Origin: Methanomassiliicoccaceae archaeon
Lineage (GTDB): Archaea > Thermoplasmatota > Thermoplasmata > Methanomassiliicoccales > Methanomethylophilaceae
Reading direction: 5' to 3'
Length of the DNA stretch: 42,351 nt
Assembly: GCA_009778575.1 (NCBI GenBank)
Contig: WRJJ01000005.1
Span: 1-42,351, forward strand
Below the pieces are notes generated by a model. That model did no database searches. It was given only the letters and a program-made list of their open reading frames with translations, and was not told the origin of the DNA. The translations under genes were made by a program, and so were the position numbers. Shown here piece by piece: positions 1-42,351 of this stretch. Every line of letters begins with the position of its first letter. Position 1 is the stretch's first letter.

Positions 1-3000
1 CTGGTTGGAGTGGCGGGTTCCGGCTTCACGATAACGCCGGGCGATGCACCGCTGACGATCCTGCTGTCGCCTGCGGTAGCGGTATCACTTTCCGCGACCC
101 CCGCCCCGTCCGGGACATTCTCCTACTGGAGCGGCTCGCACCCGGGTGTCGGAACAGGTCTGTCATTTGACATGGGAAGCACCGACGAGGCCGTAACGGC
201 GAACTTTGTCGCAGGGACCCCGTTCAACCTGACCCTGGATAAAACAGGGCCGGGGACGGTAAGCGTTTACGTTGACAGCGAGAAGATATACGAAGGAACG
301 AACGTGGTCATACCGTTCACTTCCGGCAAGGTCGTGAACGTAGAGGCAACCGCTGACAGCGGCCACTTCTCGTATTGGACTGTCAACAGCGCCGCGTCAC
401 CCGCAGGGTTCCTGATATTCGACGCAACGCAGAACATCATCATGTCGAACGACTACTACCTTACAGCGAACTTCACCACGACCGGAAGCGAGTACACTCT
501 TGACCTTGACCTAGGCGGGGCCGGATCCGGATCGATAACGGCGGAGGCGGGCGGAGGCACACAATCCATAACCTCCGCGAGGACGCTCTATTTCAGCTCC
601 GGAGAGAACGTGGGCCTGTCGGCTTCGACCGTCAGCGATAAGTTCTCCTACTGGAGCGTCTCAGGGCCCCTTCCCGCAGGATTCAACATCCTCGAGGGCA
701 CGTCCCAGACCATCACAATGAGCGATAACTACGACCTTACGGCCATGTTCGCCGGCACAGGATACAGCACGCTCAACCTGTCGGTTGTCAGAAACGGGAC
801 CATAACGGTGACCATCGACGGCGTAAGTTCCGCAGGCATCACGTCATATGAAGGATACTTCGATAACGACGTGACGGTATACCTCACAGCGGTAAAAGGC
901 GCTACCACGGAGTTCTCATACTGGAGTGCCGGAACCGGGTCTCTGCCGAGCGGCTTCGACCCGCTTGAATCCGCAATGCAGCCCGTGGATATGGATGACG
1001 ATTACGACCTGATCGCGAATTTCACGGGGAACACCAAGTACCTTCTGACAGTAGAACTGTCTGATTACGCAGCGGGAGAAGTGGACATAAGCATCGGCGG
1101 AAACACTGTTGTGACGGTCACATCGACCGTGTCTATGTTCGTTACGTCAAACACGGTTGTGACATTGACGGCCACCGCATATGCCCCTGACTACCTGTTC
1201 TCGTTCTGGAGCGGTACCACGGAAGGCATATCGGCCGCGCTGCCGGTCACAATGAGCAGCGCCCAGAACATAACCGCCGTGTTCGCAGAAACGGTAAGTT
1301 CCACTCCCCCGTGGGAACTCGATGTCAGAGCGGTCGGGCCAGGGAAGGTGGAAGCGGTCATTGACGGCTACCCCATTACCCTTTCCGACTTCGTCGGGAG
1401 CATACCCGTCACTGACGGGGTCACCGTAGAGCTGACCGCGGTCCCCAACACAACGGATGACATATTCCTCGAATGGGACGGCGGTCCGGATACCGGAACC
1501 GACGACAATCCCTCGGTATTCGATATAGACGACGACCAAACCATCACCGCATACTTCGCATCTTCCAACGACTTTATGCTGACGATAGATATCGTGGGTG
1601 CCGGCGAAGTCTATTATTCGATCGACGGAGGATCTCCCGTCCTGTACACATCCACCCCTGTCCCGGTACCGAGCGGCATGACGGTGGACCTGCAGGCTGT
1701 TCCCACAGGTCCGAACGTCTTCTCGTTCTGGAGCGGGGACTATGAGGGAGTGACAACGACGGGCTCGTTCACGATGGAGAAGTCATACAACATCACTGCC
1801 CTGTTCACGGGCAACACCTATTACACCTTGTCTCTGGCTATAGCGGACGGCGAAGGTGCAATAGAGGTTTCCGTGGAGATAGCTTCCGTCGTATACGGAT
1901 TCACATACACAAGCGATATGATGCCGGATGCAGTGAACATAGATGCAGGCGTGGACGTTACCGTAACGGCGGTGCCCGGAGCAAGCAACAAGTTCTCTTA
2001 CTGGTCGGGCACCGATAAGCCGGTCGGCTTCAGGATAGGGCTTGACGAGAATACATTCGCCATGAATGATGACTACGATCTGACCGCACACTTCACAGGG
2101 ACGGACTACAGGGCTCTCACTCTGGACATCTCCGGAGGCGGAACGATAGGCCTTGCGGTCGGAGGAGAAACACACACGATATTCGAATCGGACCTGACAT
2201 ATATTGGATACTTTGACTATGAAGCATATGTTTCTCTTACTGCGGCAGTGACCACCGCAGACGAGTTCTCATATTGGAGGGTCACGGGGACCACTCCTTC
2301 CGGCTTCGATATAACGAATGCATCGGCCCAGTCCATTCAGATGGAAGACGATTACAACCTGACGGCAGTGTTCACATCATCACCCTGGCACACTCTGGAG
2401 ATCGCCGCCACCGGCAATGGCGACATAACCGTCGCGCTCGGCGACGGGTCGCTGGTCATATTCTCCAGCGGAAGCAGGACGCTTTACCTCAATGAGGGAA
2501 CGGAGGTCATTATCACCGCAACTGCGACAGGAACCGATGTATTCTCATATTGGTTGGTAGACGGCAGCACCCCTGCATCTTTCGATATATCGAAAGGAAC
2601 GGCACAGACGGTCAAAATGGAAGATGACTACGATCTTACGGCCGTGTTCACCACCGGAACATTCTTCAAGCTGACCCTTGCCGCGATAGGGCCCGCCGGA
2701 ACGCACATAGCGGGGACATCCATCACAGTGACCCCTGTGCCAGGCGTTGGCAGCGGATCATTCAGCGTAGGGGCCGCAGGCTACGAAGGGTACTTCGATA
2801 TCGGGACCGAGATCGAACTGGAGGCAGTGGGAACCGCATCGAACCGCTTCTCTTACTGGAGCGGCGACATGCCGGACATAAATCCCCTCTCTGCAGGACA
2901 GACCTTCTCTATGGAAGACGACTATGACATGACCGCGAACTTCACCGCAGGTACACCGCGTAAACTTACGATAGGGGTCGACGGGGATGGAGAGGTGGAG

Positions 3001-6000
3001 GTCAAGTTCGGGTCCACGGTGGTGGGGGTCATATATTCGGACAGCGAGACATATGTTCCCAACGGCACCATCGTCACCCTTACGGCGACCCCCGGTGTAG
3101 GCCTGTTCTCCTTCTGGAGCTGCGACGCCGGCGACAGCGCATCTGAGGTTCTTGTACTATCGATGACCGCAGACCACACCGCGACGGCGGTGTTCACCGA
3201 CGGCATAAATGACCACAACATCACACTCGCCGTGAACAACACCGCATGGGGTTCAATATCCACTACGGTGGATACGGTTTCAGGCAATACTTACGTAATA
3301 TCTCTGTACGGCACCATTGCTGCACCCGTCATCATACCTCTGAGCCATGGCGACACGGTCTCTCTGTCAGCGGTGCCCGTAACACTGCCCGCTCCACACG
3401 CGTTCACGTTCTGGGTGGGAGACATCTCGACCGCCTCACATGATCCGTTGGAAATAGAGATGGACGACGATTATGAAGAGACGGCATACTTCACAGATGG
3501 GGTAAGAGATGTGGAACTCATCATCATCTTTGATGATGCCCTTGGATATGTGGAACTCACGGTACCTACCCTGTCCGCATCGCCTGTAATGGTGGTCTCC
3601 GGGGAAGCGATATATCTCAGCTCAGGACTGTCAATAACGCTTGAGGCCACGGCCACGGCGGCCGGTAATCACTTCTCGTATTGGAGCAGTTTCGTTGCTT
3701 CAATAGAGAATCCCTGGGGATTCGCACTGAACGAGACCAATTACACCGTAAATGCGTATTTCACAAACGGGACCGATGACAAAGAGCTCACGTTGGGCAC
3801 GGTCGGGGCCGGAAAGATATTGCTGACAATAGATTCGTTAATGGGGCCGGTAGGTCCAATCGATCTGATCGAAGGGCACACATGGTTCAACTACGACACG
3901 GAGATAACGGTCTCGCCTGTGGCAACAGGTGCCGTTAATTACTTCTCGTATTGGGCAGGCACAGTTCCAAGCGGATTTGTCGCAGGGTATCCCAGCGCGC
4001 AGACCTTCAATATGAGGGACAACTACGATATGACGGCGATCTTTACCACGGGAGAGGGGTGGACGCTTACCCTTACGGTAGACGACATTCCCGGAGGGGA
4101 CGGCATGATCACTGTTACCTTGCCCGAGGGAGGAAGCTTCGACGTTACCACCACATATACAGGGAAATATGACGATGAAACTCCTATACAGATAACTGTA
4201 TCCGCAGTATCCGGAATAATATCTGAGTTCTCCCACTGGGTGACTACTCTGACTACCCCCGCAGGGGTGGGAGGCTATGAAGATGTATTGACGTTCATAA
4301 TGAGCGCCGATTACGACCTGACAGCAGTATTCTACGATCCCGCAATGGCTGGAGACAGCTTCACGCTGGACCTTGACGTTGACGGACCCGGAACGATAGA
4401 GTTGTCAGTAGGGGGCTTTGATTCCTTCCCTGTTACTCTGCCATACACCCACACCTTCGCTGCGGGAACCCCGGTGGAGATCACCGCGGTACCCGACACG
4501 GGAATGGAGTTCTCACACTGGGAGGCCGCATCAGCGGCACCTGCTGGAGTTGCGGGAGATTCGGAACAGATAGCCTTCGACATGGACGACGACTTTGATC
4601 TGACCGCATTCTTCTACGACCCGGCAACGGCGGGAGACAGCTTCACGCTGGACCTTGACGCCGATGGACCCGGTACCATAGAACTCGCAGTCGGAGGATT
4701 CGACTCCGTCGCCATCACCCTGCCATACACCCACACCTTTGCTGCGGGAACCCCGGTGGAGATCACCGCGGTACCCGACACGGGAATGGAGTTCTCACAC
4801 TGGGAGGCCGCATCAGCGGCACCTGCTGGAGTTGCGGGAGACGCGATACAGATAGCCTTCGACATGGACGACGACTTTGACCTGACCGCGTTCTTCTACG
4901 ACCCGGCAACGGCTGGAGACAGCTTCACGCTGGACCTTGACGTTGACGGACCCGGAACCATCGAACTGGCGGTGGGAGGATTCGACTCCGTCGCCATCAC
5001 CCTGCCATACACCCACACCTTCGCTGCGGGAACCCCGGTGGAGATCACCGCGGTACCCGACACGGGAATGGAGTTCTCACACTGGGAGGCTGCCGGAGCG
5101 GCACCTGCTGGAGTTGCGGGAGATTCGGAACAGATAGCCTTCGACATGGACGACGACTTCGACCTGACCGCGTTCTTCTACGACCCGGCAACGGCTGGAG
5201 ACAGCTTCACGCTGGATCTTGACGCCGATGGACCCGGAACCATAGAACTCGCAGTCGGAGGATTCGACTCCGTCGCCATCACCCTGCCATACACCCATAC
5301 ATTTGCTGTAGGGACTGAGGTAGAGATCACTGCAGTTCCCGGAGGAGTTACATCTAACTTCTCGCACTGGGTATCTGCCGGAGCTACCGCTCCGACACCG
5401 TTCTCTTCATTATCTGATACGAATGTCTTTGATATGAATGAGAACTATGATCTGACAGCGGTATTCTTCACCGGTACCGGTAATGCTCTTGACGTTGCCG
5501 TCACCGGCGACGGAACGGTGAATGTGGAGGTCGGAGGGTTCACTATTGTTGTAACGGATGTTTTGCCATTCAGCCATGTGTTCGCACCAGGCACTGCAGT
5601 GACGCTTACTGCGGTTCCTTCGTTAACACCGTCTTACTTCTCTCACTGGGCGTCAGCAGGGGCCGTTACTCCTGCAGTGATGGATCCATTGTCTGCAACG
5701 AACGCTTTCAACATGAACAACGACTATGATCTGACAGCGGTGTTCTTCACCGGTGCCGGCAATGCTCTTGACGTTTCTGTCACCGGCGACGGAACGGTGA
5801 ATGTGGAATTCGGAGGGTTCACTATCGTGACAACGGATGTCTCACCATTCAGCCACGTGTTCGCACCCGGCACTGCAGTGACTCTCACTGCTGTACCTAA
5901 TGCTGCAGCAGGCTGGAGCTTCGTCAATTGGGAATGGACCACTGCCCCCGCAACGATGGATCCGCTTTCCATAGCGAACGCTTTCAATATGGGGGGCGAC

Positions 6001-6867
6001 TACGACCTGACGGCAGTGTTCCTTAACGAACCTCCCGGATCCAAGCAGTATGTCATAACCGCAACCGCAGACACCAATTCGAACATAACCCCATCCGGGG
6101 TCGTGACAGTGGAAAGCGGAACGAACCAGACATTCAGCTTCTACGCCGATAAGGACTATGTGATATACTCTGTGACAGTGGACGGAGTGCCCCTGTCCCA
6201 GGCTGAGATAGACAGCGGGCACTACACTTTCCGTTATGTGCTGATGAACCACACCATTGATGTCAAGAGCGTCTATTTCCCGAGGACCGACATAACTCTG
6301 AGGATCGACATAATGGAAGGCAGAGGGTACGCTGAATACAGCGTTAACGGCCTTCCATTTGTAAGATACGCAGGAGTTGTCGATCTTCCCGATCTAGCTG
6401 ATGTCATCGTCATAGCGTATGCCGACGGCGGTTACAGGTTCGACAGGTGGGAGACCCCTTCAGTGGACAGGTCATCCGAGATAGCGTTCTATGATCTCGG
6501 GGGGTCTCTGCATTTGAGACTTTACTTCACCTCGTCGGAGTCCCCCGCAGACGACAACACTCTGTTGTTGTTTGTAATCGGTATCATCCTGCTGCTGATA
6601 ATCGCAGGTCTCCTGATATGGTATCTTGCCTTCTACAGAAGGCAGGTAGATGTCATAAAGGTGGGATACTCGTCATCCATTATCGGAAAGGACAGGGTCT
6701 ACAGGAAGAGGGCTTATCATTTCTCAATAGAGGGAGGATACACCGGAGGGGTTTCGTACCGCGTCGGAGAGGACGGAATGTGGAAGTTGATATTCCCCAA
6801 CGAGAAGGGAGAATATGTCATACCGAGAGGTGAGATCGTAGAGAGTGTAACGATCGAGCAACGCTGA
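1..6867 (+). CDS. Giant InlB-repeat surface protein (adhesin-like), 5'-truncated by window
   Basis: The reading frame is open from the first base, so the true start lies outside the window; the GTG at 10 is only the first possible start seen. About 2285 residues are visible. They are almost entirely tandem units of roughly 75-95 residues, each with an aromatic core F-S-Y/F/H-W and ending in a D-Y-D-L-T-A-x-F motif. I count about 22 such units plus two divergent ones near the C-terminus (V-Y-S-V-T-V-D-G and F-D-R-W). This matches divergent InlB B-type / Listeria-Bacteroides repeats of surface adhesins. A hydrophobic segment at about 6559-6640 is followed by Arg-Arg and a basic tail of about 75 residues, so the protein is anchored with the repeats outside the cell. 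A host- or cell-adhesion role is inference from the family. Three to four units near 4336-5300 are almost identical in DNA. Confidence 0.85.
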   Translation: MVGVAGSGFTITPGDAPLTILLSPAVAVSLSATPAPSGTFSYWSGSHPGVGTGLSFDMGSTDEAVTANFVAGTPFNLTLDKTGPGTVSVYVDSEKIYEGTNVVIPFTSGKVVNVEATADSGHFSYWTVNSAASPAGFLIFDATQNIIMSNDYYLTANFTTTGSEYTLDLDLGGAGSGSITAEAGGGTQSITSARTLYFSSGENVGLSASTVSDKFSYWSVSGPLPAGFNILEGTSQTITMSDNYDLTAMFAGTGYSTLNLSVVRNGTITVTIDGVSSAGITSYEGYFDNDVTVYLTAVKGATTEFSYWSAGTGSLPSGFDPLESAMQPVDMDDDYDLIANFTGNTKYLLTVELSDYAAGEVDISIGGNTVVTVTSTVSMFVTSNTVVTLTATAYAPDYLFSFWSGTTEGISAALPVTMSSAQNITAVFAETVSSTPPWELDVRAVGPGKVEAVIDGYPITLSDFVGSIPVTDGVTVELTAVPNTTDDIFLEWDGGPDTGTDDNPSVFDIDDDQTITAYFASSNDFMLTIDIVGAGEVYYSIDGGSPVLYTSTPVPVPSGMTVDLQAVPTGPNVFSFWSGDYEGVTTTGSFTMEKSYNITALFTGNTYYTLSLAIADGEGAIEVSVEIASVVYGFTYTSDMMPDAVNIDAGVDVTVTAVPGASNKFSYWSGTDKPVGFRIGLDENTFAMNDDYDLTAHFTGTDYRALTLDISGGGTIGLAVGGETHTIFESDLTYIGYFDYEAYVSLTAAVTTADEFSYWRVTGTTPSGFDITNASAQSIQMEDDYNLTAVFTSSPWHTLEIAATGNGDITVALGDGSLVIFSSGSRTLYLNEGTEVIITATATGTDVFSYWLVDGSTPASFDISKGTAQTVKMEDDYDLTAVFTTGTFFKLTLAAIGPAGTHIAGTSITVTPVPGVGSGSFSVGAAGYEGYFDIGTEIELEAVGTASNRFSYWSGDMPDINPLSAGQTFSMEDDYDMTANFTAGTPRKLTIGVDGDGEVEVKFGSTVVGVIYSDSETYVPNGTIVTLTATPGVGLFSFWSCDAGDSASEVLVLSMTADHTATAVFTDGINDHNITLAVNNTAWGSISTTVDTVSGNTYVISLYGTIAAPVIIPLSHGDTVSLSAVPVTLPAPHAFTFWVGDISTASHDPLEIEMDDDYEETAYFTDGVRDVELIIIFDDALGYVELTVPTLSASPVMVVSGEAIYLSSGLSITLEATATAAGNHFSYWSSFVASIENPWGFALNETNYTVNAYFTNGTDDKELTLGTVGAGKILLTIDSLMGPVGPIDLIEGHTWFNYDTEITVSPVATGAVNYFSYWAGTVPSGFVAGYPSAQTFNMRDNYDMTAIFTTGEGWTLTLTVDDIPGGDGMITVTLPEGGSFDVTTTYTGKYDDETPIQITVSAVSGIISEFSHWVTTLTTPAGVGGYEDVLTFIMSADYDLTAVFYDPAMAGDSFTLDLDVDGPGTIELSVGGFDSFPVTLPYTHTFAAGTPVEITAVPDTGMEFSHWEAASAAPAGVAGDSEQIAFDMDDDFDLTAFFYDPATAGDSFTLDLDADGPGTIELAVGGFDSVAITLPYTHTFAAGTPVEITAVPDTGMEFSHWEAASAAPAGVAGDAIQIAFDMDDDFDLTAFFYDPATAGDSFTLDLDVDGPGTIELAVGGFDSVAITLPYTHTFAAGTPVEITAVPDTGMEFSHWEAAGAAPAGVAGDSEQIAFDMDDDFDLTAFFYDPATAGDSFTLDLDADGPGTIELAVGGFDSVAITLPYTHTFAVGTEVEITAVPGGVTSNFSHWVSAGATAPTPFSSLSDTNVFDMNENYDLTAVFFTGTGNALDVAVTGDGTVNVEVGGFTIVVTDVLPFSHVFAPGTAVTLTAVPSLTPSYFSHWASAGAVTPAVMDPLSATNAFNMNNDYDLTAVFFTGAGNALDVSVTGDGTVNVEFGGFTIVTTDVSPFSHVFAPGTAVTLTAVPNAAAGWSFVNWEWTTAPATMDPLSIANAFNMGGDYDLTAVFLNEPPGSKQYVITATADTNSNITPSGVVTVESGTNQTFSFYADKDYVIYSVTVDGVPLSQAEIDSGHYTFRYVLMNHTIDVKSVYFPRTDITLRIDIMEGRGYAEYSVNGLPFVRYAGVVDLPDLADVIVIAYADGGYRFDRWETPSVDRSSEIAFYDLGGSLHLRLYFTSSESPADDNTLLLFVIGIILLLIIAGLLIWYLAFYRRQVDVIKVGYSSSIIGKDRVYRKRAYHFSIEGGYTGGVSYRVGEDGMWKLIFPNEKGEYVIPRGEIVESVTIEQR
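4336..5300 (+). repeat. Near-identical 282-bp tandem repeats inside the adhesin gene
   Basis: Units begin at 4336, 4618, 4900 and 5182, exactly 282 bp (94 codons) apart. The first three are nearly identical over their whole length. The fourth matches for about its first 120 bp and then diverges. Each starts D-P-A-x-A-G-D-S-F and ends D-D-D-F-D-L-T-A-F-F-Y. The neighbouring units on both sides are far more diverged, so this block looks recently amplified or homogenised by recombination. Such blocks are prone to copy-number change and to short-read assembly collapse. Confidence 0.95.
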
Positions 6868-6905
6868 ACGGGTTTTCCTCAACAAACCTTTTTCCAAACA
6901 AAAAA

Positions 6906-6920
6906 AGGGGCCTTGCCCCC
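6906..6920. terminator. Short GC hairpin between convergent genes
   Basis: GGGG, a short loop and CCCC lie between the 3' ends of the adhesin gene (6867) and the minus-strand UPF0210 gene (7027). A run of A precedes it on the + strand, which is a T run for the minus-strand transcript. A CTTTTTCC tract lies at about 6884-6891. The stem is short, so this is a weak terminator call. Confidence 0.35.
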
Positions 6921-7026
6921 ATTCTTCCTATTTATCAAATGGAACAATCATCAGTGCCAGCAGGTATTTTTCACGACATTTTTCCACATGAGGGTGAGGG
7001 ATCGTTCCATAGAGCATTGCGCAGGA

Positions 7027-8391
7027 TCAGTTCTTGAAACTGTGTATGGGAGCGGGTATACGTCCGCCTCTGTCGATGAAATCCTTGCACCCGTATCTGC
7101 TGACAGGCATGATCGGGGAACTCCCGAGAAGGCCGCCGAATTCAACCGTTTCTCCCGCCTTCTTTCCGCAGACGGGTATTATCCTCACGGCGGTGGTCTT
7201 CTGGTTGATCATGCCTATGGCCATCTCGTCCGCAATGATCCCCGAAATGGTCTCGGCGCTCGTATCTCCCGGTACGGGCACCATGTCCAGACCCACTGAG
7301 CAGACGCAGGTCATGGCTTCCAGTTTCTCTATGGTCAGCGCACCTATTTCGGCGGCGTACGCCATCGAGCGGTCCTCGGACACGGGTATGAACGCACCGC
7401 TGAGTCCTCCGACATAGGATGACGCCATAACGCCCCCTTTCTTCACCTGATCGTTCAGTATGGCCACGGCGGCGGTCGTTCCCGGGGCGCCGACATATTC
7501 CACCCCCATCTCCTGAATGATATCGGCGATGCTGTCTCCCACTGCAGGTGTGGGGGCCAGCGAGAGGTCCACTATGCCGAACGGCACATTGAGGCGTTCC
7601 GACGCTTCTTTGGCCACAAGCTGCCCTACTCTGGTGACCTTGAATGCGGTCTTCTTTATTGTTTCGCAAAGGACCTCAAAGTTCTCTCCTTTGACCTTTG
7701 ATATCGCTCTTTTAACGACGCCCGGCCCGCTTACCCCTACGTTTATGACCCGGTCTGTTTCCGTCACTCCGTGGAACGCCCCCGCCATGAACGGGTTGTC
7801 GTCGGCGGGGTTGCAGAACACCACAAGTTTGGCGCAGCCGATGGAACCATTCTCTTTGGTCGCCTCCGCAGTTTCCTTTATCACCGTGCCCATCAGCTTG
7901 ACCGCATCCATGTCGATGCCGGTCTTCGTTGAGGCCAGGCTCACGGAGCCGCATACGCGTTCCGTCCCGGCCAGGGCGCGGGGTATGGACCTGATGAGCA
8001 GCTGGTCCGCTGCGGTCATGCCTTTCTGGACAAGCGCGGAATATCCGCCTATGAAATTCACTCCGATCTTTTGCGCCGCACTTTCCATAGTTTCCGCTAT
8101 TCTCACGAAATCATCGCTCGTCCTGCAAGCTGATGCCCCCACAAGAGAGATGGGAGTGACGGCCACACGCTTGTTTATCACCGGGATCCCGAAGTCCAGG
8201 CCGATCTCGTCGCCGACCTTGACCAGGTCCTTTGCGGACTCGGTCACCTTCCCGTAGATGTTCTCGCAAAGTGTATCCGGATCCGAATCGCAGCAATCCA
8301 GCAGGTTTATCCCCATCGTTATGGTCCTGACGTCGAGATTCTCATCGCGGATCATCGTGCTGGTCTCAAAGACTTCATTGAGCTCTACCAT
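7027..8391 (-). CDS. UPF0210 / DUF711 (PFL-like) family protein
   Basis: The 454-residue length and sequence fit the UPF0210/DUF711 family, whose members resemble glycyl-radical enzyme folds but have no settled function. Recognisable family features are the N-terminal [10 protein letters not shown] segment, G-I-P-V-I-N-K-R, and [10 protein letters not shown]. The start has a GAGGTG ribosome site 5 bases upstream that overlaps the stop codon of the preceding gene. Only 9 bases separate it from that gene, the UPF0237 ACT protein; this pair is a known conserved neighbourhood. It is the last gene of the hom-cimA operon, which suggests, but does not prove, a link to amino-acid metabolism or its sensing. 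Confidence 0.88.
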
Positions 8392-8400
8392 CTCGGCACC

Positions 8401-8673
8401 TCATATCCTGTGCATCATGTCGAATATCTCTTCGTGCTGAGCCCTTATGACGCAGCCTACTCCTTCTCCGACCTTTTCGAGCCCGTTCACGATCTCAGAG
8501 AACTGCTTTGTGCACTTTTCCATATCGACGATCATCATCATGTTAATGTATTCCTGGACGGTGGTCTGTTTGATGTCCAGTATGTTTATGTCATTCTCGG
8601 CGAAATAGTTGCATACCGAGGCAATGATGCCTGTGTGGTCTTTTCCAACGAGGGTAACTATCACTTTGTTCAT
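8401..8673 (-). CDS. UPF0237 ACT domain protein
   Basis: A 90-residue single ACT-domain protein. It opens with M-N-K-V-I-V-T-L-V-G-K-D-H-T-G-I-I-A, the typical beta1-alpha1 of UPF0237 and GcvR-type ACT domains, where the Gly-x-x-Asp/His loop binds small ligands such as amino acids. The frame is open further upstream to 8709, but the ATG at 8673 is preceded by AAGGAGG at good spacing and starts right after the citramalate synthase stop (8675), so I chose it. It most likely acts as an amino-acid sensor with the next gene, UPF0210. Its ligand cannot be read from the sequence. Confidence 0.88.
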   Translation of the reverse strand: MNKVIVTLVGKDHTGIIASVCNYFAENDINILDIKQTTVQEYINMMMIVDMEKCTKQFSEIVNGLEKVGEGVGCVIRAQHEEIFDMMHRI

Positions 8674-8674
8674 T

Positions 8675-10243
8675 TTATGCCTCCTTATCGGTGTTTTTAT
8701 AGATCGCATATTCTATGGAATCCACCAAAGCATCCAGGCTTGCCTCGATCACGTTCTCGGATACCCCCACCGTGGTCCAGCTGCGCTCCCCGTCCGTTGA
8801 CCTTATGAGCACTCTGACGGATGCGGCAGTGGCGGACCTTTCATCCAGCACGCGCACTTTGTAATCGGTCAGCCTTATGCGGTCGGTTATCGGGAACAGC
8901 TTGGAGAGCGCTTTTCTCAAAGCGTTGTCCAGAGCGTTGACCGGGCCGTCGCCGTTGGCGGCGGTATGCTCCTCGTTCCCCGCCGAATCCATGACCTTGA
9001 CGCTGGCCTCAGAGGTGAGCTTTTCCCCGACGTTGTCTATGAAGACCCTGAAACCGGTGACCTCGAACGGGCTCTCCATCTCTCCTTTGAATCTCCTCAC
9101 AAGGAGTTCAAAACTGGCATCCGCCCCCTCGAATTGGTATCCTTCCGCCTCCAGGGCCTTGATCTTGTCGATGATGGCCTTGCTTTCCGATGAATCTACG
9201 TCTATCCCGAAATCCTTCAGCTTCTCGGAGATGCTGGCTCTTCCGGCCATGTCCGATATCAGTATCCTGCGTTTGTTGCCTACCTGCCCCGGCTCTATGT
9301 GCTCATACGTCCGGGGGTCCCTCGCTATGGCGGATACGTGTATCCCTCCTTTGTGGGCGAACGCCTTCTCTCCCACATACGGCATACCCGGCGACGGAGT
9401 AAGGTTGGCGGTCTCGGATACGAATGTTGAGAGCGCGGTAAGCTGGCTCATATCCTTTATGTTAAGCTCGTATTCCATTTTGAGGGCAAGGTCCGCCATT
9501 ATTGAGCAGAGGTTCGCGTTGCCGCATCTCTCGCCTATCCCGTTTATGGTACCCTGAACCATGGTCGCGCCCCTCTCTACCGCAACAAGCGAGTTCGCGA
9601 CCGCAAGATCCGAATCATTGTGGCAGTGCACCCCTATCGGAACATTGAACGAAAGCAGCGCATCCTCCACGGCGCAGGCCACATCTTCCATCATGACCCC
9701 TCCGTTCGTATCGCAGAGGACCAGCCATTCCGCTCCTCCCTCTACGGCCGCCTTAAGGGCGCTGAGTGCGTATTCTTTGTTTGATATGTATCCGTCAAAG
9801 AAGTGCTCCGCGTCGAACATGACCCTCTTTCCGGAATTCTTCAGGAATCTGACGCTGTTCCTTATCAGGTCCAGATTATCCTCAAGCGGTATGCATAGCG
9901 CGTTCGTGACCTGGAAGTCCCAGCTCTTGCCGAATATGCAGCACCATTCCACGGGGCAGGCTGCGAGGCTTTTCAGGTTATGGTCGTCCTTAGCGGGTAT
10001 GCCGTGCTTGCCGGTGCTCCCGAAAGCGGTAAGTTTGGCGTGCTTAAGCTCCAAACCTTCGGCCAACTTGAAGAATTCGTCCACTTTCGGGCTGGAGCCG
10101 GGCCAACCGCCCTCAACAAAGTCGATCCCGAATTCGTCCAGTCTCTTCAGCACTTCCAGCGCATCTTCCGGAGAGAAAGATACCCCTTCGCTCTGCGCGC
10201 CGTCCCTTAACGTAGTATCGTATATTATCACGGATTCTGACAT
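8675..10243 (-). CDS. cimA: (R)-citramalate synthase
   Basis: The product condenses pyruvate and acetyl-CoA to (R)-citramalate, the first step of the threonine-independent route to isoleucine, in the cytoplasm. The 522 residues fit the long CimA form (TIGR00977 type) better than isopropylmalate or homocitrate synthase. The N-terminal [11 protein letters not shown] motif opens a HMGL-like TIM barrel (residues about 5-270). [14 protein letters not shown] and H-K-G-G-I-H-V motifs follow, then a LeuA-type dimer/allosteric domain (about 385-520) that usually mediates isoleucine feedback. It overlaps the hom gene by 16 bp and is followed directly by an ACT protein. The alternative call, 2-isopropylmalate synthase, is less likely given the S-E-G-V-S-F motif and the length. 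Confidence 0.88.
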
Positions 10244-11250
10244 CTTCCCCCACGCTCCTTCCTGTCGTCCATTATCGATATAAGGTCGCTCAGTATGGCT
10301 GATGCCGTCTCTACTCTGCCGGCACCTCTGCCGGAGACAGTTATCGGCCCGGCCAGGTCAGTTACGACCTGTGCCGCGTTGAGAGTGCCGGTTATGCTCA
10401 GAGGATGACCCCTCGGCACAAGGCGGGGGGACACCTCCAATCTGTCATCCGACACCTCTCCGATCAGCCTGATCACCATGTTGTGCGAGGCCGCCAGAGA
10501 GATGGCCTCGCTTGTTATCGAGGTGATCCCGGTTATCTTTACGTCCGAGAACGTAACGTTCCGTTTGAATATTGAGTTTGCGAGTATGACGACCTTGCAC
10601 GCGCTGTCGTATCCTTCTATGTCGTTCGTCGGATCGGTCTCCGCATACCCCATCTGCTGGGCCTCTTTGAGCGCTTGCTCGAAAGACTGCCCGTTATCCA
10701 TCTTGCTCAGTATGAAGTTGCATGTACCGTTGAGTATCCCCCGCATTGAGGATATGTTCTCTCCAACGAGGCTTTCTCTGCATAGGTTTATTATCGGCAT
10801 CGCGCCGCCGACGGAACCCTCGAAACGGAACTTGCAGCCGTTCTTTTTTGCAAGTGTTATGAGCTCGCAGAACCTAAGTGCCAGAGGCCCTTTGTTCACG
10901 GTGATGACATCTTTGCCGGCCTCAAGCGCATGCCTTATGTTCTTAAGCCCTGCGCCTCCGGTAACTATGTCAGTCGGGCTGACCTCAACCAGAAGATCGT
11001 ATTCAACCGAATCCATCACCTTCAGGGAGTCCGAGTACGCATCCGTCCCCACCTTCCCTGTAGTCTTCTTTCTTTCCAGCAGGTCCTTCGGAGAAAGTCC
11101 GGACGGATCGGCAGCATATGAGGAGGAGTCCATGGCGCACACTATGGCGACCTCTTTTCCGTACCTCTCTTTGAAGAGATCGTTGCGAAGCGCCAGCACC
11201 TCCGCGAAACCCTGCCCCACGGTCCCGAATCCGGAAACGAGTATCCTCAT
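10228..11250 (-). CDS. hom: Homoserine dehydrogenase (ACT-less short form)
   Basis: It reduces aspartate semialdehyde to homoserine with NAD(P)H, the branch point towards threonine and methionine. The N-terminal [14 protein letters not shown] is a Rossmann GxGxxG motif. [15 protein letters not shown] (residues about 205-220) is the classic catalytic signature. At 340 residues it lacks the C-terminal ACT domain of bacterial forms. The preceding gene, one base away, encodes a separate ACT protein that probably supplies this regulation. A GGGGG ribosome site precedes the ATG. The 3' end overlaps cimA, so both are translated from one mRNA. Confidence 0.92.
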
Positions 11251-11251
11251 T

Positions 11252-11743
11252 TCAAAGCCCCCTTATGTAGACTATACCGCTCTGTCTGCACGCATCCATG
11301 AGGTAAGCGTCGAATTTTCTCAGGTCGTTCTCGCTCATGAGCTCCGCCGATATTATGGCGGTGCGGGTGGGGCTCGCGTTCTGTGAGGAGAAACTCACAT
11401 CAACGGACTCCAGCTTTACCATATTGGACGCATTGTCTATGAGCGATTCCACTAAAGAAGCTTTGAATTTCCCTACCAGCATGTATTCCATTGTGAATGT
11501 TTTGTAAACGGAGCCGATCTTTGCTATCAGGACATCCTTCTTTTTCCAGGTTTCCTTGAGCTGGTCAAGCTCCGCAGCCCCGTTGATCTCGAATGTAACG
11601 TCAATGCATATCCTTTGGTTCACTATCTGTTCTCGATCGTGTACTACGCCAACGATGTTACCGTTGAACAGCGATATGGGCTCCAGAGACTCCACCAGAC
11701 GCCCGGGGAGATCCTTCACATAGAGCTGTGCATTAACCATCAT
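11252..11743 (-). CDS. ACT domain protein, probable regulatory partner of homoserine dehydrogenase
   Basis: A 163-residue cytoplasmic protein with ACT-like beta-alpha-beta patterns; [16 protein letters not shown] is the beta1-Pro-Gly-alpha1 start of an ACT domain. A second half of mixed alpha/beta carries S-V-D-V-S-F-S. Similar stand-alone ACT proteins sit beside ACT-less homoserine dehydrogenases in methanogens. The stop is one base from the hom start, which makes co-translation likely. It is the first gene of the five-gene operon. Two adjacent ATGs (11743 and 11740) are both possible starts. Binding of threonine, isoleucine or another amino acid is inference. Confidence 0.75.
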
Positions 11744-11817
11744 TTCAATACCATCCTGGGTTTATTTTTCCCATTTGAGATAATCGTATCCTACTATTTA
11801 ATCAAAATACTAAAGAT

Positions 11818-11840
11818 TCCCATTATCGGCGATAATGGGA
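11818..11840. promoter_or_regulatory. Perfect palindrome upstream of the hom-cimA operon
   Basis: Arms TCCCATTATC and GATAATGGGA are exact reverse complements around a GGC spacer (10-bp arms). A partial copy, TCCCATT followed by GATAAT, lies at 11769-11784, closer to the operon start at 11743. The location between the XRE gene end (11891) and the operon start suggests an operator. A terminator for the XRE gene is less likely because no T run follows. A TATA-like TTAAATAG (minus strand) lies between the two sites. Confidence 0.6.
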
Positions 11841-11890
11841 GAATAAACGGTTTCGGGCCCTTCCGGACGCCGGACGAAGAACAATTTCCT

Positions 11891-12103
11891 TTATTCGCCG
11901 TCCTCTTCGAACTCCAAAATATCTCCCGGCTGGCACTTCAGAGTGGAACATATGGCGTTCAGGGTCGAGAAGCGTATCGCACTGATCTTCCCTGTCTTTA
12001 TGTTCGAAAGGTTCACGTTGGATATTCCGACCCTTTCTGCCAATTCGTTCAGCGACATCTTCCTGTCTGCCATGACCCTGTCAAGTCTGAGTATTATCGC
12101 CAT
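11891..12103 (-). CDS. XRE (Cro/C1) family transcriptional regulator
   Basis: About 70 residues, almost all one helix-turn-helix domain: L-D-R-V-M-A-D-R-K-M-S-L-N-E-L-A-E-R-V-G-I-S and then N-V-N-L-S-N-I-K-T-G-K recognition region. It resembles the YozG-type regulators that accompany DUF2975 membrane proteins. I placed the start at the ATG at 12103 by analogy with this family. An ATG at 12121, inside the preceding gene and with AAGGAG just upstream, would add six residues and cannot be excluded. It lies 4 bases after the DUF2975 gene, so the two form a unit. Its targets are unknown; autoregulation is a reasonable guess. Confidence 0.88.
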   Translation of the reverse strand: MAIILRLDRVMADRKMSLNELAERVGISNVNLSNIKTGKISAIRFSTLNAICSTLKCQPGDILEFEEDGE

Positions 12104-12107
12104 ATTA

Positions 12108-12617
12108 TCACAGCGTTTCATCCGACTCCTTTTGAAGCACCGCTCCGTATTTGAATATGAGAGACAGGAAGTACACCAGGAAGGCCACGAACAGCGTGAA
12201 CGCGTTGAACCCTATGACCTGATCGTACCCCGCATCGAATGCATACGCGGACAGCGCGCTGGCGGCCGGCATGGCGATCGCACACACTATTGCCATTATG
12301 GCTATTATTTCCAGGGTTTTGACGTTCTCATCCGTGAACGGCGTATTATTCTTGTAAATGTTCATGAAAAGGCGGCTGATATAGTACAGGACGATCAGTC
12401 CGAGCGCTCCCGCGCATATGGTGGTCACACATGTCGCCAGCACCTGTCCGTTCTTGACCGTCGGCTCGAAAAGACCAACGAGGTCGGGGTCCAGGGTCAC
12501 AGCGACGATCACCGCGAACGCAAAGACGATCGCGATCGCCAGCAAGACAAAGAGGACCTTGGATCCCAATCCGATATACTTGCTGATCTTGTTCAGTCTG
12601 TTCAAAGTTTCACTCAT
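12108..12617 (-). CDS. DUF2975 family membrane protein
   Basis: 169 residues with four hydrophobic segments (about 19-42, 64-86, 104-126 and 138-158) in the pattern of DUF2975 proteins, which are nearly always followed by a small XRE regulator, as here. The N-terminus is short and polar, and F-T-D-E-N-V-K-T-L (about 93-101) matches the conserved cytoplasmic loop of the family. A GGAG site precedes the ATG at 12617. The biochemical role of the family is unknown; a membrane sensor that controls its partner regulator is one idea. Confidence 0.82.
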   Translation of the reverse strand: MSETLNRLNKISKYIGLGSKVLFVLLAIAIVFAFAVIVAVTLDPDLVGLFEPTVKNGQVLATCVTTICAGALGLIVLYYISRLFMNIYKNNTPFTDENVKTLEIIAIMAIVCAIAMPAASALSAYAFDAGYDQVIGFNAFTLFVAFLVYFLSLIFKYGAVLQKESDETL

Positions 12618-12671
12618 AGTATCGCTCCTTCATTGTAAATTCTCTTTGAGAGAGGTATTTCAATCTCCATG

Positions 12672-12727
12672 CAATACATATCTATCGAATATTATTTAAT
12701 GTTTATCATTAAATATTTCATGTATTG
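12672..12727. promoter_or_regulatory. AT-rich region with two inverted repeats upstream of the DUF2975-XRE pair
   Basis: One inverted repeat has 9-bp arms TATTTAATG / CATTAAATA with a 5-base loop (12693-12715). A second has 8-bp arms CAATACAT / ATGTATTG (12672-12679 and 12720-12727). Their centres differ by about 4 bases, so they are not one hairpin. The region also holds TATA-like sequence for the minus-strand gene starting at 12617 and follows the 3' end of the PhoU-like gene. Candidate operators for the XRE protein. Confidence 0.45.
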
Positions 12728-12762
12728 AATTACATTATATTTTCGCCGCGCGCATAACGCCC

Positions 12763-13758
12763 TCAGTCCATGGCAGCATTTATCGTCAGCTCTGATATGT
12801 CCACGCAGTATTCCGCGATGCGCTTGGCGCTTCCTGCGATAAGGCTTGTGGATGATGCGGTCTCAAGGTTGACCTCCACCTTTTTGAAGGTCTTCTCGAT
12901 CTTCTTCACCAGCCTCTCGCCCTCTTCAATACACCATTCTGCGACGACCATGTCCGTCTTTAACCAACCTTTTATTGATTCGGTGTACAGTACTGTGATC
13001 TCCTTTCCGATCTCCATGATGCCTTTGTCCACGGCCTCGGCCTTCTTGCCGTCCATTAGCGCCATCAGGTTCTTGGAAAGAAGCACGGTGTGGTCCCCTA
13101 TCCTCTCAAGTATTCTGCTGACGGCGATATGGTTCGTCAGTTCGCAAAGGCTGGATCCGATCTTTTTGCACAACCAGGGATCCTTTTTGTAGATGTTGTT
13201 CTGCCTGGATATAAGCCAATGGACCCTGTCGACCTCTATGTCCCTTTTTTCTATATCAGAGATATAAGAAACGTCGTTGCTGACGGCGGATTCGAAAACA
13301 TCGTCGATCATCTTCCTCACAAGGATGCTCATCCTTTCCAAACTCTTGCTGGGCCTGATCTCGCTATGATCCATTAGGTCCTTGATGAGTATGCGGTAGT
13401 TGTCTTCCTCCACCACCTCAAGTCCGATGGAGGTCTGTGTGAACGAGTTCACAATGTTTATGGCGGCGTTCGAAAGCGGCTGTTCCGAGAATGCTTCGAT
13501 CATGTTATGGCCGGAAATATAGGCTCCGACCAGCTGCCTGTAGAACGCGTCTTCTTTCTTTACGTTGGTAGCATCTATTCTTTTTATGTCCCTGGGGACC
13601 TCTATTTTTTTGACAGGGGAAACAAGAAGGTCCCCGTCCGACTGCACCTCGACGTTCACACTGTCGTTCTTCTTCAAGCTCATCGATTCCGCCCATTCTT
13701 TTGGGAGGGTGATCATGTATGATTCGCCCTGGGTGATCTGTATGCGTCTTGTGTCCAT
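12763..13758 (-). CDS. AbrB-PhoU fusion: phosphate uptake regulator
   Basis: 331 residues. Residues about 1-50 form a SpoVT/AbrB swapped-hairpin DNA-binding domain (R-R-I-Q-I-T-Q-G-E-S-Y-M-I-T-L-P-K-E-W-A). Residues about 75-330 contain PhoU-like helical repeats, with the E-x-x-x-D motif region I-S-D-I-E-K-R-D-I-E-V-D and S-R-I-L-E-R-I-G-D-H. This architecture is typical of archaeal phosphate-system regulators. It is divergent from pstS across 141 bp, so it very probably binds that region and controls the pst operon. A second, stand-alone PhoU is encoded at the end of the operon, so sensing and transport control may be split. Confidence 0.85.
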   Translation of the reverse strand: MDTRRIQITQGESYMITLPKEWAESMSLKKNDSVNVEVQSDGDLLVSPVKKIEVPRDIKRIDATNVKKEDAFYRQLVGAYISGHNMIEAFSEQPLSNAAINIVNSFTQTSIGLEVVEEDNYRILIKDLMDHSEIRPSKSLERMSILVRKMIDDVFESAVSNDVSYISDIEKRDIEVDRVHWLISRQNNIYKKDPWLCKKIGSSLCELTNHIAVSRILERIGDHTVLLSKNLMALMDGKKAEAVDKGIMEIGKEITVLYTESIKGWLKTDMVVAEWCIEEGERLVKKIEKTFKKVEVNLETASSTSLIAGSAKRIAEYCVDISELTINAAMD

Positions 13759-13899
13759 GAAAATGCATCTATTTTATACATTAATAATGTTTTGATACGT
13801 AATTTACAAACATGATATGAATACACACATATGTATGTTTTTTACAACGAACATGTATATATTCCCGATAGAGATTGTCAATAACCGAGGTGAAAAACC
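13759..13899. promoter_or_regulatory. Divergent promoter/operator of the phosphate locus
   Basis: Between the AbrB-PhoU gene and pstS. For pstS, a TATATA element at 13856-13861 and a GAGGTGA ribosome site at 13887-13893 precede a TTG start. Repeated elements are visible: TTTACAAACATG (13803) and TTTACAACGAACATG (13841), plus the palindromes ACATATGT (13827-13834) and ACATGT (13851-13856). These spaced elements overlapping the TATA box are candidate binding sites of the AbrB-type regulator. For the minus strand, AT-rich sequence near 13783-13795 could be the TATA box. Confidence 0.6.
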
Positions 13900-14760
13900 T
13901 TGGACAAAAAGATGATATTGGCAATTGCAGTCGTCGGTATAGTCTGTCTCGCCGGCGGATATATGATCGGCAGCAGCACGTCCGACAAAGAGGGCGCGGC
14001 GACTATATTTGCAGAGGGATCGACCACAGTGGCGCCCCTTATGAACAAATATGCAGAGATATACGAAGGTTATGAGAATGTTAGAATAGAGGTCATCGCC
14101 AACGGCTCGCAGAATGGTGTAGATGCGGCCAACAGTGGTAATGCGGACATAGGTATGTCTTCAAGGAACAAGGGCCACTCGTCCCATGCAGGCCTGACCG
14201 AAACGAAGATCGCCACTGATACGGTCGTTCTGATAGTCGGATCCAACGCAGGGATCACATCGCTGACCAAACATCAGATCATTGACATATACAACGGAAC
14301 GATCACAAACTGGAACCAGGTCGGCGGTAACAACGCAACTATAGTGGTGGTCGATCGCGACCAGGGCTCGGGTACGAGGTCTTACTTCGAAGAGTCCTTT
14401 GCCAGCACGACAACACCCGCCAAGACGCTGAACTCAACTCGCAGCTGGACATCCATGGCCGCGACCGGTGCAGTGATATCCTATGTTGAGAGCAATCCCA
14501 ACGCGATAGCGTACGTCAGCCTCGGCAGCCTTACCACGAACGCCGAGAAGAACATGGCCTTATCCCTTAACATGAACAACGTCGAGGGCAGCGGCACTGC
14601 AGTCTCACCGATATCGGATCTCTCGAACTACCCGCTCAAGAGAGACCTTGTGCTCCTGACCAAGGGTACGCCCACCGGAAAGATCGCAATGTTCATAGGT
14701 TGGATGCTCAGTCCGGAAGGCCAGAAGATCGCAGAAGAAGTAGGATTCCTCCCACTATAA
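13900..14760 (+). CDS. pstS: Phosphate-binding protein PstS
   Basis: The extracellular phosphate-binding component of the Pst ABC importer. 286 residues from a TTG start with a GAGGTGA site 6 bases upstream. Residues 5-24 are an N-terminal signal or anchor helix; there is a Cys at about 16 but no good lipobox, so membrane anchoring by the helix is likely. Phosphate-contacting motifs are E-G-S-T-T-V-A-P (about 39-46) and the G-S-G-T-R loop (about 153-157). The I-Y-N-G-T-I-T-N-W segment is typical of PstS. It is the first gene of pstS-pstCA-pstB-phoU on one strand, 13 bases before pstCA. Confidence 0.93.
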   Translation: MDKKMILAIAVVGIVCLAGGYMIGSSTSDKEGAATIFAEGSTTVAPLMNKYAEIYEGYENVRIEVIANGSQNGVDAANSGNADIGMSSRNKGHSSHAGLTETKIATDTVVLIVGSNAGITSLTKHQIIDIYNGTITNWNQVGGNNATIVVVDRDQGSGTRSYFEESFASTTTPAKTLNSTRSWTSMAATGAVISYVESNPNAIAYVSLGSLTTNAEKNMALSLNMNNVEGSGTAVSPISDLSNYPLKRDLVLLTKGTPTGKIAMFIGWMLSPEGQKIAEEVGFLPL

Positions 14761-14773
14761 TCTCGGTGTTCCG

Positions 14774-16717
14774 ATGAGCACAGACAAAGGAACCCCCAGG
14801 CGTAAAAGCGCTGACTGGGGGCTCCAAAAATATTTACTGACGGGTGTTGCGGCAACATCCGTCGCCATTATTTTTCTGATCATTCTATTCATTTTCTTGG
14901 AAAGCATAGATGCGGTAATAGACATCGGCCTGTGGGACTTCGTCTCAGGCATGACCTGGAACTGGGAGCAGGACAAATACGGAGCGTTCCCGATCATAAT
15001 AGGCACGGTCCTTACGACGGCAGGCGCACTTATAATCGCAGTCCCGCTCGGACTGACCGCCGCGACATACCTTTCCGAGATAGCCTCCGAAAGAACAAGG
15101 AATATCCTCAAACCCATATGCGAAGTATTCGCGGGGATCCCCTCCATAATATACGGGTTCTTCGGGCTCATGGTCATAGTTCCGTTCATATTCAATACGT
15201 TCCCGGACCTGGCACCGGCCGGGCTGTCGTGGCTGGCCGCATCGATACTTCTCGGTTTCATGGCTCTGCCAACCATAATCTCGGTGTCAGACGACGCGAT
15301 GCGCGCAGTTCCGAGGTCATACAGGGAAGCGTCCGTGGCCGTAGGCGCCACGCATTGGGAGACCACAAGGAAAGTGGTCATCCCCGCAGCATTCTCCGGG
15401 ATATCCGCGGCGGTAATGCTGGGTATGGGACGCGCCATCGGAGAGACGATGGCCGTGGTAATGGTCGCGGGAAAGGTGTCGAACATCCCCGACCCCCTAT
15501 GGAACATCTTTGATATGGTGAATCCCATAACGTCCGTACTGGCGACCGAGACCGGAGAGGCCTCGGGGCTTCACCTGGCCGCATTGTTCCTGCTCGCGCT
15601 GGTTCTCATGGCGATGGTTCTGCTGGTCAACGTATTGGCAAACATCATAATGAAGAATACAAAGAAGAAATTCGAAACGGGACAGAGCATGATGGAGAAA
15701 CACATCCCCGAAAAGCTCAAGGGGTTGATCTCCCCGGCAAAACGCATGGTCATGCTCTCGTCCGTGTTCCTTTTCGTAATGCTGATGGCCTCTCTGCTCC
15801 TGAGCTTGGGGGTATCTGCGTCCATAGCGTTCCTGTGCGTCCTTTTCATCGTTGCGATGCCGCACATCTCCAAGCGCATAAAGCCGCTTGATAGACAGAA
15901 GGTTGCTCATTCGGTCATGACCTCATCGATGGTGGCGGTCGTGATCATACTGATCATTTTGGTATCGGACATAGTCATAAAGGGAGTACCTTCTCTGTCA
16001 TGGGAGTTCCTCACGGATGTTCCCAGGGACATGGGAAAAAGCGGAGGCATACTGCCGGCCATAGTAGGTACAATAGAGCTGATCGCGGGGACGGCGCTGA
16101 TAGCGATCCCCCTGGGTGTACTTACGGGGATATATCTATCCGAATTCGCCAGAGACTCGAAGTTCACAAGGATCGTCAGGTCATCGATGAACATACTGAG
16201 CGGTACTCCGTCGATCGTCTTCGGACTGTTCGGTTACGCCTTGTTCTTCCACTACCTTGGCATAGGGAGGACCCTTATCGGAGGATGCATAGTCCTTGCT
16301 TTCCTGGTCCTTCCGGTGATCATTAGGACAACGGAGGAAACAGTCAAAGCGGTGCCGCAAGATCTCAGAGAGGCCTCGGCCGCCATGGGCGCGTCAAAAT
16401 GGGAAACGACGATGAGGGTCATCGTTCCTGCCGCCATGGGCGGCGTAGTGACGGGAGTGATCCTGAGTCTGGGACGTGCTGCAGGAGAGACTGCACCGAT
16501 AATGTTCGTTGCAGCAGCTACAATACTGAGGAACATTAATTTCTCGCTGTTCGACAGCGTCATGGCATTGCCGTACTATCTGTATTATCTGACAGAGGTT
16601 CCGGGTTCTTCAGCTACTAGGTACGGCGTGGCACTGGTGCTTATGATCATCGTCCTTTCGATGTTCGCACTAGCGTCATGGGTAAGATATCATTATTCAA
16701 AGAAAGTGAGGTGGTAA
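14774..16717 (+). CDS. pstCA: Fused phosphate ABC permease PstC-PstA
   Basis: One uninterrupted 647-residue frame carries both permease subunits. Residues about 1-300 match Pst[22 protein letters not shown], and an EAA loop [14 protein letters not shown]. Residues about 370-647 match Pst[23 protein letters not shown] and a second EAA loop [15 protein letters not shown] linker of about 60-70 residues contains two further hydrophobic helices (about 318-360), an even number that keeps the orientation of PstA. PstC and PstA are normally separate proteins that pair in the membrane; here they are covalently joined. The context, pstS before and pstB after, supports the assignment. Confidence 0.92.
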
Positions 16718-16748
16718 TATTTACGACAGTGAAGAAAATTATGAGAAC

Positions 16749-17495
16749 GTGATCACATCGACCGGTCTCAACCTGTGGTATGGAGACAATCAAGCACTGA
16801 TCGATGTTTCCATGCCCGTAGCGAAGAACAAGGTCACGGCCCTCATAGGGCCCTCCGGATGCGGGAAATCGACCTTCATCAGGTGTATGAACAGGATGAA
16901 CGATCTGATCGACGGATGCAGGATCGAAGGGAGCATCACCTTCCACGGCGACGAGATATTCGGCCCCGATGCGGATGTGATCGCCCTGAGAAAACGCATA
17001 GGTATGATCTTTCAGAAACCGAACCCGTTCCCGATGACCATACGGGATAACATCACGTACGGTCCGAAGATACACGGGATCACGGACAAGAATGAGTTGG
17101 AGGAGATCGTCGAACGGTCTTTGAAGCAGGCTGTCCTGTGGGATGAGGTAAGCGACCGTCTGGATAAGCCGGCGTTCTCCCTCTCCGGAGGGCAGCAGCA
17201 GAGACTGTGCATCGCACGCGCGCTGTCGATAAACCCGGAGGTCATACTGATGGATGAACCCACCTCCGCACTCGACCCCATAGCGACGGCGAAGATAGAG
17301 GACCTCGCGATCGAACTTCAGAAAGAGTATACGGTGGTGATCGTCACCCACAACATGCAGCAGGCCGCCCGCATAAGCGATTACACCGGATTCATGTATC
17401 TCGGAAAGATGATCGAGTTCAACGAGACGGAGAAGATATTCAACAAGCCCTCGGAGGAACTCACGGAAAGATACATAACGGGAAGATTCGGGTGA
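16749..17495 (+). CDS. pstB: Phosphate ABC transporter ATP-binding protein PstB
   Basis: The ATPase of the Pst importer, 248 residues from the GTG at 16749. Walker A is G-P-S-G-C-G-K-S-T, the signature is L-S-G-G-Q-Q-Q-R, and Walker B is [12 protein letters not shown]. The start is uncertain. The only good ribosome site, GAGGTG at 16708-16713, lies 36 bases before the GTG, but five bases before an in-frame ATT at 16719. Starting there would add ten residues (Y-D-S-E-E-N-Y-E-N after the first). The ATG at 16741 is out of frame. It is followed by phoU after 4 bases. Confidence 0.93.
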
Positions 17496-17499
17496 TACA

Positions 17500-18165
17500 A
17501 TGAGAAGATTATTGCAAGATCTAAGATCGGTGACCACCTCGGTCACCGAGATGGGGGAACTGGTGGCGAGTATGCTGGAAGATGCCGTGGATGCACTGCT
17601 GAAATCCGACACGGAGCTGGCGGAGCAGGTGCTGGAGAGATACGACAGGGTCGCATTCCTGGATTCCATGATAGAAGAAGAGGCGATGAGGATACTGATC
17701 CTGTATCAGCCGATGGCCTCGGACATGAGGTTCGTGGCGACGGCGATGAAGATCATAACCCACCTTGAGCGTATAGGAAAATACAGTAAGAACATCGCGA
17801 AAGCCTCCATTTATCTGAAGGACAGGCCGGTAATATTCCGCATCGATGAGGTGCTCGATATGTGCGAGGTCGCAGTGGAAATGGTGCGCGGCGTCGTTAA
17901 TGCGTTCGAGACGAAGAATATCGAAGGTCTCGAGGACTACAACAGTCTGGACGATAAACTGGATATCAGCAGGATAAAGGTCATAGACGGGAATATCCAG
18001 CATATGCGTGATGATCCCACTTCCATAGAGGCGTATACCTACTATATCTCAGTCGCGAAATACCTGGAACGCGTCGGAGACAATGCGTGCAAGATAGCCG
18101 AGAAAATAATCTATATGGTCTCCGGAAAGCACATGGAGATAGGCGATGACAAGAGCACCTTATGA
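17500..18165 (+). CDS. phoU: PhoU phosphate transport accessory/regulatory protein
   Basis: 221 residues, all helical, with two PhoU three-helix repeats. The metal-binding ExxxD-type motifs are visible as A-T-A-M-K-I-I-T-H-L-E-R-I-G-K-Y (about 85-95) and V-A-K-Y-L-E-R-V-G-D-N-A-C-K-I-A-E (about 186-202). PhoU proteins restrain Pst transport and phosphate signalling. It is the last gene of the pst operon, 4 bases after pstB. Unlike the divergent regulator at 12763-13758 it has no DNA-binding domain. Confidence 0.9.
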   Translation: MRRLLQDLRSVTTSVTEMGELVASMLEDAVDALLKSDTELAEQVLERYDRVAFLDSMIEEEAMRILILYQPMASDMRFVATAMKIITHLERIGKYSKNIAKASIYLKDRPVIFRIDEVLDMCEVAVEMVRGVVNAFETKNIEGLEDYNSLDDKLDISRIKVIDGNIQHMRDDPTSIEAYTYYISVAKYLERVGDNACKIAEKIIYMVSGKHMEIGDDKSTL

Positions 18166-18199
18166 GGTGCAGGTCTCAATTTAGATTATGATAATAAGG

Positions 18200-18283
18200 C
18201 GCCGAGAGGGAGATTTGAACTCCCGAGGGAAAGTTCCCACGAGCTTTCCAGGCTCGCGCCGTACCGGGCTAGACTATCTCGGC
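18200..18283 (-). tRNA. tRNA-Ser(GGA)
   Basis: Read on the minus strand, the acceptor arms GCCGAGA / TCTCGGC pair fully. The anticodon loop CTGGAAA gives GGA (reads UCC/UCU), and the stem CGAGC / GCTCG is perfect. There is a long variable arm as expected for serine, and a GGGAG-TTCAAAT-CTCCC T arm. The discriminator is G, as in other tRNA-Ser. CCA is not encoded. Confidence 0.95.
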
Positions 18284-18307
18284 TTGGCGCCTACAAACTT
18301 ATTCCTG

Positions 18308-18315
18308 AATTAATA
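18308..18315 (-). promoter_or_regulatory. TATA box of tRNA-Ser
   Basis: TATTAATT on the minus strand is centred about 28 bases upstream of the mature tRNA 5' end (18283), the usual archaeal spacing. Confidence 0.5.
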
Positions 18316-18459
18316 CCTTTCTAAACCTCACCGGCCGCCGGAGCCGAACACCCCGCCGCACATAGGTTGCGGTATCCTCCGGTCTCGCAGCGAAGAAAAG
18401 AAACAGAAACGATACGTCGCAAACACGCATTTGCAATAGAAGAGGAGCAAGAGATCGAA

Positions 18460-18963
18460 ATGAGAGTCAGCGTTGAAAAATTCGTGGGTCATCTGCGGGA
18501 CGCAGGGGCCGAGGTCGTGGAACTCTCTCCTCCGGAAATGAGGGACTACAAGAACAAATGGTTCAGAAACTTCGTTCCTTCGGAAAAAGACAGCGACAGG
18601 CTGAGGGCAGACTGCCTCGGTATTGACGATGATAATCTCACCTCGGAAGAACATAACATCGATGCAAGGAGATACAACACAAGAGGGTTCCTGTGGTTTG
18701 TTTACAGGAATGAAGCGGTAACCGGGTGCATAAAAGGCGGCTATGCGAAAGTGGCTTTCGACAAACAAGCCAAGGAAGATATGGTCCTTGTGGACAATTT
18801 CACCCGCGAGAATTCGGCATTCATCATCAAAGGCGCCCCTCACATCAAAGCCAAAGACATAGATCGACTGGAAGACGTGACGCTTACCGCGGCAGATTTC
18901 AGTTGGACGTATTCGAAGACCCACGAAGAATGGTTGTTCGGACCGTATTTTTATAAAAACTGA
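18460..18963 (+). CDS. Hypothetical protein, DUF4275-like
   Basis: 167 residues from the ATG at 18460. The frame continues upstream to a TTG at 18367, but that stretch is Arg/Lys-rich and not convincing. There is no signal peptide or membrane helix. The second half has R-G-F-L-W-F-V, A-K-V-A-F-D-K-Q and a C-terminal W-T-Y-S-K-T-H-E then F-G-P-Y-F. These resemble, from memory, DUF4275 proteins known mainly from Firmicutes, whose function is unknown; this match should be tested. It is a single gene on its strand between tRNA-Ser and the amidohydrolase, so context gives no role. Acquisition by transfer is possible if the family match holds. Confidence 0.7.
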   Translation: MRVSVEKFVGHLRDAGAEVVELSPPEMRDYKNKWFRNFVPSEKDSDRLRADCLGIDDDNLTSEEHNIDARRYNTRGFLWFVYRNEAVTGCIKGGYAKVAFDKQAKEDMVLVDNFTRENSAFIIKGAPHIKAKDIDRLEDVTLTAADFSWTYSKTHEEWLFGPYFYKN

Positions 18964-19018
18964 TCACGAAAGGATATATGCTTGTTACAAAAGCAGATCC
19001 GCCGGGCAGTCAGGATGA

Positions 19019-19825
19019 TCAGAGGACATCCGGACGCCAGTTGATGTCTATCCTTCTGTCGTCCAGGTGTCTCCTTTCTTTTCTTGCGTTCGTTATGACC
19101 TCTTTGTCAACAAAGACGCAGAGAATCCCTTCCTTATCATCCAATTCGCTGATGGTGTTTCCCAACGGGCCGACAAGCCGGGATGATCCGTAGAATCCCA
19201 GGTCCCCGGAACCTCCGGCGCTGTTCACGAACACAGTATAAAGAAGATTTTCAAGGGAACGCGCAGGCAGGATCCTCTCATAATAAGGCTTGGACGGTGA
19301 CGCTGAGGCTGCGATGCAGACGTTGATATCCGAACAGGAAAGGGCGTAGTTCCTGTATATCTCGGGGAAGAATATGTCGTAACATATGGACAGGCCGAAT
19401 GTCATGCCTTTAAAAGAACACAGCACCGGGTTATCGCCTTTGATGAAATCCTTCTCATTGTATACCCCAAAACGTGCCAGATACAGCTTGTCATATCTGG
19501 TGGTATCGGCGGGGGTTATGAAAAACAAGGAGTTCTTGATCCCGTTGGAAGAGTACGACGGGGCGCCCACCAGTACCGCGACATCCTTCTCTAAGCACCA
19601 GAGCCTGATCTTATCCGTGGCGTATTGCACATCATCGGAGAGAAAGGCGTAATCGGCACCGTAGCCGGTCAGGAAAAGCTCCGGGAATATGTAGACATCA
19701 GACCTTGTTTGCGATATCACGCTCATTATCTTGTCCAGGTTTGCCCCCACATCGCCTACCGCCGCTTCGCATTGGCACAATGCCAGCCTTATTCCCATGG
19801 CGGACATATGATTATGCCAGAACAT
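19019..19825 (-). CDS. Carbon-nitrogen hydrolase (nitrilase superfamily amidase)
   Basis: A cytoplasmic amidase-fold hydrolase of up to 268 residues. The catalytic triad positions are visible: Glu in F-P-E-L-F-L-T-G-Y, Lys in Y-D-K-L-Y-L, and Cys in I-C-Y-D-I-F-F-P-E. Length matches stand-alone amidases (omega-amidase, NAD-synthetase glutaminase type). Starts at 19825, 19807 and 19798 are all possible and none has a ribosome site. A TATA element about 25 bases before 19825 favours that one, as a leaderless mRNA. It is divergent from nadE. A role as the separate glutaminase that feeds ammonia to NadE is attractive but is inference. Confidence 0.85.
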   Translation of the reverse strand: MFWHNHMSAMGIRLALCQCEAAVGDVGANLDKIMSVISQTRSDVYIFPELFLTGYGADYAFLSDDVQYATDKIRLWCLEKDVAVLVGAPSYSSNGIKNSLFFITPADTTRYDKLYLARFGVYNEKDFIKGDNPVLCSFKGMTFGLSICYDIFFPEIYRNYALSCSDINVCIAASASPSKPYYERILPARSLENLLYTVFVNSAGGSGDLGFYGSSRLVGPLGNTISELDDKEGILCVFVDKEVITNARKERRHLDDRRIDINWRPDVL

Positions 19826-19846
19826 AATACTTATGCGGATGGCGGG

Positions 19847-19855
19847 TAATTAATA
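19847..19855. promoter_or_regulatory. Shared bidirectional TATA element between amidohydrolase and nadE
   Basis: TAATTAATA lies midway in the 51-bp gap. Its palindromic core TAATTA is about 25 bases from the ATG at 19825 (minus) and about 27 bases from the ATG at 19877 (plus). Neither start has a ribosome site. This fits one TATA box driving two leaderless transcripts. Confidence 0.5.
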
Positions 19856-19876
19856 CACAGAACGCCATTCACCTGT

Positions 19877-20674
19877 ATGGCAGGCAGAAAGCTCCACTGC
19901 ATCACTAATGAAGACATCGAGGCCATTGTCGAGTTCATAAGGAAGGTCGCGGAGAACACAGGATGCAAAGGCTTTTCTGTGGGCATGAGCGGGGGCTTGG
20001 ACTCCGCCGTGACAACGAAGCTCTGCGCCGATGCGGTCGGAGCCGAGAATATCCTCAACATATTCATGCCGTCCGTATTCACGCCTCCGGCGGATTATAT
20101 TTTAACAAAGGATCTGTGCAGAAAGTGGGGGACGGACTACAAGGTGATAGACGTGCAGCCGGCCATAAACACTTTCACGGGGATGCTGTTCTCTAACATC
20201 GAGGCACCCTTAGAAAAAGGGAATATAACCGCCAGGTGCAGGATGATCATACTCTACAACAGAGCAAAGAAGATGGACTACCTTGTTGCTGGCACATCCA
20301 ACAGAAGCGAGAATATGATGGGATACTTCACAAAATTCGGCGACGGCGCTTCGGATGTCATGCCGATAATCGGCCTTTACAAAACCCAGGTGCGGCAGGC
20401 AGCGGAACTGATAGGCGTTCCAAAGGAGATCATAAGCAAGGTCCCGTCCGCAGGCCTGTGGGAAGGGCAGACCGATGAAGAGGAGATGGGGATAACCTAT
20501 CGGGACTTGGATATAGTGCTGAACGGGATAGCTTTCGGCCTGACGGACGAAGAGATATGCGCGGATGTTGACATAGGGGGACAGAAGGTCTCGGAAGTGA
20601 GAGAGCAGGTCGAGAGAATGAAGCACAAAAGACTGCCCCCCATACATCCAAAAACTAATTTCAACGATCCCTGA
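19877..20674 (+). CDS. nadE: NH3-dependent NAD+ synthetase
   Basis: It makes NAD+ from nicotinate adenine dinucleotide, ATP and ammonia, the last step of NAD synthesis. 265 residues, the size of the ammonia-dependent form without a glutaminase domain. The ATP-pyrophosphatase P-loop S-G-G-L-D-S is at residues 38-43. G-T-S-N-R-S-E and K-F-G-D-G-A-S-D (about 139-158) are family motifs, and P-S-A-G-L-W-E-G-Q-T-D-E-E (about 192-204) follows. There is no ribosome site; the ATG lies about 27 bases after the shared TATA box, so a leaderless start is likely. Confidence 0.93.
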   Translation: MAGRKLHCITNEDIEAIVEFIRKVAENTGCKGFSVGMSGGLDSAVTTKLCADAVGAENILNIFMPSVFTPPADYILTKDLCRKWGTDYKVIDVQPAINTFTGMLFSNIEAPLEKGNITARCRMIILYNRAKKMDYLVAGTSNRSENMMGYFTKFGDGASDVMPIIGLYKTQVRQAAELIGVPKEIISKVPSAGLWEGQTDEEEMGITYRDLDIVLNGIAFGLTDEEICADVDIGGQKVSEVREQVERMKHKRLPPIHPKTNFNDP

Positions 20675-20688
20675 CGTTCAGAAAATTA

Positions 20689-20697
20689 TATTAGTGA
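20689..20697 (+). promoter_or_regulatory. TATA box of tRNA-Glu
   Basis: TTATATTA is centred about 25 bases upstream of the mature 5' end of the tRNA at 20719. Confidence 0.5.
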
Positions 20698-20718
20698 AAT
20701 CGCAATCTTGGGAATCAA

Positions 20719-20791
20719 GCTCCTATAGTGTAGCGGCCAATCATGAAGCCCTCTCGAGGCTTCGACTCGGGTTCAAATCCCGATGGGAGCA
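20719..20791 (+). tRNA. tRNA-Glu(CTC)
   Basis: A 73-base cloverleaf. Acceptor GCTCCTA pairs with TGGGAGC with one G-T wobble. The anticodon loop CTCTCGA gives CTC (reads GAG), with stem AAGCC / GGCTT. The T arm is CTCGG-GTTCAAAT-CCCGA. The discriminator is A and CCA is not encoded. Confidence 0.95.
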
Positions 20792-21054
20792 CTTATTCCA
20801 CCACTCAGGTATGGCTTCGCGGACTCAATTCTCGACAGGTTCATTTCCAAACAAGGGTACTCATTCTAATTTGCCATTAGTTGTTCAAACCATGTCAGTG
20901 AATGTACACGTTACCTTTTTTGAACGCAAAAGAAAAATATTATTTTTTCAACGCTGGCCGTGAACAACCGGATCATGGTCAACGAACATATCACACCTGC
21001 CTGAGGTCTCCCTGCCGCAGGCTTGCATTTTCCGAACATGCGGACGGGATGCGG
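20792..21054. other. Intergenic stretch without recognisable gene
   Basis: 263 bp between tRNA-Glu and the 3' end of the methyltransferase gene. A T6 tract at 20913-20918 may end the tRNA transcript. A T6 tract at 20943-20948 follows an A-rich run. I see no credible coding frame, tRNA or repeat here. Confidence 0.6.
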
Positions 21055-21690
21055 TCATTGTTTTTCGCCGATGATGATGTGATATTCTTCATCGCTTTGA
21101 TCGAAGATAACGGACAGACCGGCCTTGATGAACATGGCCTCCAGTTCTTCTATATGCGGCAGCACGTCCCTCCGTATATGGTGGCTGCTGTGGCTGTGAA
21201 CGTGGTTGATGTGATCGCGCGACGAGGAGTGGGCTATAGCAAACCTGCCTCCGCGTTTCAGTGCTTTGGAGAAAATATCGATCGCCTTTTGGTGGTCGGT
21301 AAAATGGGGGAAGCACGAGTAGCACATGACCGTATCAAATTCTCCGTCGCAGCTAAGATCGTATACATCGGCGGTCTCGAAGGCGATATTAGGATAGCCG
21401 GCAGGCGGGAATTTTTCTTTGCATTTTGATATCATCTTTTCCGAAAAATCCACTCCCAGGACCGAGCCCGTTATCAGGTGTTCGCAGTAAAAAGGTATCA
21501 TCACCCCCGTACCGGTTCCCACATCAAGTATCCTTTCTTCCCCTTTCAGTTCGAGAAGGGATACGATGTATCGGATCTTCTCCCCGTCATGCACGGTGAT
21601 GGTGTCCCACTCGCCGGCGAGCCTGTCAAAGAATTCCTTCTGGTCTCTTCCCGGCGCCGAGCCGTGTTCTCCGCAGTGATTGTATTCCAT
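21055..21690 (-). CDS. Class I SAM-dependent methyltransferase
   Basis: 211 residues, soluble. The AdoMet-binding motif I is I-L-D-V-G-T-G-T-G-V (about 55-64). G-V-D-F-S-E-K-M (about 79-86) is the ribose-binding acidic turn, and F-D-T-V-M-C-Y-S-C-F-P-H is motif IV. A His-rich stretch, H-I-N-H-V-H-S-H-S-S-H-H, lies at about 160-171 and could bind metal. It is the last gene of the ABC transporter operon, 9 bases after the ATPase gene, which links it to handling of the imported compound (iron chelate, corrinoid or other metallophore). The methyl acceptor is unknown. Confidence 0.85.
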   Translation of the reverse strand: MEYNHCGEHGSAPGRDQKEFFDRLAGEWDTITVHDGEKIRYIVSLLELKGEERILDVGTGTGVMIPFYCEHLITGSVLGVDFSEKMISKCKEKFPPAGYPNIAFETADVYDLSCDGEFDTVMCYSCFPHFTDHQKAIDIFSKALKRGGRFAIAHSSSRDHINHVHSHSSHHIRRDVLPHIEELEAMFIKAGLSVIFDQSDEEYHIIIGEKQ

Positions 21691-21699
21691 CTCGTTCCC

Positions 21700-22455
21700 T
21701 CATTTCGGTATTATTATCGGTATCCCGTTGATCCTTTCAACGACCGCGTCCACATGGTATGCGGACCTTATGTTCTGGGGAGTGATGACCTCGTGGCCTC
21801 CCGCAGCGAATATCCTCCCTCCGTGCATCATCACGAACTTATCCGAATACCGTACCGCAAGATTCAGATCGTGTATCGTCATCACGGCCGCCATGTGGTT
21901 CCTCCGGACGATCTTCTGAATGGTCTTCATGATCATATGCTGATTTGAGATGTCAAGACTGCTCGTCGGCTCATCCATGAGAATGACATCGGGCTGCTGC
22001 GCAAGGGCTCTGGCTATTTGAACAAGCTGATATTCTCCGCCGCTGATCTCATCCACGTATCTGAGCGACATCTCCTTCAGACCCATAAGTTCAATGATGC
22101 GGCCGGTAAGCTTAAGGTCCTTCTCCGTGGCGTCCCAGTCTATGTACGGCCGTCTCCCTAGAAGGACGGCGTCAAAGACGGTCATCCTTGAGACATCTCC
22201 TCTTTGGGGAACATACCCCATTCTTTTTGCCGCTTCTCTCCTGCTTATCCGGTGCATATCGGCGCCGTCTATCATCACGGTGCCGCCTTTAGGCTCAAGG
22301 ACATTGTTCAAACATTTCAACAAGGTGGTCTTCCCCACGCCGTTCGGCCCGAGAAGCGTGACGACCTCGTCCCTCTCCACGCTGAAGGAAACGTCCTCCA
22401 GCGTGGGTACGCTGCCGTAGGAAAATTCGATACCGTTCACCTCCAGGAACATCAC
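21700..22455 (-). CDS. FecE/BtuD-type ABC transporter ATP-binding protein
   Basis: 251 residues. Walker A is G-P-N-G-V-G-K-T-T, the signature is S-G-G-E-Y-Q-L-V-Q-I-A-R-A-L, Walker B is [12 protein letters not shown], and the H-loop is M-T-I-H-D-L-N. The class energises import of iron-siderophores, haem or cobalamin. The start overlaps the permease stop by 4 bp, so translation is coupled. Confidence 0.92.
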   Translation of the reverse strand: MMFLEVNGIEFSYGSVPTLEDVSFSVERDEVVTLLGPNGVGKTTLLKCLNNVLEPKGGTVMIDGADMHRISRREAAKRMGYVPQRGDVSRMTVFDAVLLGRRPYIDWDATEKDLKLTGRIIELMGLKEMSLRYVDEISGGEYQLVQIARALAQQPDVILMDEPTSSLDISNQHMIMKTIQKIVRRNHMAAVMTIHDLNLAVRYSDKFVMMHGGRIFAAGGHEVITPQNIRSAYHVDAVVERINGIPIIIPK

Positions 22456-23576
22456 CTGTACCTCCTTATCAGCAGATAGATGAACAGCGGGCCGCCCAGT
22501 AAAGAGGTTATTATTCCGACAGGTATTACCATCGGGCCCATGATCGTCATTCCAACCATGTCGGAAACAAGCAATATCAGCGCACCGATCACCATCGCTG
22601 CAGGTATCAGATACCTGTGGTCGCCGCCGATAACCATGCGGGCTATATGCGGCCCCAGAAGGCCTATGAATGCTATTATTCCGAAGAAAGAGACTATGAC
22701 CGATGACACGAGGACGGCAAGGACCATTCCTATGGTCCTTTCTCTTTCAGTGTTGATCCCCAACCCTTTCGCGGTCTCTTCTCCGGCATCCATTGCGTTA
22801 TAGTCCCAACGACGGTAGATAAAATACAAAGCGATGGGCAACAGAACGGCGAAGACGATAAGATCCCAATTCCACGTCGCCCTTCCCATGTTGCCAAACA
22901 TCCACGTGACTATGTTTGCAAGCTGAGTATCGGATGCTATGTACTGCATGAAGGACAGGCCGGCAGTGAAGATGGCGCTTATCGCTATCCCTGCCAATAT
23001 CATTGTTTCCGCACTTACCCTTGTGATTCTTACTAACAACAGTATCAAAGCGGTAGCCAAGAGACTGAACAGGAATGCGCTGATCGTTGTGACATAGGGG
23101 TTATCAATCGACATGAATGATGAAAGGCCGGTTCCTGCCTGCAAGAATATTATTGAAAAAGAGGCACCGAAAGCCGCCGCGCTCGATAACCCGAGAGTAA
23201 ACGGTGAAGCGAGAGGATTGCGCAGGACGCATTGCATCACCACTCCCGCCACGGCGAGTCCCGCGCCTACGAGAACACACGCCACGATGCGAACCATTCT
23301 GACGTCCCATACAATGCGTCCGAGTCCTGATGTGTCAAGAGTGAAAATATATCTCAGCACATCAAGGAATGGTATGTCCATGGCACCCACGTATGAGGCT
23401 GCGAACACCCCTAGGAGAAGTACGACCGCACAAAACAGAATGAACCAGGACTTTCTCTTCACGTATGATCTGTATTCCCTGTACGTTGCGGATGTTTCCA
23501 CACCGTCTTCGGAGTGAAGATCGTATATCTCGTCGTTATCGAGGTTTACTATTGTCCTGTCGTGCGCGTCAATCAC
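22452..23576 (-). CDS. FecCD/BtuC-type ABC transporter permease
   Basis: 374 residues with about ten membrane helices from residue 42 onward. Family motifs are V-R-M-V-R-I-V-A-C-V-L-V-G-A-G-L-A-V-A-G, N-P-L-A-S-P-F-T-L-G-L-S-S-A-A-A-F-G, and G-I-I-A-F-I-G-L-L-G-P-H-I-A-R-M. The start is a GTG without a clear ribosome site. The first 40 residues are a polar, acidic N-terminal extension not usual for FecCD proteins. It forms the channel for a siderophore-, haem- or corrinoid-type substrate. It lies 25 bases after the binding-protein gene. Confidence 0.9.
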   Translation of the reverse strand: MIDAHDRTIVNLDNDEIYDLHSEDGVETSATYREYRSYVKRKSWFILFCAVVLLLGVFAASYVGAMDIPFLDVLRYIFTLDTSGLGRIVWDVRMVRIVACVLVGAGLAVAGVVMQCVLRNPLASPFTLGLSSAAAFGASFSIIFLQAGTGLSSFMSIDNPYVTTISAFLFSLLATALILLLVRITRVSAETMILAGIAISAIFTAGLSFMQYIASDTQLANIVTWMFGNMGRATWNWDLIVFAVLLPIALYFIYRRWDYNAMDAGEETAKGLGINTERERTIGMVLAVLVSSVIVSFFGIIAFIGLLGPHIARMVIGGDHRYLIPAAMVIGALILLVSDMVGMTIMGPMVIPVGIITSLLGGPLFIYLLIRRYR

Positions 23577-23601
23577 CGTCTGTGATAAAGTTTAAAGAGG
23601 T

Positions 23602-24699
23602 TTACAAAATGATTTTCTTACAACCGCCGCCGCCATAGCCTGCTTGCGCACCGGCTATGTCGGAATACGTCACATCGGTTCCGGGATAAAATAGTTGGAT
23701 TATCTCATTGGCCTTATCCTCAAAATTCCATCCCAATTCGCTGAATGTATCGACATCCGCTACACTTGCAACATAATATATGTTGATCAGCTGGTTGACC
23801 CAATTCGTTCCCCATGATTTGTAGGGCAACGTTTGATAGACATCTCCTGCAGATATGGCAGTTATGGATGCGAGGGTCCCCATGTGGTCATGTATAAAGT
23901 TGACCGACGAGGTCGCACCCATGCCGTCGATAAATATCATTTTAGGCTTACTGACGTTTACAGGTTCCTCATTTGCAAGGTCATAAGGCTGTTTGTTGTT
24001 CATTGAATCAGATACGTTCCTGATTCCAGAATATGTGAATGGCAGATAATCTCCCGTAGTTTTCAGGAACCCCCCCAGGCCGCGGAAGTTCATCCCACAT
24101 GCGTACGCGGACAGCTCCTCATCAGGGTGAACGTTATCGGTAATGTTTTTTATCATGGTTTTTATGCCGCTGACGATATCTTCTGCTCTCTCTTCCTCAC
24201 CGAACAGTTTCCCAAGCAGGGCTATCTGGTCGAAGAAAATGTCCGAATCGAACTCTACGTCTGCGTTTATCGCAAAGACCGGAACACCATATTTTCTCTG
24301 CTCTTCATTGAGAGCTGCAACATCAACTGAGGAAGAGATAATTAGGTCCACATTCGCCGATATGACCGCCTCGGTATTATCCGGATCCACGACCGGCAAG
24401 CCTTGTAAAAGGCCCTTAAGCACAAGCGTGTGCGTTCGGCTGTCTGTGCCTACAAAGCTTTCGTTGATATCGATATATTCAACTTTGTTCACTGCCTCAA
24501 AATAAGATACCAGTTGCAGCGAGCATGATTTTATCGCAAGTATCGAATTGATCTCATCCGGCACGGCGACCTCTCTGCCCCTGGCATCCGTGATGGTATC
24601 GCCGTTGACGCTGTTGTCCCGTGTCAGGATATAGACGACCCCCGCGCTTGCCAATATGATGACCGCAACCGCAAAGATCGCAACAAATTTGTTGTTCAT
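23602..24699 (-). CDS. FecB/BtuF-type ABC transporter substrate-binding protein with Gly4-Cys tail
   Basis: 365 residues. The frame opens at 24774, but the ATG at 24699 has a GAGGAAG site and begins a clear signal/anchor helix (residues 4-24), so I chose it. No lipobox Cys is present. The mature part starts T-I-T-D-A-R-G-R-E-V-A-V-P, the typical beginning of cluster III binding proteins for iron complexes and cobalamin. V-D-L-I-I-S-S-S-V-D-V is the first-lobe motif. The C-terminus is odd: after the last helix comes A-G-Y-G-G-G-G-C-K-K-I-I-L, a glycine run with a lone Cys. First gene of the transporter operon; the substrate is not determined by sequence. Confidence 0.88.
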   Translation of the reverse strand: MNNKFVAIFAVAVIILASAGVVYILTRDNSVNGDTITDARGREVAVPDEINSILAIKSCSLQLVSYFEAVNKVEYIDINESFVGTDSRTHTLVLKGLLQGLPVVDPDNTEAVISANVDLIISSSVDVAALNEEQRKYGVPVFAINADVEFDSDIFFDQIALLGKLFGEEERAEDIVSGIKTMIKNITDNVHPDEELSAYACGMNFRGLGGFLKTTGDYLPFTYSGIRNVSDSMNNKQPYDLANEEPVNVSKPKMIFIDGMGATSSVNFIHDHMGTLASITAISAGDVYQTLPYKSWGTNWVNQLINIYYVASVADVDTFSELGWNFEDKANEIIQLFYPGTDVTYSDIAGAQAGYGGGGCKKIIL

Positions 24700-24807
24700 T
24701 TTTCTTCCTCTTTTACAAATGATATTATGTAGTAACACCATATTGAAAAACGTGCTACTTAAACCTTCACACATACGCGTAACTTTATGGTAAATGGAAA
24801 AGAGCAG

Positions 24808-24829
24808 GCCGCCTTCACAGAAGGGCGGC
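24808..24829 (-). terminator. Hairpin downstream of the acetate transporter gene
   Basis: GCCGCCTTC pairs with GAAGGGCGGC with one bulged G. It lies downstream of the minus-strand gene ending at 24865. T-rich tracts (minus strand) occur between the stop and the hairpin and again just after it. Probable terminator region. Confidence 0.5.
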
Positions 24830-24864
24830 GCACTAAAAAGGGTTGGAAAAAGTTTGTTTTACGG

Positions 24865-25434
24865 TCATCCCAGAGGTATGACGGTCTTCCTGAGCTGCTC
24901 GTTCAGCACCTCTCCGAATGCGGTGTACATTGCGCTGCCTCCGCATATCAGCCCCACCGCCCCTGCAACATAGGCCACCTCGGATACCTCGCTCAGGTTC
25001 CTTATGGATACTATGAAGAACAGTACGGCCAGGGTGAAGAAGACCACCTGCAGCGCACGTGTGCCCCTCAGTGTCCCGATGAAGAGGAACAGCGTGAGGA
25101 TGCCCCATACGGCAAAGTATGCGCCGAGGGACACATTGTCCGCCGCCGCTCCGGGCAGCAATCCTGTGTTGATCAGCACGAAAGTAAGCCAGAACAAACC
25201 GTATGAAGTGAATGCGGTGGCTCCGAAGGTGTTGCCCTTCTTGAACTCGAATATTCCCGCGATCACCTGCGCGAGCCCCCCGTAGAATATTCCCATGGAC
25301 AGGATCGCCGAATCCAATCCGAACAGTCCTAAGTTGTGCAGTGACAGCAATACCGTGGTCATTCCGAACGCCAGAAGGCCCAGCCCCGCAGGGTTGGCAA
25401 TGTTGTATGCGAATGATGATTCATTATCAACCAT
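24865..25434 (-). CDS. GPR1/FUN34/YaaH (SatP) family acetate transporter
   Basis: 189 residues with six membrane helices. The family signature N-P-A-G-L-G-L-L-A-F-G-M-T-T is near the N-terminus, and G-I-F-Y-G-G-L-A-Q follows in helix 2. It moves acetate, or acetate with protons, across the membrane; methanogens of this type need acetate for biosynthesis, which is family knowledge plus inference. The frame extends upstream to 25581, but those 49 residues are polar and unlike the family. The ATG at 25434 has TTTTATAAAC centred about 26 bases upstream and no ribosome site, fitting a leaderless start. Confidence 0.88.
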   Translation of the reverse strand: MVDNESSFAYNIANPAGLGLLAFGMTTVLLSLHNLGLFGLDSAILSMGIFYGGLAQVIAGIFEFKKGNTFGATAFTSYGLFWLTFVLINTGLLPGAAADNVSLGAYFAVWGILTLFLFIGTLRGTRALQVVFFTLAVLFFIVSIRNLSEVSEVAYVAGAVGLICGGSAMYTAFGEVLNEQLRKTVIPLG

Positions 25435-25454
25435 AAGACCGCAAACCAACAGGT

Positions 25455-25464
25455 TGTTTATAAA
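25455..25464 (-). promoter_or_regulatory. TATA box of the acetate transporter gene
   Basis: TTTATAAA-type element on the minus strand, centred about 26 bases before the ATG at 25434. This spacing places transcription start at the ATG itself. Confidence 0.55.
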
Positions 25465-25783
25465 ATTGTACATGGCCGTATTCGACGAATGCCGAAAATA
25501 ACCATTTCCGTCAGTTGAATAGGTGCTGTTTGTTCGATCTTTTCGCAAATTATTGACATTTTCGAAATAAATGTATGCCATTAAATAATTAGTAAATATT
25601 CGTAAATTACGAATATTCTTTTGTTATATACAAATAAATTAGTGTTTGTCCGTTAGGTATATATGCAAATTCGTAATTACAATTCATTGTGATGAAGCGG
25701 ATCCCTCCAAGAAACGCATGTTTCAACTTCGAAGGGCCGCGTCACGCCAAAACACTATAGGAAATCTCAAAGGATTGATTATA

Positions 25784-28700
25784 ATGCAAAAAAGCAGAAA
25801 GCAAAAAGCGACCTCAATGCTTCTTGTTGTTCTCATGATCTCCACTATGTTCGTGGGGGTCTCTCTGCCCATCATTCACTCTACGTCAGTGGCAGCTGAG
25901 GAGAACGAAGCCGTCGAGCTCGCATCATGGACCTACAGTCCTAACAGAAACAATGGCGAGATCAACGCCAGTTTGACCGCTAACAATGTGGGAGGCAACT
26001 CCTATAAGGCCAATGACGGAGTGTACAAGGACGTATCCTTGTTCTCCGGAAGGAAATACACTACAGACGAACGCAATAGCAACCATGCAATGGTGGGCTC
26101 ATCTGGATACATATCCTTCGGAACGGCGGATCCCGCTTTTAGAGAAGGAGACTATATACAATTCCAACTTTCTACTAAAGGTTACGAAGACATTACCTTT
26201 GGCATCCTTATGCGTTTAACGGGAGGCGCCCCCGGAGACTTCGAGCTGCAGTACAGCTACACCGGAGCCGAGAGCGACTACCATGACACCGGACTGACGC
26301 TTTCCAGAAGGTCAGCCGCAACATTTGAAGAAACCTTTACATTCAAACTCCCCACGGAGTGCGAGGATCAAGAAACCTTATTCGTCCGCATGATCGTTGT
26401 GGGAAGCACATCGGTAGTCGGCGGCACAATAACCACTACGGGCACATGGGGAATCGATAACGTAGCTTTTACCAGTGGTTATGTGGGTTCCGGCAATGAC
26501 GACGATGACGATGACGACAATGGAATTGAGATCGCATCCTGGAGATACAGCCCAAACAGGGTCAACGGCGAGATCAACGCAAATCTGACGATCAATGGGA
26601 AGGGCAATAACACCTACGGTGCTAACAGCGGAGTGTACAAGGACGTATCCTTGTTCTCCGGAAGGAAATACACCACAGACGAACGCAACAGCAACCATGC
26701 AATGGTGGGCTCATCAGGATACATATCCTTCGGAACGGCGGATCCCGCCTTCAGGGAAGGGGACTATATACAATTCCAACTGTCCACAAAGGGATATGAC
26801 GACATAACATTCCTTATCCTAATGCGCCTTACGGGAGGAGCCCCCGGAGACTTCAAGATAATTTACAGTTACACCGGAGCCGAGAGCGACTACCACGATA
26901 CCGGCCTTACCATCAACAGAAGGAATGCGATGCCGATCGAAGAGGTATTCTCCTTTGAGTTGCCCACCGTCTGCGAGGACCAGGAGACACTGTTCCTCCG
27001 CATTGTCGTTGTAGGTTCTACGGCCATTGCGGGCGTTCCGATCACGACAACGGGAACATGGGGGATAGACAATGCCCTTTTCATAAGCGGATACGTTGAG
27101 CCCGAGCCCCCAGTGGATGAAGGGGTTGACATCGCATCGTGGAAATACAGTCCGAACAGAAACAACGGCGAGATCAACGCCAGTTTGACCGCTAACAATG
27201 TGGGAGGCAACTCCTACAAGGCCAATGACGGAGTATACAAAGATGACTCCTTCCTCTCCGGAAGGAAATACACTACAGACGAACGCAACAGCAACCATGC
27301 AATGGTGGGCTCATCAGGATATCTCTCGTTCGGTACCGATAACCCGAGTTTCCGTGAAGGGGATCATTTCCAGTTCCAACTGTCCACGCTAGGCTATGGG
27401 GACATAACTCTCAGCATTCTTATGCGTTTAACGGGAGGCGCCCCCGGCGACTTCAAACTCGAGTACAGCTACACGGGAGAGGAAGACAGTTTCAGGGACA
27501 CAGGACTAACTCTCAGCAGAAGGTCGGCGACGACCATCGAGGAGACCTTTGACTTCAAACTTCCGAGGTCGTGCGAAAATCATGAGACGTTGTACATCCG
27601 CATCACTGTAGTAGGATCAACGTCGGTCGTCGGCAACACAATAACCACTACCGGCACATGGGGGATCGACAATGTTGTGTTCAACAGCAAGAAGATCATC
27701 AACACCATCCCAGGCGGCGACATGGATAAGATCGCATCATGGAAGTACAGCCCGAATATAGTCAACGCCGAGATAAATGCTTGGCTGATGTCCAATGACA
27801 TGGGTGACTTCACCTATCACGCCAATGGCGGAGTGTATGCAGCGGAGTCCTTTGTATCTGCAAGAAAATACACAACGGACCAGCGTAACACCAACCACTC
27901 TCTGAGGGGTTCGTCCGGTTACATCTCATTCGGCACCGAAACGGCTTTTGTTGAAGGAGACTACTACCAGTTCCAGCTGTCCACACGCGGATACGAGGAT
28001 GTTAACCTAAGTATCCTCATGCGTATTACCAGCGGCGGCCCTGGTGACTTCAAGTTGCAGTACAGCTACACCGGAGCCGAGGACGATTATCACGACAGCG
28101 GCCTTACGCTTTCAAGAAGATACTCCGGAACCGTTGAGGTCACTGACCTGTTCGTACTTCCGGAAGAGTGCTGGGACCAGGACATCCTGTTCCTCCGTCT
28201 GACCATTGTAGGCAACAGGTCGCAGGGTGGCGGAACAATATCCACGACAGGCACATGGGGGATAAACAACATTGTCTTCAACAGCGGCCTGGACGAGCAG
28301 TTCCTGGCTCAGTACCTGAGCGTAGAAGTGATCACTCCGCAGGAGCTTTTGGACAAAGGCGACAAAGTGGATGTACAGGTAAAGGTAAAGAACATCAGCT
28401 CATTCGACATAGCGGATGTGAATGTGCACATGGATGCTCCGTACTTTGCGGTACCATTCAGCGGAAAGGCGGACACATTGATCAACATCAAGGCAGGAGA
28501 GACTGTAACGCTCTATTACAGCTATATTGTGATAGAGGGTGGCAGAGAAGCATTCTACGCCACAGTCGAAAGAAGCGGGGCCAAACTCTTGGGCTTTGAC
28601 GGCATATCCGTCAGCGGCTCAGGCTACTTCAGAGGTGATAACCACTCTCACTCATTATACAGCGACGGCAGTGGAACCATTGCCGACAATGTGAATGAGG

Positions 28701-31700
28701 CCTACTACAACAAGATGTTGTCGTGGCTGTACAGCACAGACCACAACACCCTTGCTCAGACATCCGACACTCTGACCCAGACGGTGCGCATGAACGGAAG
28801 TTTCCTCAACATCGCAGGGAACGAGTTCACAGCGTACAACGGTCACGCCTTGTTCCTCGGCATCGATGTCAATCCCATCACCGAAGTTGTTCCCTACAAC
28901 CTCAGCATAGGTATCGATGAAGCGGACAAACTGACAGGAAAGGATTACGGCAATCTGCAGAAATGGCAGGACATGGTGAATTTCGTTACCGGCCTCGGTG
29001 GCTCTTTCTACATGGCCCACCCATACAGCACCACGCTGGGGTTCGACTATCGCCCTCTCGTTATGAGTGACAACACCATCAGAGACATCAGAGGATTCAC
29101 CGGGATGGAAATATGGAATGGATCATATACAAGTGCAGGTAACGTTCAGTCACGTGAAACTTGGGATAAGGTAAATACACAGGGTACCGGCCACTATAAT
29201 GGTATCGCTACCTCCGACGCTCACGCAGCGGCCAACATCGGTGTGGAATACATCAAAGCGTTCCTGCCCGGACTCACAGTGGGCAACGTCAATGATATAT
29301 TGGTAAGCGGCAAATATTTCGGATCCAACGGACCCGAAGTACGCTTCGACATAGATGGTGTCGGCATATCTGAAACGTTGAACATAACGGGCAGTAGCAA
29401 AACGGCTGATTTCAACATCCATGTTTATTCGCCTGTATATGACTTGACCAAGGTGGAGATCATAAAGAACACCATTACCGGAAACTTCGAGAGCAACAAG
29501 CAGGTGGTCTACTCCTATACCTTTGCTGGAGAGAGCACCAATGTTTTCGACAAAGTAATCCAACTTGAGGTCAAGCCCGGCGAGTTCTATCGTGTAGAAG
29601 TGGAAAGTAAGTGTGCAATCACTACCATGACCTCTCTTGGATTCGCTATAACTAACAACATCTGGATCGACAGTGCGTCCAAATCCAATGCGGTCAATCT
29701 CAGCGATGTTCAGTATGTCGGAAGCGGCATCGAACTCAAAACATTACCAACAGGAATAATGTACCTCGACTCTTCGAACGATGCAGTACTCAACCTCAAC
29801 GATCTGTCTGCGTCTGTTTCAAGCGGTGCAACCCTCGGTAAGGCATATGATCCGAGCGCAGGCATTGTTACTCTGACTGTAACAGCAGAGGACGGTACGG
29901 TATCCAGTACTGAGATCTTCATGGTGAACGCCACGCCAGAACTCTCCTTCGAAGCTGAGACCCTGACCCTTACGCCGGGTTCCACAGAGAGGGATGTGAA
30001 CTTCACTTGGTACAGCGACAGGGCCGACAACACGGCCTCGGTCGTGCAGATGACCGCCACGTCAAGCCTCGTCAACGGCGAGTTCCCCGCTACCGGTGTG
30101 ATCACCCTCACCGGAACGGTGGGAGACGCTTCCGCAGGCAAGAGCTGGCACAAGGCATCCGCTACCGGTCTTGAATACGACACCGAATACTCATACCGCG
30201 TTTCCAACGACGGAGTGAACTTCAGTGAGACATACACATACAAGACGGTAGCTTCCGGAAGCTTCCAGTTCATAGCCGTGGGAGACCCGCAGCTTACGAC
30301 CGGGAACCAGGACAGCAACAGTCTCGGAACGATAGTCACCACCAAAGAGGGATGGCAGAACACCATCGACCTCATCAAGCAGTACTTCCCCAACGCCAGT
30401 TTCATGGCGGGAACGGGAGACCAGGTGGATACCGCAACGAGTGAGGAACAGTACACCAACTACTTCGCACCCGACTACCTCCGTGTTCTGCCCATCGCAC
30501 CCGCGGTCGGCAACCACGAGGGAACGGCGCCCAACTTCGGCTACCACTACAACGTGCCGAACGAGAACGCCAACGCGGCCGCCGATCACTACGGCAACTA
30601 TTGGTACGTGTACAACAACGCCTTGTTCGTGGTACTGAACACAGCACCCTACCCGTCAACCCCGGCACAGGTGGACGCTTACATCGCAACGATGGAAGCG
30701 ACCCTTGCGGCGGCGACGGCAGCGAACCCCGATGTGACATGGATATTCGTGCAGCACCACAAGTCCACAACATCCCCCGCCTCTCACCAGACGGATGCGG
30801 ACGTCCTTCTCTGGGCGCCCGAGTTCAACAAGCTGATGGACAGGTACAACGTGGACTTCGTCCTCGCCGGACACGACCACGTCTACTCCAGAAGCTGGTT
30901 CATACTGGACAACGAGAAAGTGGAAGGGATCGACTACACCCTGAACGAAGTGACCAACCCCGAAGGAACACTGTACTTCACCTTCACGACCGCCTCCGGT
31001 CTGAAATACTACGACTTCCTGATCAACGCCCCCGCCGCCCCGGCGTGGGTCGCTGACAACAGCGGTCTGTATTACGATGGGAAGAACAGCATCGGAACCC
31101 CCAACGGAAAACCGTGGTACACCAACGTAGGTATCCAGATAAAGGTGCCTCAGTTCACGTCGGTGGATGTGACCGAGAACAGCGTCACATTCAAGACCTA
31201 CAGGACCGACACGATGGCCGTCATCGACGAGTACACCGTATACAAGACAGATGTGGCTGGACCTAATACCTACACAGTGACCTTCAAGGACTGGGACGGA
31301 ACGATCCTCAAGACGCAGACCGTCGAGGAAGGATCGAACGCCACAGCGCCTGCGAACCCGTCAAGGGCAGGTTACACATTCGCAGGGTGGGACAGGACCT
31401 TCTCCAATGTCACGGGCGATCTTACGGTGAACGCGAGATACACCCAGAACGGCACCGGAACGAACGACACCCGCAGCATATCTCTTGACAAGACGGGGAC
31501 GCAGAACCTATCTGCCATATATGGGTACTCCTCAGCATCTCCTCTCAATGTGACGGTGACCAACACCGGCACAGTGGCAACGGGAGTGCTGAGCGTGTCT
31601 TTGTCCGGAGCAGGAGCGTCTAACTTCACGTTGTCGGTATCGTCAGTGGACAGTCTCTCTGTTGGGGGAACAAGTACCTTTACCGTAACGCCCAAAACGG

Positions 31701-32185
31701 GACTTGCGGCGGGAACTTACACCGCAACAGTGACTGTAAGCGGATCTAACAATCTGGCATCCAAAGTGCTCATTGTGTCCTTTACCGTGGATAAGAAGTC
31801 GATCACCTTCACCGGAACGGTCACTGCTTCGAAACAGTATGACGGGAACGGGGACTTCGGCAACTCGCAGATAGTGATCCACAACGCAGGCAGTTTCAGC
31901 GGCCTTGTGGCAGGCGACAGCGTGACCCTTGACAAATCGGGTGTGACCGGAAGGCTCGCATCCGGGGCCAGGGACGGGAACCTTACGCTGAGCGGAACGT
32001 TCACTTTGACAGGAGCGGCAGCGAACAACTATATGTTGTCCGCACAGCCCCCGGTCTCTGCGACCGTTAACGGCGGAACCGATGACGGCGGTTCGGACGA
32101 CACAGTGCTGTACATAGTAATGATCGGCATCGCTATAGTCGCGTTGGCGATCATCGGGTTCATGCTGCTGCGTCCGAAGCACTGA
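25784..32185 (+). CDS. Giant surface protein with PHP and purple-acid-phosphatase-like domains
   Basis: 2133 residues from the ATG at 25784, which begins a signal peptide (residues about 1-38, ending S-V-A-A-E-E). The frame is open to 25646 but that part is not signal-like. Domain order: four copies of a 200-residue module (from residue 44 to about 837); a CARDB-like beta segment (about 845-940); a PHP metalloesterase domain of CehA/McbA type (about 945-1180) with D-N-H-S-H (His954, His956), S-T-D-H, M-A-H-P, M-E-I-W-N-G and S-D-A-H; a beta region; an Fn3-like/PAP N-domain (about 1385-1490); a calcineurin-like phosphoesterase (about 1495-1800) with G-D-P-Q, G-D-Q-V-D, G-N-H-E (1576-1579), Q-H-H and G-H-D-H (1696-1699); one InlB repeat; YDG-like repeats; and a C-terminal membrane helix (about 2107-2127). 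The enzyme domains face outside. Scavenging of organic phosphate is plausible inference. Confidence 0.88.
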   Translation: MQKSRKQKATSMLLVVLMISTMFVGVSLPIIHSTSVAAEENEAVELASWTYSPNRNNGEINASLTANNVGGNSYKANDGVYKDVSLFSGRKYTTDERNSNHAMVGSSGYISFGTADPAFREGDYIQFQLSTKGYEDITFGILMRLTGGAPGDFELQYSYTGAESDYHDTGLTLSRRSAATFEETFTFKLPTECEDQETLFVRMIVVGSTSVVGGTITTTGTWGIDNVAFTSGYVGSGNDDDDDDDNGIEIASWRYSPNRVNGEINANLTINGKGNNTYGANSGVYKDVSLFSGRKYTTDERNSNHAMVGSSGYISFGTADPAFREGDYIQFQLSTKGYDDITFLILMRLTGGAPGDFKIIYSYTGAESDYHDTGLTINRRNAMPIEEVFSFELPTVCEDQETLFLRIVVVGSTAIAGVPITTTGTWGIDNALFISGYVEPEPPVDEGVDIASWKYSPNRNNGEINASLTANNVGGNSYKANDGVYKDDSFLSGRKYTTDERNSNHAMVGSSGYLSFGTDNPSFREGDHFQFQLSTLGYGDITLSILMRLTGGAPGDFKLEYSYTGEEDSFRDTGLTLSRRSATTIEETFDFKLPRSCENHETLYIRITVVGSTSVVGNTITTTGTWGIDNVVFNSKKIINTIPGGDMDKIASWKYSPNIVNAEINAWLMSNDMGDFTYHANGGVYAAESFVSARKYTTDQRNTNHSLRGSSGYISFGTETAFVEGDYYQFQLSTRGYEDVNLSILMRITSGGPGDFKLQYSYTGAEDDYHDSGLTLSRRYSGTVEVTDLFVLPEECWDQDILFLRLTIVGNRSQGGGTISTTGTWGINNIVFNSGLDEQFLAQYLSVEVITPQELLDKGDKVDVQVKVKNISSFDIADVNVHMDAPYFAVPFSGKADTLINIKAGETVTLYYSYIVIEGGREAFYATVERSGAKLLGFDGISVSGSGYFRGDNHSHSLYSDGSGTIADNVNEAYYNKMLSWLYSTDHNTLAQTSDTLTQTVRMNGSFLNIAGNEFTAYNGHALFLGIDVNPITEVVPYNLSIGIDEADKLTGKDYGNLQKWQDMVNFVTGLGGSFYMAHPYSTTLGFDYRPLVMSDNTIRDIRGFTGMEIWNGSYTSAGNVQSRETWDKVNTQGTGHYNGIATSDAHAAANIGVEYIKAFLPGLTVGNVNDILVSGKYFGSNGPEVRFDIDGVGISETLNITGSSKTADFNIHVYSPVYDLTKVEIIKNTITGNFESNKQVVYSYTFAGESTNVFDKVIQLEVKPGEFYRVEVESKCAITTMTSLGFAITNNIWIDSASKSNAVNLSDVQYVGSGIELKTLPTGIMYLDSSNDAVLNLNDLSASVSSGATLGKAYDPSAGIVTLTVTAEDGTVSSTEIFMVNATPELSFEAETLTLTPGSTERDVNFTWYSDRADNTASVVQMTATSSLVNGEFPATGVITLTGTVGDASAGKSWHKASATGLEYDTEYSYRVSNDGVNFSETYTYKTVASGSFQFIAVGDPQLTTGNQDSNSLGTIVTTKEGWQNTIDLIKQYFPNASFMAGTGDQVDTATSEEQYTNYFAPDYLRVLPIAPAVGNHEGTAPNFGYHYNVPNENANAAADHYGNYWYVYNNALFVVLNTAPYPSTPAQVDAYIATMEATLAAATAANPDVTWIFVQHHKSTTSPASHQTDADVLLWAPEFNKLMDRYNVDFVLAGHDHVYSRSWFILDNEKVEGIDYTLNEVTNPEGTLYFTFTTASGLKYYDFLINAPAAPAWVADNSGLYYDGKNSIGTPNGKPWYTNVGIQIKVPQFTSVDVTENSVTFKTYRTDTMAVIDEYTVYKTDVAGPNTYTVTFKDWDGTILKTQTVEEGSNATAPANPSRAGYTFAGWDRTFSNVTGDLTVNARYTQNGTGTNDTRSISLDKTGTQNLSAIYGYSSASPLNVTVTNTGTVATGVLSVSLSGAGASNFTLSVSSVDSLSVGGTSTFTVTPKTGLAAGTYTATVTVSGSNNLASKVLIVSFTVDKKSITFTGTVTASKQYDGNGDFGNSQIVIHNAGSFSGLVAGDSVTLDKSGVTGRLASGARDGNLTLSGTFTLTGAAANNYMLSAQPPVSATVNGGTDDGGSDDTVLYIVMIGIAIVALAIIGFMLLRPKH
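25913..28294 (+). repeat. Four tandem 600-bp modules in the giant phosphoesterase gene
   Basis: Units start at 25913, 26525, 27125 and 27725, so the period is 600 bp except for the first (612 bp, longer by an Asp-rich linker at about 26498-26520). Each begins I-A-S-W-x-Y-S-P-N and ends T-T-T-G-T-W-G-I-D/N-N. Long DNA tracts are almost identical between units 1 and 2 (about 26030-26150 versus 26640-26760) and between units 1 and 3, while unit 4 is more diverged. The protein module (beta-rich, F-R-E-G-D-x-x-Q-F-Q-L-S-T, L-M-R-L-T-G-G-A-P-G-D-F) resembles a carbohydrate-binding or choice-of-anchor type beta-sandwich, but I do not recognise the family. Confidence 0.9.
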
Positions 32186-32212
32186 TCAGACGAGTGAGGG
32201 AGAAAAACAAAC

Positions 32213-32243
32213 GCATCCGGAGGGTTCAATCCCTTCCGGATGC
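32213..32243. terminator. Hairpin between convergent genes (first)
   Basis: GCATCCGGA pairs exactly with TCCGGATGC (9 bp), with inner GGG/CCC pairing around a short loop. It lies 28 bases after the stop of the giant phosphoesterase gene. An A-rich tract follows on the + strand (32248-32254). Confidence 0.65.
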
Positions 32244-32256
32244 ACATTAAAAAACT

Positions 32257-32293
32257 CTGACTGACCCGGTGTCAGTCAGGATCACTTTTTTTT
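32257..32293. terminator. Hairpin plus T9 tract, bidirectional terminator (second)
   Basis: CTGACTGAC and GTCAGTCAG form a perfect 9-bp stem with a CCGGT loop. It is followed by T9 at 32285-32293 on the + strand and preceded by an A run (T run for the opposite strand). It lies just before the 3' end of the minus-strand ZIP gene (32298), so it can stop transcripts from both sides. Confidence 0.75.
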
Positions 32294-32297
32294 TGCA

Positions 32298-33077
32298 TCA
32301 ATGTGTATGCGGACCCATAAGTGTCACCACACAGATAACGACAAGCAATCCTATTAGGAGGAGTGCAAGTGATTTTAGGTCTATGTCCTTCCTGTGGAAC
32401 GCTTCCGGTATCATGTGCAGCATGGTAACGAACATGAACACTCCCGCCGAGAACGCAAAGGCAAAGCCGGCGATCTCGCTCTCCACTTCGCCGAGTATGA
32501 AGTAAGAGGCCATTGCCGCAACAGGGGTGATAAGACAGAACGCCGCCAGATACCGAATGGACCTCTTTCTGTTGCCGGCAAGCAGGAATGTGGACGAGAG
32601 CGAGAACACTTCCGCCGCTTTGTGAATGCAGACTGCGACAAGGATCATTAAACCGACGGCCTCTCCCATAAGGAAAGCGGCCGCCAGCGCCAATCCGTCA
32701 AAGCATGCGTGTATAGACAGACCGATGAACGCAGAGACCGATGTTACCTCATGCGAATGGTGGTCCAGGCATTCTTCGCAGTCGCATTTGGATTTCTTAT
32801 AATGTTTGAAGAGAAAATCCACTATGAACATCACCAGGAAGCCCACGAGCACCAGATACATTACGTCCATCTCTCCGAAGCCCCCTTCTTCGCTTTCGTG
32901 GAGGGCCTCCGGCAGGAGTATCAGGAGCAGTATCCCGAGGAATACCCCAGCGCTGAACGCGATCATCAGGTGTATCTGTTTGTCGGTGGCCCTGAAGGCC
33001 ATTGGGAGATAGGCGCCGATAAAGGATACGGCGAGCACCAACGCCATGCAGATAAGGAAAGAGGCCGTTATGTCCAT
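32298..33077 (-). CDS. ZIP family metal transporter
   Basis: 259 residues with eight hydrophobic helices in the ZIP pattern. Helix 4 carries H-A-C-F-D-G-L-A and helix 5 H-K-A-A-E, the paired metal-binding motifs of ZIP transporters. A loop H-Y-K-K-S-K-C-D-C-E-E-C-L-D-H-H-S-H (about 92-110) is rich in Cys and His, the usual cytoplasmic metal-sensing loop. It imports a divalent metal (Zn, Fe, Mn, Co or Ni). A TTG two codons upstream is possible, but the ATG at 33077 lies about 26 bases after a CTTTTAATAAAA TATA-like element and fits a leaderless start. It is divergent from a NikR-like regulator. Confidence 0.92.
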   Translation of the reverse strand: MDITASFLICMALVLAVSFIGAYLPMAFRATDKQIHLMIAFSAGVFLGILLLILLPEALHESEEGGFGEMDVMYLVLVGFLVMFIVDFLFKHYKKSKCDCEECLDHHSHEVTSVSAFIGLSIHACFDGLALAAAFLMGEAVGLMILVAVCIHKAAEVFSLSSTFLLAGNRKRSIRYLAAFCLITPVAAMASYFILGEVESEIAGFAFAFSAGVFMFVTMLHMIPEAFHRKDIDLKSLALLLIGLLVVICVVTLMGPHTH

Positions 33078-33131
33078 GGACAAAGGATTGACAGGTTTTT
33101 TATTAAAAGATTATGATAATGTTATTAACTT

Positions 33132-33170
33132 TATTCACATTTTACCTCTATTGTTAACAAGGTGTGAATA
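33132..33170. promoter_or_regulatory. Inverted repeat overlapping the NikR-like gene start
   Basis: TATTCACA (33132-33139) and TGTGAATA (33163-33170) are exact reverse complements, 31 bases centre to centre, about three helical turns. A TTGTTAACAA palindrome (33151-33160) lies inside. The right arm covers the ribosome site and the A of the nikR-like ATG. Candidate operator for autoregulation by a ribbon-helix-helix tetramer; the ZIP promoter lies just to the left. Confidence 0.5.
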
Positions 33171-33553
33171 TGAGCATAGTAAGCATTTCTCTGAACGATG
33201 AGAGCATCGAAACGCTGGAAGATATACAGAAAAGATTCGGCTTCAAAGGAAGAAGCGAGGCGGTCAGGATGGCCATCAACGCCGCAAAGACGGAGGCCCA
33301 GGTCATAGAAAGCCTGGAAGGGATGGTCGAGGGAGTCCTTATAATAGTTAAAAAGGACCACAGCGACCCCTGGATGAACATAATACAGGCGAAACACGAG
33401 AACGAGATCAAGACGCAGCTCCACTCGCACTTGAGGGACCATAAATGTCTGGAGGTCATGGTCATTTCCAGCGAAGCGGGAAGATTGACGTCGATGCTCA
33501 AAGAGATACATTTGACAGGCAAAGCAGACTATGTAACATTCGTAAAGAGCTAA
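33170..33553 (+). CDS. NikR-like metal-responsive regulator (RHH + ACT-like domain)
   Basis: 127 residues from the ATG at 33170, with AAGGTG 5 bases upstream; a GTG at 33164 is less likely. Residues 3-40 are a ribbon-helix-helix DNA-binding domain (V-S-I-S-L-N-D-E-S-I then G-R-S-E-A-V-R-M-A-I). The rest matches the NikR C-terminal ACT-like metal domain, with L-H-S-H-L and K-C-L-E-V giving His85, His87 and Cys93 at the places of E. coli His87, His89 and Cys95. The fourth ligand, usually the His of a Q-H pair, is Ala74 here, with His76 two positions later. Metal identity is therefore open. It is divergent from the ZIP transporter gene, its most likely target. Confidence 0.85.
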   Translation: MSIVSISLNDESIETLEDIQKRFGFKGRSEAVRMAINAAKTEAQVIESLEGMVEGVLIIVKKDHSDPWMNIIQAKHENEIKTQLHSHLRDHKCLEVMVISSEAGRLTSMLKEIHLTGKADYVTFVKS

Positions 33554-33632
33554 GGCGGACTTTCCAAAAAAGTTAAGGTGAGACTATAACTTTTAATACC
33601 CTCACTCCTTTACATGAGATGGATGGGATAGC

Positions 33633-35069
33633 ATGAGTGGTAGCTCAAGCAAGAATAGCGGCAGCCCGCAGAAGGGCTTTTTCAAACGCATGCTCGGTCA
33701 AGAACCTAGCAGAGTCGTCAAACAGTCAGAGATCAAACAGAGGCACCCCAGTTTCGCCGTTTCCAACGAAACGGCGGTAACGCCGGGGAGAACGGCCCGG
33801 CCGCAGGAGGTCATAATCTCCCCGGCCGTCAAACAACTCAACAAAGATGGGTATATAGTATACAATACCCAAGAGAAACAGGACATATACATCTCGATAC
33901 AGCCTGACATGGCATTCTTCGACGATGAAGAGCCCGGAATGGTAAGGATGGCCGGAGGGAGCTTCGTCGGCGGGAACAAGCACGCTGCACCTGTGGATAT
34001 AACCGTAAAGTCCGAGCCGGAACCGGAGCCGATGGTATATGACCAGCCTGCGGACATATTCTCCAATGCGTCCAGAAGAGAGGTGCACGAGGAGATAGAC
34101 TTCGGCGAGATAATAATCAAGAAGAACGAGTCTTTCGAAGAGGAGATCGAGCGTACGCCCGTGTTCTTCAAACCGGCATTCGAAGAGGTCTATGAACCGG
34201 TGACCGAGGAGGCCTTCAGAATGGATATGAGGCCTGAAATGGCAAAGACGTCCTCAGAAGCGGTGAAGATAGAGGAGCCAAAGATGCCGTTCTCCGGCTA
34301 TATGGAAGTTCATGAGTACATGGTGCAGGAAACAATGCCGGAAATGATAAAGAAGGAAGAGCCGAAGGCATCTTTCTCCGGCTATAGGGAAGTGCAGGAG
34401 CCCATGGCACAGGAAACAATGCCCGAAATGGTAAAGAAGGAAGAGCCGAAGATGTCCTTCTCCAGTTACAGAGAGATGCTGGAATACAAACCGCCGGAAC
34501 CCTTGGAAAAAGCACCGGTCACCGATGTGCCAGCCGGCCTATATGTTGATGGCCGTAAGCCGATAGACATCGCCGAGGCGGATGTTGAGGAAACAAGCGA
34601 AAGATCATCATTCATAGGGATGCGCACGGAAGCGGAAACGGCCGTGACCTCGGTGTCCGCGCCGGTTGCAGAGAGCGCAGTGCCTCTGCTGGAAGCAAAG
34701 GACCACCTGTGCTTGCCATTCTTCGGTGAGACAGAAGCGGTAACGGATCCATCATATGAAACGATCGTGGAGGAGGATTCCGGAACGGTCGCAGGCGAAC
34801 AAGCGCCGATCGAGGTCGACGACCCGGTCGCCGACATAATGAAGCTTACGATACCCTCGCTGCACATGAGCGAGGGCCTCATAGCAGAACTTGCCCAGGA
34901 CTGGGAGGGGGCGATCCCGGATGACGGCTTGGAAGCATATGACTGCAAGTTCGAACCAATGGAGACCCCATTCAAGGAAGAGAAGGCCCAATGCACAGTG
35001 TCCTTCGGGTTCGAAGGAAGAGAATCTGTAATTAATCCCAACCCATCCGTCAATTTCAGATTCTCATAA
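33633..35069 (+). CDS. Acidic low-complexity protein of unknown function with 28-residue repeats
   Basis: 478 residues, not recognised. The first 45 residues are basic and Ser/Gly-rich (K-G-F-F-K-R-M-L-G). After residue about 100 the protein is strongly acidic and Pro/Glu/Met-rich, probably disordered. Three 28-residue units (about 210-293) start E-E-P-K-M/A and carry S-G-Y-x-E-V and Q-E-T-M-P-E-M. A possibly folded C-terminal part (about 400-478) ends in N-P-S-V-N-F-R-F-S. No signal peptide or membrane helix is present, so it is probably cytoplasmic. TTTTAATA at 33591-33598 is a good TATA box, and GGATGGGA precedes the ATG. A pyrimidine-rich tract after the stop may end the transcript. Single gene; function unknown. 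Confidence 0.8.
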   Translation: MSGSSSKNSGSPQKGFFKRMLGQEPSRVVKQSEIKQRHPSFAVSNETAVTPGRTARPQEVIISPAVKQLNKDGYIVYNTQEKQDIYISIQPDMAFFDDEEPGMVRMAGGSFVGGNKHAAPVDITVKSEPEPEPMVYDQPADIFSNASRREVHEEIDFGEIIIKKNESFEEEIERTPVFFKPAFEEVYEPVTEEAFRMDMRPEMAKTSSEAVKIEEPKMPFSGYMEVHEYMVQETMPEMIKKEEPKASFSGYREVQEPMAQETMPEMVKKEEPKMSFSSYREMLEYKPPEPLEKAPVTDVPAGLYVDGRKPIDIAEADVEETSERSSFIGMRTEAETAVTSVSAPVAESAVPLLEAKDHLCLPFFGETEAVTDPSYETIVEEDSGTVAGEQAPIEVDDPVADIMKLTIPSLHMSEGLIAELAQDWEGAIPDDGLEAYDCKFEPMETPFKEEKAQCTVSFGFEGRESVINPNPSVNFRFS

Positions 35070-35117
35070 GCGTATTTATCAAACCCTTTCCTATTTCCTT
35101 TCCTTTTCATAAAGCAA

Positions 35118-35126
35118 TGTTATAAA
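35118..35126 (+). promoter_or_regulatory. TATA box of the antiporter gene
   Basis: GTTATAAAT is centred about 27 bases before the ATG at 35149. There is no ribosome site between them, which fits a leaderless transcript. Confidence 0.55.
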
Positions 35127-35148
35127 TGAGGAACCGTTACGTCCCCCA

Positions 35149-36426
35149 ATGGACTTCCATTCCATACTCATAATGATGGTGACGCTGATCGTCCTGGCGT
35201 ACATAGCATCCGCAGTTTTCGAACGCTTTGGACTGCTGGGGCTGATAGGGGAGATAGTGATCGGTATCGTCATCGCCAACCTGGCAATAGGAGATTGGAC
35301 GCTCCTCGGGCAGCTGGGCATCGAAATGGGCGATTCAATGGGCGGCGAACCGAGCCAGAATTATGAGATAATCGAGTTGTTTGCGGAGTTGGGAGTGATA
35401 TTCTTATTGTTCTCGATAGGTCTCGAAACAAAAGTGAAGGACCTGCTGTCCGTGGGTAAAGCGGCCACGCTGGTCGCGGTAATGGGAGTGATAATTCCAT
35501 TCGTCGCCGGATTTGCGCTCATACAGATCTATGACGGAAATATGCACCATGCTTTGTTCATGGGCGCGGCAATGGTCGCTACCAGCGTAGGGATAACCGC
35601 CCGCGTGATAAAGGACATGAAGAAGATTAATGCCAAAGAGTCAAGGATAATAATCGGCGCCGCAGTTATCGACGATATACTAGGGATGGTGGTCCTTGCG
35701 ATCGTCATAGGGATGGCATCGTCGGAAGGAGGAGCGTCGAACGTAGCCCTGATATCCATTGAGGCGTTGGTGTTCGTTCTTGCATCTATGGCTGCGGCGT
35801 TGTGGGTAGTCCCGAAGATATATGGATTCTTTGAGAAAAGGAATAAGGATAAGCCCGCAAGTTCGCGCACAAGCATAAGCAGGCTGGTCCTTGCGATAAT
35901 GGTCTGTCTGGGGTTCTCGCTGATCGCTTACGAGATAGGATTGGCCGCGATCATAGGCGCATTCCTCGGAGGGATGCTGCTGGCAGAGTATGCACATTGG
36001 TGGAAGCTCGAAGAAAGAGTGGAGTCCATAACGGCACTGTTCATCTCCTTCTTCTTCCTCAACGTCGGGATGCAGGTGGACCTGGGAAGCCTGACCGACG
36101 TAACTGTCGTGGCGTTGTCAATAGTTGTCATACTCCTCGCAATAGCGACAAAATACATTGGTTGCAGCGTTGGCGCAAAGATGGGAGACAAGACCCTGTC
36201 GAAAGGATCGAGGAGCATCATCGGTTATGGAATGGTGCCCCGCGGAGAAGTGGGGATAATCATTGCCGCTATAGGCTTAGCATCGGGCGCAATGTCGTCG
36301 GAACTTTATGCGGTGGCAATAATGATGGCCGTCGCCACCACAATAATTGCGTCCCCCATGCTTGCGCGGGCGTTCAAGAAGGAATACCCTCCGGAGTACG
36401 ACCCTACAATGGAAGAATTGGTGTAA
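35149..36426 (+). CDS. CPA2 family Na+/H+ (cation/proton) antiporter
   Basis: 425 residues with about 12-13 membrane helices. The helix-5-equivalent motif G-A-A-V-I-D-D-I-L-G-M (about 172-182) has the Asp-Asp pair of electrogenic CPA2 antiporters such as NapA and archaeal homologues. F-S-I-G-L-E-T (about 88-94), S-V-G-I-T-A-R-V (about 147-154) and a late R-G-E-V-G-I-I-I (about 365-372) are further family motifs. It has no regulatory RCK/TrkA domain. It would exchange Na+ (or K+) for H+ for pH and sodium balance. Single gene with its own TATA box. Confidence 0.9.
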   Translation: MDFHSILIMMVTLIVLAYIASAVFERFGLLGLIGEIVIGIVIANLAIGDWTLLGQLGIEMGDSMGGEPSQNYEIIELFAELGVIFLLFSIGLETKVKDLLSVGKAATLVAVMGVIIPFVAGFALIQIYDGNMHHALFMGAAMVATSVGITARVIKDMKKINAKESRIIIGAAVIDDILGMVVLAIVIGMASSEGGASNVALISIEALVFVLASMAAALWVVPKIYGFFEKRNKDKPASSRTSISRLVLAIMVCLGFSLIAYEIGLAAIIGAFLGGMLLAEYAHWWKLEERVESITALFISFFFLNVGMQVDLGSLTDVTVVALSIVVILLAIATKYIGCSVGAKMGDKTLSKGSRSIIGYGMVPRGEVGIIIAAIGLASGAMSSELYAVAIMMAVATTIIASPMLARAFKKEYPPEYDPTMEELV

Positions 36427-36463
36427 GACCTGCCCCTAATGGAGAACGTTCCCAAGGATATGT

Positions 36464-36628
36464 TCAAACAGGGAGGAAAACCGGCAAAAGCAGGATCAGA
36501 GCGGTGAAAGCTATGGCCGCACCGATGACCAAGCGGGGGTTGATCTTTAACCCTCTGTCGTCCTCGGTGTCGAAGTACCTCATAAGTCCGGCGGATGATG
36601 CGAAACCGCCATCGTTCTTCTTTGCCAT
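36464..36628 (-). CDS. Preprotein translocase subunit Sec61 beta
   Basis: A 54-residue gene on the minus strand, easily missed. The protein begins M-A-K-K-N-D-G-G-F-A-S-S-A-G-L-M-R-Y-F-D, where S-S-A-G-L-M-R-Y-F-D is the conserved Sec61 beta segment just before the membrane. Then comes L-K-I-N-P-R-L-V-I-G and a single tail-anchor helix (about 34-54) ending P-V-F-L-P-V. It is the small third subunit of the archaeal SecYEG/Sec61 channel. A TTTTTATATTG element centred about 25 bases upstream and no ribosome site suggest a leaderless mRNA. It ends 38 bases from the end of the antiporter gene, tail to tail. Confidence 0.92.
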   Translation of the reverse strand: MAKKNDGGFASSAGLMRYFDTEDDRGLKINPRLVIGAAIAFTALILLLPVFLPV

Positions 36629-36647
36629 GGGTAAAGGAACCCAGAAT

Positions 36648-36658
36648 CAATATAAAAA
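36648..36658 (-). promoter_or_regulatory. TATA box of the Sec61 beta gene
   Basis: TTTTTATATTG on the minus strand, centred about 25 bases before the ATG at 36628. Confidence 0.55.
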
Positions 36659-36718
36659 CCTAACGTGGAACCTATGCCGTAAAAGATCCCGGCGAATAGA
36701 GAAAGGACCGAAAATCTC

Positions 36719-36726
36719 TTTTATAG
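36719..36726 (+). promoter_or_regulatory. TATA box of the LysRS gene
   Basis: TTTTATAG is centred about 29 bases before the ATG at 36752. No ribosome site is present, which fits a leaderless mRNA and helps choose this ATG over the GTG at 36743. Confidence 0.5.
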
Positions 36727-36751
36727 ATGGTTTGTTACAAGCGTGGTCACA

Positions 36752-38305
36752 ATGCACTGGGCAGACGTTGTTGCAAAAGAGGTCGCTGATACATGCGAAA
36801 GGCCGCTGATAGCCACAGGTATCAGCCCCACGGGCATAATCCATGTAGGGAGCCTGAGGGAAGCGATCACGGGAGAATCGGTAAGGAGCGCTGTAGAGGG
36901 ACTGGGCAAGGACGTACGCCTGATCTATCTGATAGATTCATTCGACCCTCTGAGAAAACGATATGATTTCCTGCCGAAGGAATATGAGAACTATGTCGGG
37001 ATGCCCATATCCAAGATACCATGCCCCTGCGGCAAGCACAACAATTACGCCCACCATTTCGTGCAGCCCTTCCTGGATGCGGTAAAATCTCTGGAAGTGG
37101 ACTGCGAGATAATATGGACACATGAGTTGTACGAAAAAGGGGAATTCGCAGAGGCCATCGACATATGTTTCAAAAAAAGGAAGGAGATAATCCAGATACT
37201 GCACGAGATATCCGGGAAAGAGGCGAGGGAAGATTATGCGCCGTACAACCCGTTATGCTCCGAATGCGGCAGGTTCACCAATCCGATATTCGAGTCGTAT
37301 TCCTACCCCACGGTGGAATATCAATGCACATGCGGCCACTGCGGAACGGCAGATGTCACAAAAGGCGACGGTAAGCTGACGTGGAGGCTTGAATGGCCCG
37401 CCAAATGGATGATATTCGGGACCTCGGCTGAACCATTCGGCAAAGACCACGCGGCAGCGGGAGGGTCATACGACACAGGCAAAAGGATCGTTGAAGAGAT
37501 CTATTGCTGCAAACCGCCGCACCCGATACCGTACGAGTTCGTTCAATTGAAAGGGGTTGGGCAGATGCACAAGTCGCTTGGGTGCTCGGTCACCGGACTG
37601 GATGCCATAAACATGACCCCCCCGGAGGTACTGAACTATCTTTTCCTGAGGGTCAACCCCAGCAGGGTCATAGATTACGATTCGGGCATCGGCGTGCTTG
37701 ATATGGCCGACGAGTATGACAGGATGGAGAGGCTGTTCTTCGCAGGCGAGTACACGGAGGCAGAGGAGAACTCGGTCCGTGCATATGAGATAGCGCAGCA
37801 TAACCGCGTTCCAAAGAAACTGCCTCTGCAGGTCCCTTACAGGCACCTGGTCAATGTGGCGCAGATGGCGGACACTTTTGAAGGGGTCCTCGAGGTGCTC
37901 AGCAGGACCATCGACTTGGCGGAAGCGAGCGAGGAAGACATGGAAAGGCTCAAAAGAAGGGTGGAATGTGTGAGGTACTGGCTCAATGGATTTGCGCCGG
38001 ATCAGGTAAAGTTCTCCGTGTTCCCCACCATACTTCCGGGAACAGAGCTTACGATGAACGACAAGGCATTCTTCCAGGAGTTGGTGAAAAGGATGAATGA
38101 TGCCAACTGGGACGCCGAGACGATAGGCCAGATAGTGTCAGAGGCCGGAAAGGAGTCCCCGATAGGGCTCAAGGCCGGATTCAAAGCGATCTATCAGGTT
38201 CTCATAGGGAAGGATGTAGGCCCGAGACTGGGCCCGTTCCTTGCGAGCATGGACAAGCAGTTCGTGATCAACAGGTTCGTGCAGGCATCCAAGCACGGCT
38301 CATAA
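36752..38305 (+). CDS. lysS: Lysyl-tRNA synthetase, class I
   Basis: 517 residues. It charges tRNA-Lys using the class I fold found in most archaea instead of the class II LysRS of bacteria. The HIGH-type motif is I-S-P-T-G-I-I-H-V-G-S-L-R-E (about 24-37). Two Cys clusters, C-P-C-G-K-H and C-S-E-C-G then C-T-C-G-H-C-G, are the zinc-binding insertion. The second catalytic loop reads G-V-G-Q-M-H-K-S-L-G where KMSKS or KMSSSKG is usual. The C-terminal helical domain (about 340-517) is complete. A GTG nine bases upstream is in frame but less likely. The 3' end overlaps the end of the topoisomerase VI A gene by 6 bp, tail to tail. Confidence 0.93.
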   Translation: MHWADVVAKEVADTCERPLIATGISPTGIIHVGSLREAITGESVRSAVEGLGKDVRLIYLIDSFDPLRKRYDFLPKEYENYVGMPISKIPCPCGKHNNYAHHFVQPFLDAVKSLEVDCEIIWTHELYEKGEFAEAIDICFKKRKEIIQILHEISGKEAREDYAPYNPLCSECGRFTNPIFESYSYPTVEYQCTCGHCGTADVTKGDGKLTWRLEWPAKWMIFGTSAEPFGKDHAAAGGSYDTGKRIVEEIYCCKPPHPIPYEFVQLKGVGQMHKSLGCSVTGLDAINMTPPEVLNYLFLRVNPSRVIDYDSGIGVLDMADEYDRMERLFFAGEYTEAEENSVRAYEIAQHNRVPKKLPLQVPYRHLVNVAQMADTFEGVLEVLSRTIDLAEASEEDMERLKRRVECVRYWLNGFAPDQVKFSVFPTILPGTELTMNDKAFFQELVKRMNDANWDAETIGQIVSEAGKESPIGLKAGFKAIYQVLIGKDVGPRLGPFLASMDKQFVINRFVQASKHGS

Positions 38306-39394
38306 GAGCCCCATCTCGCTGAGCTTCTCCGGAAGATAGGAATCGGTCACGAAGTCGAGACCGTATTTCGCCAGCGCCTGCTGCTCAGATTTCTTCTTCA
38401 TGTCAAGCATGGCCTGTATCTCACTGACCCAGAACCCGTCGGCGAACCTTGGGTCGGTCAGCTCGGCGTTCAGGGCGCCCAGGTCCTTGTCCGACAGCTT
38501 ATCCGTGGGCAGGTCGTAGTTCAAGATGTCCGATGCGGTTATCCCTATGAACTGCGCCGTGGGAGTGGCAAGGTATTCTGATATGTGGGCGGTCTTGATC
38601 GCTCCATACGCAACGGATGCGAAGATCCTGAACGACCAAGGGTCTCCGTCGGTGAATACCGTCACGGGGAGCCCTTTCTCCTCGTTCAGCCTTTTTATCA
38701 TGCGCCTGGTGCTTCTGGCGGGCTGCCCGCTCAGGTGCACAAGGATCGCGCCGTACCTTTCCGGGAACCCGTTCTCTATGAGCCTTGCGAACATACCGCC
38801 TGTCTCTATCGCCATAACGAACTTCGCATCAGTGTCGGCGATCTCGAAGTTCTCCTTCTCCACGTTGTACGGAACGGCAAAGCCCGTTTCCGCCACATCG
38901 TTCATGCAGTTGAATTTCTTCATCCCTTTTTTTGTAAGGGTGCTTATGTCCAGATCTCCATAAATGTGGGCGCCGCTCTCTTCTGGCCTCAGTTTGAAAT
39001 CTTCCCTCATGCATTTTGAGATGATCTCAAGGTCCTCGGCGAGAAGGTTGCTCTCATCCTGGCTGTTGAATTTAGCTCGTTCCCACCCTTCGGAAATATA
39101 ATACATCTCTCTCAGAGTGGATGACTTGTTATCGCGTATCATCTCGTTGATGAAGTCCGCAGTGTAAATGGTCCTCAGCATCATCTGCGCGCCCTGGACG
39201 GTCTTTGCGGTGCGGGTGGTTCGAAGGTCCCCGTATTTCCATACATTGTGGTGCGCATCGAATTCTATGTTCTTCTTTGACCTGAGAGGAAGCTCCATTA
39301 AAGGTACGTTTCCCGCGTTGAGCTGGTCGTAGATATCCCCTACGATGGACGTGAGGTTGTTCATCGCTGTTTCTTGTCTTTCATTCTTCGCCAA
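38300..39394 (-). CDS. top6A: DNA topoisomerase VI subunit A
   Basis: The DNA-cleaving subunit of type IIB topoisomerase VI, related to Spo11. The catalytic tyrosine lies in L-R-E-M-Y-Y-I-S-E-G in the winged-helix part. The Toprim metal site is I-E-T-G-G-M-F and T-D-G-D-P-W-S. The start is my choice: a TTG at 39394 has GAGGAGGT 8 bases upstream and gives M-A-K-N-E-R-Q-E-T, 364 residues. An ATG at 39454 would overlap subunit B by 74 bp, with a very basic extension. The ATG at 39364 lacks a ribosome site. With the TTG start the gene overlaps the B gene end by 14 bp. Confidence 0.93.
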   Translation of the reverse strand: MAKNERQETAMNNLTSIVGDIYDQLNAGNVPLMELPLRSKKNIEFDAHHNVWKYGDLRTTRTAKTVQGAQMMLRTIYTADFINEMIRDNKSSTLREMYYISEGWERAKFNSQDESNLLAEDLEIISKCMREDFKLRPEESGAHIYGDLDISTLTKKGMKKFNCMNDVAETGFAVPYNVEKENFEIADTDAKFVMAIETGGMFARLIENGFPERYGAILVHLSGQPARSTRRMIKRLNEEKGLPVTVFTDGDPWSFRIFASVAYGAIKTAHISEYLATPTAQFIGITASDILNYDLPTDKLSDKDLGALNAELTDPRFADGFWVSEIQAMLDMKKKSEQQALAKYGLDFVTDSYLPEKLSEMGLL

Positions 39395-41399
39395 GGTCTT
39401 CAACCTCCTCTGCGGCCTCTTCTTCGTCAGCCGGGACGCTTTCGTCGCTTTCAACGATCTCCAGCCCCTTTATCCCCCAATCTCCGGGGAGAGCCTCGGC
39501 ACCCATCACCAGGACGGGGTTTATGCCTGAGACATAGACGTCCTCGGCATCGAACGTGTCGGCGAAATCTCCCTTCAGTTCGAACGATATTGTGAGTGAA
39601 GTGGAAGGTTGCAGGCCCCGGATCTCCCAGGTGGTCTTCCCCTCGTCGTTCATATTGATGAAATAGGGGTTGGTGAATAGTGTGAGGTTAACGCACTCCT
39701 TAGGAAGGTGCGCATGAAGGCCGACGGTGCGCTCCTGCATTGTGTAGTTGTATAACGTGTAGTTGACGGTGACGCCTTTCTGTCCGTCCTTCTTCGTGCC
39801 GGATTCCACCCACACGACATTCATGATCTTGCTGATGGTCCTGCTCAGGTCCGGCATAGGTCTGTCAAGCATGGCCGAGGCCTTCTTCGCCATTGCCGGG
39901 ATGAGCTCCTGTACGATCTCGAACTTCGCACCGGTCTTGGACTTCCTTTCCATTTTGTTCAAGTGGCTCTTCAGGTTCCTGGCACATAGTCTCAGCGCTT
40001 GTTCTATCTCGTTCTGCAGCTCAGCAAACGACGCTACCGCTTCTTTGCCTTCGGATGTGAAGGGGACCTTTGTGGATGCCACATGCACAAGTATTATTGC
40101 CGGGCCGAAAGGGATGCCTTTCCCGCCCCTCTGTTCTAACCCGTACCTTCTCCAGTCCACTTCGGATATGGCCTTTGTAATGGCGCAGGCCCCCTGTTGA
40201 TACAGCAACGGAACGCGGTTAGCGAACCTTAGGATAGTGATCTGCTCATCGGACGGTATCTCTCCTCCATATACAATTCCCGCCTCTACGATGAACGGGT
40301 TCCCGTTCACTGCCTTGGGCGGGCGGGTAACGGGAGTGGCGTAATAATCCGGCCGCATTCCGTCAAGGATGTGCATCAGACCCTTCTTGATCAGGTTATC
40401 TCCGATAGGGGACAGGCAGTCGGTGGGCGGGGCCATTATCTTCACTTGAGAGATGGCGCCGATCATCGCTTTGCAGTCATCCCTTGTGAGGCTCTCCGGT
40501 TTTGCCGAAGGGTCCACTACGGCCTTTGCCAGTATCTCCTCCGCTATCCTGTCGGTTATCCTGGAGAAATCGTTCTTCAGGAATGCGTTCACCGTCCTCT
40601 GCTGAGTGTTCTGGGCGTATTTCATCAGATCCCCGATCTCCATCCCTTCGGGGTGGGGTTTGATCTCCTTCGACTTCGGAGGCATCTGCTCGGTCGCTCT
40701 CTCAAAGACGTACTTCTTCCCCTCTGGGTCATGGAACTCCACCCTGGAATGAGGGTTGACTATGGCCGTGTTCCTCAGGTATTCGAATATGGACTGTTTC
40801 CCCGTGATGTATCTGCCTTTAGTGGTGTATGTGATCTTGGTGCCGTGTTCTTTTCCTTCCCAGGTGAACGCAACGTCGTTCGTGACCACGGGGCGGTTGG
40901 TCTTCGTGTCGATGGTGATGTCCATCTTCCAGGCCACCTCGTCCGCGCCCTCTATTTTGGATTCGATATGGGCCGGCTTGCCGGTCGAGATGTTCCCGTA
41001 CATGACGGTGGCGGATATCCCGATACCCTGCTGCCCCCTCGATTGCCTTAGGGCGTGGAACCTCGAACCGTAGAGAAGACGCCCGAAAACGTTGGGCATC
41101 ATCTTATGAATGATCCCGGGGCCGTTATCTTCGACGGTTATCCTGTATTCCTCCTCTTCCTGAAGGCGTTCCACCCGCACGAATATGTCGGGCAGGAATC
41201 CTGCTTCCTCGCAGGCGTCCAAAGCGTTGTCGACGGCCTCTTTGATCCCCATCAGGAGGGATTTGGAACGCGAGTCGAACCCGAGGATATGTTTGTTCTT
41301 CTCAAAGAACTCCGTGACGGAGATCTCCTGCTGTTTCGCTGCCATTTTGTGGGCATTCGTGTTCCCGCTGGCGTAATCATCAATATTTTCCGAGCGCAT
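39381..41399 (-). CDS. top6B: DNA topoisomerase VI subunit B
   Basis: The ATPase subunit, 672 residues. The GHKL ATP site is seen in the order E-A-V-D-N-A-L-D-A (N-box), E-D-N-G-P-G-I (G1), and G-Q-Q-G-I-G-I-S-A (ATP-lid/G2). A helix-2-turn-helix and a transducer domain with I-L-V-H-V-A-S-T-K-V-P-F-T-S-E-G-K-E-A follow. A C-terminal Ig-like domain (about 525-640) and an acidic tail (E-E-E-A-A-E-E-V-E-D-L-G-E-E) end it. An AT-rich TATA-like element about 27 bases upstream supports the ATG at 41399. An ATG at 41345 (M-A-A-K-Q-Q) is the alternative. It forms an operon with subunit A. Confidence 0.94.
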   Translation of the reverse strand: MRSENIDDYASGNTNAHKMAAKQQEISVTEFFEKNKHILGFDSRSKSLLMGIKEAVDNALDACEEAGFLPDIFVRVERLQEEEEYRITVEDNGPGIIHKMMPNVFGRLLYGSRFHALRQSRGQQGIGISATVMYGNISTGKPAHIESKIEGADEVAWKMDITIDTKTNRPVVTNDVAFTWEGKEHGTKITYTTKGRYITGKQSIFEYLRNTAIVNPHSRVEFHDPEGKKYVFERATEQMPPKSKEIKPHPEGMEIGDLMKYAQNTQQRTVNAFLKNDFSRITDRIAEEILAKAVVDPSAKPESLTRDDCKAMIGAISQVKIMAPPTDCLSPIGDNLIKKGLMHILDGMRPDYYATPVTRPPKAVNGNPFIVEAGIVYGGEIPSDEQITILRFANRVPLLYQQGACAITKAISEVDWRRYGLEQRGGKGIPFGPAIILVHVASTKVPFTSEGKEAVASFAELQNEIEQALRLCARNLKSHLNKMERKSKTGAKFEIVQELIPAMAKKASAMLDRPMPDLSRTISKIMNVVWVESGTKKDGQKGVTVNYTLYNYTMQERTVGLHAHLPKECVNLTLFTNPYFINMNDEGKTTWEIRGLQPSTSLTISFELKGDFADTFDAEDVYVSGINPVLVMGAEALPGDWGIKGLEIVESDESVPADEEEAAEEVEDLGEE

Positions 41400-41468
41400 C
41401 CAAACATAGTATTCTCTGAAATGTTATTTAGTTTGTTATTGATTGAAAGAAAAAGGGATGTAAGATGT

Positions 41469-42351
41469 TTATTTTTCGTTGAATTTCGCACCGCACTTTG
41501 TGCAGAAAGTAGATGCGGCGGAGTTCTCGGCGCCGCACTCACGGCATACGAAAGTTTCTTTTGTGGTCTCCACCGACCCGTCCGCATGCACCACTTCGGA
41601 CTCTTCCTCATCGAACTCGGCACCGCACTTGGGACACCTTCTCGCATCGCTCGGTACTTCCGCACCGCATTCCGAACATTCGAAGAAGTCTTTCTTGTTC
41701 GGCTTCATTTCTTCCGGACGGTCGATGTATGCGCCGCATTTCCTGCAGTTCACTTCGCCGGGAAGGACGATGGCGCCGCATTCCTCACATTTTCCGTACC
41801 CCTGCGGGTACAGTCTTCCTTCCTGCTCCATTCTTTCTCTGGTCCTCTCCATCCTGCCCCTCATGAAGTTCGAGAAGAGCATTATCATCAGGAAGATGAT
41901 CATGACGTAGACAGTTGAGATCAAACATCCGTAAAGGCACAGCGAGGTAACGTCCCCATCGAATGCATCGGTCAGGAAACGTGTGTATGTCGCAGAGTCC
42001 CTGTCAAAGGATTCTTCTCCGGTCTTCTTTACTGCCAGATGCCCGATGTAGAGCTTGCCGCGGTCAATATTGAATGTGTTGCCGTCAACTTCGACGGTAC
42101 CGCTTACGGAGCCGTCGGTGGTATCCAGGACAAGGGCGTCGCTTTCAAGAAGGGGTCCGACGGCGACCGCACCTTCCACGATCAACCCGAACCCGATGCC
42201 CAGCACCTCTCCGAACCTGAAGATGACCGAATCAACATCATCCATATCTGTAAGTATGGCGCTTATCTGAATCTCGTTGCCGACGAAAGTGTATTCAACA
42301 TCGGTAAAATGGCCGCTGTCCGGAGGGTCTCCCTGATTTCCCTCCACCAGC
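41469..42351 (-). CDS. Membrane protein with three C-terminal zinc ribbons, 5'-truncated by window
   Basis: The frame runs off the window end, so the start is missing; at least 292 residues are visible. The N-terminal part (about 130 residues) is a beta-rich region predicted outside or at the membrane surface, followed by one membrane helix (about 138-163, C-L-I-S-T-V-Y-V-M-I-I-F-L-M-I-M-L-F). The cytoplasmic tail carries three zinc ribbons with C-x2-C pairs: C-E-E-C-G / C-R-K-C-G, C-S-E-C-G / C-P-K-C-G, and C-R-E-C-G / C-T-K-C-G. The exact role is unknown. Proteins of this layout are common in Methanomassiliicoccales-like genomes, which is recollection, not proof. Confidence 0.8.
   Translation of the reverse strand, partial: LVEGNQGDPPDSGHFTDVEYTFVGNEIQISAILTDMDDVDSVIFRFGEVLGIGFGLIVEGAVAVGPLLESDALVLDTTDGSVSGTVEVDGNTFNIDRGKLYIGHLAVKKTGEESFDRDSATYTRFLTDAFDGDVTSLCLYGCLISTVYVMIIFLMIMLFSNFMRGRMERTRERMEQEGRLYPQGYGKCEECGAIVLPGEVNCRKCGAYIDRPEEMKPNKKDFFECSECGAEVPSDARRCPKCGAEFDEEESEVVHADGSVETTKETFVCRECGAENSAASTFCTKCGAKFNEK

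Follow-up and report, generated by a model that had tools for sequence, protein, structure and literature searches.

Two unrelated metal-dependent hydrolase domains fused in a predicted methanogen surface protein

The window analyzed here, 42,351 nucleotides of contig WRJJ01000005.1 from a Methanomassiliicoccaceae archaeon, contains an open reading frame on the forward strand (25646-32185) that is uninterrupted over its length. The likely start codon is the ATG at 25784, with an AAAGGA-like ribosome site upstream, and residues are numbered throughout from base 25646. mcrA is found in the host genome and topoisomerase VI in the window, identifying the host as a methanogenic archaeon. From the N to the C terminus the protein comprises a signal peptide, four modules, a linker, a PHP domain, a purple acid phosphatase (PAP) N-terminal domain with a metallophosphoesterase (MPE), an InlB-type repeat, a choice-of-anchor-like stretch and a membrane helix, with the following coordinates.

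25784..32185, + strand: whole gene, likely ATG start, encoding a 2133-aa surface protein (open frame 25646-32185)
25784..25921, + strand: signal peptide region (MQKSRKQKATSMLLVVLMISTMFVGV...), hydropathy peak at residues 54-80
25913..28300, + strand: four tandem beta-rich modules of ~190 residues, starting at 25913, 26525, 27125 and 27731
28301..28600, + strand: linker, by eye an Ig-like/NEW3-type domain before PHP (sequence reading only, no Pfam match)
28601..29365, + strand: PHP domain of the CehA/McbA type (NF038032, E = 2.6e-23; nine ligands)
29366..29929, + strand: remainder of the CehA-type unit and linker to the MPE (the NF038032 match reaches residue 1342)
29930..31249, + strand: PAP N-terminal domain and calcineurin-like metallophosphoesterase (PF16656, PF00149; alignment of seven relatives)
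31250..31459, + strand: InlB B-repeat / Listeria-Bacteroides repeat (PF09479, 2.6e-9; internalin B chains by sequence)
31460..32080, + strand: choice-of-anchor-D-like surface stretch (NF012200, 7e-5, below cut-off)
32081..32182, + strand: C-terminal membrane helix with basic end (LLRPKH), hydropathy peak 3.05 at residues 2157-2175

The original prediction was of a secreted, membrane-anchored chain carrying two unrelated phosphoesterase folds. Hydrophobic stretches at residues ~54-80 (signal peptide) and 2149-2178 (C-terminal anchor) agree with a single exported and anchored chain, and two unrelated metallohydrolase folds do lie on it, each scoring above the cut-off of a curated profile. All ten motifs quoted for them were confirmed by reading the sequence: DNHSH (998), STDH (1030), AHP (1124), EIWNG (1155) and SDAH (1190) in the PHP domain, and GDPQ (1546), GDQVD (1591), GNHE (1622), QHH (1703) and GHDH (1742) in the MPE. 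The predicted surface protein has two unrelated metal-dependent hydrolase domains with nearly all of their metal-binding residues intact; taken alone, each domain is of a common type. The predicted structure of the 978-residue PHP+MPE part, made with four sequences, has a mean pLDDT of 38, and the metal sites are thus judged from sequence alone.

The PHP domain matches NF038032 (CehA_McbA_metalo) over residues 993-1342 with E = 2.6e-23, narrowly passing the cut-off of 80 with 83 bits. All nine PHP ligands are in place (H1000, H1002, D1007, H1033, E1060, H1067, H1125, D1191 and H1193), and all nine positions are among the 16 invariant columns in an alignment of six CehA-like sequences from archaea, Streptomyces and Hymenobacter. 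Their order is that of the trinuclear site of the phosphodiesterases Sb-PDE and No-PDE (H61, H63, D68, H93, E135, H142, H203, D260 and H262; PMC11656708). Spacing within motifs is identical or one residue apart (H+0, H+2, D+7 and H+33 against +32; E to H +7; D to H +2), and the longer stretches connecting the motifs vary in length. Both enzymes are single-domain proteins of Sphingomonadaceae, Sb-PDE being secreted, and were compared with the present domain by ligand spacing alone. When solved structures were searched with the profile of the PHP alignment the best match was 3E38 (E = 2e-14), which is the template structure in PMC11656708 and is there assumed to be a phosphatase. The metal motifs of this domain had been described as intact, and this holds for the nine ligands; EIWNG is conserved, yet falls outside the ligand list of the PHP diesterases (PMC11656708). 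The domain resembles the CehA/McbA family in its above-threshold profile match and its complete set of metal ligands, and the family has known secreted members; those compared are about 25-30% identical to it. The PHP domain here is joined to an MPE. The founders CehA and McbA hydrolyse carbamate esters, for which histidines of their PHP-like domain are needed (PMC8292978). Because Sb-PDE and No-PDE share this set of nine ligands, cleavage of phosphoesters by the PHP domain is likely, but with carbamate hydrolases as founders of its type it is not given.

The second hydrolase unit matches PF16656 (Pur_ac_phosph_N) at 9e-10, over the cut-off, and PF00149 (Metallophos) at 1.4e-11, with 45.6 bits against a gathering cut-off of 21.5. 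It retains six of the seven PAP ligands (D1547, D1592, N1623, H1705, H1743 and H1745), the conserved ligand in QHH being the second histidine, H1705. The seventh position, a tyrosine in PAPs, is occupied by D1595. Seven relatives aligned over the PAP_N + MPE unit are 32-73% identical to the window's copy; the six ligands are retained in those that cover them, and the tyrosine position of GDx2Y is D, N or E in every one. The solved structures matched by the MPE profile are all PAPs (best 3zk4, E = 6e-16), and 3zk4 and 1kbp share the six ligands by profile alignment but have the iron-binding tyrosine of GDxxY where this MPE has aspartate. Set against the PAP motif list of DxG, GDx2Y, GNH(E/D), Vx2H and GHxH (PMC2553084), the MPE reads GDPQ for DxG and GDQVD, lacking the tyrosine ligand, for GDx2Y. 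That tyrosine is responsible for the purple colour of PAPs and accompanies ferric iron, and a relative with histidine at this position has been termed non-purple (PMC2553084). We therefore classify the MPE as a PAP-related, non-purple phosphoesterase rather than a PAP; the purple-acid-phosphatase-like label was right for the domains and for all five motif regions but not for the defining tyrosine. In the plasmid collection its closest bacterial relatives come from Paenibacillus, Lachnospira and Nonomuraea. Those of Paenibacillus cellulosilyticus and Lachnospira eligens also combine PAP_N and Metallophos without the tyrosine (32-35% identity over the unit). In contrast to the present protein they have no PHP fusion, and by eye their own C-terminal parts are S-layer-type repeats or sorting-like ends.

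Related archaea carry the same MPE behind other partners. In the same-genus surface proteins of G005, G012 and G006 the MPE is 62-73% identical to the window's and is not accompanied by PHP. In G005 it lies behind a tail-like region recognized by eye, with no Pfam match (62% identity including flank), and in G012 behind a second MPE (66%) that weakly resembles cyclic-nucleotide phosphodiesterases. In G006 it directly follows a leader 36% identical to the window protein's over residues 5-112, as far as the contig extends. In this G012 surface protein (L027, 11258-15205 of G012:C11) two metallophosphoesterase domains of different kinds follow one another. In G005 and G012 the MPE gene adjoins nifS/iscU-like genes, as judged by eye, and no synteny was found between the window gene and these two loci. 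The GC content at third codon positions (GC3) of the MPE is 0.78 in the window, 0.83 in G005 and 0.80 in G012, compared with 0.55-0.65 before it and 0.53-0.74 in other genes of the window. Since the high GC3 is kept behind differing partners, the MPE travels as a single unit that retains a composition of its own.

The other half of the architecture occurs in a sister genus, where G043 encodes a surface PHP protein with the same InlB repeat, anchor stretch and helix, and no MPE. About 6 kb away on the same contig lies a second surface protein with module relatives (31-35% identity), FIVAR and a phytase-like domain (L117, 11216-13960 of G043:C4, minus strand, cut at the contig end). The phytase-like profile matched none of 61 relatives, the window's own genome included and G043 outside that set, and a family-wide phytase-like feature is not supported. 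The comparisons indicate that the PHP+MPE protein is a product of cassette shuffling, a mobile MPE and a PHP cassette on a shared surface chassis. Given the interchangeable partners, the second MPE of G012 and the phytase-like protein of G043, phosphoester-type domains on an exchangeable chassis form a small recurring theme.

The four modules had been called adhesive-looking. Four copies are indeed present, copies 2-4 being 63-79% identical to copy 1 in protein, and their nature looks instead like that of a beta-sandwich of the carbohydrate-binding type. The structural model of the module is of low confidence (all-beta, pLDDT 58) and many of its Foldseek matches are carbohydrate-binding modules, weakly suggesting such a resemblance. 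Module relatives were found only in G043:C4. DNA identity between copies is patchy, from 0.97 to 0.48 per 60 bases, with 97% in one 60-base block and about 60% in the neighbouring block, a pattern that gene conversion between copies would be expected to give. The choice-of-anchor-D-like stretch recurs in another surface protein of the same genome (G000:C22, 1-5612), a 1951-aa frame with repeated anchor-type domains that are 45-55% identical to the C-terminal stretch here.

The PHP+MPE architecture is real and uncommon. The pair occurs only in the window's own genome among 101 relatives, and again there alone in a second sample of 390 genomes from the phylum; these sets overlap in part, and the about 490 genome searches within the phylum gave no second fusion. 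Among 463 bacterial genomes (68 of the phylum of L107 and 395 of that of L109) none has both domains in one frame, and in the 68 both occur on separate genes. No record covering most of the query was found in 72,556 plasmids and 50,697 phages, and pattern scans of viral contigs gave no relative. A two-sequence PHP pattern run against genome contigs gave three stand-alone PHP genes, none fused. Complete reading of the large frames with MPE matches in G527 and G510 showed no PHP, and they were rejected as fusions. We found no description of a PHP+calcineurin fusion in the literature. The combination had been thought unusual, and the roughly 950 genome searches, plasmids and phages are in keeping with this; they used a single-sequence query that could miss distant fusions and lay outside the chromosomes of Firmicutes, on which uniqueness depends.

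Phosphate genes are present in the window as follows.

13900-14760: pstS
14774-16717: fused pstCA
16749-17495: pstB
17500-18165: phoU

PstC and PstA are apparently fused in a 647-aa frame with two permease domains (14774-16717). Divergent from these genes, a PhoU-domain protein with an N-terminal MazE/AbrB-type DNA-binding domain (12763-13758, minus strand) is likely a phosphate regulator. The full Pst importer noted originally is thus complete. It lies 7.6 kb upstream of the surface-protein gene, and the interval from phoU to that gene carries, on both strands, genes for a nitrilase-like protein, NAD synthase, a methyltransferase, an ABC importer of the metal type and a transporter of the YaaH type, so that the link is one of neighbourhood and not of an operon. 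A ZIP zinc transporter gene lies just downstream of the surface-protein gene in convergent orientation. At the contig edge the window encodes a second giant surface protein (10-6867; 2285 aa, seven divergent InlB B-repeats).

How the two domains might work together can be read in several ways. The original prediction was of two folds acting in series, and in its strict form the PHP domain would convert a diester to a monoester from which the MPE of the same chain releases phosphate for import by Pst. PAP-type MPEs are often monoesterases, which fits such a scheme, as does the full set from pstS to phoU in the window. Known PHP diesterases strongly prefer diesters, the monoester being the substrate of another enzyme (PMC11656708). 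MPEs can themselves be diesterases, however, the pst genes are not adjacent, and the MPE cassette pairs with other partners elsewhere. The G005 protein, with an MPE and no PHP at all, means that the two domains need not act together. Action in series is therefore plausible but the pairing is not obligatory, and we regard the strict sequence as possible though unlikely. Alternatively the PHP domain might be an esterase for carboxyl, carbamate or other non-phosphate bonds, so that the chain would cut two kinds of bond in one substrate such as an esterified, phosphorylated glycan. CehA/McbA is the sole curated profile that the domain passes, and its founders are carbamate hydrolases dependent on histidines of their PHP-like domain (PMC8292978), but the nine-ligand trinuclear set is also that of Sb-PDE, and the best solved relative, 3E38, is an assumed phosphatase (PMC11656708). 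We consider this reading unlikely.

Two further explanations were considered. The fusion occurs in one draft genome of 90 contigs, with a sharp step in GC3 from 0.55 to 0.78 at the join of the PHP unit and the MPE, as an assembly chimera might have. Yet the reading frame is open through 6.5 kb, two independent genomes have the same step at the same MPE border with other partners, and the C-terminal chassis carries PHP in G043 too; a chimera is very improbable. The protein might instead be mainly an adhesin whose hydrolase domains have decayed or only bind, given the four modules, the InlB repeat and another large repeat protein in the window. The PHP domain nevertheless has its full set of metal ligands and the MPE all but one of its seven, and we give this reading very little credence.

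The reading that we prefer, at about even chances, is of a modular surface hydrolase with two active sites that would take phosphoester compounds apart outside the cell. Export would depend on the signal peptide, the C-terminal helix would anchor the chain, and the four beta-sandwich modules may attach it to a glycan or another polymer. A phosphodiester (or other ester) would be cleaved at the trinuclear metal site of the PHP domain and a phosphoester at the binuclear site of the non-purple PAP-like MPE, setting free phosphate or a phosphate-poor product near the membrane. Secreted PHP phosphodiesterases are known that yield phosphate stepwise in combination with a second enzyme, a monoesterase (PMC5460133, PMC11656708). 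The protein arose when a mobile MPE cassette and a PHP cassette were placed on one of the surface chassis of the family. The sequence comparisons establish its architecture, the families of its domains, the conserved ligands and the exchange of cassettes; catalysis, substrate, export, the sequence of steps and the fate of the phosphate are inferences from them. A more ambitious and doubtful proposal is that it is the first single-chain, membrane-anchored diesterase-plus-monoesterase, with which methanogens of this family would strip phosphate from a module-held polymer (such as teichoic acid, nucleic acid or phosphorylated glycan), and one of several interchangeable surface phosphoesterases of the family.

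The surface proteins of host-associated methanogens are mostly labelled 'adhesin-like' and no further, and here a testable surface chemistry can be named. The comparison shows how such proteins are made: an MPE cassette of distinct composition, a PHP cassette and binding modules are swapped on a shared leader-and-anchor chassis. If both domains work, the result would be a compact, two-site phosphate-scavenging enzyme.
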